Shown here: one piece after another, positions 1 to 64,000 of the stretch | Numbering within the stretch: the stretch's first letter is position 1 | How the letters are laid out: every line of letters begins with the position of its first letter | Assembly (NCBI GenBank): GCA_017795025.1 | Contig: CP051243.1 | Coordinates: forward strand, 1,612,001-1,676,000 | Reading direction: 5' to 3' | Length of the DNA stretch: 64,000 nucleotides | From: Flavobacteriales bacterium | Lineage (GTDB): Bacteria > Bacteroidota > Bacteroidia > Flavobacteriales > Schleiferiaceae | Made by a program: the position numbers and the translations under genes | The notes under the pieces: model-generated | The model's input: only the letters and a program-made list of their open reading frames with translations | The model's database searches: none | What the model was told of the DNA's origin: nothing

Positions 1-1946
1 GGGTTAATCCCTTTGGAAATCAAATAACTCACGCAGGTATCTGCGCGGTGTCCTGATAAAATTTCGTTACTTTTTACAGTACCACGATAATCCGTATGCG
101 AACGCATACTAATGGTGATATTGGGATTATTATTCAATATTTCAACCACAGTGTCCAGAGAGGACATAGACTGCGCATTCAAATCCCATGATGCTAAGGC
201 AAAGAGCACATTAGGCAATACAATGGGCTTTTTAATTGGGTCTAATTCCTTATTAAACTGAATACGCTTGATAAAGTAACCGGCCGAAGGCACATATTCG
301 AAGGCATCGATTTCAAATCCGATAGTTGTTACATCACCTGTTCCAGAAAGGTATTTCTTCTTTGAGAATGATAGCTTATAATTCACATTCTCCATCACCT
401 TCGTATCGTCGAAAATGTAATAGCCATTTTCATCGGCGGTAACGGTCACTGAAGAACCATCCGACCCATCCATCGTTACGGTAGCCTCAGGAATAGGGGT
501 TTTTTCTTCGGAATCCAATACAACCCCTTCGATATTAAATACTAAAGGCGTGCGGTATACCGACCAAATATCATCGCTATTCTCGCTAGACCCGCTACGC
601 TTTTGGGCACCGTCACGGTTGGAAGAAAGGAATCCCTTTTTAGTTTCATTGCCGGGCTCCCAAACCAAAGCAAAATCGTCGGCACTCGAATTAATCGGAT
701 ACTCCATATGAATGAGCTCCCCTTCTGGTAAACCATCCTCGCCCAATTTCACTTTGTAGATATCTAATCCACCCATACCCGGGTGTCCATCAGAAGCAAA
801 GTACAGGTAGCCGTCACCATGAATCACCGGGAAACGTTCAGAGCCCGGGGTATTTACTACGGTTCCTAAATTCTGCGGCGTCTTCCATGTTTTGGAACGA
901 CGATCATATGTAGTTACAAAAATGTCGTGTTTCCCGCGACTGTTAAAGTCATCGGATACGAAATAGAAATACTTATCATCAGGAGAAAAAGCCGGGTCAC
1001 CAATATTGGCCATGGTATCACCGCCCACGATTACGCGTTCCGCCTCCTTCCATGATTGACCCACCATTTCGGTTTTATAAATTCCGCAACCTAATTCCTG
1101 GTCTTTCTCGGCAATACAACGGGTGAAATAAAGTTCTTTTTTGCGGCTATCAAAAACAGCGGTTCCTTCGTGGTGCTCACTGTTTAAAAATTCTTCTTCA
1201 TCAAGTAAGGTTGGAGTCGACCACTTGAGGTCTGCATAGCTCACTTCCTCTTCCTCATCATTTCCTCTACGACGACCGCGGCGTGATTTACGCTCAGCTT
1301 GAGTTTTGTATAAGTCCATGAAAGGCTCACCGGTCCAACCATCTTCATCATTACCGATGGACTCTTCGCGAGAGGACACGAAATAAAGGACATCTGTTTC
1401 GCGGCGATCACCACCGTACATAACCGCAAAGTCCATTGCGCGGCTATTAATTTCCTTCATGTTATCCACTTGGTACTGACTCGGGCGATCTTTTTGAGCA
1501 ATAGCCCTGCGAGTACTTTCGATAGCTATATCACCTTGAGGATCGGTTGGATTTGCTTTCTTGTATTCCTGATAAACCTCAATCGCTTCTTCGTATTCTC
1601 CTTGAGCTTTAAGCATATCTCCACGTAAGAGAATGGCTACGGGGTCCTTGTAACCCACTTTAATCGCCTTGTTGTAGAATTGCTCCGCATCACGATACTC
1701 ATTCATCATGCGATAAGCCTCCGCGGTTTTAAAGAGCACTTCCGACTTTTGATCTCGCCCCTTCGCCTCGTTATACGCATCCTTCAACAATTCGATTGCG
1801 TAGTAATACTCCTCTGCATCAAAGGCTTCATAAGCCTCTTGAATCTCCTTCGGAAGCTTTGGGTCTCCGGGAGGATCTTGCGCTTGCACGCTAAAACTGA
1901 GAGAAGAAATTAGAAATATCGCGAGTACAAGACGAGAATTTCTCAT
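1..1946 (-). CDS. PorE-like OmpA-family protein (TPR + PD40 propeller + CRD-like + OmpA), 3' end cut by window
   Basis: The reading frame is open from the ATG at 1946 to the left edge (about 648 codons), so the C-terminus is missing. Seen: a signal peptide (residues 1-22, ending VQAQ, no lipobox Cys), TPR-like helices (about 25-160), a region with PD40/WD40-like blades such as DPAFSPDDKYFYFVSDD and SERFPVIHGDGYLYFASD (about 165-465), a carboxypeptidase-regulatory-like beta domain from IEGVVLDSEEKTPIPEA (about 470-560), and the start of an OmpA peptidoglycan-binding domain (LFALASWDLN, MRSHTD). This domain order is that of PorE, a periplasmic T9SS component that anchors the machine to peptidoglycan, but Bacteroidota carry many paralogues of this layout and PorE itself is a lipoprotein. 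A T9SS or envelope-anchoring role is inferred; the three T9SS cargos downstream fit it. Confidence 0.8.
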   Translation of the reverse strand, partial: MRNSRLVLAIFLISSLSFSVQAQDPPGDPKLPKEIQEAYEAFDAEEYYYAIELLKDAYNEAKGRDQKSEVLFKTAEAYRMMNEYRDAEQFYNKAIKVGYKDPVAILLRGDMLKAQGEYEEAIEVYQEYKKANPTDPQGDIAIESTRRAIAQKDRPSQYQVDNMKEINSRAMDFAVMYGGDRRETDVLYFVSSREESIGNDEDGWTGEPFMDLYKTQAERKSRRGRRRGNDEEEEVSYADLKWSTPTLLDEEEFLNSEHHEGTAVFDSRKKELYFTRCIAEKDQELGCGIYKTEMVGQSWKEAERVIVGGDTMANIGDPAFSPDDKYFYFVSDDFNSRGKHDIFVTTYDRRSKTWKTPQNLGTVVNTPGSERFPVIHGDGYLYFASDGHPGMGGLDIYKVKLGEDGLPEGELIHMEYPINSSADDFALVWEPGNETKKGFLSSNRDGAQKRSGSSENSDDIWSVYRTPLVFNIEGVVLDSEEKTPIPEATVTMDGSDGSSVTVTADENGYYIFDDTKVMENVNYKLSFSKKKYLSGTGDVTTIGFEIDAFEYVPSAGYFIKRIQFNKELDPIKKPIVLPNVLFALASWDLNAQSMSSLDTVVEILNNNPNITISMRSHTDYRGTVKSNEILSGHRADTCVSYLISKGIN

Positions 1947-1978
1947 AAATGCCGCTATGGTTTTTGATCAGTAAGGCG

Positions 1979-2006
1979 CTAAAATAGTTAAATATTTTAT
2001 TCGCAA
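1979..2006 (-). promoter_or_regulatory. Weak candidate promoter for the PorE-like gene
   Basis: On the minus strand TTG (2006-2004) lies 17 nt before TATTTTAG (1986-1979), one mismatch from the Bacteroidota -7 element TAnnTTTG. The spacing is two shorter than usual. It is the best match in the gap, but weak. Confidence 0.3.
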
Positions 2007-2027
2007 TGTCTAGAGTTTTCAAGGCTT

Positions 2028-2068
2028 TTAAAAAAAGAAAGCCATTGGAGTGACCAACGGCTTTCTTA
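2028..2068 (-). terminator. Rho-independent terminator of glnN
   Basis: A 13-bp stem (2036-2048 with 2054-2066, one G-U pair) with a 5-nt loop is followed on the minus strand by a T-run (A-run at 2030-2035 on the plus strand). It sits 20 bp after the glnN stop codon. Confidence 0.85.
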
Positions 2069-2087
2069 TAGTGATTAGTATCTAAAA

Positions 2088-4274
2088 TTAGATGAAGATC
2101 AATTCACGGTATTTTGGCAATGGCCAAAGTTCGTCATCAATCAAAAGTTCCAATTTATCACATGCGTAGCGAATCTTCTCAAAATAAGGAATAACACGCT
2201 CGCAATAAGCAATAGCTTGTTCACGGCTATCCTCAATCGCGTTGCAGCGCTTACGCTCTTCAATCATCGCTTCTTTCTCGGAAATGATGGTACTGATATA
2301 CTCGCTAATATTCTCAATCATTGCCAATTGATCCTTAGCAACCTTGTTGAACTTCTCTGTTGGGAGTACTTCTTTTAGACCGCGTACATTTTGGATCAAC
2401 TTGTTTTGGTAACTAATTGCCGTTGGAACCACATGGTTACCCGCAATATCGCCCAGAACGCGACTTTCAATCTGAATCTTCATCTGGTACTCCTCCAACA
2501 TAATCTCATGTCGGGCGTGTACCTCTACCTTATTCATTACATCATTATTCTCAAATAAGGAAAGTGCACTGTCACTTACGTAGAAGTCTAAGGCATGTGG
2601 GGTGGTGCGCACATTGCTTAAACCACGCTTTTCTGCTTCTGCAGCCCAATCATCAGAATATCCATCACCTTCAAAGCGAATGTTACGACTTTGCTTAATG
2701 TAGTCACGAAGAACATTAAAGATGGCATCATCCTTCTTCATTCCATCCTCGATATGCTTATCAACAGCTACCTTAAATTCACGTAGCTGAGCGGCCATGA
2801 TCGTATTTAAAACGGTCATGGGCTGAGCACAGTTAGCAGTAGAACCTACAGCACGGAATTCAAACTTATTGCCGGTAAAGGCGAAAGGAGAAGTACGGTT
2901 ACGATCGGTATTATCCAAAAGGATTTCTGGAATTTTACCTACCACGTTTAACTTAAGATCTGTCTTTTGCTCGGGACTTAATTTTCCTTTCTCCAATTGC
3001 TCAAGCGCATCCAAGGTGGCCGTTAATTGCGAACCAATAAATACGGAGATAATGGCAGGAGGCGCCTCATTTGCACCTAAACGGTGATCATTACTAGCAG
3101 TAGCAATAGAAGCGCGCAGTAAATCGGCATTCTTATACACTGCCATAATGGTGTTAATGAAGAAGGTAAGGAACTGTAAGTTGCTCTTTGGTGTTTTACC
3201 TGGAGCTAAAAGGTTTACCCCGGTATCGGTAGCTAAGGACCAGTTATTGTGCTTTCCGCTACCGTTAACACCAGCATAGGGCTTCTCGTGTAATAATACT
3301 TTGAAGTTATGACGACGTGCCACTTTATCCATCACATCCATAATTAAGGAGTTGTGATCCACGGAAATATTGGCTTCTTCGAATACTGGAGCTAGCTCAA
3401 ACTGACTGGGAGCAACCTCGTTGTGACGGGTTTTTACGGGAATACCTAAACGGTAAGACTCCATTTCCAATTCGCGCATAAACATTCTTGCGCGCTCGGG
3501 AATAGAACCAAAGTAGTGATCGTCTAATTGCTGACCCTTTGCAGGAGCGTGCCCTAAAAGGGTACGGCCGGTAAGTACTAAGTCGGGACGAGCGTGATAC
3601 AAAGCGGTATCAACCAAGAAATACTCTTGCTCCCAACCTAGAGTAGCGGTCACTTTGCGCACATTACGGTCAAAGTATTGACAAACTGCAGTTGCGGCAT
3701 TGTCAACCGATTGCAATGCTCTTAATAGCGGTGTTTTATAGTCTAAGGCTTCACCTGTATAACTTACGAATACTGTAGGAATACAAAGGGTGCGCCCCAT
3801 AATAAAGGCCGGACTAGTGGGATCCCAAGCGGTATAACCGCGGGCTTCAAAAGTATTTCGGATTCCTCCATTTGGAAAGCTTGATGCATCTGGCTCTTGC
3901 TGCACCAACATGCCACCACTAAACTTTTCGATTGCCTGCCCGTCGCCAGTAGGCTCAAAAAATGAATCGTGCTTTTCGGCAGTGGCTCCTGTTAATGGTT
4001 GAAACCAGTGGGTATAATGGGTTGCCCCTTTATTTATAGCCCAAGCCTTCATGCCTGAGGCTACTTGGTCAGCAACACTACGGTCAATCTTGCTACCGCG
4101 TTTCATTGCCGACATCACACTTTTATACGCTTCCGGAGTCATGTACTCCTTCATCGAACGAAAGTTGAAAGTATATTCTCCAAAGATTTCCGAAACACGC
4201 GTGTAAGGAAGCTCCACTTCTTGGGGCATTCTACGCTGTGCTTCTTTTAATGAACTAAATCGAATTTGAGGCAT
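2088..4274 (-). CDS. glnN: Glutamine synthetase type III (GlnN)
   Basis: Makes glutamine from glutamate, ammonia and ATP in the cytoplasm; the central ammonium-assimilation enzyme. The length of 728 aa matches the large GSIII family of Bacteroidota and cyanobacteria (about 720-730), not GSI (about 470). Visible signatures: GWEQEYFLVD (metal/glutamate site), NEVAPSQFELAPVFEEANIS, the GSIII-type ATP-site region HEKPYAGVNGSGKHNNWSL, NDHRLGANEAPPAI and NRTSPFAFTGNKFEFRAVGS. I use the ATG at 4274; an upstream in-frame TTG at 4292 is part of the promoter -7 element and would add six residues without need. The gene stands alone with its own promoter and a strong terminator. Regulation by nitrogen is likely for the family but no operator is visible. 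Confidence 0.97.
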   Translation of the reverse strand: MPQIRFSSLKEAQRRMPQEVELPYTRVSEIFGEYTFNFRSMKEYMTPEAYKSVMSAMKRGSKIDRSVADQVASGMKAWAINKGATHYTHWFQPLTGATAEKHDSFFEPTGDGQAIEKFSGGMLVQQEPDASSFPNGGIRNTFEARGYTAWDPTSPAFIMGRTLCIPTVFVSYTGEALDYKTPLLRALQSVDNAATAVCQYFDRNVRKVTATLGWEQEYFLVDTALYHARPDLVLTGRTLLGHAPAKGQQLDDHYFGSIPERARMFMRELEMESYRLGIPVKTRHNEVAPSQFELAPVFEEANISVDHNSLIMDVMDKVARRHNFKVLLHEKPYAGVNGSGKHNNWSLATDTGVNLLAPGKTPKSNLQFLTFFINTIMAVYKNADLLRASIATASNDHRLGANEAPPAIISVFIGSQLTATLDALEQLEKGKLSPEQKTDLKLNVVGKIPEILLDNTDRNRTSPFAFTGNKFEFRAVGSTANCAQPMTVLNTIMAAQLREFKVAVDKHIEDGMKKDDAIFNVLRDYIKQSRNIRFEGDGYSDDWAAEAEKRGLSNVRTTPHALDFYVSDSALSLFENNDVMNKVEVHARHEIMLEEYQMKIQIESRVLGDIAGNHVVPTAISYQNKLIQNVRGLKEVLPTEKFNKVAKDQLAMIENISEYISTIISEKEAMIEERKRCNAIEDSREQAIAYCERVIPYFEKIRYACDKLELLIDDELWPLPKYRELIFI

Positions 4275-4289
4275 CTCAATAATTTTTGG

Positions 4290-4319
4290 CAAAAATAATA
4301 GAGAACTAGCTCAATCCAA
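4290..4319 (-). promoter_or_regulatory. glnN promoter, Bacteroidota type
   Basis: On the minus strand TTG (4319-4317), 19 nt, then TATTTTTG (4297-4290), a perfect TTG-N19-TAnnTTTG. It predicts a leader of about ten nucleotides before the ATG at 4274. Confidence 0.7.
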
Positions 4320-4382
4320 CCAAAAACCATTAAATTTTACAAACACCCCCCTTAATAACCTAATCGAATCTCCGTAAAAACC

Positions 4383-5321
4383 TCAATAAACTCCAATCAC
4401 CCCTAAAAAATAAAGGGTATACATCGCGAAAACTAAAAAACCCTGCCACCTCGTAATAACCGCCCGTTTAAAAAAGAGCATAAGAGGCAGCAAAAGGAAA
4501 CTGATGCCAATTAACCAAGGAAAATCAAAACGCATAAGGGCTTCACTCTGTACTGGCAGATCTACAATTAATCCGGTGATCCCCAATACGGCCAGAATGT
4601 TAAAGATGTTGGAACCTATTAAATTACCTAAGGATAAATCTTGCTCTCCTTTAAAGCTTGCAATTAAAGAAGCTGCTAATTCGGGTAAACTAGTACCTAT
4701 TGAAACCACGGTAAGTCCTACCACACGTTCACTAACACCCCAATCTCGAGCTATATTAACGGCCCCTTCTACTAAAAAGTCCGAACCAAAGCGCAAGCCG
4801 GCTATTCCTCCTGCCAGGAACAAGAGCATCTTCCACAGCTTTAATAGTTTGGTGCTGGGCACTTCTACATCTTTCTGACTTTGTCGAGAACTACGAATCT
4901 GAAAAAGATTGTACAGCACCAGTAAGATAAAGAGCACCAAGGCTTCCCAAAAACTAAGCATGCCATTCCAAAGGAAGCCAAACAATAATAGGGTAACTAA
5001 AAACATGATTGCCCAATCTATTCGAATGGTGCGCTCACTAACTTTCATCGGGAAAACCATGGCGGTTAAGCCTAAGATTAAGGCAATATTGGCAATATTG
5101 GAACCAATAACATTCCCAAAAGAAATATCAACGTGGCCGTCGATAGCGGCTTTAAGACTTACCAATAACTCGGGAGCTGAAGTAGCAAAGCTTACGACCG
5201 TCATGCCCACTACCAACAAAGAAATCTTTGCTCTAATAGCGATATCTACCGAAGCCTTTACCAGCCAATCGCCGCCAAAAAGCAATAGGACCACCCCTAA
5301 AATCACCAGGATGTAATCCAT
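4383..5321 (-). CDS. Calcium/sodium antiporter (CaCA family, YrbG-like)
   Basis: Inner-membrane cation antiporter of 312 aa with about ten hydrophobic segments. The two inverted alpha-repeats that form the ion site are plain: repeat 1 has VSFATSAPELLVSL then GNVIGSNIANIALILG (about residues 44-90), repeat 2 has VSIGTSLPELAASL then GNLIGSNIFNILAVLG (about 205-250). Both carry the acidic residue (E in APEL/LPEL) and the GSN motifs of the family. It normally exchanges Ca2+ for Na+ or H+; the ion pair cannot be read from sequence. It starts 2 bp after the tatA stop codon, so the two genes are probably co-transcribed, although no functional link is known. Confidence 0.93.
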   Translation of the reverse strand: MDYILVILGVVLLLFGGDWLVKASVDIAIRAKISLLVVGMTVVSFATSAPELLVSLKAAIDGHVDISFGNVIGSNIANIALILGLTAMVFPMKVSERTIRIDWAIMFLVTLLLFGFLWNGMLSFWEALVLFILLVLYNLFQIRSSRQSQKDVEVPSTKLLKLWKMLLFLAGGIAGLRFGSDFLVEGAVNIARDWGVSERVVGLTVVSIGTSLPELAASLIASFKGEQDLSLGNLIGSNIFNILAVLGITGLIVDLPVQSEALMRFDFPWLIGISFLLLPLMLFFKRAVITRWQGFLVFAMYTLYFLGVIGVY

Positions 5322-5323
5322 AT

Positions 5324-5608
5324 TTAGAATTTATTGCGCTTGATAGAACCTGTAATCTCCTCGATTTCCTTTTTCTCCTTCTCTATTTTTTCCTTGAACT
5401 TGTTGATGTCCGAACCAGAACTGGTTTTATTAATCTCATTTTTGATGTCTTCGGTAGCGCTGCGTACTTCGCGGATCCCCTTCCCGATTCCACGAGCAAT
5501 TTCTGGGATGCGATTGGCGCCAAAAAACATGATGACCAGCAGAAGCACTACCACAATTTCGCCGCCGCTAATGCTGAAGAATAAGAATGGAAGACTGGAT
5601 ATTGTCAT
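5324..5608 (-). CDS. tatA: TatA/E-type twin-arginine translocase subunit
   Basis: Pore-forming component of the Tat pathway, which exports folded proteins across the inner membrane. The 94-aa protein has the expected plan: a short N-terminal transmembrane helix (about residues 14-30, GGEIVVVLLLVIMFFGANRI), the FGANRIPE hinge, an amphipathic helix (IARGIGKGIREVRSATEDI), then a charged Lys/Glu-rich tail. In Bacteroidota TatA and TatB roles are often filled by one type of subunit; this one looks TatA-like. No tatC is in the window. It is followed 2 bp later by the antiporter gene, and a TAATTTTG -7-like box lies just upstream. Confidence 0.93.
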   Translation of the reverse strand: MTISSLPFLFFSISGGEIVVVLLLVIMFFGANRIPEIARGIGKGIREVRSATEDIKNEINKTSSGSDINKFKEKIEKEKKEIEEITGSIKRNKF

Positions 5609-5612
5609 GGCC

Positions 5613-5620
5613 CAAAATTA
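5613..5620 (-). promoter_or_regulatory. Candidate -7 element for tatA-antiporter operon
   Basis: Minus strand TAATTTTG fits TAnnTTTG and lies 4 bp upstream of the tatA ATG, so a transcript from it would be nearly leaderless. No TTG is present at the right distance because the secDF terminator stem occupies that region. Confidence 0.4.
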
Positions 5621-5621
5621 A

Positions 5622-5665
5622 CCAAAAAACCCCGATGCTTTAAGAGATAAACATCGGGGTTTTCA
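5622..5665 (-). terminator. Rho-independent terminator of secDF
   Basis: A perfect 12-bp stem (5626-5637 with 5652-5663) with a 14-nt loop, followed on the minus strand by a T-run (plus-strand A-run 5624-5629). It separates secDF from tatA. Confidence 0.9.
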
Positions 5666-5681
5666 ATAAGGTTTTAGGATT

Positions 5682-8600
5682 TTACTCCTTTTCTTTCTTC
5701 ATGGTATCAATCATGATTGGCGTCGCAATGAAGAGGGAAGAATAAGTACCTACGATAATACCAATCAATAAGGCAAACATAAATCCTCGGATTACTTCAC
5801 CACCAAACAAGAAGATGATTAACAATACAAAGAAGGTCGTTAAAGAGGTATTGATGGTACGACTAAGCGTACGGTTCAAGGCATCGTTAACCACTTCATT
5901 GAGTGCCTTTTTCTTGTTGTGGGTGCGCATATACTCACGAATACGGTCAAATACTACAACGGTGTCGTTCAGTGAATAACCAATTACCGTAAGTACCGCT
6001 GCAATAAAGGCTTGATCTATCTCCAATGAGAAAGGCAAAATACCGTATAACAAGGAGAACAGTGATAATACAATCAATACATCGTGGAAGGCCGCAGCTA
6101 CCGCACCGGCACTAAACTGCCATTTGCTAAAGCGGATTAGAATGTAAAGGAAAATCACAATTAGAGAGAAGATAATCGCCAATACGGCAGAAGACTTGAT
6201 ATCGTCGGCAATGGTTGGTCCAACCTGACGTTCGGCAACCACACCGATATCAGCAGCACCGGTAGCCTCAGAGAAGAAGTCCTCCTTACTGGGCGCTTCA
6301 TTGTAGAATCCAACAACTCCATCGTATAAGCGAGTCTTGATATCCTGCTCTACCTCATTTCCACTCTCGTTAATTTTAAACTTAGTGGTAATAATAACCT
6401 GTGAAGCCTCACCGATGGTTTTCACCTCTGGGTATACCTTGGTTCCATCTTCGTTCACAAAATAGTCGCCTAATTTAGTTTGGATATCCACCGAGTTCAC
6501 GGCTTGATCAAAACGCACTTGGTAAGAACGACCACCTACGAAATCTACACCGTAGTTCAAACCACGAGTGGAAAGGGAAATAATTCCGGTTAAAATGATA
6601 AGACCGCTAATGGCGTAAGCAATTTTACGCTTGGCTAAGAAGTCAATGCTAAATTTAGTGAAGGCATTACGGGTAACACCAGTAAAGAAAGCTACCGATT
6701 TTTTAGCCCCTAAGCGCGCTTCAAATACCAGGCGGGTGATAAAGATGGCACAGAACAATGAGGTAAGAATACCGATGATTAAGGTAGTGGCAAAACCGCG
6801 AATGGGTCCAGTACCAAATGCGTAAAGGATAACCCCAGTTAAGAAGGTCGTTACATTGGCATCAATAATGGATGAATAAGCATGCTTATAACCATCTTCA
6901 ATCGCCAAACGAAGACCTTTACCTAAATTAAGTTCTTCGCGAATACGCTCATAAATAAGCACGTTGGCATCTACTGCCATACCAATGGTGAGCACGATAC
7001 CCGCGATACCTGGTAAAGTTAATACGGCTCCCAAAGAGGCCAATACGCCGAAGATGAAGAACATGTTTACAATCAGCGCCAAATCGGAAGCTGCACCAGC
7101 ACCATTGTAATAGAATATCATGTAAACCATCACGATACCTAAGGCAATAACGAAAGACCAGAGTCCAGCGCTAATCGCTTCGGCCCCTAAGCTTGGTCCT
7201 ACAATATCCGCCTGAATGATACGTGCAGGAGCAGGAAGAGCACCTGCTTTAAGAATGTTAGCTAAATCCTGTGCTTCATTTACGGTGAAGCTACCTACAA
7301 TCTCGGTATTACCGTTGGTGATTTCGCTGTTCACACGTGGGAAAGAATAAGCCAAGTTATCAAGAACTACTGCTACCGAGCGGTTATCGTCTTCATTACT
7401 TGGATCACCCACCGCTTCGCGGGTTAATTTTGCCCAACGACTAGCACCTGTAGCATTCATGCTCATGGTAACTACCGGCTCATTACGCTGGTTAAAATCT
7501 TGACGGGCATCAACCACTACGTCTCCACTTAATGAAGCATTTCCTTCGCGGTCGGTTTTTGCAGCTAAGAGATACAAAGCACCACCTTCATCAGGCTTAG
7601 CCGTCCAAATAAATTTCACATTGCGCATGTTTCCTGGCAAGAGCGCTAGAATACGCGGATTGTTCAAATATTCATTAACGGTAGCTGTATCGCTAACGCG
7701 AGAAACACCCACGATAGGTCCAATATTGGCCTGACCCGATTCGCGGTCTACGTTAGGTGCGAGCACCTCCCACATGGGGTTAAATTCATTAAATGCCGCT
7801 GCACTGTCTGAAGCCTCACCCGCAGTATCAATAGAAGCTACGGCAGTACTATCTACTAAACTTGAGTCGGCCTCTAGACCTTCTTCCTCAACTGTCTCAA
7901 CATTACTAAGGAAGTCTCCCTCGGTATCATCGCTAGTAAGGGCAGTATCGGCAACCGCCTCGGCACGAGGATTATCTACTAAGCCGCGTAAACGCTCATT
8001 CGACTGAACGAGGAAGTTTAATAATTCGTAGCCCTCATAAAGTTCGTAAAACTCTAACTCGGCAGTAGACTGAAGTAATTTCTTTACTCGATCTGGGTCT
8101 TTAACTCCAGGTAGCTCAACGAGGATACGTCCTCCATCGTCTAACCGTTGAATATTAGGCTGCACCACCCCAAACTGGTCGATACGGGCACGTAATACGG
8201 TGTAAACATTTTCAACGGAAGCATTTACCTGTGAACGCAGCTCAGCGCTAATTTCACTATCGGGAGCATTGTATCCCAATTTATCGTTCATCTCCTTGGT
8301 TCCGAAGATGCTGGCATCACTTAACTTTAGGTTAGCGCCACGCTCTTCATTAATCTGAGCGAAAGCCGCCAAGAAGTTGTTGAGGTAATTTTCCTGATTT
8401 TGAGTAGCATTCTCATCAGCTAGCTTCAAAGCCTCATTAAATACCACATTGGTGGTATTATTGGCTAATTCCTTTAAGATATCTTTCACCGATACCTCAA
8501 GGATTACATTCATACCTCCGCGCAGGTCAAGACCTAAATTGATTTCTTTCTCCTTTACTTCAGCGTAGGTAAACTCGTCGATAAAAACATCGTAAACCGT

Positions 8601-8768
8601 AACGGTTCGCATAGAGTCCAAGTAACTCTCGCGCTTGGCTACATCGCCATTCGCAAAGTCATCGGCATCGCTCTCTACCGAACGCGTGATGTAGGTGAAA
8701 GAAAGCTGATAAATACAAGCCAGCGCAAAGATGATGGCAAACAGTCGGATAACTCCTTTATTCTGCAT
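5682..8768 (-). CDS. secDF: Fused protein translocase subunit SecDF
   Basis: Proton-driven accessory of the Sec translocon that pulls exported proteins to the periplasmic side. At 1028 aa it is SecD and SecF in one chain, the usual state in Bacteroidota. Seen: N-terminal TM helix, the SecD D1 signature NLGLDLRGGMNVILEV (about 80), VELPGVKDPDRVKKLL, the C-terminal SecD membrane block with TIGMAVDANVLIYERIREE, then the SecF half with GLNYGVDFVGGRSYQVRF (about 740) and GYSLNDTVVVFDRIREYMR. Residues about 260-326 are a low-complexity Asp/Glu/Ser/Thr/Ala stretch in the periplasmic SecD part, likely a flexible acidic insert. The abundant exported giant proteins encoded next door would depend on this pathway before T9SS. 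Confidence 0.97.
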   Translation of the reverse strand: MQNKGVIRLFAIIFALACIYQLSFTYITRSVESDADDFANGDVAKRESYLDSMRTVTVYDVFIDEFTYAEVKEKEINLGLDLRGGMNVILEVSVKDILKELANNTTNVVFNEALKLADENATQNQENYLNNFLAAFAQINEERGANLKLSDASIFGTKEMNDKLGYNAPDSEISAELRSQVNASVENVYTVLRARIDQFGVVQPNIQRLDDGGRILVELPGVKDPDRVKKLLQSTAELEFYELYEGYELLNFLVQSNERLRGLVDNPRAEAVADTALTSDDTEGDFLSNVETVEEEGLEADSSLVDSTAVASIDTAGEASDSAAAFNEFNPMWEVLAPNVDRESGQANIGPIVGVSRVSDTATVNEYLNNPRILALLPGNMRNVKFIWTAKPDEGGALYLLAAKTDREGNASLSGDVVVDARQDFNQRNEPVVTMSMNATGASRWAKLTREAVGDPSNEDDNRSVAVVLDNLAYSFPRVNSEITNGNTEIVGSFTVNEAQDLANILKAGALPAPARIIQADIVGPSLGAEAISAGLWSFVIALGIVMVYMIFYYNGAGAASDLALIVNMFFIFGVLASLGAVLTLPGIAGIVLTIGMAVDANVLIYERIREELNLGKGLRLAIEDGYKHAYSSIIDANVTTFLTGVILYAFGTGPIRGFATTLIIGILTSLFCAIFITRLVFEARLGAKKSVAFFTGVTRNAFTKFSIDFLAKRKIAYAISGLIILTGIISLSTRGLNYGVDFVGGRSYQVRFDQAVNSVDIQTKLGDYFVNEDGTKVYPEVKTIGEASQVIITTKFKINESGNEVEQDIKTRLYDGVVGFYNEAPSKEDFFSEATGAADIGVVAERQVGPTIADDIKSSAVLAIIFSLIVIFLYILIRFSKWQFSAGAVAAAFHDVLIVLSLFSLLYGILPFSLEIDQAFIAAVLTVIGYSLNDTVVVFDRIREYMRTHNKKKALNEVVNDALNRTLSRTINTSLTTFFVLLIIFLFGGEVIRGFMFALLIGIIVGTYSSLFIATPIMIDTMKKEKE

Positions 8769-8803
8769 TACTTAGTCGTAAAAGGGTGTTCAAATAAAGG
8801 CGG

Positions 8804-8834
8804 CAAATATAGTTTTTCAGTGAATAAATCACAA
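8804..8834 (-). promoter_or_regulatory. secDF promoter, Bacteroidota type
   Basis: Minus strand TTG (8834-8832), 20 nt, TATATTTG (8811-8804). The -7 element matches TAnnTTTG exactly; the leader to the ATG would be about 30 nt. Confidence 0.6.
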
Positions 8835-8901
8835 TGCACGTTAACTATATCACCAAGCCTTTGGGTGATTAATTGCGTAATTTTACCAAAACTCTCTGGA
8901 A

Positions 8902-11661
8902 ATGCGAACCCTAGTCCCGGTAATATTATTTGTTTTTAGCTTTAGTCAGGCCACAGCGCAACTGCGTTTTGCCTTCGAACAAGAAATAAATACCAAAATT
9001 TATCACGGAAATGATACCGTAATCAATCCTTGGGCCGGAGGATTAAATTATCCCATATTTAACAACTTCGACTTCAATTTTGATGGACTAGACGATATCC
9101 TAGTCTTCGATCGAAGTGGGAAACGTCTGCTTCCAATGGTTAATGAAATCATTAATGGCGACACCGTTTTGCGTTATCACCCGGAGTATATCGATGATTT
9201 CCCCATACCTCGAGGCGAAGGTGCCATGGTTTTGCTGCGTGATTATAATTGTGATGGAAAGGACGACCTTTTCTATTCGGATGGTTTATTCATAAAGGTG
9301 TTTGAGAATACCAGCAGCAATGGACAAATAAGTTTTATTCCCGCTAATAATGGTCAGGCCTTAAATACAGATTATGGCGCTTCCGGAGTTTCCAGACTTT
9401 ATATACCCCGAACCGACTTACCCGATATCAATGACGTTGATGGAGATGGCGACCTTGATATTTTAACTTTCGGTAATGGAGGCGTTCGCGTGGAGTTTCA
9501 CGAAAATCAAACGCCTTGCGGTTTAGATTTCGTTCAAACCGGCACTTGCTGGGGCTTGTTCGAAGAAGGCGGCTTATACCGAACCGTAATGTTAAACAAG
9601 TGCACCGGAGGAAATAAACGGGACTTAGGAAAGGTGATGCATGCGGGTAGCGCCATGTTAACTTGGGACATGGACAACGATAGCGATGTTGATCTACTTC
9701 TTACCAATGTTTCCTACAATAACTTATCCCTCTTAATCAATGGAGGCACCCTCGATTCCTCGGCTATGATTAGCCAAGACACGATGTACCCTGGGAATAC
9801 TCCGGTAGATTTATTTGTTTTTCCCGCCCCCTATCGGGTGGAAACCGGAACTGATGGGATAGATGACATGGTCGTGAGTAGTTTTAGCTCTGCCAGCAGT
9901 GGGAGTCCCGACATGTCTTCCAACCATCGTGGTATCTGGCGTTACCGAAATATTGGTAGCAATAATCAACCAAATTTTGTTTTTGAAGAAGACGATTTCC
10001 TGCAAGGCGATATGGTTGACCCCGGTGCTGCCTCTATCCCTCGATTAGTAGATATAAATGGGGACAGCTTAGTAGACCTAATTTTAAGCATCGCCAATCG
10101 CTATCAACAACCTGGAATTTCCAGCTCCCAATTTTATTATTACGAAAATACTGGCACCGCCAACCAGGCAGAATTTAGCTTGGTCGATACGAACTTTGCT
10201 GATATCCTTCAGTATAGCTTAGGTACTGAATTGGTGCCGGCCTTTGGGGATTTGGATGGTGATGGAGACCAAGACATGATTGTTGGCGCCATTAGCGGCT
10301 ACTTCCACTATTTTGAGAATATCGGAAGTGCCAATAATCCAAATTTCAATCTAAACACACCTATTATAACCAATACCGATGTTGGTGCCGATGCAGCTCC
10401 CTATCTCTTTGATTTGGATAATGATGGCGACCTCGACCTCTTTGTTGGTAATGAGCAAGGAAAGGTATGGTGGTTCGAAAATAGCTCGGCAAGTAGCCCC
10501 AACTTTAGTCAGAAGTCGGATTTCTTTGGTGCTGTTGACGTGAGTCAGTTGGGCCTCTCTGCTAATGCCGTACCTGTATTTTACCGAGACACCACCGGAA
10601 CGAGCACCTTATTTGTTGGCTCACGCGATCAGGGAGTGGTGCAGTATGATGATATAGATACCATTGCCACTTTACCCGCATCGGTTAGCGACACTTTAGG
10701 AAATGCGAGCGACCAAAGCAATAACAGCGATCAAAGCCTTTTTGGCATTAGTAAGCGAAGTGGTCGGAATCAGTTCCTCATCCTAGCTTCCGAACTGCAA
10801 GCCAAAGGCTATCGCTACGGATACATCGAAAGTTTAGGATTCAATATTGTAGACAAGGGCGGCTCGGTACTTTCCAATGGTTTTACCATCAAAATTAAAA
10901 ACACCAACCTCAGTACTTTAAACAATTTCGAAGATAACTTTCCCAGTCCCTACCCGGTGGAAGATTTTATTTATGGCTTTGGGAATGGGTGGAATAATGT
11001 TCCATTACAATATCCTCATTTATGGGATGGTCAATCCAATTTGATTATTGAGGTATGCTTTAGCGGCAATTTCCCGGCTAACAATATTCATTTGGCCATG
11101 ACCGATCAGGGTTTTAATTGTCATGCCCTTGGCGATATCACAGGCTTTAATAACCTTTCGGCAGATGGCTGTGCAATGCCCTACTTGCAAACCATTAGCA
11201 AACGCCCCGATGTGCGCATTAATTTAACCCCTGCGGCCAATCCAGTGCCTAATGTTGGGGTTAACGACCTTTATATTGGTGAACGTACAACGGCCGATTT
11301 TGCGGATATTGATGGTGATGGATACCTCGATGCCGTAGTGGGTAATTTAAGCGGGGGATTAAGTTTGTTTAAAGGGGTTTTATACGATGTTAGTCGCCCG
11401 GAATACCGCACTAAAAACAATAGCGTGTACATCTATCCCAACCCAAATAATGGTCGGTTTACGATAGACCTAAACACCAATGATTTGATGGATTTTGAGC
11501 ATATCCGAATCTTTAACATTCAAGGTCAATTGATTTGGGAACAGCCGGTTACAGAGGAAGCCCAGGTGGAAATCCCCAATAAGCCAAGTCCGGGAATTTA
11601 CCTCGGACAATTAGTAGGTCCCAATGGACAGAAAAGCTTCCGATTTATTATGCAACCATAA
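8902..11661 (+). CDS. Secreted VCBS/FG-GAP repeat protein with T9SS sorting domain
   Basis: A 919-aa exported protein. Signal peptide about 1-20 (ends QATAQ). At least eight calcium-loop FG-GAP/VCBS-type repeats of form DxDGDGxxD are visible, e.g. FDGLDDILVF (about 60), DVDGDGDLDILTF (178), DMDNDSDVDLLL (256), DLDGDGDQDMIVG (449), DLDNDGDLDLFVG (504) and DIDGDGYLDAVVG (801). These build integrin-like beta-propeller blades that bind Ca2+. The last ~80 residues, from VYIYPNPNNGRFTIDL to a C-terminal FRFIMQP, form a type-A T9SS sorting domain, so the protein should cross the outer membrane and be surface-bound or released. Ligand unknown. The gene stands 126 bp before the first giant paralogue, in the same direction, with no terminator seen between them. 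Confidence 0.9.
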   Translation: MRTLVPVILFVFSFSQATAQLRFAFEQEINTKIYHGNDTVINPWAGGLNYPIFNNFDFNFDGLDDILVFDRSGKRLLPMVNEIINGDTVLRYHPEYIDDFPIPRGEGAMVLLRDYNCDGKDDLFYSDGLFIKVFENTSSNGQISFIPANNGQALNTDYGASGVSRLYIPRTDLPDINDVDGDGDLDILTFGNGGVRVEFHENQTPCGLDFVQTGTCWGLFEEGGLYRTVMLNKCTGGNKRDLGKVMHAGSAMLTWDMDNDSDVDLLLTNVSYNNLSLLINGGTLDSSAMISQDTMYPGNTPVDLFVFPAPYRVETGTDGIDDMVVSSFSSASSGSPDMSSNHRGIWRYRNIGSNNQPNFVFEEDDFLQGDMVDPGAASIPRLVDINGDSLVDLILSIANRYQQPGISSSQFYYYENTGTANQAEFSLVDTNFADILQYSLGTELVPAFGDLDGDGDQDMIVGAISGYFHYFENIGSANNPNFNLNTPIITNTDVGADAAPYLFDLDNDGDLDLFVGNEQGKVWWFENSSASSPNFSQKSDFFGAVDVSQLGLSANAVPVFYRDTTGTSTLFVGSRDQGVVQYDDIDTIATLPASVSDTLGNASDQSNNSDQSLFGISKRSGRNQFLILASELQAKGYRYGYIESLGFNIVDKGGSVLSNGFTIKIKNTNLSTLNNFEDNFPSPYPVEDFIYGFGNGWNNVPLQYPHLWDGQSNLIIEVCFSGNFPANNIHLAMTDQGFNCHALGDITGFNNLSADGCAMPYLQTISKRPDVRINLTPAANPVPNVGVNDLYIGERTTADFADIDGDGYLDAVVGNLSGGLSLFKGVLYDVSRPEYRTKNNSVYIYPNPNNGRFTIDLNTNDLMDFEHIRIFNIQGQLIWEQPVTEEAQVEIPNKPSPGIYLGQLVGPNGQKSFRFIMQP

Positions 11662-11787
11662 TAAATTAATCTAAAATCAAGCATTTATTAACCAAATGTT
11701 ATTAAACAATGGAATTTGAAGCCTTGCAATTGAAGGTCTATTAGTTGAAAAGATTATTATTGCAGCTCGAATATTTATCCATTGTTT

Positions 11788-14700
11788 ATGAAAAGATTAC
11801 TATTAACCCTCGCAATGGTGGGTTTTTGGCAATTGAGTTACGCTCAATGTCCGCCAGCCTCTCCATTGACGACTCCGTATTCGGAGAACTTTGACGCCGA
11901 ATCGGCCGGTTACCAAGCCACCTTTGGTAACTGCTACATCGGAACCACTTCTTCTAACCCACGTTGGGAATTTGAAAGTAGTGGTACTGGTAACTCCACC
12001 GGTACCGGGCCCTTAAATGATGCCTCGGGAACTGGTATTTACGCTTACCTCGAAACCTCAGGTGGCGCTTTAGGTGATACCTCGGGATTGATCACACCCC
12101 AAATTAGCTTGGTTGGTTTATCAAACCCCGAACTCCGTTACCTTTATCACATGTTTGGAGCTACCATGGGTAGTCTTCAAGTTTACGTGAACGATGGTAG
12201 TGGCTGGACTTTAGAGAATACCATTACTGGGCAGCAGCAAACTGCCGAAACTGATTGCTGGCTTCCAGCTGCAGTAAGTTTAAGCTCTTATGTTAACGAT
12301 ACCGTACGTATCAAATTCGTAGGTACTCGTGGATCTTCTTTTACCGGAGACCTTTCAATTGATGAGATTGAAGTAGACGAGGCTTTAAACTGTCCTGTTC
12401 CTCTTAATTTAAGTTGGATTGCGAGCACCTCAAGTTCTGCCGACTTACGTTTCGATGCAGTAGCGAGTGCGACCAGTGGATATCGCGTTTATGTAGGTAC
12501 ACCCGGATTTAACCCAAGTACAGCTACTCCACAAACATTCACAAACGACACGGTAACCCTTACCGGTCTTAGCCCTGCAACTACTTATGAGGCTTATGTA
12601 GAATCTGACTGTGGATCGAATGGTTTAAGTGGCCCTTCTATTTGTGCCATTACTTTCCAAACATCTTGTGTTCCGTTTAATACGAACTACACCAGAGACT
12701 TTGATAGTGATGCCGACAATGCGCCTGCACAATGCTGGGCTCAATATTCGAGCTATGACCCTACGAACTCTTGGGCAAGAGTAGAAACGCTATCTACTTT
12801 TAATAACCCACAACCCTACAATGGTAGTAATGTAGTAGAGCTTTACAGCTACACAAACTTCACCCCTGCAGATACGCTTGTGGCTATAAGCCCAGAGTTC
12901 AGTGACATGACTTCTAACAGTCGTCAAATTAAATTCCAAGTAGCTTCTCAGAGCGCATCAAACACCTTGATTATTGGTACAACTAATTCTCAAGCTCCTG
13001 GAGCGCCCATTAGCTGGATTGACACTGTAAATAACCTTTCTACCGCTTGGCAATTAATCATCTTACCACTTAATGCTTCTAGCGGTTATAATGGTACTGA
13101 CAAGTATATCGTATTCAAGCATGGTTTAGAAAACACCTTTAGCGATATTTATATTGATGACTTCGTATATGAAGCCATTCCTGCTTGTCCTCAGTTAACT
13201 AATATTAGCAACACCTCAGTTGGAATTACTACGGCTACCTTTACGTATACTAGCGGCGGTAACCCTGTTCAGTACGAATGGGGCCCAGTAGGATATACTC
13301 AAGGTACGGGTACTGTAGGTAACCTTCCTTCTGGTACGGGTACTATCACTGGTATGAGCTCTGCTTCTTGCTACGATGTTTACTTACGTACCGATTGTAC
13401 TTCTGGTGGTAACGGGACTTCCGTATGGTCTGGTCCATTTACCGTTTGTACTTTATGTACTACTCAATCTTTACCTTACTCCGAAGACTTTGAAATTAGT
13501 TTAGGCTGTTTCGTAGCGACCGACGGAGGTAATACCAGCGATACTTGGGTGCATGCCACCTCTACCACCACCACTACCGGTGCCGGCGGTGTTGATGGAT
13601 CTACTGGTTGGGTAGAAGTTGATTCGGATAATGCTGGATCTGGTGCAATTACTATGGACGAAGATTTAACCAGTGCCTATATTGATGCAGGTAACATTAC
13701 CGGAACACTTTATTTAGAGTTCGATCATTTCTATCAGCACCTTGGTTCTCAAGGTACGGTTGAAATTTGGGATGGTACGGCCTGGCAAAATGTTTACACT
13801 GTAACAGCCACTATTGGTTCTTTCGGGAATCCTGATCATCAGAAAATTGATATTACCGCTTACGCTAACGACAGCTTACAAGTTCGTTTTAACTATGATG
13901 ACCTTGGCGTTTGGGCCTGGTGGTGGTTGATTGACAACGTATTGGTTCAAGAGGAACTTTGTGCACGCTCAACTAACTTCCAAGCTGCATTCGTTACCGC
14001 TGACTCGGTTGGCCTTGCATGGAATCCAGGTGCAGGTACCGTTTTCGGAATTGAGTACGGAACTACCGGCTTTACTCCAGGTACAGGTACTACGACCAGT
14101 ACTACCGATTCTACCATCACTATTACAGGTTTAACCTCACAAACCTCTTACGACTTCTATCTTATTGATAGTTGTGGTGCTACGGCGAGCTTACCCGTAA
14201 TGATTACCGTTGGAACCGCTTGTGCCATCAGTGCACCCGCAGTGCTTCCTTTAATGGAAGGTTTTGAGGCTTATTCTCAAGGTCCAACCTTTACCGGAAC
14301 CAACGAGTATCTGTGTAACCCTTCTTACTACTGGGCATTAAACCCTTCCTCGGCGAACGGTCGTTTCCGCTTACAAACTGGTGCTACCTATAACCGCAAT
14401 GGTTTACAGGCAATGACTATGGATCACGATCCATTTGTGAGTCCACAGCAAACCAATAGCTTGACCATGACTGTTAACCTTAGTAACTACACCAGTGCCA
14501 ATGGTATTGAGTTGAGTTTCTATTGGATGCGTCATACAACTACTTCTCGCCCTGGCAACAAGGTATTTATTCGTGGTAGTGCCGCAGATTCATGGATTGA
14601 GTTAGCGAGCTTAAACAACAACCTTTCTGGTCAATTTGATTCGATCATTGGCATGGACATCGTTGCCCCATTAGCGGTGGCTGGTCAAACGGTTAGTGCG

Positions 14701-17700
14701 ACTACACAAATTCGCTTCGATCAAGAAGGTCAGTCAGGTTCTAACTTCAGCAATACTTGTTGTGATGGTTACACCCTAGACGATATCATGTTAGAAGCAG
14801 TTGCTTGTCCATTACCTGGTGGATTAAATGTGAGCAGTGTATTCGATACAACCGCCACTTTAAACTGGGCGGGAGCCACTTCTGCCAGCAACTTCCAATA
14901 TTGGTTTGGACCAGCTGGTTTCTTCCAAGGAACTTCAACTACAGCTGGAGTTAAAGCATTTGCTTCTGCATCCGGTGTAGTAGTGGACACTTTAAGTCCA
15001 TTTACCTGCTACGAATTCTTAGTGCGTACCGTTTGTCAGCCTGGTGATACTTCATCTTGGAGCGCACCTTTCCAATTCTGTACTCCTTGTAGCCCCATTA
15101 CCGCTCCTTACACTGAGGATTGGGATGGTCTAAGCCCACAGAGTAAAGATGTAGGTTGTTTCAGCTCTATCGAAGATCCTAGTTTAGGTACTTCAACTTT
15201 CTTAGGTATCACTATTCAGAATAGTACTTTCTACAATCCGATATCCTCTCCAAATTATGTTGAGATGGATAACTCGAATGTGAATACGGCTCCATTAATG
15301 CTGGTTTCACCTCCTACCACGGATATGAATGCTGGTGATAAGCGTATTGAGCTTTATGCTCGTACTACCTTTACCGCTTCTCCTCCCGATTATTTGGTAA
15401 TAGGAACAATGAGCGATGGTAATAATGCCAATACTTTCCATGCTTTGGATACTATCTATCCAGATGGAACAGCATTTACACGTTATGTCGTGGATATCAC
15501 TACCGCGAATGGCTATAATGGAACGGATATGTTCTTTGCCATTTCTCACGGAAACTTAGCTACTTTCCGCACTATTCTAGTGGATGATGTTACTTATGAG
15601 CAAATTCCTAGCTGTCCAGAAGTAAGCAACTTGGCTACTCTTCAAGTTGACAGTATGAATGCCGAGGTATCTTGGACTCCATTTAGTGGCAGTACCGGTA
15701 CTTTCCAGGTAGAATATGGAACAAGTTCATTAGGCGCGGCTTCTCATACCCGAGTAATCGCTAATAATGATACTACCACTCTTACCGGTCTTACTCCTGG
15801 AACAAACTACTGTTACTGGGTACGTGAAATCTGTGCGCCTGGCGATACCAGTATTTGGATTGGACCAAACTGCTTTAAAACCGAGTGTTTAAGCATTTCT
15901 GCTCCTTATTATGAGAACTGGGATGGCTTAGCCGCTGGTTTAGACCTTGGTTGCTTTAACAAATATGAAGACCCAAGCTTAACCATCAGTACTTTCCAAG
16001 GGGTGACTATTCAGAATAGCACCTTTAACCAGCCTTTCTCTGCACCGAATGTGGTGGAATTGGATAATGCTGGTATTGTGAATGATGATCTGATGCTAAT
16101 TTCTCCACGCACTAATGATTTAAGTAGTTCTGCAAACCGTGTTCGTTTCTACGCTCGTACGACTACTACCTTCAATAGTCCTGAGATTGTAGTTGGCTCC
16201 ATGAGCAATCCATTGGATAATAGCACCTTTAATGCACTAGATACTATTGTATTGCAAACTGGAGCTATGATGGAATACATCGTTAACTTCGATGCAGCTA
16301 ATGGCTACAATGGCACCGACAAGTACTTTGCTTTTGCCCATGGTTTAAAAGCAACATTCCAAACCATTTTTATTGATGACGTTTTCTACGAAGCGATTCC
16401 TACTTGTGTTCGCCCAGATAGCTTGGATGTTACCAATATTACTTCCACTAGTGCAAGTGTTACTTGGGCTTCGGTTAATGGTGGTAGTAACTTCCAATAC
16501 GAGTACGGTATCAACCCATTAGGTGATCCTAACAATACCCGTGCACTGAGCACTGCTACTCAAGTTCCATTAAACGGACTAAGCGCCGGAACTGGCTACT
16601 GTGTATGGGTACGTGAGATTTGTACGCCTGGTGATACCAGCTTCTGGAGAGGACCATTCTGCTTTAGCACTCTTTGTGCGACTAGCAATCCTGCTCCTTA
16701 CTTCACTAACTTTGAAGGAATCTCTATTGGTACTGCTACCGGTACTCCTGCAGGTTGGGAAAACTGTTGGACGCATAACCAGGGAACTGGTACCGTACGT
16801 TGGGAATCAGAAGATGCTACTGGTGCAAACGAAAACAGTACAGCAACTGGTCCTTTCTACGATGCCACTACGCCTAACGTAAGCGGTGGTACTTACATGT
16901 ACCTCGAGACTTCGTCAACTGGTGGTCCATCAGAATTGATTTCTCCTCCTATCGACATTACTGGCTTAGCCAGTCCAGAGGTAGAATACTGGTACCACAT
17001 GTTTGGAGCTACTATCAATAAACTGGTTGTTTACGCCGAAGATGCAAACGGTACTCGTACAGCGATTGATAGCCTTGTTGGTCAGCAACAAACTACTCAG
17101 GCTGATCCATTCTTCCAGCGCAATGTGAGTATTGCAAGTCTGACCGCTGGTGTATACAAGTTCGTATTTGAAGGCCATAGAGGTACTTCCTTTACCGGTG
17201 ACATCTCTATTGATGACTTCCGTGTACAGGTGGGTGCTACTTGTCCTCGTCCTACTTTCTTAAATCAAACTGCGAAAGGATTAACCGATATGACAATTGC
17301 TTGGACCGCAAATGGTACAGGCTCTAGCTGGGAAATTGAATATGGTCCTGCTGGATTTACTCCAGGTACAGGTACCCTTTCTATTGTTACCACAAACCCA
17401 ACTACTATTACCGGTTTAACCGCTGCTACCAATTACGACGTTTACGTGCGCGAAATTTGTGGCCCTGCTGATACTTCAGCCTGGACTGGACCACTTGCGG
17501 CAAGCACCGGAATTTGTGCGGTAAGTAGCCAATGTTGGTTTGTATTTGATCTTAAAGATACCTTCGGTGACGGATGGAACGGTGGTGAAATCACCATCTA
17601 CCAAAACGGTATTGAAGTAGGTAAAATGGGATCAGCGTTTACCACTGGTACCTTATATACCGACTCCATCCTACTTTGTGATATGTTCAATACTTCTGTA

Positions 17701-18642
17701 GTATTAACTGCCGCAGGTGGATGGCCAAGTGAAATTGGTTTAGATGTATTTGATCCTACTGGAGCGAATGTAGGCACCTATTTAGCTAGCTTTACTACCG
17801 CCCAAGGTGATACCCTAACGAGCTTTATGGCTAGTTGTTCGGGTGCTCCTACTCCATGTGCTATGCCCGATTCTGTTTGGACTACCTCAAACATCGCTTG
17901 TGATGAAATTGAAGTAGACTGGAACAGCAATACCGGTGGTTCTTTAATCGAATATGGTCCAGCTGGATTTACCCCAGGTAGCGGTACTTTAACCGCGGTG
18001 GTTACCGCTCCATACTTGATTACCGGACTTACTCCTGGTACAGCCTATGATGTTTACGTAGCCGATACTTGCGGTACTACGGATACTTCTGCCTTCAACA
18101 TGATCAGCACTTCTACCGCCTCTGGTCCATTACCAGTTGCGAGCTTCACTATCGATAGTGCTATCGTGGGTAGTGCTTACGAAGTGTATGTTGATGCTAG
18201 TGCTTCTACTGATGCGGATAGCTATGAGTGGAACTTTGGTAACGGCGTAACTTCTACCGCTGCCGCTGATACCATGATTTACCTTGGTAATGGTAGCTAT
18301 ACCATTACCTTAGTTGTGAGCAATGCTTGTGGTAGCGATACCATGACCTACAACATCAATGTAAACATTGGCTTAGACGAAAATCCATTAGCCCATAGCT
18401 TGAATGTATATCCTAACCCAGCCGATTACCGCGTGAATATTAGCTTCACCGCTATCAATAGCGCCAATGCCGTAATCCGTTTAGTAGATGCTCAAGGCCG
18501 TGAGGTATTGCGCACTACCGAGCGCGCTGCAGGAGGTAAATTCGACTACAACATGGATGTAAGTGATCTTGCTTCCGGTATTTACATGATTGAAATTACC
18601 TCAGGAGAGCTTACCGCTCATCGCAGATTATCTGTGAAATAA
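11788..18642 (+). CDS. Giant modular T9SS-secreted protein 1 (jelly-roll/MAM + FN3 x8 + PKD)
   Basis: A 2284-aa exported protein; the ATG at 11788 directly precedes a clean signal peptide (1-20), so the in-frame TTG 6 nt earlier is not needed. After it, jelly-roll or MAM-like modules of ~170-200 aa alternate with fibronectin-III domains, each pair joined at a Cys. Approximate FN3 positions: 203-293, 467-556, 726-811, 1009-1100, 1277-1367, 1541-1630, 1820-1909 and 2025-2112. The jelly-rolls start with PYSENFD-like motifs and end in IDDF or IDDV. Residues 1911-2024 form a distinct module with FGDGWNGGEI. A PKD domain (about 2113-2193) and a type-A sorting domain (about 2196-2284, LNVYPNPADYRV) follow. 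Likely a surface adhesin or matrix protein; no catalytic motif seen. A terminator follows. Its ends are nearly identical to the next gene. Confidence 0.9.
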   Translation: MKRLLLTLAMVGFWQLSYAQCPPASPLTTPYSENFDAESAGYQATFGNCYIGTTSSNPRWEFESSGTGNSTGTGPLNDASGTGIYAYLETSGGALGDTSGLITPQISLVGLSNPELRYLYHMFGATMGSLQVYVNDGSGWTLENTITGQQQTAETDCWLPAAVSLSSYVNDTVRIKFVGTRGSSFTGDLSIDEIEVDEALNCPVPLNLSWIASTSSSADLRFDAVASATSGYRVYVGTPGFNPSTATPQTFTNDTVTLTGLSPATTYEAYVESDCGSNGLSGPSICAITFQTSCVPFNTNYTRDFDSDADNAPAQCWAQYSSYDPTNSWARVETLSTFNNPQPYNGSNVVELYSYTNFTPADTLVAISPEFSDMTSNSRQIKFQVASQSASNTLIIGTTNSQAPGAPISWIDTVNNLSTAWQLIILPLNASSGYNGTDKYIVFKHGLENTFSDIYIDDFVYEAIPACPQLTNISNTSVGITTATFTYTSGGNPVQYEWGPVGYTQGTGTVGNLPSGTGTITGMSSASCYDVYLRTDCTSGGNGTSVWSGPFTVCTLCTTQSLPYSEDFEISLGCFVATDGGNTSDTWVHATSTTTTTGAGGVDGSTGWVEVDSDNAGSGAITMDEDLTSAYIDAGNITGTLYLEFDHFYQHLGSQGTVEIWDGTAWQNVYTVTATIGSFGNPDHQKIDITAYANDSLQVRFNYDDLGVWAWWWLIDNVLVQEELCARSTNFQAAFVTADSVGLAWNPGAGTVFGIEYGTTGFTPGTGTTTSTTDSTITITGLTSQTSYDFYLIDSCGATASLPVMITVGTACAISAPAVLPLMEGFEAYSQGPTFTGTNEYLCNPSYYWALNPSSANGRFRLQTGATYNRNGLQAMTMDHDPFVSPQQTNSLTMTVNLSNYTSANGIELSFYWMRHTTTSRPGNKVFIRGSAADSWIELASLNNNLSGQFDSIIGMDIVAPLAVAGQTVSATTQIRFDQEGQSGSNFSNTCCDGYTLDDIMLEAVACPLPGGLNVSSVFDTTATLNWAGATSASNFQYWFGPAGFFQGTSTTAGVKAFASASGVVVDTLSPFTCYEFLVRTVCQPGDTSSWSAPFQFCTPCSPITAPYTEDWDGLSPQSKDVGCFSSIEDPSLGTSTFLGITIQNSTFYNPISSPNYVEMDNSNVNTAPLMLVSPPTTDMNAGDKRIELYARTTFTASPPDYLVIGTMSDGNNANTFHALDTIYPDGTAFTRYVVDITTANGYNGTDMFFAISHGNLATFRTILVDDVTYEQIPSCPEVSNLATLQVDSMNAEVSWTPFSGSTGTFQVEYGTSSLGAASHTRVIANNDTTTLTGLTPGTNYCYWVREICAPGDTSIWIGPNCFKTECLSISAPYYENWDGLAAGLDLGCFNKYEDPSLTISTFQGVTIQNSTFNQPFSAPNVVELDNAGIVNDDLMLISPRTNDLSSSANRVRFYARTTTTFNSPEIVVGSMSNPLDNSTFNALDTIVLQTGAMMEYIVNFDAANGYNGTDKYFAFAHGLKATFQTIFIDDVFYEAIPTCVRPDSLDVTNITSTSASVTWASVNGGSNFQYEYGINPLGDPNNTRALSTATQVPLNGLSAGTGYCVWVREICTPGDTSFWRGPFCFSTLCATSNPAPYFTNFEGISIGTATGTPAGWENCWTHNQGTGTVRWESEDATGANENSTATGPFYDATTPNVSGGTYMYLETSSTGGPSELISPPIDITGLASPEVEYWYHMFGATINKLVVYAEDANGTRTAIDSLVGQQQTTQADPFFQRNVSIASLTAGVYKFVFEGHRGTSFTGDISIDDFRVQVGATCPRPTFLNQTAKGLTDMTIAWTANGTGSSWEIEYGPAGFTPGTGTLSIVTTNPTTITGLTAATNYDVYVREICGPADTSAWTGPLAASTGICAVSSQCWFVFDLKDTFGDGWNGGEITIYQNGIEVGKMGSAFTTGTLYTDSILLCDMFNTSVVLTAAGGWPSEIGLDVFDPTGANVGTYLASFTTAQGDTLTSFMASCSGAPTPCAMPDSVWTTSNIACDEIEVDWNSNTGGSLIEYGPAGFTPGSGTLTAVVTAPYLITGLTPGTAYDVYVADTCGTTDTSAFNMISTSTASGPLPVASFTIDSAIVGSAYEVYVDASASTDADSYEWNFGNGVTSTAAADTMIYLGNGSYTITLVVSNACGSDTMTYNINVNIGLDENPLAHSLNVYPNPADYRVNISFTAINSANAVIRLVDAQGREVLRTTERAAGGKFDYNMDVSDLASGIYMIEITSGELTAHRRLSVK
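11911..12685 (+). repeat. 5' homogenised block, copy 1
   Basis: About 775 bp almost identical to 19033-19807 in the next gene; by eye only a couple of dozen mostly synonymous differences and one amino-acid change (Leu/Val before SIDEIEVDEA). Encodes the first jelly-roll and first FN3 domain. Confidence 0.9.
17862..18642 (+). repeat. 3' homogenised block, copy 1
   Basis: About 780 bp matching 23931-24711 with roughly twenty differences by eye and one amino-acid change (Ile/Val). Encodes the last FN3, the PKD domain and the T9SS sorting domain. Confidence 0.9.
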
Positions 18643-18668
18643 GCCTGATTTAAGGTAATTCTTATACC

Positions 18669-18707
18669 AAGCCCGAGCGTCAAGAAATTGGCGCTCGGGT
18701 TTTTTTA
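18669..18707 (+). terminator. Rho-independent terminator of giant gene 1
   Basis: Stem 18672-18679 with 18692-18699 (CCCGAGCG/CGCTCGGG), 12-nt loop, then T7. It lies 30 bp after the stop codon and separates the two giant genes into independent transcripts. Confidence 0.9.
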
Positions 18708-18821
18708 TGCCAAAAAAAATTCCGGATAGCTATCAACTTTACTCGGAAAAAAAAGGGGAGAATAATTCTAAATCACCGGTTAGTCATATACAACAAGGCT
18801 TTTAAGCCTTCCTAATAATTA

Positions 18822-18850
18822 TTGCTAAGACCTACGTATCAATACATTAG
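18822..18850 (+). promoter_or_regulatory. Weak candidate promoter of giant gene 2
   Basis: TTG (18822-18824), 18 nt, TACATTAG (18843-18850), one mismatch to TAnnTTTG. It falls after the upstream terminator and about 60 bp before the ATG at 18910. Confidence 0.35.
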
Positions 18851-18909
18851 GACTTGCATCTTAATTTTAAATGACTACATTTATTATTATTAACCATTTC
18901 TTTAACCCT

Positions 18910-21900
18910 ATGCATAAAAAGCTACTAACTCTTGCATTAGGTTTACTCTCTGCAATGGCCATGGCGCAATGCCCGCCAGCTGCTCCTCTGAGTACACCTT
19001 ATTCCGAAAATTTTGATAGTCAAAGCGCAGGATACCAAGCCACCTTTGGTAACTGCTATATCGGAACCACTTCTTCTAACCCACGCTGGGAATTTGAAAG
19101 TAGTGGTACTGGTAACTCCACCGGTACCGGGCCCTTAAATGATGCCTCGGGAACTGGTATTTACGCATACCTCGAAACCTCAGGTGGCGCTTTAGGTGAT
19201 ACCTCGGGATTGATCACACCCCAAATTAGCTTGGTTGGTTTATCAAACCCTGAACTCCGTTACCTTTATCACATGTTTGGAGCTACCATGGGTAGTCTTC
19301 AAGTTTATGTAAATGATGGTAGTGGCTGGACTTTAGAGAATACCATTACTGGGCAGCAGCAAACTGCCGAAACTGATTGCTGGCTTCCAGCTGCAGTAAG
19401 TTTAAGTTCTTATGTTAACGATACCGTACGTATCAAATTCGTAGGTACTCGTGGATCTTCTTTTACGGGAGATGTTTCCATTGATGAGATTGAAGTAGAC
19501 GAGGCTTTAAACTGTCCTGTTCCCCTTAATCTAAGTTGGATTGCGAGCACCTCAAGTTCTGCCGACTTACGTTTCGATGCAGTAGCGAGTGCGACCAGTG
19601 GATATCGCGTTTATGTAGGTACACCCGGATTTAACCCTAGCACTGCTACTCCACAAACTTTCACAAATGATACGGTAACCCTTACCGGTCTTAGCCCTGC
19701 AACTACTTATGAGGCTTACGTAGAATCTGACTGTGGATCGAATGGTTTAAGTGGCCCTTCTATTTGTGCCATTACTTTCCAAACTTCTTGTGTTCCGTTT
19801 AATACTTTTTATACCCGCGATTTTGATGTAGACGCCGATGGGGCCGTGCCACAATGTTGGGCTCAATACAATAATTACGATCCCCTTAACGCCTACGCTC
19901 GGGCAGAGTCGGTTACCAATGCCTATTCTGGCGGTAATGTTTTGGAGATGTATAGCTACTTTAACTTCAGTGCTGGCGATACTTTGATGGCAATCAGTCC
20001 GGAGTTTAGCGACATGACCAGCAATACCCGGCAAATCAAGTTTTATGCTAGCTCCCAATCGGCAACCAATACCTTAATTGTAGGAACCACTAACTCACAA
20101 GTGCCCGGTGCTCCCATTAACGTTTTAGACACCATTAGTCTCAGCACGAGCTGGCAGTTAACCATATTACCCTTAAATGCTAGCAGTGGTTATAATGGAA
20201 CTGATAAGTATATCGTATTCAAGCATGGTTTAGAAAACACCTTCAGCGATATCTATATTGATGACTTCGTATACGAAGCCATTCCTGCTTGTCCTCAACT
20301 CACGAACATTAGCCTAAGCAACGTGGGCATTACTACCGCCAGCTTCACCTACAATAGTGGTGGTAACCCTGTTCAATTCGAATATGGACCGGTTGGCTAC
20401 CAGCAAGGAACGGGCACCACGGGTAATATCACCTCGGGGACCGGTACAATCACAGGATTAAGCTCTGCCAATTGTTATGATGTGTACCTACGCACAGATT
20501 GTACCTCAGGAGGAAATGGAACTTCAGTATGGTCGGGTCCCTTTACCGTTTGTACCCTTTGCTTAACGCAAACCTTACCCTACAGCGAAAATTTTGATAT
20601 TGGTTTAGGTTGTTTTGTAGCCCAAGACGGAGGTACAACCAGCGACACTTGGGTACAGGTTACGTCCAGTACCACCACCTCTAGTCCCACCGGTTTAGAT
20701 GGCTCCCCTGGCTGGGTAGAAGCTGATTCCGATAATGCAGGCTCGGGTTCCATCACCATGGATGAAGTGCTTTTAAGTCCTTATATCGACGCGGGCTCCA
20801 TAAGCGGCACCCTCTACCTCGAATTTGATCAATTCTACCAACACCTGGGTTCTAACGCTATTGTAGAAGTTTGGGATGGCAGCTCCTGGATAGGTCTATT
20901 AAACCAAACCAGTAATATCGGTGCCTTTGGTAGTCCCGATCATCAAAAAATTGACTTAACCGCCTATGCCAACGATAGCTTGCAAGTGCGATTTGTATAT
21001 AAAGATAACGGAGCTTGGGCCTGGTGGTGGCTCATTGATAATGTGCTTATTCAGGAAGAACTTTGCGCTCGCTCCACCAATTTCCAAGCGGCTTTTGCCC
21101 TTTCGGATTCTATTGGCCTGTCTTGGGACCCCGGTTCAGGTGGTACTTTTAGCATTGAATATGGACCTGCTGGCTTTAGCCCTGGTTCCGGAACCATTGT
21201 TTCGACCACCGACTCTAGTTTAACTATTGCTGGATTAAGCGCACAAACGACTTATGATTTTTACTTGGTTGACTCCTGTGGGGGTATCGCCAGTTTACCG
21301 GTCTTCCTTAGTGCCACAACTTCATGTGCCTTAAGCAGTCCCGCGGTTCTGCCTTTGGTCGAGGATTTTGAATCTTATACTGTAGGCCCAACCTTCACCA
21401 GCGCCGATCAATTATGTAATCCGAGCTACTTGTGGAGCATGGACCCTGATGCCAATGGCCAATTCCGCTTGCAGGCGGGTGCTTCCTACCTAAGAAATGG
21501 CTTGCAGGCCATGACCGTTGACCAAAGCACCTTTGCCTCCAATTTGGCAGAGAATGAATTTACTATGACGGTTGATTTAAGCAATTACACAACTGCCAAT
21601 GGCATTACCCTGAGCTTCTATTATATGCGTCATACCACCACCTCTCGTCCGGGTAATCGTGTTTTAGTCCGCGGAAGTGCCGCCGACACCTGGGTACAAA
21701 TTGGGACAATGAATTCGCCCAACTCCGGCAGTTATGATTCGATTATTGGTTTGGATATTGTCGCTCCCTTAGCGCAAGTAGGACAAAGTGTTGGGCCTAC
21801 TACTCAAATCAAAATCATTCAGTCTGGTCAATCGAATGCCTTCTCCAATACCTGTTGTGATGGCTTTACTATCGATGACCTAAGACTAGACGCCGTGAGC

Positions 21901-24711
21901 TGTCCCAAGCCGGGTAACCTTGCGGTATCAAGTTTATTCGACACTACTGCAACCTTAAACTGGGCTGGAACTTCTGGTAACTATCAATATTGGTTTGGTC
22001 CTGCAGGCTTCTATCAAGGAACTACCACTACGGCTGGGGTAAAAGCCATCAGCTCTAGCTCTGGAGTAGTCGTAGATACCCTAAGTCAGTTTACGTGCTA
22101 TGAGTTCTTAGTTCGCAGTATTTGTAGCGCTGGCGATAGCAGCTCTTGGGAAGGACCCTTCCAATTCTGTACTCCTTGTAGCCCTGTTAGTGCTCCCTAT
22201 TTTGAAGATTGGGATGCTTACTCATCCGCCTCAAAAGACGTGGGTTGTTACGGTATTATTGAAGATGCTTCCTTTAGCAGCTCAACCTTCCAAGGGGTTA
22301 CAATTCAAGACTTTACTTTCTATAACCCCATCAGTCCATTAAATTTTGTGGAACTGGATAATGGATCTACTACTACTCCACTAATTTTGGTATCACCCCC
22401 AACCACAGATTTAGATGGCGGCGATAAGCGCGTTGAGTTCTTTGCCCGATCAACCTTTAATGCCACTCCTCCCTCCTCGATTATCGTGGGTACCTTAAGC
22501 GATGGTTCCAATCCAAATACCTTCCACCCCATTGATACGGTTTACCCAGATGGCGCGGCCTTTACCCAATACACTGTGGAATTCACCACCGCTAATGGCT
22601 ATAACGGAACAGACATGTTCTACGGATTTATGCATGGTCAAGATGCCACTTTCCGAACCGTTTTAATTGATGATGTTTTATACGAGAATATTCCTACTTG
22701 TGTACGTCCAACGGCGCTTCAACAAGATTCGGCAGACCTCAACTTGATTCATCTATCTTGGACTTCCAACGGAACAGGTAATTCATGGGAAATTGAATAT
22801 GGCCCCGTAGGTTTTAGCCCTGGTACGGGAACAACCGTAATTGCTAATAGCAACCCTTATACCTTAACAGGATTAACTTCGGCCACGGCTTACGATGTGT
22901 ACATTACAGAAATTTGTGCTCCAGGTGATTCCAGTCGACAAGTTGGGCCAGAACAAATGTCTACTACCGTATGTGCAGCGGCTAATCAGTGTTGGTTCAA
23001 TTTTGACCTTTTAGACTCCTTTGGCGATGGCTGGAATGGAGGTCTCGTAGAAATTCGTCAAAATGGAGTAACCGTGGCCACCCTTGGAACTACCTTCACT
23101 ACGGGAAGCATTGTTTCTGACTCCCTTCTTTTATGTGATAACTTCAGTACTACTATCGTGGTTACCAATGCCGGTGGTTGGCCAAGTGAAATGGGAATTG
23201 TAATGTATACCCCATGGGGAGATACGGCGGTGCATTATCCTGCCTCAGGAACTACCGGTTTGAATACCATTATGGGAACTTTTACCGCCCTTTGTACTCC
23301 GCCAACTTGTAATGCTCCAAGTCAGATTAGCCAAACGAGTGCCGGTCTTACCGATATCGGTATGAGCTTTACCGCGAATGGAACTGGTAGCAACTATGAG
23401 ATCTCTTTTGGTGTACCCGGACATATGGCGGGTTCCGGAACGATACTAAGTACCACCAGCACCACTTACACCATTACGGGCCTAAGCTCTGCTACAACCT
23501 ACGATGTATATGTTCGTGAAATTTGCGGCCCTGGGGATACCTCAGCTTGGGCTGGACCAGAGCCTATGAGCACTTCTATTTGTGCCGCTGCAGATCAATG
23601 TACCTTCGACTTTGACCTTACCGATTCCTTTGGCGATGGTTGGAATGGCGCAGAAATCACGGTTTATCAAAATGGAATCGAAGTGGGTAAGCTTGGTCAA
23701 AACTTTAATACTGGAAGCCTGTATCAAGATTCATTATCCTTGTGCGACTCCTTGCCAACGACCATCATTCTTACAACCGCTGGTGGTTGGCCATCTGAAA
23801 TTGGCTTCTATGTTTATAATCCAAATGGAGATACCGCGGCCTTCTACTTAAGCAATTTCACAACTGCTCAAGGAGACACAATGGCGAACTTTATCGCTTA
23901 TTGTACAGGCTCGCCCTCAAGTCCATGTGCCATGCCAGATTCTGTTTGGACTACCTCAAACATCGCTTGTGATGAAATTGAAGTTGACTGGAACAGCAAT
24001 ACCGGTGGTTCTTTAATCGAATATGGTCCAGCTGGATTTACCCCAGGTAGCGGTACTTTAACCGCGGTGGTTACCGCTCCATACTTGATTACCGGACTTA
24101 CTCCTGGTACTGCCTATGATGTTTACGTAGCCGATACTTGCGGTACTACGGATACTTCTGCCTTCAATATGATTAGCACTTCTACCGCCTCTGGTCCATT
24201 ACCAGTTGCGAGCTTTACTATCGATAGTGCTGTCGTGGGTAGTGCTTACGAAGTGTATGTTGATGCTAGTGCTTCTACTGATGCCGATAGTTATGAGTGG
24301 AACTTTGGTAACGGGGTAACTTCTACCGCTGCCGCGGATACCATGATCTACCTTGGTAATGGTAGCTATACCATCACCCTAGTAGTGAGCAATGCTTGTG
24401 GTAGCGATACCATGACCTACAACATCAATGTGAACATTGGCTTGGACGAAAATCCATTAGCCCATAGCTTGAATGTATATCCTAACCCAGCCGATTACCG
24501 CGTGAATATTAGCTTCACCGCTATCAATAGCGCCAATGCTGTAATCCGTTTAGTAGATGCTCAAGGCCGCGAGGTATTGCGCACTACCGAGCGCGCTGCA
24601 GGAGGTAAATTCGACTACAACATGGATGTAAGTGATCTTGCTTCTGGTATTTACATGATTGAAATTACCTCAGGAGAGCTTACCGCTCATCGCAGATTAT
24701 CTGTGAAGTAA
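18910..24711 (+). CDS. Giant modular T9SS-secreted protein 2, paralogue of protein 1
   Basis: A 1933-aa exported protein. I use the ATG at 18910 because it gives a standard signal peptide (MHKKLLTLALGLL, cleavage after AMAQ); an ATG at 18871 would add 13 residues ahead of it. The module order follows protein 1: jelly-roll and FN3 pairs through the fifth jelly-roll, then FN3, a GDGWNG module (about 1356-1468), FN3, a second GDGWNG module (about 1559-1672), a last FN3, PKD (about 1763-1843) and a type-A sorting domain (about 1845-1933). Relative to protein 1 it lacks two jelly-roll/FN3 pairs and has gained one GDGWNG module; seven FN3 domains in all. First and last ~260 residues are almost identical to protein 1, while the middle differs clearly. 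Probable surface adhesin; ligand unknown. Confidence 0.9.
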   Translation: MHKKLLTLALGLLSAMAMAQCPPAAPLSTPYSENFDSQSAGYQATFGNCYIGTTSSNPRWEFESSGTGNSTGTGPLNDASGTGIYAYLETSGGALGDTSGLITPQISLVGLSNPELRYLYHMFGATMGSLQVYVNDGSGWTLENTITGQQQTAETDCWLPAAVSLSSYVNDTVRIKFVGTRGSSFTGDVSIDEIEVDEALNCPVPLNLSWIASTSSSADLRFDAVASATSGYRVYVGTPGFNPSTATPQTFTNDTVTLTGLSPATTYEAYVESDCGSNGLSGPSICAITFQTSCVPFNTFYTRDFDVDADGAVPQCWAQYNNYDPLNAYARAESVTNAYSGGNVLEMYSYFNFSAGDTLMAISPEFSDMTSNTRQIKFYASSQSATNTLIVGTTNSQVPGAPINVLDTISLSTSWQLTILPLNASSGYNGTDKYIVFKHGLENTFSDIYIDDFVYEAIPACPQLTNISLSNVGITTASFTYNSGGNPVQFEYGPVGYQQGTGTTGNITSGTGTITGLSSANCYDVYLRTDCTSGGNGTSVWSGPFTVCTLCLTQTLPYSENFDIGLGCFVAQDGGTTSDTWVQVTSSTTTSSPTGLDGSPGWVEADSDNAGSGSITMDEVLLSPYIDAGSISGTLYLEFDQFYQHLGSNAIVEVWDGSSWIGLLNQTSNIGAFGSPDHQKIDLTAYANDSLQVRFVYKDNGAWAWWWLIDNVLIQEELCARSTNFQAAFALSDSIGLSWDPGSGGTFSIEYGPAGFSPGSGTIVSTTDSSLTIAGLSAQTTYDFYLVDSCGGIASLPVFLSATTSCALSSPAVLPLVEDFESYTVGPTFTSADQLCNPSYLWSMDPDANGQFRLQAGASYLRNGLQAMTVDQSTFASNLAENEFTMTVDLSNYTTANGITLSFYYMRHTTTSRPGNRVLVRGSAADTWVQIGTMNSPNSGSYDSIIGLDIVAPLAQVGQSVGPTTQIKIIQSGQSNAFSNTCCDGFTIDDLRLDAVSCPKPGNLAVSSLFDTTATLNWAGTSGNYQYWFGPAGFYQGTTTTAGVKAISSSSGVVVDTLSQFTCYEFLVRSICSAGDSSSWEGPFQFCTPCSPVSAPYFEDWDAYSSASKDVGCYGIIEDASFSSSTFQGVTIQDFTFYNPISPLNFVELDNGSTTTPLILVSPPTTDLDGGDKRVEFFARSTFNATPPSSIIVGTLSDGSNPNTFHPIDTVYPDGAAFTQYTVEFTTANGYNGTDMFYGFMHGQDATFRTVLIDDVLYENIPTCVRPTALQQDSADLNLIHLSWTSNGTGNSWEIEYGPVGFSPGTGTTVIANSNPYTLTGLTSATAYDVYITEICAPGDSSRQVGPEQMSTTVCAAANQCWFNFDLLDSFGDGWNGGLVEIRQNGVTVATLGTTFTTGSIVSDSLLLCDNFSTTIVVTNAGGWPSEMGIVMYTPWGDTAVHYPASGTTGLNTIMGTFTALCTPPTCNAPSQISQTSAGLTDIGMSFTANGTGSNYEISFGVPGHMAGSGTILSTTSTTYTITGLSSATTYDVYVREICGPGDTSAWAGPEPMSTSICAAADQCTFDFDLTDSFGDGWNGAEITVYQNGIEVGKLGQNFNTGSLYQDSLSLCDSLPTTIILTTAGGWPSEIGFYVYNPNGDTAAFYLSNFTTAQGDTMANFIAYCTGSPSSPCAMPDSVWTTSNIACDEIEVDWNSNTGGSLIEYGPAGFTPGSGTLTAVVTAPYLITGLTPGTAYDVYVADTCGTTDTSAFNMISTSTASGPLPVASFTIDSAVVGSAYEVYVDASASTDADSYEWNFGNGVTSTAAADTMIYLGNGSYTITLVVSNACGSDTMTYNINVNIGLDENPLAHSLNVYPNPADYRVNISFTAINSANAVIRLVDAQGREVLRTTERAAGGKFDYNMDVSDLASGIYMIEITSGELTAHRRLSVK
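19033..19807 (+). repeat. 5' homogenised block, copy 2
   Basis: Partner of 11911-12685; same frame and same place in the protein. Identity falls sharply after about 19807, where the second jelly-roll begins. Confidence 0.9.
23931..24711 (+). repeat. 3' homogenised block, copy 2
   Basis: Partner of 17862-18642; the match begins at the last FN3 domain and stops at the stop codon (TAA in both). Confidence 0.9.
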
Positions 24712-24736
24712 ACAACTTTTCTCTCAGGGATAGTTT

Positions 24737-24776
24737 TAAAAGCCCGGCAATCGATTTTGGTTGCTGGGCTTTTTCG
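24737..24776 (+). terminator. Rho-independent terminator of giant gene 2
   Basis: Stem 24741-24750 with 24761-24770 (AGCCCGGCAA/TTGCTGGGCT, one G-U pair) and a T-run. The A-run on the 5' side suggests it may also stop the converging helicase transcript. Confidence 0.85.
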
Positions 24777-24840
24777 TACGGAATGTTAAGAATAGAATTA
24801 GATAGCAAGCCTACCTTGAATAACACATTACATGAACAAA

Positions 24841-27048
24841 TTATGCTTGCTCCGAGGCTTGAACGGCATAAAGGTATAGGCGCCACTCCTCCGTTTTAAT
24901 CTCCGGGAAATCTTGATGCCATTGATAGGCCCCTTGCTCTTTGTCGGGTTGATAATGCTTCGCAATAAATTCGATTCGCTGAGGCTCCAGAATCTCTTCC
25001 AATGCCAAGGCATCCTCCTTAAGGCCTTTTAAACAATGCGAATAGATGGTGCCAATCGTTAATTCTCTAGCAGTGGCAATAGCGGCTGGACGCATTCCCG
25101 ATTTTATCATCTGAAAAGTAGTTCGGTAGGTCTCCCCTTTTTTGGATTTGCCTCCTTTTTTAGGGGTATATTTTGGTTTAGGAACCTTTTCCAAAATTTC
25201 CTCCCAAGCCTTTTCGCGTAAAGCTAACTTTTGAGCAGCCGGGCTGGTCTCATGCTCAGCTTTAAAAAATTGCCAAGCTTCTCTAAGACCAAGCAATCCC
25301 AGGTAAAGTTCGAAGCCGGCTTTGATCGGCACTTCAAAAGCCTGCACTAACTGTTTGGTGCGGGGACGAGCGGCGTACTCCAGCTTCAAGGTTTGCAATT
25401 CCCTTAGAGCAGCTTGTAGGGCGGGTAGGAAATAATCGCGGGCCTTAATTAAACGTTCCTCGAGTGCTGCTTGATCATCTTTTTGATGCAGGCTCCAAAT
25501 CTGCTTTTGGAAACTCCCCGCGTATTTAAAGAATTGGCCAATCTGATCTTCTAAATGGCTAAATCGATTCTTGAATCCCGTTTTATCTAGCTGAAGCTTT
25601 TGATACTGATCTTGAAAAAAATCCTTGTAGGTATAGGCTATGGGACGGAAATCAAAGCAACTTAGAAAATAGTCAATTTGATAGGCTTGCTTAGCGCTAT
25701 CCAAAAATTGGTGCGGGTCAATTTCTTCCTGCTCCGAACTAAATACTCGGGCATTGAGGTCGGTAATTAAAGCCGAGCGACTTAATGGAGCGCTTAAATA
25801 AAGCCCCTCGAAACTGCGTAAGCGGGTTAAGGCAACATAGGCCTGACCCGGCGCAAAGGCCCTCCCTAAATTGATTACGGCTTCATCAAAACTTAAACCT
25901 TGACTTTTATGAATGGTTATGGCCCAAGCCAAACGTAAGGGGAAATGACTGAATTCTCCCAGGAGCTCCTCCTTCAAGCTTTGATCCTCCTCACTTACCT
26001 TATAGCGTGCATTTTTCCAGGTGTCTTTACGCACTTCAAAACGATCGTGATCGTCCATCTTAACCCAAATATGCTCTTTATCCAAGTCAACCACCTCGGC
26101 TATTTTTCCGTTGTAATAAGCTCCTTCTTCCGAATCGTTCTTCAAAAACATCACCCGTGCCCCCGCCTTCAAATCGAGCTTTTCTGGAATGGGGTACATG
26201 CGTTCGGGAAAATCGCCCCTTATGGAGGCCGAATAACTAAAGGATTGTGTTTTTAGCGCCCCTAAACGTTTTTGGTTTAAGGCTTCCGCCTGATTACGAT
26301 GGGTAACCAAGTGGATAGCGGTTTCCGGAACACTTTTGGTGGTAGCCTGATTTAGAAATTCTAGGTCCGAATCGCTAATATTTTGCTGACGAATTTTATT
26401 AAGCAACTCCAAAAATTGAGCATCCTTCTGTCGGTATACTTTCTTTAGCTCAACCTGAACAAAGCCGGAAGATTGAAGCGCCTTGGAATTAAAAAAATGC
26501 ATCCCTTTATAGTGGGCGCGTAATATTTCCCAATCCTGATCCTGAACAATAGGCGGTAATTGATACAAATCTCCAATCATCAGTAATTGCACCCCGCCAA
26601 ATGGCTTGGAAATTCGGCGTGCTTGCTGAAGGCGAAAATCTATAGCGTCTAAAATATCCGCCCTACACATACTCACCTCATCAATTATTAAGAGGTCTAT
26701 TCCCTGTAAAACGCGCTTTCGACTGCTGTTTAAATTATGACGACGATTTAAGGACGAGCGATCAAAAAAATTTAAGTGGGGAAACTGAATCGCGGAGCCT
26801 TCCGGTAAAAAAGAACCTAAGGGGAATAAGAATTGAGAGTGGATGGTAACTCCACCCGCATTGAGTGCTGCTACACCAGTTGGTGCGACTACAATGAAAC
26901 TCTTCTGACAATTAGCCGCAAGGTTTTTTAAAAAGGTGGTTTTACCGGTTCCGGCCTTTCCCGTAAGGTAAATATTGCGGTTGCTGTAGTTTAGATATTC
27001 AAGCGCTAAGGCAGTGGCTTCCAAGTCAGTTTGTTTAAGAGCAAGCAA
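24841..27048 (-). CDS. Pif1/RecD-like superfamily 1 DNA helicase with C-terminal HTH domain
   Basis: A 735-aa ATP-dependent helicase. Walker A GKAGTGKTTF begins at residue 30, Walker B LLIIDEVSM near 120, GDLYQLPPI (motif III) near 157, and the UvrD-C-like motif WAITIHKSQGLSFD with VALTRLRSFEGLYLS follows. The last ~100 residues hold an RQC/HTH_40-like helix-turn-helix (IKSGMRPAAIATARELTIGTIYSHCLKG), common in Bacteroidota members of this family. Expected role: DNA unwinding in repair or replication; substrate not known. No ATG exists near the conserved N-terminus and the frame closes 12 nt upstream, so TTG at 27048 is the probable start. It is divergent from the GbsR gene (95 bp gap). Confidence 0.88.
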   Translation of the reverse strand: MLALKQTDLEATALALEYLNYSNRNIYLTGKAGTGKTTFLKNLAANCQKSFIVVAPTGVAALNAGGVTIHSQFLFPLGSFLPEGSAIQFPHLNFFDRSSLNRRHNLNSSRKRVLQGIDLLIIDEVSMCRADILDAIDFRLQQARRISKPFGGVQLLMIGDLYQLPPIVQDQDWEILRAHYKGMHFFNSKALQSSGFVQVELKKVYRQKDAQFLELLNKIRQQNISDSDLEFLNQATTKSVPETAIHLVTHRNQAEALNQKRLGALKTQSFSYSASIRGDFPERMYPIPEKLDLKAGARVMFLKNDSEEGAYYNGKIAEVVDLDKEHIWVKMDDHDRFEVRKDTWKNARYKVSEEDQSLKEELLGEFSHFPLRLAWAITIHKSQGLSFDEAVINLGRAFAPGQAYVALTRLRSFEGLYLSAPLSRSALITDLNARVFSSEQEEIDPHQFLDSAKQAYQIDYFLSCFDFRPIAYTYKDFFQDQYQKLQLDKTGFKNRFSHLEDQIGQFFKYAGSFQKQIWSLHQKDDQAALEERLIKARDYFLPALQAALRELQTLKLEYAARPRTKQLVQAFEVPIKAGFELYLGLLGLREAWQFFKAEHETSPAAQKLALREKAWEEILEKVPKPKYTPKKGGKSKKGETYRTTFQMIKSGMRPAAIATARELTIGTIYSHCLKGLKEDALALEEILEPQRIEFIAKHYQPDKEQGAYQWHQDFPEIKTEEWRLYLYAVQASEQA

Positions 27049-27097
27049 TTTAAAATATCCTCAAAGGATATCGCTCGAATAAACGCTTTTAAAATAT

Positions 27098-27139
27098 TTT
27101 CAATAATTATTGAAAGTTCTGATATTTATTATATCTTTG
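27098..27139 (+). promoter_or_regulatory. GbsR-gene promoter with overlapping 18-bp operator
   Basis: A perfect palindrome TTTCAATAATTATTGAAA (27098-27115) overlaps the -33 element TTG (27110-27112). After 19 nt comes TATCTTTG (27132-27139), a perfect -7 element only 4 bp from the ATG at 27144. A bound dimer would cover the -33 element and repress. The same palindrome recurs, imperfect, at 27657-27674. Confidence 0.75.
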
Positions 27140-27143
27140 AAGT

Positions 27144-27638
27144 ATGAAAAGCGCAGAAGCCAAAAAAGAATTTATTGAAGCTTGGGGCAGTCTTGGCAGT
27201 AGCTGGGGAATAAATCGAACCATGTCTTCAATCCACGCGCTTTTAATGAGCAGTTCCAAAGCCCTAAGTACCGAGGAAATTATGGAGGCCTTAAAAATTT
27301 CCCGGGGCAATGCTAATATGAATATTCGGGCTTTAATTGACTGGGGCTTGGTTAAAAAACGCTTTATCCCTGGTGAAAGGAAGGAGTTCTTTGAAGCCGG
27401 TAAGGACATTTGGGAGATTGCTCGACAAATTGCTTCCGAGCGTAAGAAGCGTGAATTAAGTCCGGTTTTAGAGGTTATTGAACGCCTAAAAAAGGAAGAA
27501 GATCAAACCGATCCGGAATTCACTAAGCTACTGGGAGATATGCAGGAGTTTACCACTACCCTTACTTCGGTTATGGATCGCTTTCAACAAAGTGACCGCA
27601 ATTGGTTCTTTAAACGCTTAATCAAACTTCTCAGCTAA
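27144..27638 (+). CDS. GbsR/MarR-family transcriptional regulator
   Basis: A 164-aa winged-helix regulator of the GbsR branch of MarR. The DNA-binding region is visible at about 35-85 (SIHALLMSSSKALSTEEIMEALKISRGNANMNIRALIDW; S-R-G-N in the recognition helix and R-F-x-P-G-E-R-K-E wing). The C-terminal helical part (LSPVLEVIERLKKEE onward) should form the dimer. GbsR proteins respond to choline or other small molecules in Bacillus; the ligand here cannot be read. Two copies of one palindrome, before its own gene and before the next gene, indicate autoregulation and control of the downstream membrane genes. It probably starts the transcript without a leader. Confidence 0.88.
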   Translation: MKSAEAKKEFIEAWGSLGSSWGINRTMSSIHALLMSSSKALSTEEIMEALKISRGNANMNIRALIDWGLVKKRFIPGERKEFFEAGKDIWEIARQIASERKKRELSPVLEVIERLKKEEDQTDPEFTKLLGDMQEFTTTLTSVMDRFQQSDRNWFFKRLIKLLS

Positions 27639-27656
27639 TATTTTTTTCCAATTATG

Positions 27657-27674
27657 TTTCAATATTTTTTGAAA
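27657..27674 (+). promoter_or_regulatory. Second GbsR-type operator
   Basis: TTTCAATATTTTTTGAAA matches the palindrome at 27098 in 15 or more of 18 positions, and both are followed by GTT. It lies 26 bp before the ATG at 27701, with TTG at 27669-27671 in the same relative place, though no clear -7 element follows. Confidence 0.65.
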
Positions 27675-27700
27675 GTTTTAAAAGTAAAATAAAAATCATA

Positions 27701-28048
27701 ATGGACTTACAATGGATTTACATCATTCTTTATTTCAGCGCAGCGCTGGGAATCATTGCCTTGGTTGGACAGCACTTATTTCGTCATGGAGCGCCTTTCC
27801 TCAAAGTGCTCTTCCCCCATGATGAGCTGCACCTCTATCTCAATCGACTGCTACTCATTGGTTATTATCTATTAAATGCGGGTTATGCCGCCCTAAACCT
27901 AATTAGCGACAAGGGATTTAAATCCGCTGCCCAAGTACTGGAAACCTGGTCCGAACAAATCGGTTTGCTCTGCTTAATGCTCGGAATCATACACTTCCTT
28001 AACCTGATTTGGCTTTACCTCTTATCAAAATCAAATATCACTTCATAA
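27701..28048 (+). CDS. Uncharacterised small membrane protein, paralogue of next gene
   Basis: A 115-aa protein with three or so hydrophobic helices (about 5-25, 47-68, 85-108). I do not recognise a named family. It shares a pattern with the following gene: LF(R/K)xG in the first loop, (F/Y)(L/M)xx(L/I)F, then NxLxxxGxYLLNxG(Y/F)A. An operator-like palindrome just upstream matches that of the GbsR gene, so it is probably under that regulator. It ends 10 bp before the next gene. Function unknown; a two-subunit membrane complex with the next protein is a reasonable guess only. Confidence 0.75.
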   Translation: MDLQWIYIILYFSAALGIIALVGQHLFRHGAPFLKVLFPHDELHLYLNRLLLIGYYLLNAGYAALNLISDKGFKSAAQVLETWSEQIGLLCLMLGIIHFLNLIWLYLLSKSNITS

Positions 28049-28058
28049 ATCAAATATC

Positions 28059-28487
28059 ATGGACACACTAACACCCCTTACCGAAAACCCCGATTTCTAC
28101 ATCCTATGGGCTTATGGAATTTACATTCCCATCACTGTATTGCTTACCTTTTATGTTGCACGCAAGCTCTTTAAAAATGGCCTTGTTTATATGCGCGATA
28201 TCTTCCACGGCAGAGAAGAACTAGCGGTAAGCACCAATAAACTTTTCGAAACGGGCTTTTACCTTCTAAACATTGGTTTTGCCCTCTGGATTTTAGAAAT
28301 GAACTACCTCGACTCTAGTCGGGATATGGTGGAGGCCTTAAGCCAAAAAGTAGGCGGCTTTAGCATTTACTTAGGCGTCGTACTCTTCTTGAATTTATTC
28401 CTCTTTTTCCGCGGAAAAAAAGCAGCGCGTATCAGCAGAGAAATCCGCGAGCGTCAGCAACAACTTAAAAGTGCACCCAATGCCTAG
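28059..28487 (+). CDS. Uncharacterised membrane protein, paralogue of previous gene
   Basis: A 142-aa protein with three hydrophobic helices (about 14-34, 66-86, 104-122) and a basic tail (RGKKAARISREIRERQQQLK) expected in the cytoplasm. Its core RKLFKNGLVYMRDIF and NKLFETGFYLLNIGFA aligns by eye with RHLFRHGAPFLKVLF and NRLLLIGYYLLNAGYA of the preceding gene, so the two arose by duplication. No catalytic motif is visible. It overlaps the next gene by 8 bp. Function unknown. Confidence 0.75.
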   Translation: MDTLTPLTENPDFYILWAYGIYIPITVLLTFYVARKLFKNGLVYMRDIFHGREELAVSTNKLFETGFYLLNIGFALWILEMNYLDSSRDMVEALSQKVGGFSIYLGVVLFLNLFLFFRGKKAARISREIRERQQQLKSAPNA

Positions 28488-29247
28488 GGCTCGTAACCAG
28501 CAAGAAGAAAGGCAGTTCCGTTATACGCGGATCTGCTTTTCATTTTTGGCAATGGTGAGTTCGGTATTCCTGATACCCATCGCCATCAGAGTCTTATTTC
28601 CAGAACAGTTTAAACTAGAATCCTTTATCGGATACCTACCTATTTGGTTTGGCATCTACGTTTTTCTCATCTGGCTATTAACAGTTAGTTGGCCACTTCT
28701 ACTCATCTCAAGCAAGTCTTGGATATATCGCTCCGGAAATATCCTTTTCACCGCACTTATCCACGTTAACATCATCACCATTCCTTTCCTTTTAGATGGT
28801 GGTTTCGACCAAAAAGAGTTAACTTTTATATTGAGTAGTAATGGATTAGCCATAGCATACAGTTTAACCTTTTGGCGCTTGCATTTTTGGCGATGGTTGA
28901 TGTTAAGGGTTGAAAAATCGGTCCAACTCAGAACCGCAGTCTTCTTATCCCCAATTGTCCTTTACCTAATTTACTATGGATTATTTCCTAAACTCAGCCC
29001 AGAGCTCGCTTATCCATACATGACGAATGACATTCAAAATTCGATATTCACGGAGGAAATGCGACATTACGCTCCAGGGGAGTTCATCAAGCCTCTTTTT
29101 GAGAAATATCCTAATACCCGGTTAAACCTATCATTCAGTTCAGAGATTGGCAGGTATCACTGGATTCAAGATGACGATGTCATTTATAGACTTCAAATCC
29201 AAAATGATACTTTGCTCAATTTTACACGGGAGAGAATCGACGATTAG
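28480..29247 (+). CDS. Uncharacterised membrane protein with soluble C-terminal domain
   Basis: A 255-aa protein. I start at the ATG at 28480, which overlaps the previous stop by 8 bp; a GTG at 28471 is possible. Five hydrophobic helices span about residues 18-175 (one ends FWRLHFWRWLML), then a soluble region of about 80 residues with Asp/Glu and Tyr (PYMTNDIQNSIFTEEMRHYAP...). Not a family I recognise. Overlap and direction place it in the GbsR-led operon. It converges with the ABC-permease/peptidase gene 12 bp away. Confidence 0.7.
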   Translation: MPRARNQQEERQFRYTRICFSFLAMVSSVFLIPIAIRVLFPEQFKLESFIGYLPIWFGIYVFLIWLLTVSWPLLLISSKSWIYRSGNILFTALIHVNIITIPFLLDGGFDQKELTFILSSNGLAIAYSLTFWRLHFWRWLMLRVEKSVQLRTAVFLSPIVLYLIYYGLFPKLSPELAYPYMTNDIQNSIFTEEMRHYAPGEFIKPLFEKYPNTRLNLSFSSEIGRYHWIQDDDVIYRLQIQNDTLLNFTRERIDD

Positions 29248-29259
29248 GCAGCTCATCAG

Positions 29260-32200
29260 CTATTCCTCCGAAGTATCCTCCAAACTTTTTACATTATCAT
29301 TAACCACCCGCTCAATGTAAATCCTACGCGGGTCCACTGCCACTTTCTGCGCCGGTTGGTTTAAAGTAAACACCAATTCCTGGGATTCCTTGTTCACTTT
29401 AACCATTTCGGTTTTGATGAGTTCCTTCTCCTCCGAGTCGCGGTAGAAACCAATCTCTACCCATTCATTTACGGGTGTCGGCTGCTCCTGACCTAGGGTA
29501 TCAGAATAATATTTAAAGGATTCCAATTCAAGGCTAACTTGCCATTGTCCATCCTGTGCAATTTGCTCAGCCTCCTTCAAACGAAAGTCGTAAAGCGTAA
29601 TTTTCCGAATCCAGTCATCTAATAAATAATGTAAACTATCCGGTACCCTTGGCTCTAAATGCCGCATAAAGTCTAAAGAATTAGGATAGGGTGGGTTTTT
29701 ATAACGGTACTCTGCTAAAAAGCTGCTGAGTGCCGCATTCACCGAGTCCTGACCAATCATTTCCTGCAAAGCATATAAAATCACGCTACCCTTACCATAA
29801 TGGATATAGCCCTGGTTTTCGACTTCTAACAAAGGAAGTTCCTTTTCCGTCTCACTACTTCTACCGCGCAGGTAACGATCTATATCGTACTTCAAAAACT
29901 CCCGCATTTGAATGGGATCACTTTCCGATTTCATCACCATCAAGGAACTATATTCACTGAAACTTTCAGTTAAAAAAGTTCCTCCTTGCATTAAAGCAGG
30001 GATCTCCTGATGAGCCCACCATTGATGTGCCATTTCATGGGCAATCACAGCATCAACAACATTATTGCCCTCTTCATCTTCTAGATTGGTGATAAAGCCA
30101 AAGCCTTCGGAGTAGGGCATTGTGCCTGGGAAGGCCTGGGCAAAAGTGGCATACCTGGGGAATTCAATGATGCGAGCTTGTTTGTGGTAGTAAGGTCCAA
30201 AATGCTCGGTATAATAGGCCAAACTTTTCTGAATAGCATCGAGCATGCGCTCCACATTATACTCGTGCTTCGCATCATAATAAACTTCCAGATCTATGCC
30301 CTTCCATTTCCGCTGTGCTTTCTCGTATCGACCACTAATAAAGGAATAGAAGTTTTGAGAGGCCTGATCTACCCGGTATCTAAAATAACGTCGATCGCCT
30401 TCTTGCCACTCTTCAATTAATTCGCCTGGGGCAATGGCTAATTGATCGGCCGAAGTAGAAATCACAGTTTCCACCGCCACCCAGTCCGATAAGCCATCGG
30501 TTAGGTAGTTAACCATGCAGGCCTCTGTACAGGTATCCCTCACTAACTCGGGCATACGATCTTTGGGCTTTAATCCATACTTCTTCCGAGTATTCCGATC
30601 GCCTAGTTCGGCATTCTTATTATAACCCAAATTGGGTAAAACAGCGCCATTGTTTAAAAAGGAGCCATTCTCAATAATACTGGTACTACCTCTTCCATTT
30701 TCAAAACCCCGATGTTCGAGGGTATTCTTAATCGTAAGCTGAATACTTTTCCCGGGAGCTAGGGGTTCATTTAGGGCAAAGGCTTTAAAGCCAAATTTCT
30801 CGTCAAACCAAGCTTCATCTAGCTTGCCCGAAATCTCGGTTTGCCAGTCATCGTCTAAAGTAAAAAACAGGCTATCAATCACCTCCGTACCGCTATTACT
30901 GAGGGTCATTTGGGCCTCTACCTCTACTCTACGCTCCTTCGGGAATAAATCGATGGCATAGCTTATTGCGCTAATCTTTGGACTGGGGTAGTCGGCATAA
31001 GCGCGATACTTCTTTTCGTAATCCGCTAGAAGCTCTTCTACCTCATCCGAGGTACGGTAAGTATTTAAAACCTGCGTATTGTAGTACACCCAAGCGCCGA
31101 TGCTTACAAAAAGAACAGTAGTCACCAAAGTAGAAATCCGGTAAGACCCCTTAAACACATTTCTAGCCTGAGACCATCGCGAGGCCAATCCCTGCACCTT
31201 TAGTCGGTACATAAATGGACCTGCAATAAACAGTAAGAGTAAACTGAAACTTATCCAGTAGGCATTAAACCAAAGGGCACCAGTTAAGCCGGGACCATAG
31301 CCATTTAAATCAGAATAAAAAGTAGAAGGGCCGTCGCCTATGGACAGCATATTGCTTTGTACATCCAAAATCGACAAAAGAATGTCGAATAAAAAGAGAA
31401 CCAAAACAGAGATGAAATAAGCTAAATAACGCTGATTAACCATCACCTGAATAAAGAGGTTTAAGGCACCAAATACGAGGAAGTTGGGAAGTTGGTTTAG
31501 GAAATACTCCCCGATATATAAGTCCATTTCAATAAAGGTGAACCCTCTCGCCAGCTGAGCGAGAATTGCCGCAACTACAAAAGTGCCGTAGAGAATTGTG
31601 CCTGCCGCCACCAATGCCATCCACTGTGCAAGTAATTGGCTAAAAGCCTGATGTGGCGTAGCGGAAATCACCTCATCGATATGGGCTAACCTTGCGCGCC
31701 AAACCAATTCGCCAGAGAAGAATACCAAAATGATAATCATAAAAATCCCCGAAGAGCCGGAGATAGCATCCACCATCTTATAGGTTAAGGGATAGGATTT
31801 TAATCCAAAGTACTCAAAGCCATTGATCAAATCAGTTGCCAATAGGATAACTGCAAAAGCCAAGATTATTTTAAACACAGTACTGCGCACAATACTGGTG
31901 TAAGCATCCTTCAAGAAGCTTATAAAATGCGACCAAAATTTACCGCTAAAACCTTGCTCAAGCTTAGGTTTATGCTTCAGTCCGGAAGAGAGTTCTGGAA
32001 TTTTCGCCTTTACTTTTTTAGCCTTGCGCTTACGCGATGGATTTTTCTGCGGACTAAAACTCCAAAATGAAAGCAGTAAAATCCCCGAGCCCACCGCAAG
32101 CCAGAGTAATCGGTTTTGAACAATCCTTGCCGTAAAGTCAATGGATTGGGTGTTCTTTTCCACGGTAGTGGCGTAACGCGTTTCCACCGAATAGGTCCGT

Positions 32201-32850
32201 ACGCCAAAGGGATCAGTAAGAGCGGCAATCTCTACATTCTCAATATCACTTAATAAGTTTCCCGAAATAATATAGCCGATGATAATCAGCAAGGCCCCCA
32301 CAAAAGAAACAATGGTACTGCGCCATTTCTGCGCCAAGCCAAAAATTAAACTCCCGCTAAAAAACACATTTGGCAATACTATAAGTAGATAGGTTTTCCA
32401 GTAGGCTGCCCAAGGCGTGGGTCCAAATCGCTCCGCTGGAACCCAGTCAAAGATGGGCGCTATCCAAGCACCCAAGGAAACTCCAATATAAACACCGATA
32501 AAAGGCGTTGAGGCCAATATACAAGCACCAAAAAACCGCCCGAAAAAATAAGCTGCTTTAGATAATGGGGTAGTGAAAATAATTTCGTCGAACTGATGCT
32601 GGTAGTCCCTAAGGGCGGCATTATTAAAAAATGCTACGGCGAATAAAATCCCGATTAAGCTCAATACTCCGGTAAAGACGGTAACAATATGAGGGGCATT
32701 TTTATGAACCGCACCAATGGAGCCACCAATAACCACACTGTCGCTCACCACGGCCATAAAGCACATAAAGGCTAAGAGAAAGATAAAGATGTAGAGCATC
32801 GGACTACGAAAGGCCCTTTTAATCTCTAAAGAAAAAATCGTGAAAAACAT
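29260..32850 (-). CDS. ABC-2 type permease fused to M1-family zinc metallopeptidase
   Basis: A 1196-aa protein. Its first ~600 residues contain two ABC-2-like blocks of about six membrane helices each, and the rest is a periplasmic gluzincin domain: HEMAHQWWAHQ at about 938 and LTESFSEYSS 18 residues on supply the HExxH...E zinc site. The classical GAMEN exopeptidase motif is not seen; the same place reads FPGTMPYSEGFGFI. The ATG at 32850 is used; TTG two codons earlier is not needed. It starts 10 bp after the stop of the ATPase gene, so the two form one exporter. Such permease-peptidase fusions are known in Bacteroidota, but the substrate is unknown. The peptidase may process what the transporter moves; this is inference. 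Confidence 0.9.
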   Translation of the reverse strand: MFFTIFSLEIKRAFRSPMLYIFIFLLAFMCFMAVVSDSVVIGGSIGAVHKNAPHIVTVFTGVLSLIGILFAVAFFNNAALRDYQHQFDEIIFTTPLSKAAYFFGRFFGACILASTPFIGVYIGVSLGAWIAPIFDWVPAERFGPTPWAAYWKTYLLIVLPNVFFSGSLIFGLAQKWRSTIVSFVGALLIIIGYIISGNLLSDIENVEIAALTDPFGVRTYSVETRYATTVEKNTQSIDFTARIVQNRLLWLAVGSGILLLSFWSFSPQKNPSRKRKAKKVKAKIPELSSGLKHKPKLEQGFSGKFWSHFISFLKDAYTSIVRSTVFKIILAFAVILLATDLINGFEYFGLKSYPLTYKMVDAISGSSGIFMIIILVFFSGELVWRARLAHIDEVISATPHQAFSQLLAQWMALVAAGTILYGTFVVAAILAQLARGFTFIEMDLYIGEYFLNQLPNFLVFGALNLFIQVMVNQRYLAYFISVLVLFLFDILLSILDVQSNMLSIGDGPSTFYSDLNGYGPGLTGALWFNAYWISFSLLLLFIAGPFMYRLKVQGLASRWSQARNVFKGSYRISTLVTTVLFVSIGAWVYYNTQVLNTYRTSDEVEELLADYEKKYRAYADYPSPKISAISYAIDLFPKERRVEVEAQMTLSNSGTEVIDSLFFTLDDDWQTEISGKLDEAWFDEKFGFKAFALNEPLAPGKSIQLTIKNTLEHRGFENGRGSTSIIENGSFLNNGAVLPNLGYNKNAELGDRNTRKKYGLKPKDRMPELVRDTCTEACMVNYLTDGLSDWVAVETVISTSADQLAIAPGELIEEWQEGDRRYFRYRVDQASQNFYSFISGRYEKAQRKWKGIDLEVYYDAKHEYNVERMLDAIQKSLAYYTEHFGPYYHKQARIIEFPRYATFAQAFPGTMPYSEGFGFITNLEDEEGNNVVDAVIAHEMAHQWWAHQEIPALMQGGTFLTESFSEYSSLMVMKSESDPIQMREFLKYDIDRYLRGRSSETEKELPLLEVENQGYIHYGKGSVILYALQEMIGQDSVNAALSSFLAEYRYKNPPYPNSLDFMRHLEPRVPDSLHYLLDDWIRKITLYDFRLKEAEQIAQDGQWQVSLELESFKYYSDTLGQEQPTPVNEWVEIGFYRDSEEKELIKTEMVKVNKESQELVFTLNQPAQKVAVDPRRIYIERVVNDNVKSLEDTSEE

Positions 32851-32860
32851 GGGCAATCGA

Positions 32861-33748
32861 TTAAGCAGTTTCCGTTAGTACCGAACCGTGGGTGCGGGTA
32901 AAAAACACATCCTCCAAACTGGGCTCCACTTGACGGAAACCATCAGCGGGGTCAGAATCGCTCAATACGTGGATCAAAGGGCGACCGGCAATTAACTTTT
33001 CTGAAATCAACTGGTACTTCTGACGGTAATCCTCCATTTCCTCCCTTTCGATTTGCTTCTGCCAAACCTGACCTTTTAAAGAACTGATAGAGTCTTCCGG
33101 GGCTCCATGGTACACTATCTTACCTTTATTCATGATGGCCATTTGCGGGCAGAGTTCACGCACATCATCCACAATATGGGTAGAGAGTATTACAATTACT
33201 TCGGAACCGACATCGGCCAGGAGGTTATGAAAACGATTGCGTTCCCCAGGATCGAGGCCTGCCGTTGGTTCATCAACGATCAGAAGCTTCGGGTCGCCAA
33301 TTAGAGCTTGAGCGATTCCTATCCTTTGCTTCATCCCACCCGAAAAGCCCTTTACACTCTTATGGCGCTTATCGTATAAATTTACCTTCTCCAATAAATA
33401 GGACACCAGCTCCTTACGCTGCTTCTTATTAGAAATACCTTTTAAAACGGCCAGGTGATCGAGCAGTTGATAGGCGGTAATCCGCGGGTAAACTCCAAAT
33501 TCCTGAGGAAGGTAACCCAGTACTTTTCGCACTTCTTGGGGATCTTTGAGTACATCAATCTCATTTAAAAACACCTCCCCAGAGTCGGCATTTTGCAAAC
33601 CAGCCAGGGTGCGCATCAAAGAAGATTTACCTGCCCCGTTGGGGCCTAATAAGCCAAATAGTCCTTTGCCAATTGTGAGGCTAACCTCATCTAAAGCTTT
33701 CACATCATTGCTGTAAACCTTGGTGAGGCCCGAAATTCGTAGTTCCAT
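32861..33748 (-). CDS. ABC transporter ATP-binding protein
   Basis: A 295-aa cytoplasmic ATPase that energises the following permease. Walker A GLLGPNGAGKSSL (about 33-45), Q-loop YLPQEFGVYPRITA, signature FSGGMKQRIGIAQAL, Walker B LLIVDEPTAGLDP and the H-loop STHIV are all intact. The C-terminal ~75 residues after GKIVYHGAPED match the tail of ABC-2 (CcmA/NatA type) ATPases and carry VEPSLEDVFF. It is the first gene of a two-gene operon with the permease-peptidase; a promoter was not clear upstream, though an AATTTGG-like box is present at about 33780. Confidence 0.93.
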   Translation of the reverse strand: MELRISGLTKVYSNDVKALDEVSLTIGKGLFGLLGPNGAGKSSLMRTLAGLQNADSGEVFLNEIDVLKDPQEVRKVLGYLPQEFGVYPRITAYQLLDHLAVLKGISNKKQRKELVSYLLEKVNLYDKRHKSVKGFSGGMKQRIGIAQALIGDPKLLIVDEPTAGLDPGERNRFHNLLADVGSEVIVILSTHIVDDVRELCPQMAIMNKGKIVYHGAPEDSISSLKGQVWQKQIEREEMEDYRQKYQLISEKLIAGRPLIHVLSDSDPADGFRQVEPSLEDVFFTRTHGSVLTETA

Positions 33749-33827
33749 ATTATATCAGTGCTCTTTTTGTCTTGCCCCAAATTAGTGATTGTAGGGATAC
33801 AAAAAAGACAGCTGTTCGAAAATGGAC

Positions 33828-33866
33828 ACAAAAAATCCCGATAAATCAGAGACTTATCGGGATTCA
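33828..33866 (-). terminator. Rho-independent terminator of icmF
   Basis: Perfect 11-bp stem (33834-33844 with 33854-33864), 9-nt loop, T-run on the minus strand from the A-run at 33830-33835. Confidence 0.9.
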
Positions 33867-33893
33867 TGCTGTTTTAATCTTAGTTCGATTGCG

Positions 33894-36800
33894 CTACATA
33901 TTTCGGCGGTACTGTCCACCTACTTCAAAGAGTGCTGCGGTAATTTGACCTAAGCTGCAAAACTTAGCGGCCTCCATCATTACTTCAAACATGTTCTCAT
34001 TATTGATTGCCGCTTGCTGTAATTTGCTAAGCCAAATTTTCGCCTGATCCGCGTTTCTTTCGTGCAGCTGATTCAAGTTTTGTATTTGCTGCTCCTTTTC
34101 ATCCTTGGTAGCCCGAATAACCTCTCCTGGAGTTGTGGTTGGAGAACCTTCCGAGCTTAAGAAGGTATTTACGCCGATAATGGGCATCTCGCCATTATGC
34201 TTCAAGGTTTCGTAGTGTAAACTTTCGGATTGAATTTTTCCGCGCTGGTACATCGTTTCCATAGCGCCCAATACGCCGCCCCTTTCGGTGATTCGGTCAA
34301 ACTCGCTGAGCACTGCTTCCTCTACCAAATCAGTGAGGTCATCAATAATAAAGCTACCCTGCAAAGGATTCTCATTCTTAGCCAAGCCTAGCTCCTTATT
34401 AATAATTAACTGAATGGCCATTGCCCGACGCACACTCTCCTCAGTTGGAGTGGTTATTGCCTCGTCGTAGGCATTGGTATGTAGGGAGTTACAATTATCG
34501 TAGATGGCGTATAAGGCTTGTAGGGTGGTGCGGATATCATTAAACTGAATTTCCTGAGCATGTAAGGAACGTCCCGAAGTTTGGATATGATATTTCAACA
34601 TTTGGGCCCTTGGGTTAGCGCCATACTTATGTTTAAGCGCCTTGGCCCAAATACGGCGAGCGGCCCGTCCGATCACAGCATATTCGGGGTCTATCCCATT
34701 GCTAAAGAAGAAACTCAGGTTCGGTCCAAAGTCATTGATATCCATACCTCGACTGAGGTAATACTCTACATAGGTAAAGCCATTGGCCAAGGTAAAGGCC
34801 AATTGGGTAATAGGATTGGCTCCAGCCTCCGCAATATGATAGCCCGAAATGGATACAGAGTAGAAATTCCGCACCTTATTTTGGATGAAGCTTTCTTGCA
34901 CATCCCCCATCAGTCTTAAAGCAAACTCGGTGGAGAAAATACAGGTATTTTGTGCTTGATCTTCCTTAAGGATATCAGCCTGCACCGTACCGCGGACCAC
35001 GGCTAAGGTTTTATTTCGAATATCCTGATAGATTTCCTCGGGTAAAACCTGATCGCCAGTTAAGCCCAATAACATTAAGCCTAATCCATTATTGCCTTTC
35101 GGCAGATGTCCTTTTACGGCCACACCGGAAAGCACCTCGGTTTCAATACGGTCACTGGGACTACCTTTGGGTAAACCTTGGTAGAAAGGACGGGAAATCC
35201 CCTGATCATCGTACAGTTCCTTAAACTTAGCTTCTACCTGATCTTCCAAGCCGTTTTCGCGAATGTAGATCTCACATTGCTGATCAACAGCGGCATTCAT
35301 AAAGAAAGCGAGCAACATTGGCGCGGGCCCATTAATGGTCATACTCACCGAAGTGGTAGGCTCGCTTAGGTTAAAGCCAGAATACAGTTTTTTAGCATCG
35401 GATAGGTTACAGATACTTACCCCAGAGTTTCCAATCTTACCGTAAATATCGGGACGGTAATCGGGGTCGTTTCCATAAAGGGTAACCGAATCGAAAGCGG
35501 TACTTAATCGTGCCGCTGGCATACCTTGACTCACATAATGGAATCTTCTATTGGTACGCTCTGGACCACCTTCGCCCGCAAACATCCGGGTAGGATCTTC
35601 ACCGGTGCGCTTAAAGGGATAAATACCAGCGGTATAAGGAAATTCGCCGGGTACATTCTCTTGTAAATTCCACTGGAGTAGGTCGCCCCAAGCTTGGTAA
35701 CGAGGTAGCGATACCTTGGGAATCATATTGTGCGATAAAGACTCCGTATGGGTTTCAATCTTTATCTCCTTATTCCTAACCGTAAACGAGTAAATTTCAT
35801 CTTTATAGCGTTTAACCTTGGACTCCCAGTTGAGGATTAAATCCCAATTATGCGGATTAAGGTCCTTCTTGAGTTCGCGGAATTTATCAATGAGTTCCTG
35901 CACCGTTCCTTCGGCATCGACTGTTTCATCTTGCAACATATCCGGTCCGCCGAAACTGAGAACGGCCTGATACAGACCATAAAGCTTTTGAGCCACTTCG
36001 GCCTGCTTTTTCACTTCGTCGTCGTAAGCGCGATTATTCTCGGATATTTCGGATAAATAACGGGTGCGGTTCGGCGGAATGATGTAAATCTTCTCGCTCA
36101 TCTCACCGGTACTCTTAAAATCACTTTTTAGGTGCTCTGCTTCCGCTTTTTCAACTAAAGCGTCCATAATAGCACGGTATAGTGCGTTGGTTCCGGGATC
36201 GTTAAACTGACTGGCGATACTGCCAAATACGGGCATATCATCCAGGTCGCTATCCCAAAGGTTGTGATTGCGTTGATACTGCTTCTTTACATCACGTAAG
36301 GCATCGAGGGCACCACGCTTATCGAATTTATTTAGCGCTATTAAGTCGGCAAAATCAAGCATATCGATTTTCTCCAACTGCGTAGCCGCCCCGTACTCTG
36401 GGGTCATCACATAAAGCGAAACGTCGCTGTGATCCAAGATTTCGGTATCGCTCTGACCGATTCCGGAAGTTTCTAAAATGATTAAATCGTAATCGGCTGC
36501 CTTTAAAATATTAACGGCTTCTTGCACGTGCTTGCTTAGGGCCAAATTACTCTGACGGGTGGCTAAGGAGCGCATATAAACGCGGTCGTTGCGGATGGCA
36601 TTCATTCGAATTCGATCGCCTAATAAGGCACCACCTGTTTTCCGTTTAGATGGATCAACCGAAACAATCGCTAAAGTTTTCTCCGGATGGTCAATTAAAA
36701 ATCGACGCACCAACTCATCCACCAGTGAGCTTTTCCCCGCACCACCGGTTCCGGTAATCCCTAGCACTGGGGTATTCGACTTTTCCGCCATGGCGTCTAC

Positions 36801-37358
36801 CTCCGAAAAGATATCCTTATGGCTATCCATATAGTTTTCGGCCGCCGAGATTAAACGGGCAATATTAGGCTTGGAACGTTCTTTAAGGTGCTTGATTTCC
36901 CCATTTAATTCAGCTCCGGTGGGCACATCACAACGCTGTACCATATCATTAATCATCCCCTGAAGGCCCATCTCGCGACCGTCATCGGGAGCATAAATAC
37001 GATCAATTCCATAGGCGTGTAATTCTTCAATCTCTTCGGGAAGGATTACGCCTCCTCCGCCGCCAAAGATCTTTATTTGGGGGGCGCCTTTCTCGCGGAG
37101 TAAATCGTACATATACTTGAAGTATTCGATATGCCCGCCTTGATAGGAGGTCATGGCAATGGCTTGGGCATCTTCTTGTATAGCAGTGTTCACTACCTCT
37201 TCTACCGAACGGTCGTGACCAAGATGAATCACTTCACAGCCGGTAGTTTGGATAATTCTCCGCATGATATTTATAGCCGCGTCGTGGCCATCGAATAGGG
37301 AGGCTGCGGTAACGATGCGAATCTTATTTTTAGGGGTATAGGGAGCTTGTTGTTGCAT
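33894..37358 (-). CDS. icmF: Fused isobutyryl-CoA mutase IcmF
   Basis: Adenosylcobalamin-dependent radical enzyme of 1154 aa that interconverts isobutyryl- and butyryl-CoA (some members prefer isovaleryl/pivalyl-CoA). Three parts in one chain: B12-binding domain at 1-150 ([14 protein letters not shown], with the cobalt-ligating His), a MeaB-like GTPase at about 190-420 (P-loop [24 protein letters not shown]), and the mutase barrel at about 560-1154 ([34 protein letters not shown]). The GTPase acts as the built-in chaperone and reactivation factor for the cofactor. Its layout separates it from the two-subunit methylmalonyl-CoA mutase. It links branched-chain acid catabolism to B12 supply. A TAAATTTG box lies just upstream and a strong terminator follows. 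Confidence 0.94.
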
Positions 37359-37378
37359 GGCGCTTTTTTTGAGTGCTG

Positions 37379-37386
37379 CAAATTTA
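37379..37386 (-). promoter_or_regulatory. Candidate -7 element of icmF
   Basis: Minus strand TAAATTTG, 20 bp upstream of the ATG at 37358, a perfect TAnnTTTG. The nearest TTG is 16 nt upstream (37405-37403), short of the usual 19. Confidence 0.4.
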
Positions 37387-37444
37387 ATAAAGCCAAAGGG
37401 AGCAACAGCATACTTAGTGAAACATCGCTTTTACTCAGCTAGTC

Positions 37445-37474
37445 TTGCCAATAGACTTACAGACTTTACCTTTG
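37445..37474 (+). promoter_or_regulatory. Promoter of small secreted protein gene, Bacteroidota type
   Basis: TTG (37445-37447), exactly 19 nt, TACCTTTG (37467-37474); the ATG follows at 37490. Because an apparent in-frame TTG start at 37445 is really the -33 element, the gene start is 37490. Confidence 0.7.
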
Positions 37475-37489
37475 AGAAAAATCTCCATT

Positions 37490-37873
37490 ATGCGGTTCTG
37501 GCTGTTTGCCTTGCTCCTCTCTACATCAGCCCTCCAGGCTCAAGAAAAACGCATTGTTCCTATCGAAACCTTTCCCGTAAATGCTACGGTTATCACCACT
37601 TTACAAGGCATGAATGACCGCGCCGTTTTGCGGATCGAAAAGGTAGACCCAAATCCATATGATATCAAGGTAGGCGACACCCTACTCTTCACCTTTTATT
37701 GGACCACCCTTCCGGTAAACAGTAAGTTAGCTACTTTTCCGGGTCTCGGAGCAGGAGATGAAATTAGCGTGCACATTGCCGTGAAGAGCAGTCCCTTAAA
37801 TGGGAATTATCAATATACAGCCTATCACTATAAGAACAGGACGCGCTCCCTTAAGGGCACAAAAGAGGAATAA
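37490..37873 (+). CDS. Small exported protein of unknown function
   Basis: A 127-aa protein with a signal peptide (about 1-18, MRFWLFALLLSTSALQAQ) and a soluble beta-rich body with Asp/Tyr-rich stretches (VDPNPYDIKVGDTLLFTFYWTT). No family recognised. It overlaps the 3' end of the HAD phosphatase gene by 23 bp on the opposite strand. A clean promoter and signal peptide make it a real gene; the site of action is probably the periplasm. Confidence 0.7.
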   Translation: MRFWLFALLLSTSALQAQEKRIVPIETFPVNATVITTLQGMNDRAVLRIEKVDPNPYDIKVGDTLLFTFYWTTLPVNSKLATFPGLGAGDEISVHIAVKSSPLNGNYQYTAYHYKNRTRSLKGTKEE

Positions 37874-38549
37874 TCTCTTCTAAAGCTGTTACCTCAAAAG
37901 TGGGCTTTTGGCTGTGCTCTAATTTTTTGGGGTTGTAATAAACCTGATCTATACCTGCTTTTTTGGCACCCATTACATCCACTTGCAAGTTATCTCCAAT
38001 CATTAAAGAAGATTTGCGATTGGCCTGGGCCAAGTTCATGGCGTGCACAAAAATTTTCGACTCTGGCTTATTGACCCCAATTTGGTCACTACACAGCACC
38101 ACATCAAAGAAAGGGCTCAATCCACTACCCGCTAATTTAACCGCTTGGGTTTCGGCAAAGCCATTGGTGATAATGTGCAATTTGTAATGCGGTTTTAAAC
38201 GACTAAGCAATTTTAAAGTACCGGGCATCAGTGCCGTTTTTTGGGGAGCCAAAAGCATGTACTCCTTCTCAAACTGGGCTATGGTTTTTTCATCCAAAGG
38301 GCCAAAACTGTGAAAAGCCCGCTGAAAGCGAAGATGTCTTAGCGCTTCCTTGCTTAGCAATCCCTCGCGGTATTGGGCCCAGAGCTCATCGTTAATTTGG
38401 TAATAGGTGTTTAAAAAGTCCTCCACCGGTGCCTCCAAGCGGTCGGCCAATCGATGCTTGCTGTATAGATCTAGCAAGGCTTCTTGCGAATTGGTTTCAA
38501 AATCCCAGAGGGTATGGTCAAGGTCAAAGAATAGGTGCTGGTACTTCAT
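37851..38549 (-). CDS. HAD-family phosphatase, YjjG-like nucleotidase
   Basis: A 232-aa haloacid dehalogenase-superfamily hydrolase: motif I FFDLDHTLWDFETN (residues 5-18, catalytic DxD), motif II IITNGF, motif III lysine in GVNKPESKIF, motif IV IGDNLQVDVMGAKKAG. The FDLDHTLWDFE start and length match YjjG, a house-cleaning pyrimidine nucleoside monophosphatase. Last gene of the overlapping operon with the GNAT-like and deacetylase-like genes: its ATG overlaps the preceding stop (ATGA). Substrate is inferred from family only. Confidence 0.88.
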   Translation of the reverse strand: MKYQHLFFDLDHTLWDFETNSQEALLDLYSKHRLADRLEAPVEDFLNTYYQINDELWAQYREGLLSKEALRHLRFQRAFHSFGPLDEKTIAQFEKEYMLLAPQKTALMPGTLKLLSRLKPHYKLHIITNGFAETQAVKLAGSGLSPFFDVVLCSDQIGVNKPESKIFVHAMNLAQANRKSSLMIGDNLQVDVMGAKKAGIDQVYYNPKKLEHSQKPTFEVTALEEIIPLLCP

Positions 38550-39466
38550 TTTTTCAAACGATTCAAAGGCCAGGGTAAGCGGTTAAGGTGTAATCTGGGA
38601 TAGCTGAAATCTTGAGCACCAAAGGAACGGTAAAAACGCGCTAAGCCCTCCTGACTAGAGCCTTCAAAATCTAGGTATTCAAATTTTTCGGCCTGAAAAA
38701 TCAAGTACTCGTTGATTAGGTAGGCCATGGCATTCTCTGATTTCCCCATTTCCGAGGTAGCCGAAAAAAGGAAGATGCTTCGGCTGCCGTATTCCAAGAA
38801 AAACGCGGCCGCCAGTAGCTGGTTAGGCCCGCCGTAAACACTGTATACCTTGCCCATCCCCTTATGCATAAGTTGAAAAAGCAAGGCGCGAAACACCCGA
38901 TAAAATTCCTCTTCCAATTGGAGCTGCTGTCCTTGATTTTCGCGAAATAACTTTAAAAGAACTTCGGGGCCGTCCTGTTCAAAAAGCTCCATTTTGGCTT
39001 TGCTGGCCTTCTTTAATTTTCGCTTGAGGTTAGAGTTAAATCCTTGATAAATTCGCTCATAGCTGCGGTTAATCGACAATTTGAGGTTTAATCTTGGATC
39101 AACCTTTAAGCTTTTGATTGGCGCGGCATCCAAGGCCTGACCTTCATTGAGGTATACATCGGCATAAAGAACCCTACGCGACATCTCTAGGTAAAATGCC
39201 AATAGTTGCTCATCGCTTAAGGGCTTTTTGCTAAATACCCCTAACTGTTGTACTCCAAAGGGTCGAAAGTAGTACTTGATCCCTAGTTTCTTCCGATACG
39301 GCAAGGGCCATACGGCATCGTAATCGTTCAAGACCAAGCAGTCCCATTGCTCGCATACGGTATTAAGGTACCAGGAAAGTGCATAGGGTATGGAATTCTG
39401 ATCCCGCTGTACGCAAGAATCATACTTTTTAAAATCGAGGTAGGCCTGACTGCGAAATTGAATCAT
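38546..39466 (-). CDS. GNAT/FemAB-like acyltransferase
   Basis: A 306-aa protein. The start is the ATG at 39466, inside the ATGA that ends the upstream gene; upstream in-frame codons would overlap that gene by 50 bp. The core resembles GNAT/FemAB acyltransferases: YRKKLGIKYYFRPFGVQQLGVF in the N-terminal lobe, a basic FNSNLKRKLKKASKAKM segment, then VYGGPNQLLAAAFFLEYGSRSIFLFSA and YLDFEGSSQEGLARFYRSFGA, typical of the second GNAT fold. Such proteins transfer amino acids or acyl groups to cell-envelope precursors; substrate unknown. Context with a polysaccharide deacetylase-like protein suggests envelope polymer modification. Confidence 0.75.
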   Translation of the reverse strand: MIQFRSQAYLDFKKYDSCVQRDQNSIPYALSWYLNTVCEQWDCLVLNDYDAVWPLPYRKKLGIKYYFRPFGVQQLGVFSKKPLSDEQLLAFYLEMSRRVLYADVYLNEGQALDAAPIKSLKVDPRLNLKLSINRSYERIYQGFNSNLKRKLKKASKAKMELFEQDGPEVLLKLFRENQGQQLQLEEEFYRVFRALLFQLMHKGMGKVYSVYGGPNQLLAAAFFLEYGSRSIFLFSATSEMGKSENAMAYLINEYLIFQAEKFEYLDFEGSSQEGLARFYRSFGAQDFSYPRLHLNRLPWPLNRLKK

Positions 39467-40767
39467 ACTGCTGCTTGGACCATTTTCTCGAATACCGAAT
39501 TCCAGCCTTCCCATTCGGCTTCCTTCTCACTAAATATTCGATTGTGCCAAATCGGAATAAACTCGCCACCATACTTTCGGTAGGTATCAATGTAATACTT
39601 AATGATAGTCCAGGCCTCTTCCGGTTTTTTTTGCTGATAGTAGATGAACGTTCCATCCATAAAGGGGAAAGGATGGATAACCAATGGGGTTTCAATTTCT
39701 TGCTCTAAATCATAAAAACGAAAAGGAGTACAAATTCCCGCTCTAAAGCCATGCTCTGATGCGTACCCCATGGAGTAATCATCGGTGACTTCCAATTGCA
39801 GGAGGTTTCGATAGGTAGTTGGAAAACTAAGCTTAAGGAAGTGTTGCCTTGATTTACTTATGTCTTTCTTCAGCACCCGCTGCAAGGCGGTAATTTCCTC
39901 TTCCAGCCATTCGAAACTTTCGTTGGAACGATAAGAAGGGTGAATCCCCATTTCGGTAAAGTCGGCGATTCCTTTTAAGTACCGCTGTAAACGTGTACTG
40001 TAGCGTGTTAAACTGCGATCATATTGACCCATGCGCCCAAAAAGCGCGAAATAAATACTTTGAAAACGATAGCGCTCCTGTAATTCCTGAACATAGTCGA
40101 AAGTATCAAAAGGGTCTTTTTCCCCTAAAAAAATGCAGCGCGTTCGGGCCCAGGCTTTACGGAAGTTTAAGGAAATAATATCCTGAATATAGCCTCCTAT
40201 AGCTCGAAAAATTCCTTTACCTAAAAATGCGGCTGCATTGTCGATATCCACAGAATTAATGAAGCGGTATTGCGGCTTTTTAAAGCTCAGATTGGGATAG
40301 TGCTTTTCTAAAAGCTCTGCAATCATTTCGGCCCAGGCATTCACTAAGGGAATAGATAAGGCGTCCATTTTGTATTGCAAGGACTCCTGGGCAGGGAAAC
40401 GCAAATGCTCATCTGGTATAAAAGGGATGTACTCTTCATATCTACTCACCAGATAAAAAGAAGCGGCTAGGGGGTCGAAGGGTAAATGCGATTGTTTGGA
40501 AGTTCCGAAGATGGTTGGAATACCTTGGTACTGACCCGTTCTAACTTCTTGTTCGGAGATATCCGTTTCGAATAATATGTTCGCGGCTTGAAGGTATATG
40601 CCACTTTGTAAAAAGTCCTTGGAATAATTAATCTTAGGCATGGTGGCCTGCAGAAACTCCTCTTTATCGTTTGTATAGCGAATCTCAAGTCCTAGTAAGC
40701 CCTTAAATATCAAGCGAGTGATATAGCGAATTCGAGGACTCATGCCGGTTGTGTAGATGAGAATCAT
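39463..40767 (-). CDS. Polysaccharide deacetylase-like protein with DUF7033-type N-terminal region
   Basis: A 434-aa protein found widely in Bacteroidota. The N-terminal ~170 residues match the kind of domain usually found ahead of this deacetylase fold. The C-terminal part has NodB-like pieces: INSVDIDNAA (metal-binding Asp region) near 190, GIHPSYRS (His/Ser motif) near 270, SRQHFLKLSFPTTYRNL near 310, and VIHPFPFMDGT near 355. No signal peptide is seen. Probable role: removal of acetyl groups from an envelope glycan or its precursor. First gene of the three-gene overlapping operon; a TATCTTTG box ends 4 bp before the ATG, suggesting a leaderless transcript. Confidence 0.75.
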   Translation of the reverse strand: MILIYTTGMSPRIRYITRLIFKGLLGLEIRYTNDKEEFLQATMPKINYSKDFLQSGIYLQAANILFETDISEQEVRTGQYQGIPTIFGTSKQSHLPFDPLAASFYLVSRYEEYIPFIPDEHLRFPAQESLQYKMDALSIPLVNAWAEMIAELLEKHYPNLSFKKPQYRFINSVDIDNAAAFLGKGIFRAIGGYIQDIISLNFRKAWARTRCIFLGEKDPFDTFDYVQELQERYRFQSIYFALFGRMGQYDRSLTRYSTRLQRYLKGIADFTEMGIHPSYRSNESFEWLEEEITALQRVLKKDISKSRQHFLKLSFPTTYRNLLQLEVTDDYSMGYASEHGFRAGICTPFRFYDLEQEIETPLVIHPFPFMDGTFIYYQQKKPEEAWTIIKYYIDTYRKYGGEFIPIWHNRIFSEKEAEWEGWNSVFEKMVQAAV

Positions 40768-40771
40768 GCAA

Positions 40772-40779
40772 CAAAGATA
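40772..40779 (-). promoter_or_regulatory. -7 element of the deacetylase-like operon
   Basis: Minus strand TATCTTTG ends 4 bp upstream of the ATG at 40767. At the N19 position upstream is CTG instead of TTG. The geometry equals that of the GbsR gene. Confidence 0.5.
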
Positions 40780-40795
40780 ATCAGCCTAAGATGCT

Positions 40796-41494
40796 TTACA
40801 GCCGTCCTTCATCACTATAACTAAAATAGCCTTCGCTACCGAGAATCAAATGGTCCAACACTCGGATAATCAAACTATCCCCAGCCTTAGACATTGTTCT
40901 GGTAAGATGATCATCGGAAGCGCTGGGCTGAAGACCTCCACTGGGATGATTGTGTGCGAGAATAATTCCAGTAGCCTGGAGCTGTAAGGCAATCTTAAAA
41001 ACCTGACGCGGATCGGCGGTAGTTCCACTTAAACCGCCTTTACTGATACGCTTCTTCTCAAGCACCTGATTGCGGTTGTTTAGATACAAAACCCAAAACT
41101 CCTCATGCGTTAAATCGTTTAGGAAAGGTTTTAAAATAGCATAGGCATCCGCACTCTGTTTAATGACCTTACGCTCCATGGCCAGGGCTAAATCACGTCG
41201 ACGCCCAAGCTCCAAGGCCGCACCAATAACCACAGCCTTCGCAGGACCAATTCCTTTAAATTGCTGTAAATCCTCTAAACTTAATTTGGAGAGTTCTCTT
41301 AGATTATTGGCGCTGGCTTTCAATATTTTACGCGCTAGAATGAGGACCGATTCCTTAGAAGTGCCACTCCCCAATAAAACCGCTAAAAGCTCAGCATCAC
41401 TCAAACTAGCTGGCCCTTTTAGCAACATTTTTTCCCGTGGTCGATCATCCTCAGACCATGATTTTATCCCCTCTAAATAATCCTCCTTTACCAT
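40796..41494 (-). CDS. radC: RadC family protein (JAB/MPN domain)
   Basis: A 232-aa protein. N-terminal helix-hairpin-helix LSLEDLQQFKGIGPAKAV (about 65-85), then a JAB1/MPN metalloprotease fold with the JAMM motif HNHPSGGLQPSASD near 175-190 (His, His, Ser, Asp zinc ligands). Historically called a DNA repair protein; the true substrate is not settled. The start fits the family's usual SIKDWPEEDRPREKLL opening (SWSEDDRPREKMLL). Confidence 0.92.
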   Translation of the reverse strand: MVKEDYLEGIKSWSEDDRPREKMLLKGPASLSDAELLAVLLGSGTSKESVLILARKILKASANNLRELSKLSLEDLQQFKGIGPAKAVVIGAALELGRRRDLALAMERKVIKQSADAYAILKPFLNDLTHEEFWVLYLNNRNQVLEKKRISKGGLSGTTADPRQVFKIALQLQATGIILAHNHPSGGLQPSASDDHLTRTMSKAGDSLIIRVLDHLILGSEGYFSYSDEGRL

Positions 41495-41499
41495 TAGCG

Positions 41500-41537
41500 C
41501 AAAATAAAAAAGGCCCCTGTTTTCACAGGAGCCTTAA
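41500..41537 (-). terminator. Rho-independent terminator of the YceI gene
   Basis: Stem 41510-41520 with 41525-41535 (one mismatch), 4-nt loop, A-rich plus-strand run 41501-41510 giving a T-run on the minus strand. Confidence 0.8.
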
Positions 41538-41558
41538 ATGCTTATAAACGCTTAAGAA

Positions 41559-42245
41559 CTAGCTTTTCGCGCCTTGTAAATTGATATTCAACTCAATGCT
41601 GTTATCAATGGCTTCTTCTTTAGCGATATCCGCAAATTGTGCGAATGAAGTAGAACGGAATTTAACGTTCCACTGACTACGGTCGATAATTACATCCGAA
41701 GCATTTAAGCTTACATTGTTTTCGTCCATGCTAATTTTAGCGCCAAAAGTGATGCTCTTGGTGATACCGCGAAGGGTTAGGTTACCGGTTACGTTGTGCG
41801 TAGCATTAGACTCAGCGGTAGCTTCTACTGGGCTTACATCGGTAATTACGAAGTTGGCGGTAGGGAAAGAGTCAACTGCAAAAAAGTCTGGGCTCTTTAA
41901 GTGACCTTCTAATTTAGCGCGGTACTCATCACTTTCTACATCGCTATTGCTGATGGAGTTCATATCGATGGTAAAACTTCCGCCTACAATCTCTCCTTCT
42001 TTTACTTCGAAGTTACCATCTGTTACCTGGATTGTTCCTACGTGCTCATCACCAGAGTAAGTTTTATAACCACGCCAGTTAATTTCATCTGCATCGGTTA
42101 AAACGGCATATTTTACGGCTTCAGCAGATTTGGTAGCGTCTACCTCTTTAGCATCTTCTGCCTGTACATTGGCCTCAGGGGCATTGTTACAAGCAACGGT
42201 AAAAATAAGGGCTCCTAGAGCAAGGAAGTTTCTTGTGTTTTTCAT
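41559..42245 (-). CDS. YceI-family lipoprotein
   Basis: A 228-aa protein; ATG at 42245 is chosen because it begins a lipoprotein signal (MKNTRNFLALGALIFTVAC, lipobox Cys at 19) and lies downstream of a perfect promoter that overlaps longer starts. The body is a YceI lipocalin-like beta barrel: VLTDADEINWRGYKTYSGDEHVG, GSFTIDMNSI, LRGITKSITFGAKI and SQWNVKFRS. Family members bind polyisoprenoids or amphiphilic molecules in the periplasm. Cargo here is unknown. Own promoter, own terminator. Confidence 0.92.
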   Translation of the reverse strand: MKNTRNFLALGALIFTVACNNAPEANVQAEDAKEVDATKSAEAVKYAVLTDADEINWRGYKTYSGDEHVGTIQVTDGNFEVKEGEIVGGSFTIDMNSISNSDVESDEYRAKLEGHLKSPDFFAVDSFPTANFVITDVSPVEATAESNATHNVTGNLTLRGITKSITFGAKISMDENNVSLNASDVIIDRSQWNVKFRSTSFAQFADIAKEEAIDNSIELNINLQGAKS

Positions 42246-42276
42246 GATTGAATTTAATTGATGTTTAAACATTAAA

Positions 42277-42306
42277 CAAAGGTAAAACAAGTTTAACTAA
42301 GCTCAA
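42277..42306 (-). promoter_or_regulatory. YceI-gene promoter, Bacteroidota type
   Basis: Minus strand TTG (42306-42304), exactly 19 nt, TACCTTTG (42284-42277), then about 30 nt to the ATG at 42245. Confidence 0.75.
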
Positions 42307-42336
42307 GCTGCTTTGTTCATCAATTTTTATCCTTTA

Positions 42337-42807
42337 TCAAGATTTCTTATGAGAATCCTTTAAGAGCTGCTTCTGATAGAAGAAGGCTGGAATGAGCAGC
42401 ATCATCAAAACCGGGTTCATAACCAAGCGGTGTAGGTGTCCAATAGTGGAGCTAAACCCTGCCGGTTGCCATAAATAGAGACCTATATAACAAGGACTTA
42501 AGATCAGTAAACCAAAAAGTAATACGAAGAAGGCAAAGCGTAAATAGGCCTTTTCTGGAAATAGTCCTGCGATAATGGCCATGGCAAAAAGGTCATTAAA
42601 CAGGTATCGAAAAAGTTTATTGATGCTAAAAGCCACTGCATCGACATCCTGATAATCGCTGGTATAGAAGATTTCTTGGGGAGGCTCAAACTGCAGCAAA
42701 TGGTAAAAATCGAGATAGTGCTGAAAAAAATAAATGGCAAACAAACCTAGGGCCCCGAGGGCAATCAGAAATAGCCGCCTAGGATTACTTATCAGTTCCC
42801 TAATCAT
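42337..42807 (-). CDS. Exosortase F system-associated membrane protein
   Basis: A 156-aa protein with four or so hydrophobic helices, in the pattern of the small membrane protein found next to XrtF in flavobacteria (family recalled: exosortase F system-associated protein). Residues such as LLQFEPPQEIFYTSDYQDVDA and NKLFRYLFNDLFAMAIIAGLF lie between helices 1 and 3. ATG at 42807 overlaps xrtF by 8 bp; an upstream ATG at 42843 would overlap it by 44 bp. Function unknown, but its fixed pairing with XrtF implies a shared system. Confidence 0.8.
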   Translation of the reverse strand: MIRELISNPRRLFLIALGALGLFAIYFFQHYLDFYHLLQFEPPQEIFYTSDYQDVDAVAFSINKLFRYLFNDLFAMAIIAGLFPEKAYLRFAFFVLLFGLLILSPCYIGLYLWQPAGFSSTIGHLHRLVMNPVLMMLLIPAFFYQKQLLKDSHKKS

Positions 42808-43393
42808 CCCCTTGCTCCGCTTGTTTGGCTGCGGTTTTACCATTCCACCTCATCACCCAGAAATACCATAAAATCAAGATAGCTACGTACAGCACTGCTG
42901 TAAACCCATATTTATGAAAGAAATGAAATCCTTGTCCATCAAACTCTAAAAGAAGGACGTTTAGCAGCATCAGTCGACCTAAATTGGCCAAGTGGATAAA
43001 GAGCAAACCGGCTGGTATGAAAATGAGCATATTTAGCCACTTACCGCCAAAGCCAACCACAAAGGCCACAAATAAAATCATAATGTTTATGCCATTGCAG
43101 CCCTCCTCAACCGAGATGCCTTGAACGGCATCTAAAAACAGGGTATCAAAGGTTTGTTCTTCGTAAGCACCTTCATAGCTCAAGTGATCGTTCTCAACCA
43201 CCTCTGTCTCGTAGCCCATTATATTCGCAGTACCGGCACATTGATAAGCCACCCAACGCGTGATGGGATCAAGCTTCTGATCTAAATCATAGTTAGCGAT
43301 AAAGCCTCCATAAATGCCGTTTCCCACCAGGTAGATCACAAAAAACTTAAGCAGAAATAAGATAGTGGGCTTAAAGTCTTTCCAGAGGTTCAT
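42800..43393 (-). CDS. xrtF: Exosortase family protein XrtF
   Basis: A 197-aa inner-membrane protein with about six hydrophobic helices. Exosortases are membrane cysteine transpeptidases that cut C-terminal sorting tails. The catalytic triad is visible: Cys99 in VEEGCNGINIM, Arg140 in LANLGRLML and His160 in FHFFHKYGF. It overlaps the CapD-like gene by 4 bp (ATGA) and its partner gene by 8 bp, so the three form one operon. No substrate with a PEP-CTERM-like tail is in the window; the three T9SS cargos do not look like exosortase substrates. Confidence 0.9.
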   Translation of the reverse strand: MNLWKDFKPTILFLLKFFVIYLVGNGIYGGFIANYDLDQKLDPITRWVAYQCAGTANIMGYETEVVENDHLSYEGAYEEQTFDTLFLDAVQGISVEEGCNGINIMILFVAFVVGFGGKWLNMLIFIPAGLLFIHLANLGRLMLLNVLLLEFDGQGFHFFHKYGFTAVLYVAILILWYFWVMRWNGKTAAKQAEQGDD

Positions 43394-44454
43394 ATTGTTT
43401 GTTTTTTCACCTTTTGCGTAGGTTTATACTCCTCTACCAAAGTCATTAGAAACTGGACAAAGTGATTGTTACTAGCATTTTGCTTAGGGTAAGTTAGATC
43501 CTCCCAAACTGCAGCCTGATTCTCCAAACCATAATCGACAATTTGGGTCACTTCCGAAAGGAGTGTCGAGCTTAAGGCTATATCCTCTGGAATTAATTGC
43601 TCGTGAACGCGTTCCCCGTCCCTTAGACCAATATACGCTATACTTAGGTCGCTCTTTCCTGAGGCCTCTATTAAGTCTTGGGCTAAAGCCTCAATCTTAA
43701 CTAAGGTTGCGATATTGATGAAATACCTACCGGACTTCAACTTAAGACCAGCAGTCAGAATCAAAGCTGTTGCGTCCTCCTTGCTAATAAAGTAACGCGT
43801 ACAATCAGGGTGCGTAACAGTTAGGGGGCCTCCATGATCAATTTGATTCTGAAAAAGAGGTACAACAGATCCACTTGAACCGAGAATATTACCCGACCGA
43901 ATGGAAATAAACATTGTACTTTCCGGATGTATACTGCTTAAATAAGATAGATACTTCTCCGCTGCTAACTTACAAGCCCCCATTACGCTCTTTGGGGCAT
44001 TTGCTTTATCAGTACTAATAAAAATAAATCGGCCTACTTGATGCGCTAATGCCAGGTTTGCCAATGCTTGGGTTGCGCGCAAATTAACCTCAACCGATAC
44101 ATCAGGATTCACCTCCATGAGCGGTACGTGTTTGTAAGCTGCCGAGTGAATTAGGACGTCTATAGCTGTATTTCCAAAGAAGTTCTCTAAACGTTCTTCA
44201 TCACGAATGTCTATTAACAAGAGGTGTATATTTTGCTTTGGGGAGACCAGCATATTCAGCTTTTGTTCTAATAGAAAAAGGCCCGATTCGGCTATATCCA
44301 ATAAATATAAATCTTGAACACCCGACTCCAAACAGCGCTGGGCTAGGGCCGATCCTAAGGTCCCCGCTGCGCCGGTTATCAATACCCGCTTGCCTTTAAT
44401 TTCTTCAAGGGGTTTAAAAATTACCTTTCCCGAAATTTCAGTTTGAATTTTCAT
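43390..44454 (-). CDS. CapD/FlaA1-like nucleotide-sugar dehydratase/epimerase
   Basis: A 354-aa cytoplasmic SDR enzyme of the polysaccharide biosynthesis (Polysacc_synt_2) family, acting on UDP-GlcNAc-type sugars (4,6-dehydratase and/or epimerase). Rossmann motif VLITGAAGTLGSAL (about 24-38), STDKANAPKSVMGACKLAAEKYL with MxxxK in place of YxxxK as in CapD-like enzymes, and IRSGNILGSSGSVVPLFQ. It lacks the N-terminal membrane domain of longer CapD proteins. It is the first gene of the XrtF operon and its product probably supports glycan synthesis linked to that system. Confidence 0.88.
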   Translation of the reverse strand: MKIQTEISGKVIFKPLEEIKGKRVLITGAAGTLGSALAQRCLESGVQDLYLLDIAESGLFLLEQKLNMLVSPKQNIHLLLIDIRDEERLENFFGNTAIDVLIHSAAYKHVPLMEVNPDVSVEVNLRATQALANLALAHQVGRFIFISTDKANAPKSVMGACKLAAEKYLSYLSSIHPESTMFISIRSGNILGSSGSVVPLFQNQIDHGGPLTVTHPDCTRYFISKEDATALILTAGLKLKSGRYFINIATLVKIEALAQDLIEASGKSDLSIAYIGLRDGERVHEQLIPEDIALSSTLLSEVTQIVDYGLENQAAVWEDLTYPKQNASNNHFVQFLMTLVEEYKPTQKVKKQTI

Positions 44455-44511
44455 TGATTTACGTGAATCGAAATTTTAATGGGCTATGGTCGCCCATTCT
44501 GTAAAGATGCA

Positions 44512-45696
44512 TCAATAATCTTTTAGTACAAACCGAAGATGCTCCAAGTCTGTTCCCGTAAAATAATGCCGCAATATACTGGGATAGGCATAACCCTGCT
44601 TGCTCATCTCAATGGCACCATCTTGCGCCAGGCCAACTCCATGGCCATATCCCTTTCCTTTAAGTACTACCTTATCTCCCTCTAAATCCACGCTAAAGAA
44701 GGTTGATCTCAAGCGGAAATCGTGGCGCACCTTTGTTAACTTAAGCCTTTTGCCATCGTACTTAAAATGTGTCTGTCGCTCCTCCTGATCAAAATTAAGT
44801 AGGGCCTTCTGCAACTGCTCATCATTCTTAACGTCAAACATTCGCGCGAAATACGAGAAGAATTGCTCAGCATCTATTCTTCTTTCCCAAGTGTAAGAGC
44901 CTACGCCAATACTAAAACTATCTTCTCGAGATCTTAACTCGGGAACCGCTTGTAACCAAACATCTTCCGAGTTCACCGTAAAGCCACCACTATTGGCGTG
45001 AAAAACGCTCAGGACAGGATCACAATCCAAAGTAACCAGAACGGTGTCTTTGGTCGCTCTCACGGCCTTAAGAATCAAATCCTTATTGGCATAATGCGCC
45101 TTACTAAAATACACCTGCGAAGTCACATCATCCTTAAGGTTGTAGCCATCCGCGCGATGTTTATTCATATTTCGAATAGCAAAGGTGCGAGCTAAAATGG
45201 CTTGTGCCTTGTAAAATTCTAATTCAGACACATGTCCGGCTTCACTCTCCACCACCCCAGCAACATAATGCTCTAAATTGACGCGGTTTATAATGTACAG
45301 CTCATTGGTTTTAGGCAATATGCGCAAACCTCCGAAATAGGCGCGATCCTTGCGATTAGCCGAAATCCGAAATTGATGTAAACTATCCTTACTTCCAAAG
45401 AATAAACCATCAAACTCCCCCAAACTGATATCGCCCAGCTTTAAAAGCAAGCGTTTGGATTGAATACTAATTACAAAGCTGCGTTGTGGGTCTTTGGGAA
45501 AAATATCATAAACAGTATCCAAAACCTCCCCGCTTTTATTAAGAGCTAAGAGCAGAAAGTCAGCACTATCCGGAGTAACCATAAAACGCTGCACCTTTTG
45601 ATCCGAAAACAATCGAACGTCGATTTCCGCAGCATTTACCAGCCCACTCCCCAAAAGCAGACCTAAGAAAAAGAGTAGTTTAGTTATTAATCGCAT
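44512..45696 (-). CDS. SpoIID/LytB-domain protein
   Basis: A 394-aa exported protein: signal peptide about 1-22 (LGLLLGSGLVNA), an N-terminal beta domain, then the SpoIID region NRVNLEHYVAGVVESEAG, KAQAILARTFAIRNM, VFHANSGGFTVNSEDVW and GYGHGVGLAQDGAIEM. SpoIID-type proteins cut peptidoglycan as lytic transglycosylases acting on denuded glycan strands; the conserved Glu in VVESEAG is the candidate acid. Its 5' end overlaps the lpxB 3' end by 17 bp, so the two are co-transcribed. Role in Gram-negative cells is unclear. Confidence 0.9.
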   Translation of the reverse strand: MRLITKLLFFLGLLLGSGLVNAAEIDVRLFSDQKVQRFMVTPDSADFLLLALNKSGEVLDTVYDIFPKDPQRSFVISIQSKRLLLKLGDISLGEFDGLFFGSKDSLHQFRISANRKDRAYFGGLRILPKTNELYIINRVNLEHYVAGVVESEAGHVSELEFYKAQAILARTFAIRNMNKHRADGYNLKDDVTSQVYFSKAHYANKDLILKAVRATKDTVLVTLDCDPVLSVFHANSGGFTVNSEDVWLQAVPELRSREDSFSIGVGSYTWERRIDAEQFFSYFARMFDVKNDEQLQKALLNFDQEERQTHFKYDGKRLKLTKVRHDFRLRSTFFSVDLEGDKVVLKGKGYGHGVGLAQDGAIEMSKQGYAYPSILRHYFTGTDLEHLRFVLKDY

Positions 45697-46795
45697 ATTG
45701 ATATACTACTTCTGCAGCACGCTCGGATGCTCCAGGTCCGCCTAATTTCTTCTTTAAATCGCTGTAGTCTTTCAACATCCTAGCCCGCGCTTCAGGCTCT
45801 AAACATTTCTGTAATTCTTTTCTAAGGTTCTTATAATTGAATTCCCCCTGAATCAACTCCTTCACCACTTCGCCATCCATAACCAAATTCACCAAGGAGA
45901 TGTAGGCAATCTTCACCAATCGCTTCGCAATTTGGTAGCTAATGGTGGAGCCTTTATAGCAAACCACTTCTGGAACCTCAAAAAGAGCGGTTTCAAGGGT
46001 TGCGGTACCTGAAGTTACCAAAGCGGCATCCGCAACTTCTAGAATTTCGTAAGTCTTTCCAAAAATGAGAGGTAAATCCTTTTGACCAGCGACAGATTCA
46101 TAAAATTCCGCATCTTGCGAAGGCGCGCCGGCGATAACCCAGTTCATACCTTGCGCTTCCACGGTGCGAATCATCAGGGGAAGCATGCTTTTTATTTCTT
46201 GCTTTCGGCTCCCCGGTAAAAGGGCAACCAGCTTACTGCCCACCTCTAAACCAAGGCTGGTCTTTCGCTCCGCGGAATCAAAATCAGGTCGATCCCGAAT
46301 GGCATCCAAAAGCGGATGTCCCACGAAATCCACCGGCATATCATATCGGGCGTAGAAATCCGCCTCAAAAGGCAAAATAGTCAGCATCTTACCTACATCC
46401 CGTTTTATCTTATGGACCCGACTTTCCTTCCAGGCCCATATCTGTGGTGAGATATAGTACACTACTTTGATACCTTGCTTCTTAGCAAACTCGGCAATTC
46501 GAAGATTAAAGCCCGGATAATCAATTAAAACCAAAACATCTGGCTTAAAAGCCAATACATCTTGTTTGCAAAAGCGCAAATTCCCTAAAATGGTGCGTAA
46601 ATTTAAGAGCACTTCTACAAAGCCCATAAAGGCTAAATCGCGGTAGTGCTTCACCAATTGGGCTCCAGCATTCTCCATCATATCCCCACCCCAAGCGCGA
46701 ATTTCGGCTTGACTATCCTTCGCTCGTAAAGCTTTTATCAAATTGCTGCCATGCAAATCGCCACTAGCTTCACCGGATATAATGTAGTACTTCAA
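45680..46795 (-). CDS. lpxB: Lipid-A-disaccharide synthase LpxB
   Basis: A 371-aa glycosyltransferase (GT19) that joins UDP-2,3-diacylglucosamine and lipid X to make the lipid A disaccharide at the inner membrane. Seen: IISGEASGDLHGSNL at the N-terminus, VLIDYPGFNLRIAEFA, YYISPQIWAWKESRV, LPFEADFYARYDMPVDFVGHPL, LLPGSRKQEI and SGTATLETALF. The start codon is TTG at 46795: the family-conserved KYYIISGEASGD begins right after it and no ATG is near. Probably in one transcript with surE, the small membrane gene and spoIID. Confidence 0.95.
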   Translation of the reverse strand: MKYYIISGEASGDLHGSNLIKALRAKDSQAEIRAWGGDMMENAGAQLVKHYRDLAFMGFVEVLLNLRTILGNLRFCKQDVLAFKPDVLVLIDYPGFNLRIAEFAKKQGIKVVYYISPQIWAWKESRVHKIKRDVGKMLTILPFEADFYARYDMPVDFVGHPLLDAIRDRPDFDSAERKTSLGLEVGSKLVALLPGSRKQEIKSMLPLMIRTVEAQGMNWVIAGAPSQDAEFYESVAGQKDLPLIFGKTYEILEVADAALVTSGTATLETALFEVPEVVCYKGSTISYQIAKRLVKIAYISLVNLVMDGEVVKELIQGEFNYKNLRKELQKCLEPEARARMLKDYSDLKKKLGGPGASERAAEVVYQYAINN

Positions 46796-46860
46796 GTAAT
46801 CGATATTTGAGCCTAAAAGTAGAAGGGAAAAGGGTCGACATTAAGCCGTTCCTAAAAACT

Positions 46861-47148
46861 TTACAACAAGAATCTGTAGATAAAAACGGCAATTAATAAA
46901 AGTAAAGTCGCCGCCACTAAACCTCGTCCAAAATCCTCATTCTCTAAGCGCAAGGCAATAAAAAATGCGGCCACATTTGGCAACATAGACAAGGTCATTA
47001 ACTGCATATTAAGATGCCGTACTTCGGCAACCTCAAACTTTTGAATCGCCAATAACTCGGGCCGAAATTCACTAAAGGCATACATAGCTAAAATCGGTAA
47101 GGCCAGTCCAAGGACAAAGCCTAATAGTGTTGCTCCCTTTATTTTCAT
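46861..47148 (-). CDS. Small membrane protein of unknown function
   Basis: A 95-aa protein with three hydrophobic segments (about 7-27, 50-68, 76-94) and a short loop with EFRPELLAIQKFEVAEVRHL. No recognised family, though similar small proteins sit next to surE/lpxB in related Bacteroidota by memory. It lies 27 bp after surE and 65 bp before lpxB in the same direction. Confidence 0.7.
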   Translation of the reverse strand: MKIKGATLLGFVLGLALPILAMYAFSEFRPELLAIQKFEVAEVRHLNMQLMTLSMLPNVAAFFIALRLENEDFGRGLVAATLLLLIAVFIYRFLL

Positions 47149-47175
47149 TTAAAAAAAGACCTGTGAGTTCCAAAT

Positions 47176-47946
47176 TTATAAATCCCAATTACGCAGCCTT
47201 TCCAGCTGTTCATGGGCCGTTAAATCACTCTTAACGGGAACTACACTAATATAATTATCTGCCAAGGCCTGTTCATCGTGATCTTTGGCCTTATCGTAAT
47301 TCACAAACTTGCCCGTTAGCCAGAAATAGTTTCGACCGCGAGGATCCTTGCGCGCATCAAATTCCTCTTCCCAATTACCGCGACATTGGCGGGTCATTTT
47401 AATCCCTTTATAAGGACTGCCGGCATACTTGGGAATATTCACATTTAAAACAACATCCTGTGGTAACCCTTCTTTTAAAACTTTTTGGGCAATCTTTTTA
47501 ATGTAAGGTAAGGCAGGCTTAAAATCGGCATCCCAAGCAAAGTCGCATAGTGAGAAGCCAATCGAGGGAATCCCTTCTAGGCAACCTTCCATTGCGGCCG
47601 ACATCGTTCCGCTGTAAATAACATTAATTGAGGCATTACTACCATGGTTTATGCCACTCACCACTAAATCGGGCTTGCGATCTAAGACCACATTCACTGC
47701 CAACTTGACGCAGTCTACGGGGGTTCCACTACAACTGTATTCCTTTTGTGGGCCCTCATCAATCCGAATTTCATCACAACGCAAAATCCCGGTAATCGTT
47801 ATAGCATGGCCCATTCCGCTTTGCGGACTATCAGGAGCAACTACCACTACCTCTCCCAGTTCATTCATTACCGAAATTAAATTTCGGATGCCGGGAGCAT
47901 TAATTCCATCATCGTTACAAACTAAGATTAGGGGACGTTCTGCCAT
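47176..47946 (-). CDS. surE: 5'/3'-nucleotidase SurE
   Basis: A 256-aa phosphatase that removes phosphate from nucleoside monophosphates, needing a divalent metal. The N-terminal metal site is intact: LVCNDDGINAPGI (Asp-Asp at about 11), VVAPDSPQSGMGHAIT, and SGINHGSNASINVIYSGTMSAAMEG. First gene of the likely surE-membrane protein-lpxB-spoIID run; this clustering is conserved in Bacteroidota by memory. Confidence 0.95.
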   Translation of the reverse strand: MAERPLILVCNDDGINAPGIRNLISVMNELGEVVVVAPDSPQSGMGHAITITGILRCDEIRIDEGPQKEYSCSGTPVDCVKLAVNVVLDRKPDLVVSGINHGSNASINVIYSGTMSAAMEGCLEGIPSIGFSLCDFAWDADFKPALPYIKKIAQKVLKEGLPQDVVLNVNIPKYAGSPYKGIKMTRQCRGNWEEEFDARKDPRGRNYFWLTGKFVNYDKAKDHDEQALADNYISVVPVKSDLTAHEQLERLRNWDL

Positions 47947-47962
47947 TTTTAGACTTTGCTTT

Positions 47963-47970
47963 CAAAACTA
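47963..47970 (-). promoter_or_regulatory. Candidate -7 element of the surE run
   Basis: Minus strand TAGTTTTG matches TAnnTTTG, 16 bp upstream of the surE ATG. At 20 nt further upstream is ATG rather than TTG, so support is partial. Confidence 0.4.
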
Positions 47971-48036
47971 GCCACTATTGAGGGAACAGGCATATAATTT
48001 GATAATTTTAAAATCAGTTATTAATCAATTTGAAAT

Positions 48037-48723
48037 ATGTTAATCATCCTGATTGTTTTTATGGTCATCGGCTTTATCGTTCAAAGCCGACTCAAGCGTA
48101 AGTTTGATCGCTTTAGCCAAGTGGGACTGCAAAACGGAATGTCGGGCGCCGAAATCGCGCAAAAAATGTTGGAAGACCACGGCATCTATGATGTAAAAAT
48201 CACTGCCGTGCCCGGACGTTTAACCGACCATTATAATCCCAAAGACAAAACCGTAAACTTGAGTGAAGCGGTTTATCACGAACGGTCAGTAGCCGCTGCT
48301 GCGGTGGCGGCTCATGAAGTTGGTCACGCCGTTCAACATGCTAGGGCCTATCGCTGGCTCGAGTTTCGCTCAGCAATGGTTCCCGTCGTGAACTTCAGCT
48401 CGCGAGCCATGACGGTTATTTTTTTAATGATGCTTTTTGGTGGGCTGGTTATTCACCTCTTCCCCTTGCAAACCGTCTTCCTCGCTGTAATCATTATGCA
48501 GGCGGCAATTACCTTGTTTAGCCTCGTCACCCTACCGGTCGAATACGATGCTAGCAATCGCGCCTTGGCTTGGTTAAACTCCTCGGGATTAACCATCCCA
48601 CAAGAACATGATATGGCAAAGGATGCCCTTAATAGTGCCGCTAACACCTATTTAGTGGCGGCCTTGGCTTCCCTTACCCAATTAGCTTATTATGTGCTCA
48701 TGTTTATGGGCGGTGACGATTAA
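48037..48723 (+). CDS. YugP-like neutral zinc metallopeptidase
   Basis: A 228-aa membrane-bound protein: N-terminal helix (1-17), HEVGHAVQH zinc-binding HExxH motif at about 93-98 following AAAAVAAHEVGH, two further hydrophobic segments (about 120-160) and VEYDASNRAL, which carries the third-ligand Glu in this family. Matches the YugP family of putative zinc peptidases. Substrate unknown. It is followed by a terminator and the GC-rich element. Confidence 0.9.
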   Translation: MLIILIVFMVIGFIVQSRLKRKFDRFSQVGLQNGMSGAEIAQKMLEDHGIYDVKITAVPGRLTDHYNPKDKTVNLSEAVYHERSVAAAAVAAHEVGHAVQHARAYRWLEFRSAMVPVVNFSSRAMTVIFLMMLFGGLVIHLFPLQTVFLAVIIMQAAITLFSLVTLPVEYDASNRALAWLNSSGLTIPQEHDMAKDALNSAANTYLVAALASLTQLAYYVLMFMGGDD

Positions 48724-48750
48724 GACAAGCGCCCTAGACTCCTAAAACTT

Positions 48751-48784
48751 AGAAGCCATCGATTTTTCGGTGGCTTTTCTTTTG
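48751..48784 (+). terminator. Rho-independent terminator of the YugP-like gene
   Basis: Stem 48753-48761 with 48769-48777 (AAGCCATCG/CGGTGGCTT, one G-U pair), 7-nt loop, T-rich tail. Confidence 0.75.
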
Positions 48785-48925
48785 GGCAGCACGCGGGCTT
48801 TACGCTTCAAATCCTCAGGCCTCGGTGCTGCTCTACGGCTTTGCGGGGCCCTTCTGCGGCGGTCTCCTCAAGCGCGATCGCAGTACCCCTCTGGCCTTCC
48901 GGGTTTTTCGCTGCAATCCCTGCTG
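48785..48925. repeat. GC-rich intergenic element with internal direct repeat
   Basis: About 140 bp much richer in GC than the surrounding AT-rich DNA. Two imperfect copies of a motif frame it, CGGGCTTTACGCTTCAAATC from 48794 and CGGGTTTTTCGCTGCAATCC at 48900-48919. Inside are an inverted pair GCAGCAC/GTGCTGC and the palindrome GCGATCGC (48874-48881). No reading frame is evident. It resembles the dispersed intergenic elements I recall from flavobacterial genomes (unverified). Confidence 0.6.
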
Positions 48926-48934
48926 CAATTTTTC

Positions 48935-48950
48935 AACTAAAATTTTAGTT
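48935..48950 (+). promoter_or_regulatory. BlaI-type operator 1
   Basis: AACTAAAATTTTAGTT, a perfect 16-bp palindrome 42 bp upstream of the BlaI-like gene; centre 18 bp from operator 2. Confidence 0.8.
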
Positions 48951-48952
48951 TC

Positions 48953-48968
48953 AACTAAATATTTAGTT
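48953..48968 (+). promoter_or_regulatory. BlaI-type operator 2
   Basis: AACTAAATATTTAGTT, a perfect 16-bp palindrome with the same half-site as operator 1. It overlaps the start of a TTTATTTG -7-like box (48967-48974), so binding would block transcription. Confidence 0.8.
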
Positions 48969-48991
48969 TATTTGTAGCAAACAAGGAGCAT

Positions 48992-49366
48992 ATGAGCTTG
49001 AAAGAACTTACCAAAGCCGAGGAGGAAATCATGCACTACCTCTGGGAACTAAAATCAGCGAGTGTAAAGGAAATCCTCGCAGAGATGAAGCCGCCCAAAC
49101 CCGCCGTTAATACGGTTTCTACTATTGTTCGAATTCTAGAACAAAAGGGTTTCGTGGACCACCGTAGTAAAGGTCGCGGCTATGAGTATTTCCCCTTAAT
49201 TGAAAAGGCCGAGTACCAATCCTTCTCAGTAAACAAGGTGGTGCAGTCTTATTTCGGCGGTAGCTTATCTAAACTAGTGAGCTTCTTTGCGGAAAAGGAA
49301 GGTTTAAAAACCTCAGAGCTCGACGATATTCTTAAAGTTATCGAGAAAAACCGCAAGCAGTCATGA
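48992..49366 (+). CDS. BlaI/MecI/CopY-family repressor
   Basis: A 124-aa winged-helix repressor: LTKAEEEIMHYLWELKSASVKEIL (helices 1-2), PKPAVNTVSTIVRILEQKGFVDHRSKGRGYEYFPL (recognition helix and wing), then a dimerisation region. BlaI proteins dissociate from DNA when cut after a signal from a partner M56 membrane peptidase, which is the very next gene (4-bp ATGA overlap). Two 16-bp palindromes upstream fit self-repression. An unusually good Shine-Dalgarno AAGGAG (48983-48988) precedes the ATG. It need not concern beta-lactams. Confidence 0.93.
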   Translation: MSLKELTKAEEEIMHYLWELKSASVKEILAEMKPPKPAVNTVSTIVRILEQKGFVDHRSKGRGYEYFPLIEKAEYQSFSVNKVVQSYFGGSLSKLVSFFAEKEGLKTSELDDILKVIEKNRKQS

Positions 49367-50667
49367 TTCTTAGTTTGATATACTACCTCATTTTCAGCGC
49401 CCTTTTTTATCTCACCTACAGGGTAAGTTACGCTCGCCTTAGCTTTCATAAATTTAATCGAGCGGCCTTACTTCTTATGCCCGCTCTTGCCCTTGGGATT
49501 GCGATTATTGCTCCCCAAATAAACTTCAGCCTTTGGTCCGAAGATTTACCGGTTTGGCAACTCCCTGAAATTCAAATTGAGGGTAAGGCCTTAAAATTGG
49601 AGCAGGTACGCGAACAAAACTTACCTTCTTCTTGGACCCTCATTTATTTGCTCGGCTTAAGCTTATCAGCCGTATACTTTCTTATTGGCATACAACGCCT
49701 CTTGAAACTGGTTAAAGGAGCAAACGTAGAAGAAACCCCAAACTATCGCTTGTATTGGTCTAGCCATATTCAAAACGCCTTTTGCTTTGGACCGTACATC
49801 TTTATTCCCGAAAAACTACGTGGCCACCAAGATTTAAGCCTGGTTATTGAACACGAAATTCATCATAAAAACTTAGGTCATCTTTGGGACCGTCTCTATT
49901 ACCGCATCCTCACCATTCTCTTGTGGTTTGATCCCTTTATCCATGCCTTTGCCCGCGAATTGCGTCAGGTACATGAATTTGAGGTTGATGCCCAATTAGT
50001 ACAACACAAAAACATTGAAGATTATGCGCATACGCTGCTTCGCAGCACTCTTGGAGCCGATCTTCAATTTCCGGAAAAAGCCCTGGCTCCAAGTCCATTT
50101 TTTAATTCATCCTTAATTAAATCACGCATTACCATGATGTATTCAAATCAAAGTCGCCCTTGGCGCAAGGCCTTATACGCCTTTATCTTACCACTAGCTT
50201 TAGGCATGAGTGTTTTAGCCTGTAATAAAGCGGAAGCCGATCAGGAGCCCATCGTTGCCGGTAAAGAAAGTAATTCCCTAAAAATGAATGAAATCGAAGA
50301 ATTACCCGTAGTGGTTGGTGTAAGTAACGTAGAGGCCAGCCCTGAGCAACGCAAGGCTCAAATTTTTGAAGTAATTACCAATCACATCGTCGAAAACTTC
50401 AAATACCCGGAGCTTGCAGAAAAAGAAGGACTCGAAGGTAAAATCTTTGTATCCTTTGTAATTGAAACCGATGGAAGTATCGGTGAAATTGAAATTATTA
50501 AAAGCTTAGAAACGTCTAACGCCGAGCAAGAAACAGCCAGAGAGCAAGCCGAAGTGCAAGCTCGAGAGCTTATTGCTTCTTTACCGAAGTTTGCAAAACC
50601 AGCCTATAAAGATGGAAAGCCAGTCCGCATGGAAATGGTTCTGCCGATTGCTCTTAAGCTCGACTGA
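49363..50667 (+). CDS. M56-family (BlaR1-like) sensor peptidase with TonB C-terminal domain
   Basis: A 434-aa membrane protein. N-terminal helices (about 1-50 and 85-110), then the M56 zinc site VIEHEIHHKNLGHLWDR (HEIHH near 166-170) and HEFEVDAQLVQH with the third-ligand Glu, and a further membrane helix near 275 (FILPLALGMSVLA). The periplasmic C-terminus is not a penicillin-binding sensor but a TonB-type domain (FKYPELAEKEGLEGKIFVSFVIETDGSIGEI). M56 peptidase senses a signal and cleaves the BlaI repressor; here the signal is unknown. Typical of Bacteroidota M56-TonB proteins. A palindromic terminator follows. Confidence 0.9.
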   Translation: MILSLIYYLIFSALFYLTYRVSYARLSFHKFNRAALLLMPALALGIAIIAPQINFSLWSEDLPVWQLPEIQIEGKALKLEQVREQNLPSSWTLIYLLGLSLSAVYFLIGIQRLLKLVKGANVEETPNYRLYWSSHIQNAFCFGPYIFIPEKLRGHQDLSLVIEHEIHHKNLGHLWDRLYYRILTILLWFDPFIHAFARELRQVHEFEVDAQLVQHKNIEDYAHTLLRSTLGADLQFPEKALAPSPFFNSSLIKSRITMMYSNQSRPWRKALYAFILPLALGMSVLACNKAEADQEPIVAGKESNSLKMNEIEELPVVVGVSNVEASPEQRKAQIFEVITNHIVENFKYPELAEKEGLEGKIFVSFVIETDGSIGEIEIIKSLETSNAEQETAREQAEVQARELIASLPKFAKPAYKDGKPVRMEMVLPIALKLD

Positions 50668-50692
50668 ATATCCATTTACCCCGTACTAAACA

Positions 50693-50726
50693 GCAAAAAG
50701 CCCGACCAATTGGTCGGGCTTTGTTA
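50693..50726. terminator. Bidirectional terminator, perfect 26-bp palindrome
   Basis: A perfect palindrome at 50697-50722 (arms AAAGCCCGACCAA/TTGGTCGGGCTTT) with A-run before and T-run after, between converging genes. It should stop both the M56 gene and the rpoC-DUF3467 transcript. Confidence 0.9.
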
Positions 50727-50748
50727 TTTATCTAAAGACTAAAAGCGC

Positions 50749-51090
50749 TTAGGCTTGTCCTTGAGGTCCACCAAAATTTAAAGGAAAAGGTTGTCCGGCC
50801 TCCGCATCACGTATCTCGCCATGCTGAGCTTCGTAACGAGATATATTATCATTCAAAGCGCGCAATAAGCGCTTCGCATGTTGTGGCGTTAACACAATTC
50901 TCGACTTCACCTTAGCCTTAGGAACACCGGGCATCACCCGTATAAAGTCAACCACAAACTCACTAGGAGAATGATTGATAATAGCCAAGTTGGAGTATTC
51001 CCCCTCTGCTACATCTTCGGTTAACTCAACGTTTATCTGTCCTTCCGGACCCTGTCCAGGCGTTCCTGTTTTTGTTGGATCTTCTGCCAT
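50749..51090 (-). CDS. DUF3467 domain protein
   Basis: A 113-aa protein with the DUF3467 core (EGEYSNLAIINHSPSEFVVDFIRVMPGVPKAKVKSRIVLTP, then HAKRLLRALNDNISRYEAQHG). Function not known; small and soluble. It begins 4 bp after the rpoC stop, so it is the last gene of the rpoBC transcript, a placement also common in Bacteroidota. Confidence 0.92.
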   Translation of the reverse strand: MAEDPTKTGTPGQGPEGQINVELTEDVAEGEYSNLAIINHSPSEFVVDFIRVMPGVPKAKVKSRIVLTPQHAKRLLRALNDNISRYEAQHGEIRDAEAGQPFPLNFGGPQGQA

Positions 51091-51093
51091 GAT

Positions 51094-54000
51094 TTATACT
51101 TGCTCTTCGACGTTCAAATCCTGAATAGACTTAAGCTTCTCGTATTCTTCCTTAGAACCTACAATGATGCGCTCGTATTCTTTCATACCGGTTCCAGCTG
51201 GAATCTTATGACCTACGATAACGTTTTCTTTCAGTCCTTCTAGGTAGTCGCGCTTACCATTCACTGCTGCTTCGTTCAACACCTTAGTAGTTTCCTGGAA
51301 GGAAGCGGCCGAGATGAAGCTCTTAGTTTGCAGTGAGGCACGTGTAATACCTTGAAGAATTTGCTTCGCTGTGGCAGGATTTGCATCGCGTGCTTCTACC
51401 AGTTGCTTGTCAGCTCTACGTAGCAAGGAGTTCTCATCACGAAGACGACGGGCAGAGATAATCTGACCAGCTTGTAATGTTTCAGACTCACCTGCATCCA
51501 CAACAACCTTCTTATCGAAAATCCAGTCGTTTTGCTCAATAAAGTCATTCTTATGAACTAGGCTACGCTCCAAGAACAAGGTGTCACCTGGATCCTGAAT
51601 TTCAACCTTACGCATCATCTGACGTACAATCGTTTCGAAGTGCTTATCATTAATCTTCACACCCTGTAAACGATATACTTCCTGAATCTCATTCACCAAG
51701 TATTCTTGTACACGGTTAGGACCTTGGATAGCTAGGATGTCCGCTGGGGTAATTGCACCCTCCGATAGAGGTAATCCTGCTCTTACAAAATCATTTTCCT
51801 GTACTAGAATCTGCTTACTAAGATTGATAAGATATTTCTTGATCTCACCGGTACGACTTTCAACGATAATCTCGCGATTACCACGTTTAATCTTACCATA
51901 AGATACTACACCATCAATCTCAGAAACTACTGCAGGGTTAGAAGGGTTACGAGCTTCAAAAAGCTCGGTTACACGTGGAAGACCACCGGTAATATCACCC
52001 GCTTTGGCTGATTTACGTGGAATCTTAACCAGTGTTTTACCCGACTTAATTTTATCACCGTCTTCAACAATGATATGTGCCCCTACAGGCAAGGTATAAT
52101 GACGCAACTCCTGACCATCCTTATCTAGGATAGCGATGGTAGGAATCATTTTCTTATTCCGTGTTTCAGAAATTACTTTCTCCATGAAACCGGTTTGTTC
52201 GTCGATTTCTACTCGATACGTAATTCCTTGTTCAATGTCGGCAAACTTAATGGTACCCGACATCTCTGAGATAATCACCGCGTTAAACGGATCCCACTGA
52301 CAAACTACCTCACCTTTCTTAATCTTATCACCATCCTTCTTATAGATATAAGATCCATAAGGAACATTGCTGGTCATTAAGTTAATTCCGGTTTTATTGT
52401 CTACCAAGCGGAATTCGCCGGTACGGCCAATTACAATATCCACTTCCTTGCCTTCGCTATCCTCACCTTTTACGGTACGAACATCTTCCAGCACAACGTT
52501 TCCATCAAACTTGGCACTAATGGTAGATTCCTCCGATACGTTACCTGCAGTACCCCCAACGTGGAAAGTACGTAAGGTAAGCTGGGTTCCAGGCTCACCA
52601 ATGGATTGAGCAGCGATTACACCAACGGCCTCACCCATTTGTACCTTTTTACCGGTAGCAAGGTTACGTCCATAACATTTGGCACAAATACCACGCTTGC
52701 TCTCACAAGTAAGCGCCGAGCGTACTTCAACCATTTGAATAGGAGACTCCTCAATTTTGCGGGCCTCTTCTTCGGTAATCATCTCACCGGTTCTAACGTA
52801 TACCTCATTGCTAATTGGATCAACTACGTCGTGCAATGAAGTACGACCAATGATTCGATCAGAAAGTGGTTCTACAACCTCCTCGTTTTTCTTAAGGGCA
52901 GTAACCTCTAGTCCACGTAAAGTTTCACAATCATCCTCAGTAATGATTACATCCTGAGCAACATCCACTAAACGACGGGTTAAATATCCAGCATCCGCTG
53001 TTTTAAGGGCCGTATCTGCAAGACCTTTACGAGCACCGTGAGTAGAAATAAAGTACTCGAGAATTGATAAACCTTCTTTAAAGTTTGCAATAATCGGGTT
53101 CTCGATAATTTCTCCACCTGAAGAGCCAGATTTTTGAGGCTTGGCCATCAGACCACGCATTCCAGAAAGCTGACGAATCTGCTCTTTAGAACCACGCGCT
53201 CCAGAATCCAACATCATATAAATCGGGTTAAACCCTTGACGGTCGGATGACAAATAGTGCATGGCACGCTCCGTTAAGCGAGCATTGGTATTGGTCCAAA
53301 CATCAATTACCTGATTGTAACGTTCGTTGTTGGTAATAAGACCCATATTATAGGATCCTAAAATCTCCTCAATCTGACTTTCCGCATTTTGAACCAATTC
53401 ATCTTTTTCCTGAGGGATAATGATATCACCCAATGAGAAAGATAGACCACCACGGAAGGCCGTCATAAATCCAAGTTGCTTGATATTATCTAGGAAGTCA
53501 GCAGTAGTAGGAACATCGGTAGCTTTCAAGATATCCGAAATGATACCACGCAAAGCTTTTTTGGTTAATACCTCATTGATGTACCCCACATTTTGCGGTA
53601 CTACCTTATTAAATAAGATTCGTCCAAATGAGGTTTCGATAACCTTTTGAGTAAGCTCACCGTTTTCTTCAACGCGAGCACGAACCTTAACTTTTGCATT
53701 TAAATCTACTCGGCCCTCATTGTAAGCAATCTCTGCTTCCTCTGCTGAGTAGAAGGTTAGACCTTCACCCTTAACCTTATTATCCTTATCACTAACCTTC
53801 ATTTTGGTCATGTAATAAAGACCCAATACCATGTCCTGAGAAGGTACGGTAATTGGAGAACCATTTGCAGGGTTAAGGATATTATGAGAAGCTAACATGA
53901 GCATCTGTGCTTCCAATACCGCTGCCGATCCAAGAGGTAAGTGAACTGCCATCTGGTCACCGTCAAAGTCAGCGTTAAAGGCAGTACAAGCTAATGGGTG

Positions 54001-55404
54001 TAATTGAATGGCTTTACCCTCAATCATCTTTGGCTGGAAAGCCTGAATACCCAAACGGTGCAAGGTTGGGGCACGGTTTAGAAGAACGGGATGACCTTTC
54101 ATTACATTCTCTAAAATATCCCAAACAACAGGCTCGCGCTTGTCGATAATCTTTTTAGCTGATTTAACCGTTTTAACGATACCACGCTCGATAAGCTTTC
54201 GTACGATAAATGGTTTGTATAGCTCGGCAGCCATATCCTTTGGTAAACCACATTCGTGCAGTTTCATTTCAGGACCAACCACAATTACCGAACGAGCCGA
54301 ATAGTCCACCCGTTTACCAAGTAGGTTTTGACGGAAACGTCCTTGCTTACCTTTTAAGGAGTCGGATAATGACTTTAAAGCACGGTTATTATCCGTTTTC
54401 ACGGCTGATGCCTTACGGGTATTATCGAAGAGGGAGTCTACCGACTCTTGTAACATTCGTTTTTCGTTACGAAGAATCACTTCCGGAGCTTTAATCTCCA
54501 TTAAGCGCTTCAAGCGATTGTTACGAATAATTACCCTACGATAAAGGTCGTTAAGGTCAGAGGTAGCAAAACGGCCACCATCTAGCGGCACTAAGGGACG
54601 TAATTCCGGTGGAATAACCGGTACCACTTTCACAATCATCCACTCAGGACGATTCTCAATACGGCTATTTGCATCGCGGAATGCTTCAACTACAACCAAA
54701 CGCTTAAGCGCTTCTTGCTTACGTTGTTGTGAAGTTTCCGTGTTTGCTTTATTTCTTAATTGATAAGAAAGAGAGTCTAGATCCAGACGGCTTAATAAAT
54801 CAATAAGCGCCTCACCACCCATCTTAGCGATAAATTTGTTCGGATCTGTATCTTCTAGGTATTGATTCTCTACGGGTAAACGCTCTAGTGCATCTAGGTA
54901 TTCCTCTTCTGTAAGGAATTCCATATACTGCATTGGCGTACCATCATCCTTGGTTGCATTTCCCGCTTGAATTACTACGTAACGTTCGTAGTAAATAATC
55001 ATCTCAAGCTTCTTGGTAGGCAATCCAAGGAGGTAGCCAATTTTATTTGGTAATGATTTAAAGTACCAAATGTGCGCAACTGGAACCACAAGGTTAATGT
55101 GTCCTACGCGCTCACGACGTACTTTTTTCTCAGTAACCTCTACACCACAACGATCACAAACAATACCCTTGTAACGAATACGCTTGTACTTACCACAAGC
55201 ACACTCATAATCCTTTACGGGACCGAAGATACGCTCACAAAATAAGCCATCACGCTCAGGTTTGTGGGTACGATAGTTAATGGTTTCAGGTTTTAGCACC
55301 TCACCAAAAGAGCGCTCCAAAAGGAACTCAGGAGAAGCCAAGCTAATGGTAATGCTCTTAAAGCTAGAGTTAAATGTGCTTTTATCGTTTTTCCTCAATG
55401 ACAT
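51094..55404 (-). CDS. rpoC: RNA polymerase beta' subunit
   Basis: A 1436-aa catalytic subunit, near the usual Bacteroidota size. Zinc ribbon [10 protein letters not shown]...CDRCG near 65-85, catalytic loop [12 protein letters not shown] near 475 (three Asp bind Mg2+), second zinc site [13 protein letters not shown] near 905, and the trigger-loop region with [16 protein letters not shown]. Forms the active site with beta. It follows rpoB by 25 bp. Confidence 0.98.
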
Positions 55405-55429
55405 CTTCCAGGAATTAAATTCTTACTAA

Positions 55430-58400
55430 TTAATCGAGGGTCACTTTTAGTCCCAATCCGTTCAGTTCGTGCAACAATACGTTGAAAGATTCCGGAATTC
55501 CCGGTTCTGGCATCGAATCGCCACGTACAATAGTTTCATAGGTCTTGGCACGACCTACCACATCATCGGATTTAACCGTTAAGATCTCACGTAAAATGTT
55601 AGAGGCTCCAAAGGCTTCGAGAGCCCAAACCTCCATCTCACCAAATCGCTGGCCACCAAACTGCGCTTTACCACCCAAAGGTTGTTGCGTAATAAGCGAG
55701 TATGGTCCAATAGAACGGGCGTGCATCTTATCGTCGATCATGTGACCAAGCTTAATCATGTAAATCACACCCACTGTGGCAGCCTGGTGGAAACGCTCCC
55801 CTGTACCACCATCATATAAGAAGGTATGGCCAAAGCGAGGGATTCCAGCTTCGTCAGTGAATTTATTGATTTCATCAAGACTTGCTCCGTCAAAGATTGG
55901 AGTAGCAAATTTGCGTCCTAAGCGTTTACCTGCCCAGCCAAGAACAGTTTCATAAATCTGTCCGATGTTCATCCGAGAAGGTACACCCAATGGGTTAAGT
56001 ACAATGTCTACCGGAGTTCCATCTTCAAGGAAAGGCATATCTTCCTGACGCACGATACGGGCTACAATACCTTTGTTACCGTGACGACCCGCCATCTTAT
56101 CTCCAACCTTAAGCTTACGTTTCTTCGCGATATAAACCTTGGCCATTTTCACGATTCCAGAAGGTAACTCATCCCCTACGGAGATGGTAAACTTCTCACG
56201 CTTGTAAGCACCAAGAATATCGTTGTACTTAATCTTGAAGTTGTGTAGAAGCGTCGCGATTTGATCATTCTTATCAGCATCGGTTGTCCAGGTACCGCCG
56301 GTAACTCTGGTGTAATCATCAATGCTATTAAGAATCTTTTGTGTAAACTTAGTACCCTTAGGAATCACTACTTCTTTAAGGTCATTTTCTACACCTTGGC
56401 TTGTTTTACCAGCTACCAGAATAGACAGCTTCTCGAGGAATTTTTGACGTAATACTTCAACCTGCATGTTAAAGTCTTGGTCTAGTTTCTCGATTTCCTC
56501 CTTATCCTGAAGGCGCGTTTTCTTGTCTTTGCGAGCTAAAGCAAAAAGCTTCTTATCGATTACCACTCCATTTAATGATGGAGAAGCTTTAAGTGAAGCG
56601 TCTTTTACATCGCCAGCCTTATCACCGAAAATAGCGCGAAGTAATTTTTCCTCAGGAGTAGGATCCGATTCACCTTTAGGGGTAATCTTACCAATTAAAA
56701 TATCTCCTGGTTTAACTTCAGCACCAATACGGATCAAACCGTTTTCGTCTAAGTCCTTAGTAGCTTCCTCACTAACGTTAGGAATATCAGCGGTAAGTTC
56801 TTCAACACCTAATTTGGTATCACGAACATCTAAGGTATACTCATCGATATGCAATGAGGTGAAAATATCATCGCGAGCCACACGCTCCGAAATAACAATC
56901 GCATCCTCAAAGTTGTATCCTTTCCAAGGCATAAAGGCCACTTGCATGTTACGTCCTAAGGCTAATTCACCTTTTTCCGTAGCATAACCTTCACAAAGAA
57001 CTTGTCCTTTAGTAACGCGCTCGCCTTTTCTTACAATAGGCTGAATGTTAATACAGGTACTTTGGTTGGTCTTCCGGAATTTAACCAAGTTGTAAGTCTT
57101 GGAATCATCCTCAAAGCTCACCAAGCGCTCTTCATCGGTACGATCGTACTTGATAATGATTTTCTGAGCATCAACATACTCCACTACACCATCACCTTCC
57201 GAGTTAACCAATACTCGACTATCACGCGCAACACGCTGCTCTAATCCAGTACCAACAATAGGTGCTTCGGGACGTAATAATGGTACGGCCTGACGCATCA
57301 TGTTCGATCCCATCAAGGCACGGTTCGCATCATCATGCTCCAAGAATGGAATCATAGATGCTGATATAGATGCAATCTGATTAGGCGCAACATCCATATA
57401 GTCTACCTTTTCAGGCTCCACTAATGGGTAATCCGCCTCATCTCTTACTTTAACCCGGTCGTTAACAAACTCACCATTATCTTTAACAGGAGCGTTAGCC
57501 TGGGCAATTACTTTTTGTTCTTCTTCCTCGGCACTTAGGTAAAGAGGTTCTTTAGAGAAATCAATTTTCCCTTCCTCTACCTTGCGGTAAGGAGTTTCCA
57601 AGAATCCCATTTTGTTCACCTTAGCGTAAACCGACATAGATGAAATCAGACCAATGTTTGGTCCTTCCGGGGTTTCAATTGGACACAAACGACCGTAGTG
57701 CGTATAGTGAACGTCGCGTACCTCAAAACCAGCACGCTCTCTTGATAAACCACCAGGTCCTAATGCAGAAAGACGACGCTTGTGCGTAACCTCCGCCAAA
57801 GGATTGGTTTGGTCCATAAATTGAGAAAGCTGGTTAGTACCAAAGAATGAGTTGATTACCGAAGATAAAGTCTTCGCATTAATCAAATCGATTGGAGTAA
57901 ACACCTCATTATCACGAACATTCATTCGCTCTTTAATGGTACGGGCCATACGGGCCAATCCCACTCCAAACTGATTAGACATTTGCTCTCCTACCGTACG
58001 AACCCGACGATTACTAAGGTGATCAATGTCGTCAATCTCTGCTTTCGAGTTGATAAGCTCGATCAGATACTTAACAATGCTAAGGATATCCTCTTTAGTT
58101 AGAACCTGAACGTCACTTTCGATTTCAAGACCTAACTTTTTATTAATTCGGTAACGACCCACTTCTCCTAAGCTATAACGCTGCTCAGAGAAGAACAACT
58201 TGTCGATAATACCACGAGCAGTTTCCTCGTCTGGCGGCTCCGCATTCCGCAGCTGTCGGTAAATATGCTCTACGGCCTCTTTCTCAGAGTTGGTAGGGTC
58301 TTTTTGTAATGTATTGTGGATAATCGCGTACTCGGAAGCTTCGATATCTTCTTTGTGGAGAAGGATGGTTTGCACATCAGCATCTAGAATTTCTTCCATA

Positions 58401-59224
58401 TGCTCCTTCTCTAAAATGGTATCGCGATCAAGTACTACTTCGTTACGTTCGATAGAAACTACCTCTCCGGTATCTTCATCAACAAAATCCTCAATCCAGG
58501 TTTTAAGTACACGTGCCGCTAATTTGCGACCGGTCACTTTCTTAAGGCCAGTTTTAGTAACCTTAACCTCTTCCGCTAAATCGAAGATTTCAAGAATATC
58601 TTTGTCTCTTTCGTAACCAATTGCTCTTAGCAAGGTGGTTAAAGGCAACTTCTTCTTACGGTCGATATAAGCATACATTACCGAGTTAATGTCGGTAGCG
58701 AATTCAATCCAAGAACCTTTAAAAGGAATTACCCTAGCAGAATAAAGCTTGGTACCATTTGCGTGGTAGCTCTGACCGAAGAAAACACCCGGAGAACGGT
58801 GTAACTGAGAAACGATTACCCTTTCGGCACCATTCACCACGAAGGTACCTCTTGGGGTCATATAGGGAATGGTTCCCAAATAAACGTCCTGTACGATGGT
58901 TTCAAAGTCCTCGTGCTCAGGATCGGTACAATAAAGTTTTAGGCGAGCTTTGAGGGGAACACTAAACGTGAGACCTCGCTCAATACACTCTTCTTCAGAG
59001 TATCTTGGAGGGTCGACAAAGTAGTCGATGAACTCCAAAACGAATTGATTACGCGAATCGGTAATCGGAAAATTTTCGGAGAAGGTTCTGTAAAGACCTT
59101 CATCAGCTCGATCAGCTGCTTTTGTTTCTAGCTGGAAGAAATCCTGGAATGATTGGATTTGAATTGCTAGAAAGTCAGGATAATCGAAATGATTCTTGAT
59201 GGATGCAAAATTGACTCTTTCCAT
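55430..59224 (-). CDS. rpoB: RNA polymerase beta subunit
   Basis: A 1264-aa subunit from the ATG at 59224 ([16 protein letters not shown]), which matches the family's conserved N-terminus; an earlier in-frame TTG (59281) gives extra unconserved residues and falls just beyond the hairpin. The rifampicin-binding region near 460-505 reads [20 protein letters not shown] then [11 protein letters not shown], as in susceptible enzymes. Later motifs include the Mg/beta'-contact segment [20 protein letters not shown] and [19 protein letters not shown]. An rplL-rpoB hairpin precedes it. Confidence 0.98.
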
Positions 59225-59282
59225 TCCTTTTGCGGGTACCGGGTTACTCAAAATGCGGAGAAATAAATTATACAAACACAAA

Positions 59283-59324
59283 AGGGTTAAGGTCTATTGG
59301 GGGTTACCCAAAGACCTTAACCTT
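59283..59324 (-). promoter_or_regulatory. Hairpin between rplL and rpoB (possible attenuator)
   Basis: A perfect 11-bp stem, 59285-59295 with 59312-59322, with a 16-nt loop containing a small GGGTTACCC inner stem. The T-tract behind it on the minus strand is weak (TTTTGTG), so it could partly reduce transcription of rpoBC relative to the ribosomal genes, as the known attenuator does in E. coli. Confidence 0.5.
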
Positions 59325-59354
59325 AATAACTTAGCCTCGGGGGCTATGGGATGC

Positions 59355-59732
59355 TTACTTGATCTCTACCTCAGCACCAGCTTCTTCAAGCTGAGACTTA
59401 AGAGCTTCAGCCTCGTCCTTAGCCACACCTTCTTTCAAAGGTTTTGGGGCTTCGTCTACAAGGGCTTTGGCGTCTTTGAGGCCTAATCCGGTAAGTTCCT
59501 TAACTAATTTTACTACGGCTAATTTAGAACCACCAGCAGCTTTAAGGATTACGTCGAATTCGGTTTGCTCTTCAGCACCGCCTTCGTCACCACCAGCAGC
59601 AGGTCCGGCTACAGCAACAGCTGCAGCAGCAGGCTCGATACCGTATTCTTCTTTAAGGTAGTCAGCTAATTCGCTTACTTCTTTTACTGTAAGATTTACT
59701 AACTGATCTCCTAATTCTTTAATGTCTGCCAT
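59355..59732 (-). CDS. rplL: 50S ribosomal protein L7/L12
   Basis: A 125-aa stalk protein that recruits translation factors. N-terminal dimer domain [24 protein letters not shown], an Ala-rich hinge ([17 protein letters not shown]), and the C-terminal factor-binding domain with [24 protein letters not shown]. Made in excess over other ribosomal proteins, hence the attenuator after it is plausible. Confidence 0.97.
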
Positions 59733-59794
59733 TTTTAGAATCTTTAAAAAATTTAATTACAACACTTAATATATGGAAGCTGAGTGCGTACTCA

Positions 59795-60319
59795 TTAAGC
59801 TGCGCGCTCCTCTAAGGTCTTCAATAGACCAGCCAAAGTACCACCAGCGCTGTTTAGGCCGCTGATAACGTTCTTGGCAGGAGATTGCAGTAGGGCGATA
59901 ATATCGGCAACCAATTCTTCTTTGCTCTTCAAGTTGGTGAGCATTTCCAATTGGTTATCTCCAATAAATACCGCTTCTTCAACATAAGCTCCTTTTAAAA
60001 CTGGTTTTTCCAGTTTCTTCTTACGCAGATCTTTGATCAATCGAGCAGGTGCATTTCCTGCTTCAGCGATCATGATGCTGGTAGAGCCCTTTAGGGTAGG
60101 ATACAATGCTTCGAAATCTTTGGAGCTCTTCTCCATCGCTTTCTTAAGCAAGGTGTTCTTCACAACGTTTAAACTGATACCAGCTTTAAAGCAGGTACGA
60201 CGGAGCATTGTAGTTTGCTCGGCATTTAAACCTTCGATATCAGTAATATAAAGTACGTTGGCGCTATCTAAACGCTCCAACAATACTTCGATTTCTTTAT
60301 TTTTTTCTTCGCGCGTCAT
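59795..60319 (-). CDS. rplJ: 50S ribosomal protein L10
   Basis: A 174-aa stalk base protein that binds 23S rRNA and carries L7/L12 dimers. Seen: MTREEKNKEIEVLLERL, VVKNTLLKKAM, and the C-terminal helix GLNSAGGTLAGLLKTLEERA that binds L7/L12. Lies 62 bp before rplL; L10(L12) leader regulation is known elsewhere but no leader structure was clear here. Confidence 0.97.
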   Translation of the reverse strand: MTREEKNKEIEVLLERLDSANVLYITDIEGLNAEQTTMLRRTCFKAGISLNVVKNTLLKKAMEKSSKDFEALYPTLKGSTSIMIAEAGNAPARLIKDLRKKKLEKPVLKGAYVEEAVFIGDNQLEMLTNLKSKEELVADIIALLQSPAKNVISGLNSAGGTLAGLLKTLEERAA

Positions 60320-60336
60320 TTCTTAAAATATTGGAA

Positions 60337-61029
60337 TTAGGAAACGGACTTAGCATCAACACTGATACCGGGACTCATCGTGCTACTAAGGGTAATACTT
60401 TTAACGTAAGTACCTTTAGAAGCAGTAGGTTTCATACGAATCAAAGTCTTAATTAACTCCTCAGCGTTTTCCTGGATTTTCTCAGCTTCAAATGAAGCTT
60501 TTCCAACTGCAGCATGGATAATACCGTAGCGGTCAACTTTAAAGTCAATTTTACCACCTTTTACATCCTTAACAGCTTTAGCTACATCCATAGTAACTGT
60601 ACCTGTTTTAGGGTTTGGCATTAAACCACGAGGACCTAGGATACGACCCAATGGACCAATCTTACCCATTACACTCGGCATGGTTACGATTACGTCTACA
60701 TCGGTCCAACCACCTTTGATTTTATCAATGAACTCGTCCAAACCTGCATAGTCTGCACCTGCCTCTTTCGCTTCTGCCTCCTTATCTGGAGTTACAAGAG
60801 CAAGAACAGTTACATCCTTACCGGTTCCATGCGGAAGAGTTACTACCCCACGAACCATCTGATTAGCTTTACGAGGGTCAACACCCAAACGTACTGCTAA
60901 ATCTACAGAAGGATCAAATTTGGTAGTAGAGATCTCTTTTACGATAGCACTAGCTTCTCCGATGGAATATGATTTATTCCGATCAAATTTCTCTAATGCT
61001 GATTTACGTTTTTTACTTACTGTTGCCAT
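60337..61029 (-). CDS. rplA: 50S ribosomal protein L1
   Basis: A 230-aa L1-stalk protein that helps move the E-site tRNA. Conserved blocks: [47 protein letters not shown] and [21 protein letters not shown]. In E. coli L1 also represses the L11-L1 operon; see the rplK leader. 15 bp after rplK. Confidence 0.97.
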
Positions 61030-61044
61030 CTTATTCGACTCGCT

Positions 61045-61482
61045 TTAGAAAGGCTTTGGCCCAGTTACTGTTAAACCCATACTGCGCGCTGTACCTGCTA
61101 CCATGCTCATGGCAGATTCGATGGTAAAAGCGTTCAGATCGGCCATTTTATCTTCTGCGATAGCCCGTACTTGATCCCAAGATACCTTACCTACCTTTTG
61201 AAGGTTAGATTGAGGAGATCCTTTTTTGATCTTAGCTGCCTCCATTAATTGTACGGCGGCGGGAGGAGTTTTAATAACAAATTCGAAAGATTTGTCACTG
61301 TACACGGTAATAATTACCGGAAGAACTTTCCCTTGCTTGTCTTGCGTACGCGCATTGAACTGCTTACAGAACTCCATAATGTTTACGCCCTTCGCACCTA
61401 GCGCAGGACCAACAGGAGGAGAAGGGTTTGCAGCACCTCCACGAACCTGGAGTTTAATTAGTGCACTTACTTCTTTAGCCAT
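61045..61482 (-). CDS. rplK: 50S ribosomal protein L11
   Basis: A 145-aa protein of the GTPase-associated centre. Conserved [20 protein letters not shown] near 7-26 (switch region), [20 protein letters not shown], and [15 protein letters not shown] with the C-terminal rRNA-binding part. First ribosomal gene of the block; an 81-bp spacer after nusG contains two small hairpins. Confidence 0.97.
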
Positions 61483-61563
61483 TGTTCTATTTATCTTTAA
61501 TAATCAAAATGTGTGGGTTGGAAGCGTCCCACCGGGCAATGCCCTATTTTGAGCTCACAATTT

Positions 61564-62115
61564 TTAACTCTCTTTTTCTACTTGCATATAAGACAACTCA
61601 AGTGGAGTCTTACGGCCAAAAATCTTAACCATAACTTCCAACTTGCGCTTATCTTCAAATACTTTCTCGATGGTACCATTAAATCCATTAAACGGACCAT
61701 CAATCACCTTGACCGTTTCACCTACGATATAAGGAATATTAATTTTCTCTTCAGTTTCGGAAAGCTCATCTACCTTTCCAAGCATACGATTCACCTCACT
61801 TTGACGCAAAGGAACCGGATCACCACCCTTTGTTTCACCTAAGAAACCAATAACCCCTTGGACGTTCTTAATAGTATGAACTATTTCACCACCCAGGTTG
61901 GCTTCTACCATAATATAACCGGGAAAATAGTTGCGCTCCTTGCTTATCTTTTTACCGTTTCGAATCTGGAATACCTTTTCAGTTGGCACCAAAATCTGAC
62001 CCAGATAATCTTGTAGGCCGGCATATTCAATTTCGCTTTCGATATAAGATTTTATCTTATTCTCTTGCCCTGAAATTGCGCGAACAACAAACCATTTTTT
62101 TCCACTATCGCTCAT
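61564..62115 (-). CDS. nusG: Transcription termination/antitermination factor NusG
   Basis: A 183-aa RNA polymerase cofactor. NGN domain opens KKWFVVRAISGQENKIKSYIE, followed by PGYIMVEANL and the KOW domain FNGFNGTIEKVFEDKRKLEVM. Couples transcription with ribosome and Rho. 8 bp after secE. Confidence 0.97.
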   Translation of the reverse strand: MSDSGKKWFVVRAISGQENKIKSYIESEIEYAGLQDYLGQILVPTEKVFQIRNGKKISKERNYFPGYIMVEANLGGEIVHTIKNVQGVIGFLGETKGGDPVPLRQSEVNRMLGKVDELSETEEKINIPYIVGETVKVIDGPFNGFNGTIEKVFEDKRKLEVMVKIFGRKTPLELSYMQVEKES

Positions 62116-62124
62116 ATGGGCTTC

Positions 62125-62316
62125 TTAGAATGCTTCGTAAATCGTTGATAAAACAGCACTAATACCTTTGTCCATTGCTGCAATAACTAATGCAATGATT
62201 ACAGAAGCTACAGCTACAAGAACTGAAGTCTTTTGTAACTCGGACCAAGTTGGCCAACTTGTTTTATTTACCAATTCCTCGTAGGATTCTTGGAAGTAAG
62301 TTTTCACTTTACTCAT
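62125..62316 (-). CDS. secE: Preprotein translocase subunit SecE
   Basis: A 63-aa single-span SecYEG subunit. Amphipathic N-terminal region VNKTSWPTWSELQKTSVLV and a C-terminal membrane helix (VASVIIALVIAAMD) match the short Bacteroidota SecE. It lies between tRNA-Trp and nusG, as in many bacteria. Confidence 0.94.
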   Translation of the reverse strand: MSKVKTYFQESYEELVNKTSWPTWSELQKTSVLVAVASVIIALVIAAMDKGISAVLSTIYEAF

Positions 62317-62330
62317 TCCTTAAGTCTTTG

Positions 62331-62403
62331 CACGGGTGGTAAGATTCGAACTCACGACCTTTGGTTTTGGAGACCACTGCTCTACCAACTGAGCTACACC
62401 CGT
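62331..62403 (-). tRNA. tRNA-Trp (CCA anticodon)
   Basis: A 73-nt cloverleaf. Acceptor ACGGGTG/CACCCGT, D-arm GCTCAGTTGGTAGAGC, anticodon loop CTCCAAA (CCA), T-arm with TTCGAAT. The 3' CCA is not encoded. One stem base pair (27-43) is a mismatch. Sits between tuf and secE. Confidence 0.92.
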
Positions 62404-62410
62404 ATTTAGT

Positions 62411-62448
62411 GAGAAAGGTATCCCGACAAAATCGGGACACCTTTTCTC
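62411..62448 (-). other. Hairpin between tuf and tRNA-Trp
   Basis: A long stem (GAGAAAGGT...TCCCGA with TCGGGA...ACCTTTTCTC) with one bulged base. No T-tract follows on the minus strand, so it is more likely an mRNA end or processing signal than a full terminator. Confidence 0.5.
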
Positions 62449-62473
62449 AAAAAATCTATTTAATCGAGATGAA

Positions 62474-63661
62474 TTACTCGATAATTTCAGTTACCTGACC
62501 GGCACCAACTGTACGTCCACCTTCACGGATTGCGAAACGAAGACCTTTGTTGATAGCAACTGGAGCGATTAACTGAACGTGGATTGTTAAGTTATCACCA
62601 GGCATAACCATTTCAGTACCTTCTGGTAATTGGATTTCTCCAGTCACGTCAGTTGTACGTAAGTAGAACTGAGGACGGTAGTTATTGTGGAAAGGAGTGT
62701 GACGACCACCTTCTTCTTTCTTCAAGATATACACCTCAGCTTTAAACTTAACGTGAGGAGTAATAGAACCTGGCTTACAGATTACCATTCCACGACGGAT
62801 CATTGATTTCTCAATACCACGTAATAAGATACCTACGTTATCACCGGCTTCACCGCGATCAAGGATCTTACGGAACATCTCAACACCAGTAATGGTAGAG
62901 GTTAATTTCTCATCACCGAAACCGATAATATCTACAGCGTCACCAGTATTAGCAACACCAGTTTCAATACGACCAGTAGCTACAGTACCACGACCAGTAA
63001 TAGAGAATACGTCCTCGATAGGCATCAAGAATGGCTTCTCGTTATCGCGCTCTGGCTCCTGAATCCAAGTATCACAAGCGTCCATAAGAGCCATTACAGT
63101 GTCTACCCACTTTTGCTCGTTGTTCAAAGCACCAAGGGCAGAACCTGAGATAACTGGAGTTTCATCACCGTCATACTCGTAGAAAGAAAGTAATTCACGT
63201 ACTTCCATCTCAACTAGCTCAAGAAGCTCCTCATCGTCTACCATATCCACTTTGTTAAGGAATACAACGATGCGAGGAATACCTACCTGACGACCTAATA
63301 GGATGTGCTCACGAGTCTGAGGCATTGGGCCATCAGTAGCAGCTACAACAAGGATAGCACCGTCCATCTGGGCAGCACCAGTTACCATGTTTTTAACGTA
63401 GTCGGCGTGACCTGGACAGTCAACGTGCGCGTAGTGACGATTTGCAGTTTCGTACTCTACGTGAGCTGAGTTAATAGTAATACCACGCTCTTTTTCTTCA
63501 GGAGCGTTGTCAATTGAATCGAAATCACGTTTTTCGGAAAAACCAGCATTAGCCAATACGTTTGTAATGGCAGCAGTCAAAGTGGTCTTACCGTGGTCAA
63601 CGTGTCCGATTGTACCGATGTTCAAATGCGGTTTGTTACGAACAAAAGTTTCCTTTGCCAT
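62474..63661 (-). CDS. tuf: Translation elongation factor Tu
   Basis: A 395-aa GTPase that brings aminoacyl-tRNA to the ribosome. G-motifs intact: [15 protein letters not shown] (G1), [11 protein letters not shown] (G3), NKVDM (G4), SGSALGAL (G5 region). The ATG at 63661 ([14 protein letters not shown]) is the conserved start. Upstream lies tRNA-Thr, downstream tRNA-Trp. Confidence 0.98.
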
Positions 63662-63725
63662 GGTTTGTGTCTTAAAAATTAAAACTTTATATATATAAGC
63701 GAGACCACTGTGGTCTTTCACTTAG

Positions 63726-63797
63726 AGCCAATGAGGGGATTTGAACCCCTGACCTCTTCCTTACCAAGGAAACGCTCTACCCCTGAGCTACATCGGC
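63726..63797 (-). tRNA. tRNA-Thr (GGT anticodon)
   Basis: A 72-nt cloverleaf. Acceptor GCCGATG/CATTGGC (one G-U), anticodon loop TTGGTAA (GGT, reads ACC/ACT), T-arm GTTCAAAT. Discriminator U, CCA not encoded. Directly precedes tuf. Confidence 0.92.
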
Positions 63798-63811
63798 AAA
63801 AGCAGTTCCCT

Positions 63812-63866
63812 GCCAAAAAAAAATCCAAAAGGTGGCACGATACCTTAGCATCCTAGCCACCTTTCG
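63812..63866 (-). terminator. Terminator between tRNA-Gly and tRNA-Thr
   Basis: On the minus strand a 9-bp stem (63864-63856 with 63836-63828; AAAGGTGGC/GCCACCTTT), a 19-nt loop, then nine T from 63823-63815. It would end the tRNA-Tyr-Gly transcript before tRNA-Thr-tuf. Confidence 0.7.
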
Positions 63867-63872
63867 TCTTAG

Positions 63873-63946
63873 AGCGGGAAACGGGATTCGAACCCGCGAC
63901 CCTCAGCTTGGAAGGCTGATGCTCTAGCCAGCTGAGCTACTCCCGC
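63873..63946 (-). tRNA. tRNA-Gly (TCC anticodon)
   Basis: A 74-nt cloverleaf. Acceptor GCGGGAG/TTCCCGC, anticodon loop CTTCCAA (TCC, reads GGA/GGG), T-arm TTCGAATC. CCA not encoded. Confidence 0.92.
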
Positions 63947-63963
63947 CTAATCCAAAAAATGGT

Positions 63964-64000
63964 TGGTGGGGAGAGCAGGATTCGAACCTGCGAAGGTGTA
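63964..64000 (-). tRNA. tRNA-Tyr, 3' part only (runs past the right edge)
   Basis: Minus strand: variable-arm end, T-arm GCAGG-TTCGAAT-CCTGC, acceptor TCTCCCC, discriminator A and an encoded CCA (63966-63964). The long variable arm and the order Tyr-Gly-Thr-tuf point to tRNA-Tyr. The 5' half lies outside the window, so the anticodon is not seen. Confidence 0.7.

Follow-up and report, generated by a model that had tools for sequence, protein, structure and literature searches.

The window analysed here, a stretch of 64,000 nucleotides at positions 1612001-1676000 of a Flavobacteriales genome (G000; 3.44 Mb in a single contig), carries two giant genes in tandem on the forward strand. From their open reading frames and their Pfam and NCBIfam matches, gene 1 (11788..18642) encodes a predicted giant surface protein of 2284 aa, and gene 2 (18910..24711, with a frame open from 18871) its predicted tandem paralogue of 1933 aa. 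According to a module map drawn with HMMs made out of gene 1's own modules, gene 1 has a signal-like N terminus, seven repeats of a MAM/choice-of-anchor-J-like sandwich plus fn3, one FGDGWNG-type module, and then fn3, PKD and a T9SS type A C-terminal domain, and gene 2 has five repeats of sandwich plus fn3, two of an FGDGWNG-type module plus fn3, PKD and the T9SS C-terminal domain. The proteins of gene 1 and gene 2 exceed the curated cut-offs for TIGR04183 (T9SS type A; 45.9 and 43.7 bits, cut-off 23) and PF18962 (52.3 and 49.3 bits, cut-off 27). The two proteins also match PF00629 (MAM; 112.7 and 59.7 bits, cut-off 26.4), PF00041 (fn3; 119.8 and 99.3 bits, cut-off 25) and NF038128 (choice-of-anchor-J; 58.2 and 58.5 bits, cut-off 30), and PKD lies above its curated cut-off in both. 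Both begin with what looks, by eye, like a signal peptide, and both products are predicted T9SS type A cargo. Each gene is followed on the forward strand by a terminator-like inverted repeat with a T-run (18669..18706 and 24738..24774), seen in the sequence and by self-comparison, and the two hairpins are unlike each other. An FG-GAP protein of 919 aa with a T9SS tail of its own is encoded directly upstream of gene 1 (window positions 8902-11661), and a PIF1-like helicase lies downstream of the pair on the opposite strand.

The two genes are nearly identical at their ends and strongly diverged between them. The 5' tract runs from 11911 to 12683 in gene 1 (codons 42-298 or 42-299) and from 19033 to 19805 in gene 2, both on the forward strand, and contains most of the first MAM module, the whole first fn3 and the first residues of the next module (97.2% identity over 773 bp ungapped, pS 0.11-0.12, pN 0.002). 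The 3' tract, also on the forward strand, extends from approximately 17853 to 18642 in gene 1 and from approximately 23922 to 24711 in gene 2, and contains the last fn3, PKD, the T9SS C-terminal domain and the stop codon (97.3% over 786 bp ungapped, pS about 0.11, pN 0.002). A reading made from the letters alone, hereafter the sequence-only reading, had already pointed to the near-identity of 11911-12685 with 19033-19807 and of 17862-18642 with 23931-24711, and our counts confirm it, with 751/775 and 759/781 identical positions (24 and 22 differences). By the Nei-Gojobori method, codons 42-299 hold 22 synonymous changes and one non-synonymous change (pS 0.119, pN 0.002) and codons 2023-2284 hold 21 and one (pS 0.114, pN 0.002), which gives 43 synonymous versus 2 non-synonymous changes in all, so both copies are under purifying selection within the tracts. 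The diverged cores (12684..17852 in gene 1 and 19806..23921 in gene 2, forward strand) stand at pS 0.76 to one another, with pS 0.763 and pN 0.210 in the proximal core and pS 0.758 and pN 0.371 in the distal core.

Synonymous differences are thus saturated outside the tracts (76-77%) and amount to 11-12% inside them, and the binomial chance of either tract is about 1e-76 if sites are taken as independent and 0.763 as the background pS. Segmenting the alignment into two states yielded, among tracts no shorter than 25 codons, codons 42-298, 439-468 and 2028-2284 and no other. The second of these is a small patch within the core (13102..13191 in gene 1, partnered by 20206..20295 in gene 2, forward strand) with a pS of 0.18 compared to 0.77 for the rest, 95.5% identity over 110 bp (ungapped) and ends at most 2 codons from a module boundary. 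Step changes in dS had been predicted near 12690/19807 and 17862/23931, and pS does step sharply at both places, within tens of bases and with no gradient. The mismatch per 60 bp falls from 35% to 3% at the start of the 5' tract and rises from 2% to 37% at its end; it falls from 75% (a value inflated by a one-codon indel) to 3% at the start of the 3' tract and rises from 2% to 63% just past the stop codon, with which that tract ends. The sequence-only reading had included the signal among the parts kept the same, which is not what we found, as the 5' tract starts at codon 42 and codons 1-41 are diverged (pS 0.813).

Our search for relatives covered 39 genomes including G000, of which G001-G006 share its genus. 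An orthologous tandem pair, genes A and B, occupies the same place in the same order in the congener G005, where the FG-GAP gene next to the pair is 72% identical to that of the window (68-74% in G003, G004 and G002) and the helicase flanks the other side, behind an extra frame of 771 aa. A single gene lies between the same neighbours in G003 and G004. In the core tree G000_2 grouped with G005_B with a support of 100, joined by the G003 gene (100 aa, 98 nt), and G000_1 grouped with G005_A with modest support (68 aa, 83 nt), whereas both end trees paired G000_1 with G000_2; all of these trees rest on six or seven sequences. The AU test rejected the orthology tree at both ends, with a delta lnL of 104 (nt) and 68 (aa) in the 5' tract and of 285 (nt) and 132 (aa) in the 3' tract; for the core it rejected a tree in which all four copies pair by species (132 nt, 243 aa). 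When only G000_1 and G000_2 are joined in the core, the AU and SH tests disagree: the former rejects that tree (0.012 nt, 0.0002 aa) and the latter does not (0.19, 0.09). Synonymous sites are saturated between the paralogues and near saturation between the orthologues. Because the cores group by gene and the ends by species, the paralogues are, on the evidence of these trees, older than the split between G000 and G005, and the ends are younger. It had also been claimed that the ends are conserved while a putatively ligand-facing core varies, and between species this fails: pN between orthologues is similar in the 5' end, the core and the 3' end (over seven between-species comparisons, 0.12-0.26 for the ends against 0.13-0.20 for the proximal core). 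Constant ends around a variable core are a fair description of the outcome within G000 and not of the family between species.

We surveyed 57 related frames from 17 genomes (frame limit 600 aa; fragments from G002 contigs included) with ungapped alignment and harsh scoring, taking as a tract at least 90% identity over at least 90 bp and excluding repeats inside single frames from the pair counts. Near-identical tracts joined 8 of the 20 adjacent pairs versus 0 of the 87 other same-genome pairs (Fisher p 4e-7), a neighbour effect confounded by the closer kinship of adjacent paralogues and measured on loci picked by similarity, partly for being tandem, so that the rates are not family-wide. The eight include two pairs with short matches (G005 t2/t3, 92 bp; G001 t1/t2, 108 bp), and with tracts of at least 300 bp only the count is 6/20 (p 2e-5). 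The pair A/B of G005 has a 3' tract of its own, 173 codons from a PKD boundary to the stop codon with a pS of 0.068, and a saturated 5' end (pS 0.77); judging from this tract, G005 has homogenised its 3' end separately from G000. This giant protein family has another tandem array at 347-366 kb of the G000 contig (C1; L065 3109-16336, with the other genomes' loci at L066-L076), with two or three frames of more than 1500 aa in each of G000-G006. At this second locus G004 t1/t2 share codons 33-397 (pS 0.051; 98.6% over 1105 bp, with 848 consecutive identical bases) and G005 t1/t2 share codons 216-390 (pS 0.28; 90.3% over 842 bp), and the sister genome G001 shows no such sharing there. Across these codons most windows of G005_t2 stand at a pS of about 0.6-0.7 to G001_t2, where 0.4 is usual, and because t2 is unusually far from its G001 counterpart there, it was probably G005_t2 that received the stretch from t1. 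Two genomes of other genera in the same family have tracts as well, G014 over codons 55-606 (pS 0.057; 98.2% over 1688 bp) and G009 over 127 codons (pS 0.147; 96.1% over 381 bp). Separate tracts thus recur at different places in G005, G004, G014 and G009, and all seven tracts of at least 300 bp sit in the outer 30% of the pair's first gene. Two of the three 3' tracts reach the stop codon and the third, in G009, ends 531 bp before it.

With a probability of about 0.93, we consider genes 1 and 2 to be old tandem paralogues between which gene conversion copied both ends after the split from the G005 lineage. Conversion between neighbours had been proposed by the sequence-only reading, and it is supported by the pS steps at both predicted places, the orthologous pair in G005 with cores grouping by gene and ends by species, the independent 3' tract of G005 and the restriction to neighbours in the sampled loci. 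Most simply, this would have been non-crossover recombination of homologous DNA, presumably by a RecA-type mechanism, acting on direct repeats that lie 7.1 and 6.1 kb from each other. At the 5' end it would have copied most of the first MAM module together with fn3 between the genes, and at the 3' end fn3, PKD, the T9SS domain and the stop codon, while the cores, already too diverged to pair well, would have kept their separate identities. The scarcity of long exact identity may protect the cores, in a threshold model in which alike stretches keep converting and diverged stretches no longer pair, and an exchange of ends may be close to neutral, since the export tails of the two genes are of one kind. 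Beyond the two main tracts, exact matches of 25 bp or more between G000_1 and G000_2 number just two, of 38 and 26 bp. Seven tandem pairs lacking a long tract were examined in the same way, and a match of this length (26 bp) turned up once in each of two pairs and not at all in the other five, a scarcity that a lack of exchange would itself leave. No third donor copy was seen in G000, where the DNA of the 5' tract matches only its two copies (E 1e-5) and that of the 3' tract matches its two copies, then the second tandem locus at 67% over about 610 and 410 bases, and further short stretches of 149 bases (70%) and 46 bases (87%).

Import of the ends from other strains by natural transformation would leave the same marks as conversion inside the genome, and Porphyromonas gingivalis, a member of the same phylum, is naturally competent according to passages of PMC5266723. 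We nevertheless regard such import as unlikely, as the tracts of G000 and of the seven other pairs join neighbours in the same genome, with 0/87 among non-adjacent pairs, and exchange within the genome explains neighbour-only tracts without an outside donor. Unequal crossing over, the other process that had been put forward, is in our view very unlikely to have made the pattern by expansion or contraction of the array: a crossover between the direct repeats, which are spaced at 7.1 or 6.1 kb, would remove a gene or add one, whereas both genes are intact and in order, each retains a core, a signal-like start and a terminator-like hairpin of its own, and the two cores are in place and match A and B of G005. 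Array size does vary, G000 and G005 having two genes where G003 and G004 have one, and the core of G003's single gene contains a gene-2-like stretch; unequal crossing over may well account for the number of copies.

Alike ends and unlike middles would also be expected from a recent whole-gene duplication after which one core was replaced from elsewhere, and the equal pS of the two tracts (22/185 vs 21/184 sites, p = 1) is as from one event. The G005 pair refutes the simple form of this cassette swap, because the G000 cores group with the G005 cores in the same place and order, which makes the pair older than the split and the ends younger; a second import, of an orthologous core, would be needed, and we consider the swap extremely improbable. 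There is virtually no chance that the ends were kept alike without any exchange, by selection on export and anchoring, for this is refuted by the synonymous sites, which are alike too (pS 0.11-0.12 vs 0.76). The T9SS tail and the stalk modules are plausible targets of constraint and just two non-synonymous differences fall within the tracts, yet between species pN at the ends (0.12-0.26) is set against a similar 0.13-0.20 in the proximal core, and the 5' end of G005 A/B is without low pS (0.77).

Under gene conversion the direction had been read as from gene 1 to gene 2, and codon use favours this for the 3' tract only, where the likelihood ratio points to core 1, at 14.0 for one copy and 11.6 for the other, with a 95% interval above 0. 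The corresponding ratios for the 5' tract (9.1 and 9.0) have a 95% interval that spans 0, and GC3 does not give a clean answer, at 0.355 in core 1, 0.426 in core 2, 0.33-0.35 in the 5' tract and 0.40 in the 3' tract. Trees of the 5' tract, of its two parts and of the parts of the 3' tract did not separate donor from acceptor. By protein distance the G000 copies lie nearer G005_B in the distal 5' part (columns 220-304), and in the last fn3 they lie nearer G005_A, both with weak support, and for the two tracts taken together either gene may have been the donor.

The tract edges were compared to module boundaries using the 28 edges of 14 tracts, from which five were dropped beforehand (three starts before codon 60 and two ends at the stop codon). 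Eight of the 23 remaining edges fall at most 7 codons from a boundary (p 0.005 under random placement, with a 7-codon limit set after seeing the data and edges of one pair that are not independent), including the inner edges of both main G000 tracts and the G005 edge, and the mean distance from edge to boundary is 23.5 vs 36.8 expected (p 0.01). Four small patches in G004 have none of their eight edges within 7 codons of a boundary; parts of the G004 and G014 proteins are absent from the module map, and conserved linkers lengthen identity at the boundaries. These data are suggestive of a tendency of tract edges towards module boundaries. A bolder reading, which we regard as doubtful, is that the tandem T9SS giants of this family swap whole end cassettes, with tracts that tend to begin or finish at module edges and may extend as far as the stop codon, sparing the signal peptide and keeping the cores. 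Either selection or recombination at conserved cysteine linkers would then respect the module edges, and a shared stalk and anchor would be reissued across neighbours while each core stays specialised.

Segmental concerted evolution of babA and babB in Helicobacter pylori was reportedly first described by Pride and Blaser in 2002. The babA and babB products are outer membrane beta-barrel adhesins and are not known as T9SS cargo or as giant modular proteins. Alike export ends and unlike binding cores are also found in the Haemophilus adhesins HMW1A and HMW2A, which belong to two-partner secretion and are encoded at separate loci, and the translation factors RF1 and RF2, to which we return below, are not known to form a tandem pair. 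In the G000 pair pS runs from 0.12 in the 5' tract through 0.76 in the core to 0.11 in the 3' tract, the pattern of babA/babB, and the ends group by genome and the middle by gene, with G000_1 plus G005_A as the weakest point. Sections of a review describe extensive 5' and 3' homology around a variable middle in babA/babB, with a 3' segment more alike within a strain than between strains (PMC3960876). To the extent covered by those sections, the G000 pair is like babA/babB (and homA/homB) in being surface paralogues with alike ends and a variable middle. It differs in that both its 5' and its 3' tract are homogenised, whereas strong within-strain likeness is stated there for the 3' segment only, and in that our comparison is between species rather than between strains.

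In Porphyromonas gingivalis, adhesin repeats of rgpA, kgp and hagA are described in parts of PMC5266723 as identical within and between genes and varied in order. As far as those parts go, these are likewise large modular surface proteins of a T9SS bacterium, with internal repeats that are shared and rearranged, whereas in G000 it is the terminal segments of neighbouring genes that have been homogenised, most inner modules having stayed distinct. Conversion between RF1 and RF2 is limited, according to portions of a paper with a section on Bacteroidia, to the domain with functions common to both paralogues, and runs in either direction (PMC4530459), in translation factors rather than in surface proteins as here. 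Among the matches listed for the open-access literature that we searched, there was no earlier report of gene conversion in T9SS tandem surface proteins. The G000 pair exemplifies segmental concerted evolution, for which bacterial adhesins already provide precedents, and what appears new on sequence grounds is a clear case of it in predicted tandem T9SS giant surface proteins. Because this natural case is clean and comes with an orthologous pair and single-copy relatives, dating, tract edges and direction are open to study. Domain trees built from the ends of such proteins mislead, as the ends track the genome and the cores track the gene.

The single gene of G003 (L061 6901-13821) looks mosaic. 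It clusters with G000_2 and G005_B in alignment columns 600-750 and again in 750-900 (bootstrap 99 each), in columns 900-1050 G000_2 and G005_B group alone at 100 without it, its placement is poorly supported in columns 304-600, and its distal core is of the gene-1 type. This suggests that the G003 lineage once had both copies, exchanged pieces of the core too and then lost gene 2, with ancestral variation as the alternative.

In several relatives the locus is incomplete. It is cut by a contig end in G006 (L063), and in G002 it lies in pieces (L064, L098), with a 698-aa frame that stops 863 bases before the contig end and a 3.6-kb contig that is one open frame. The draft of G001, a near sister of G005, is without the pair (L110, C36), which is not evidence of loss because the contig breaks off some 700 bp beyond the helicase, in the direction in which the pair should lie. 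Draft assemblies tend to break at such ends and may under-report such tandem pairs, with contigs broken at or near the locus. The extra frame beside the PIF1-like helicase is common to G005 (771 aa; L060 17686-19998) and G002 (862 aa; L111 6086-8671), 83% identical between them, and matched neither the helicase nor the FG-GAP gene of the window. Inside 8 of the 57 surveyed frames there are also near-identical repeats (90-98%, 92-356 bp), so that module copies are alike within one gene too (L134, L115 and L116, L132, L137, L119, L120 and L121, L130).
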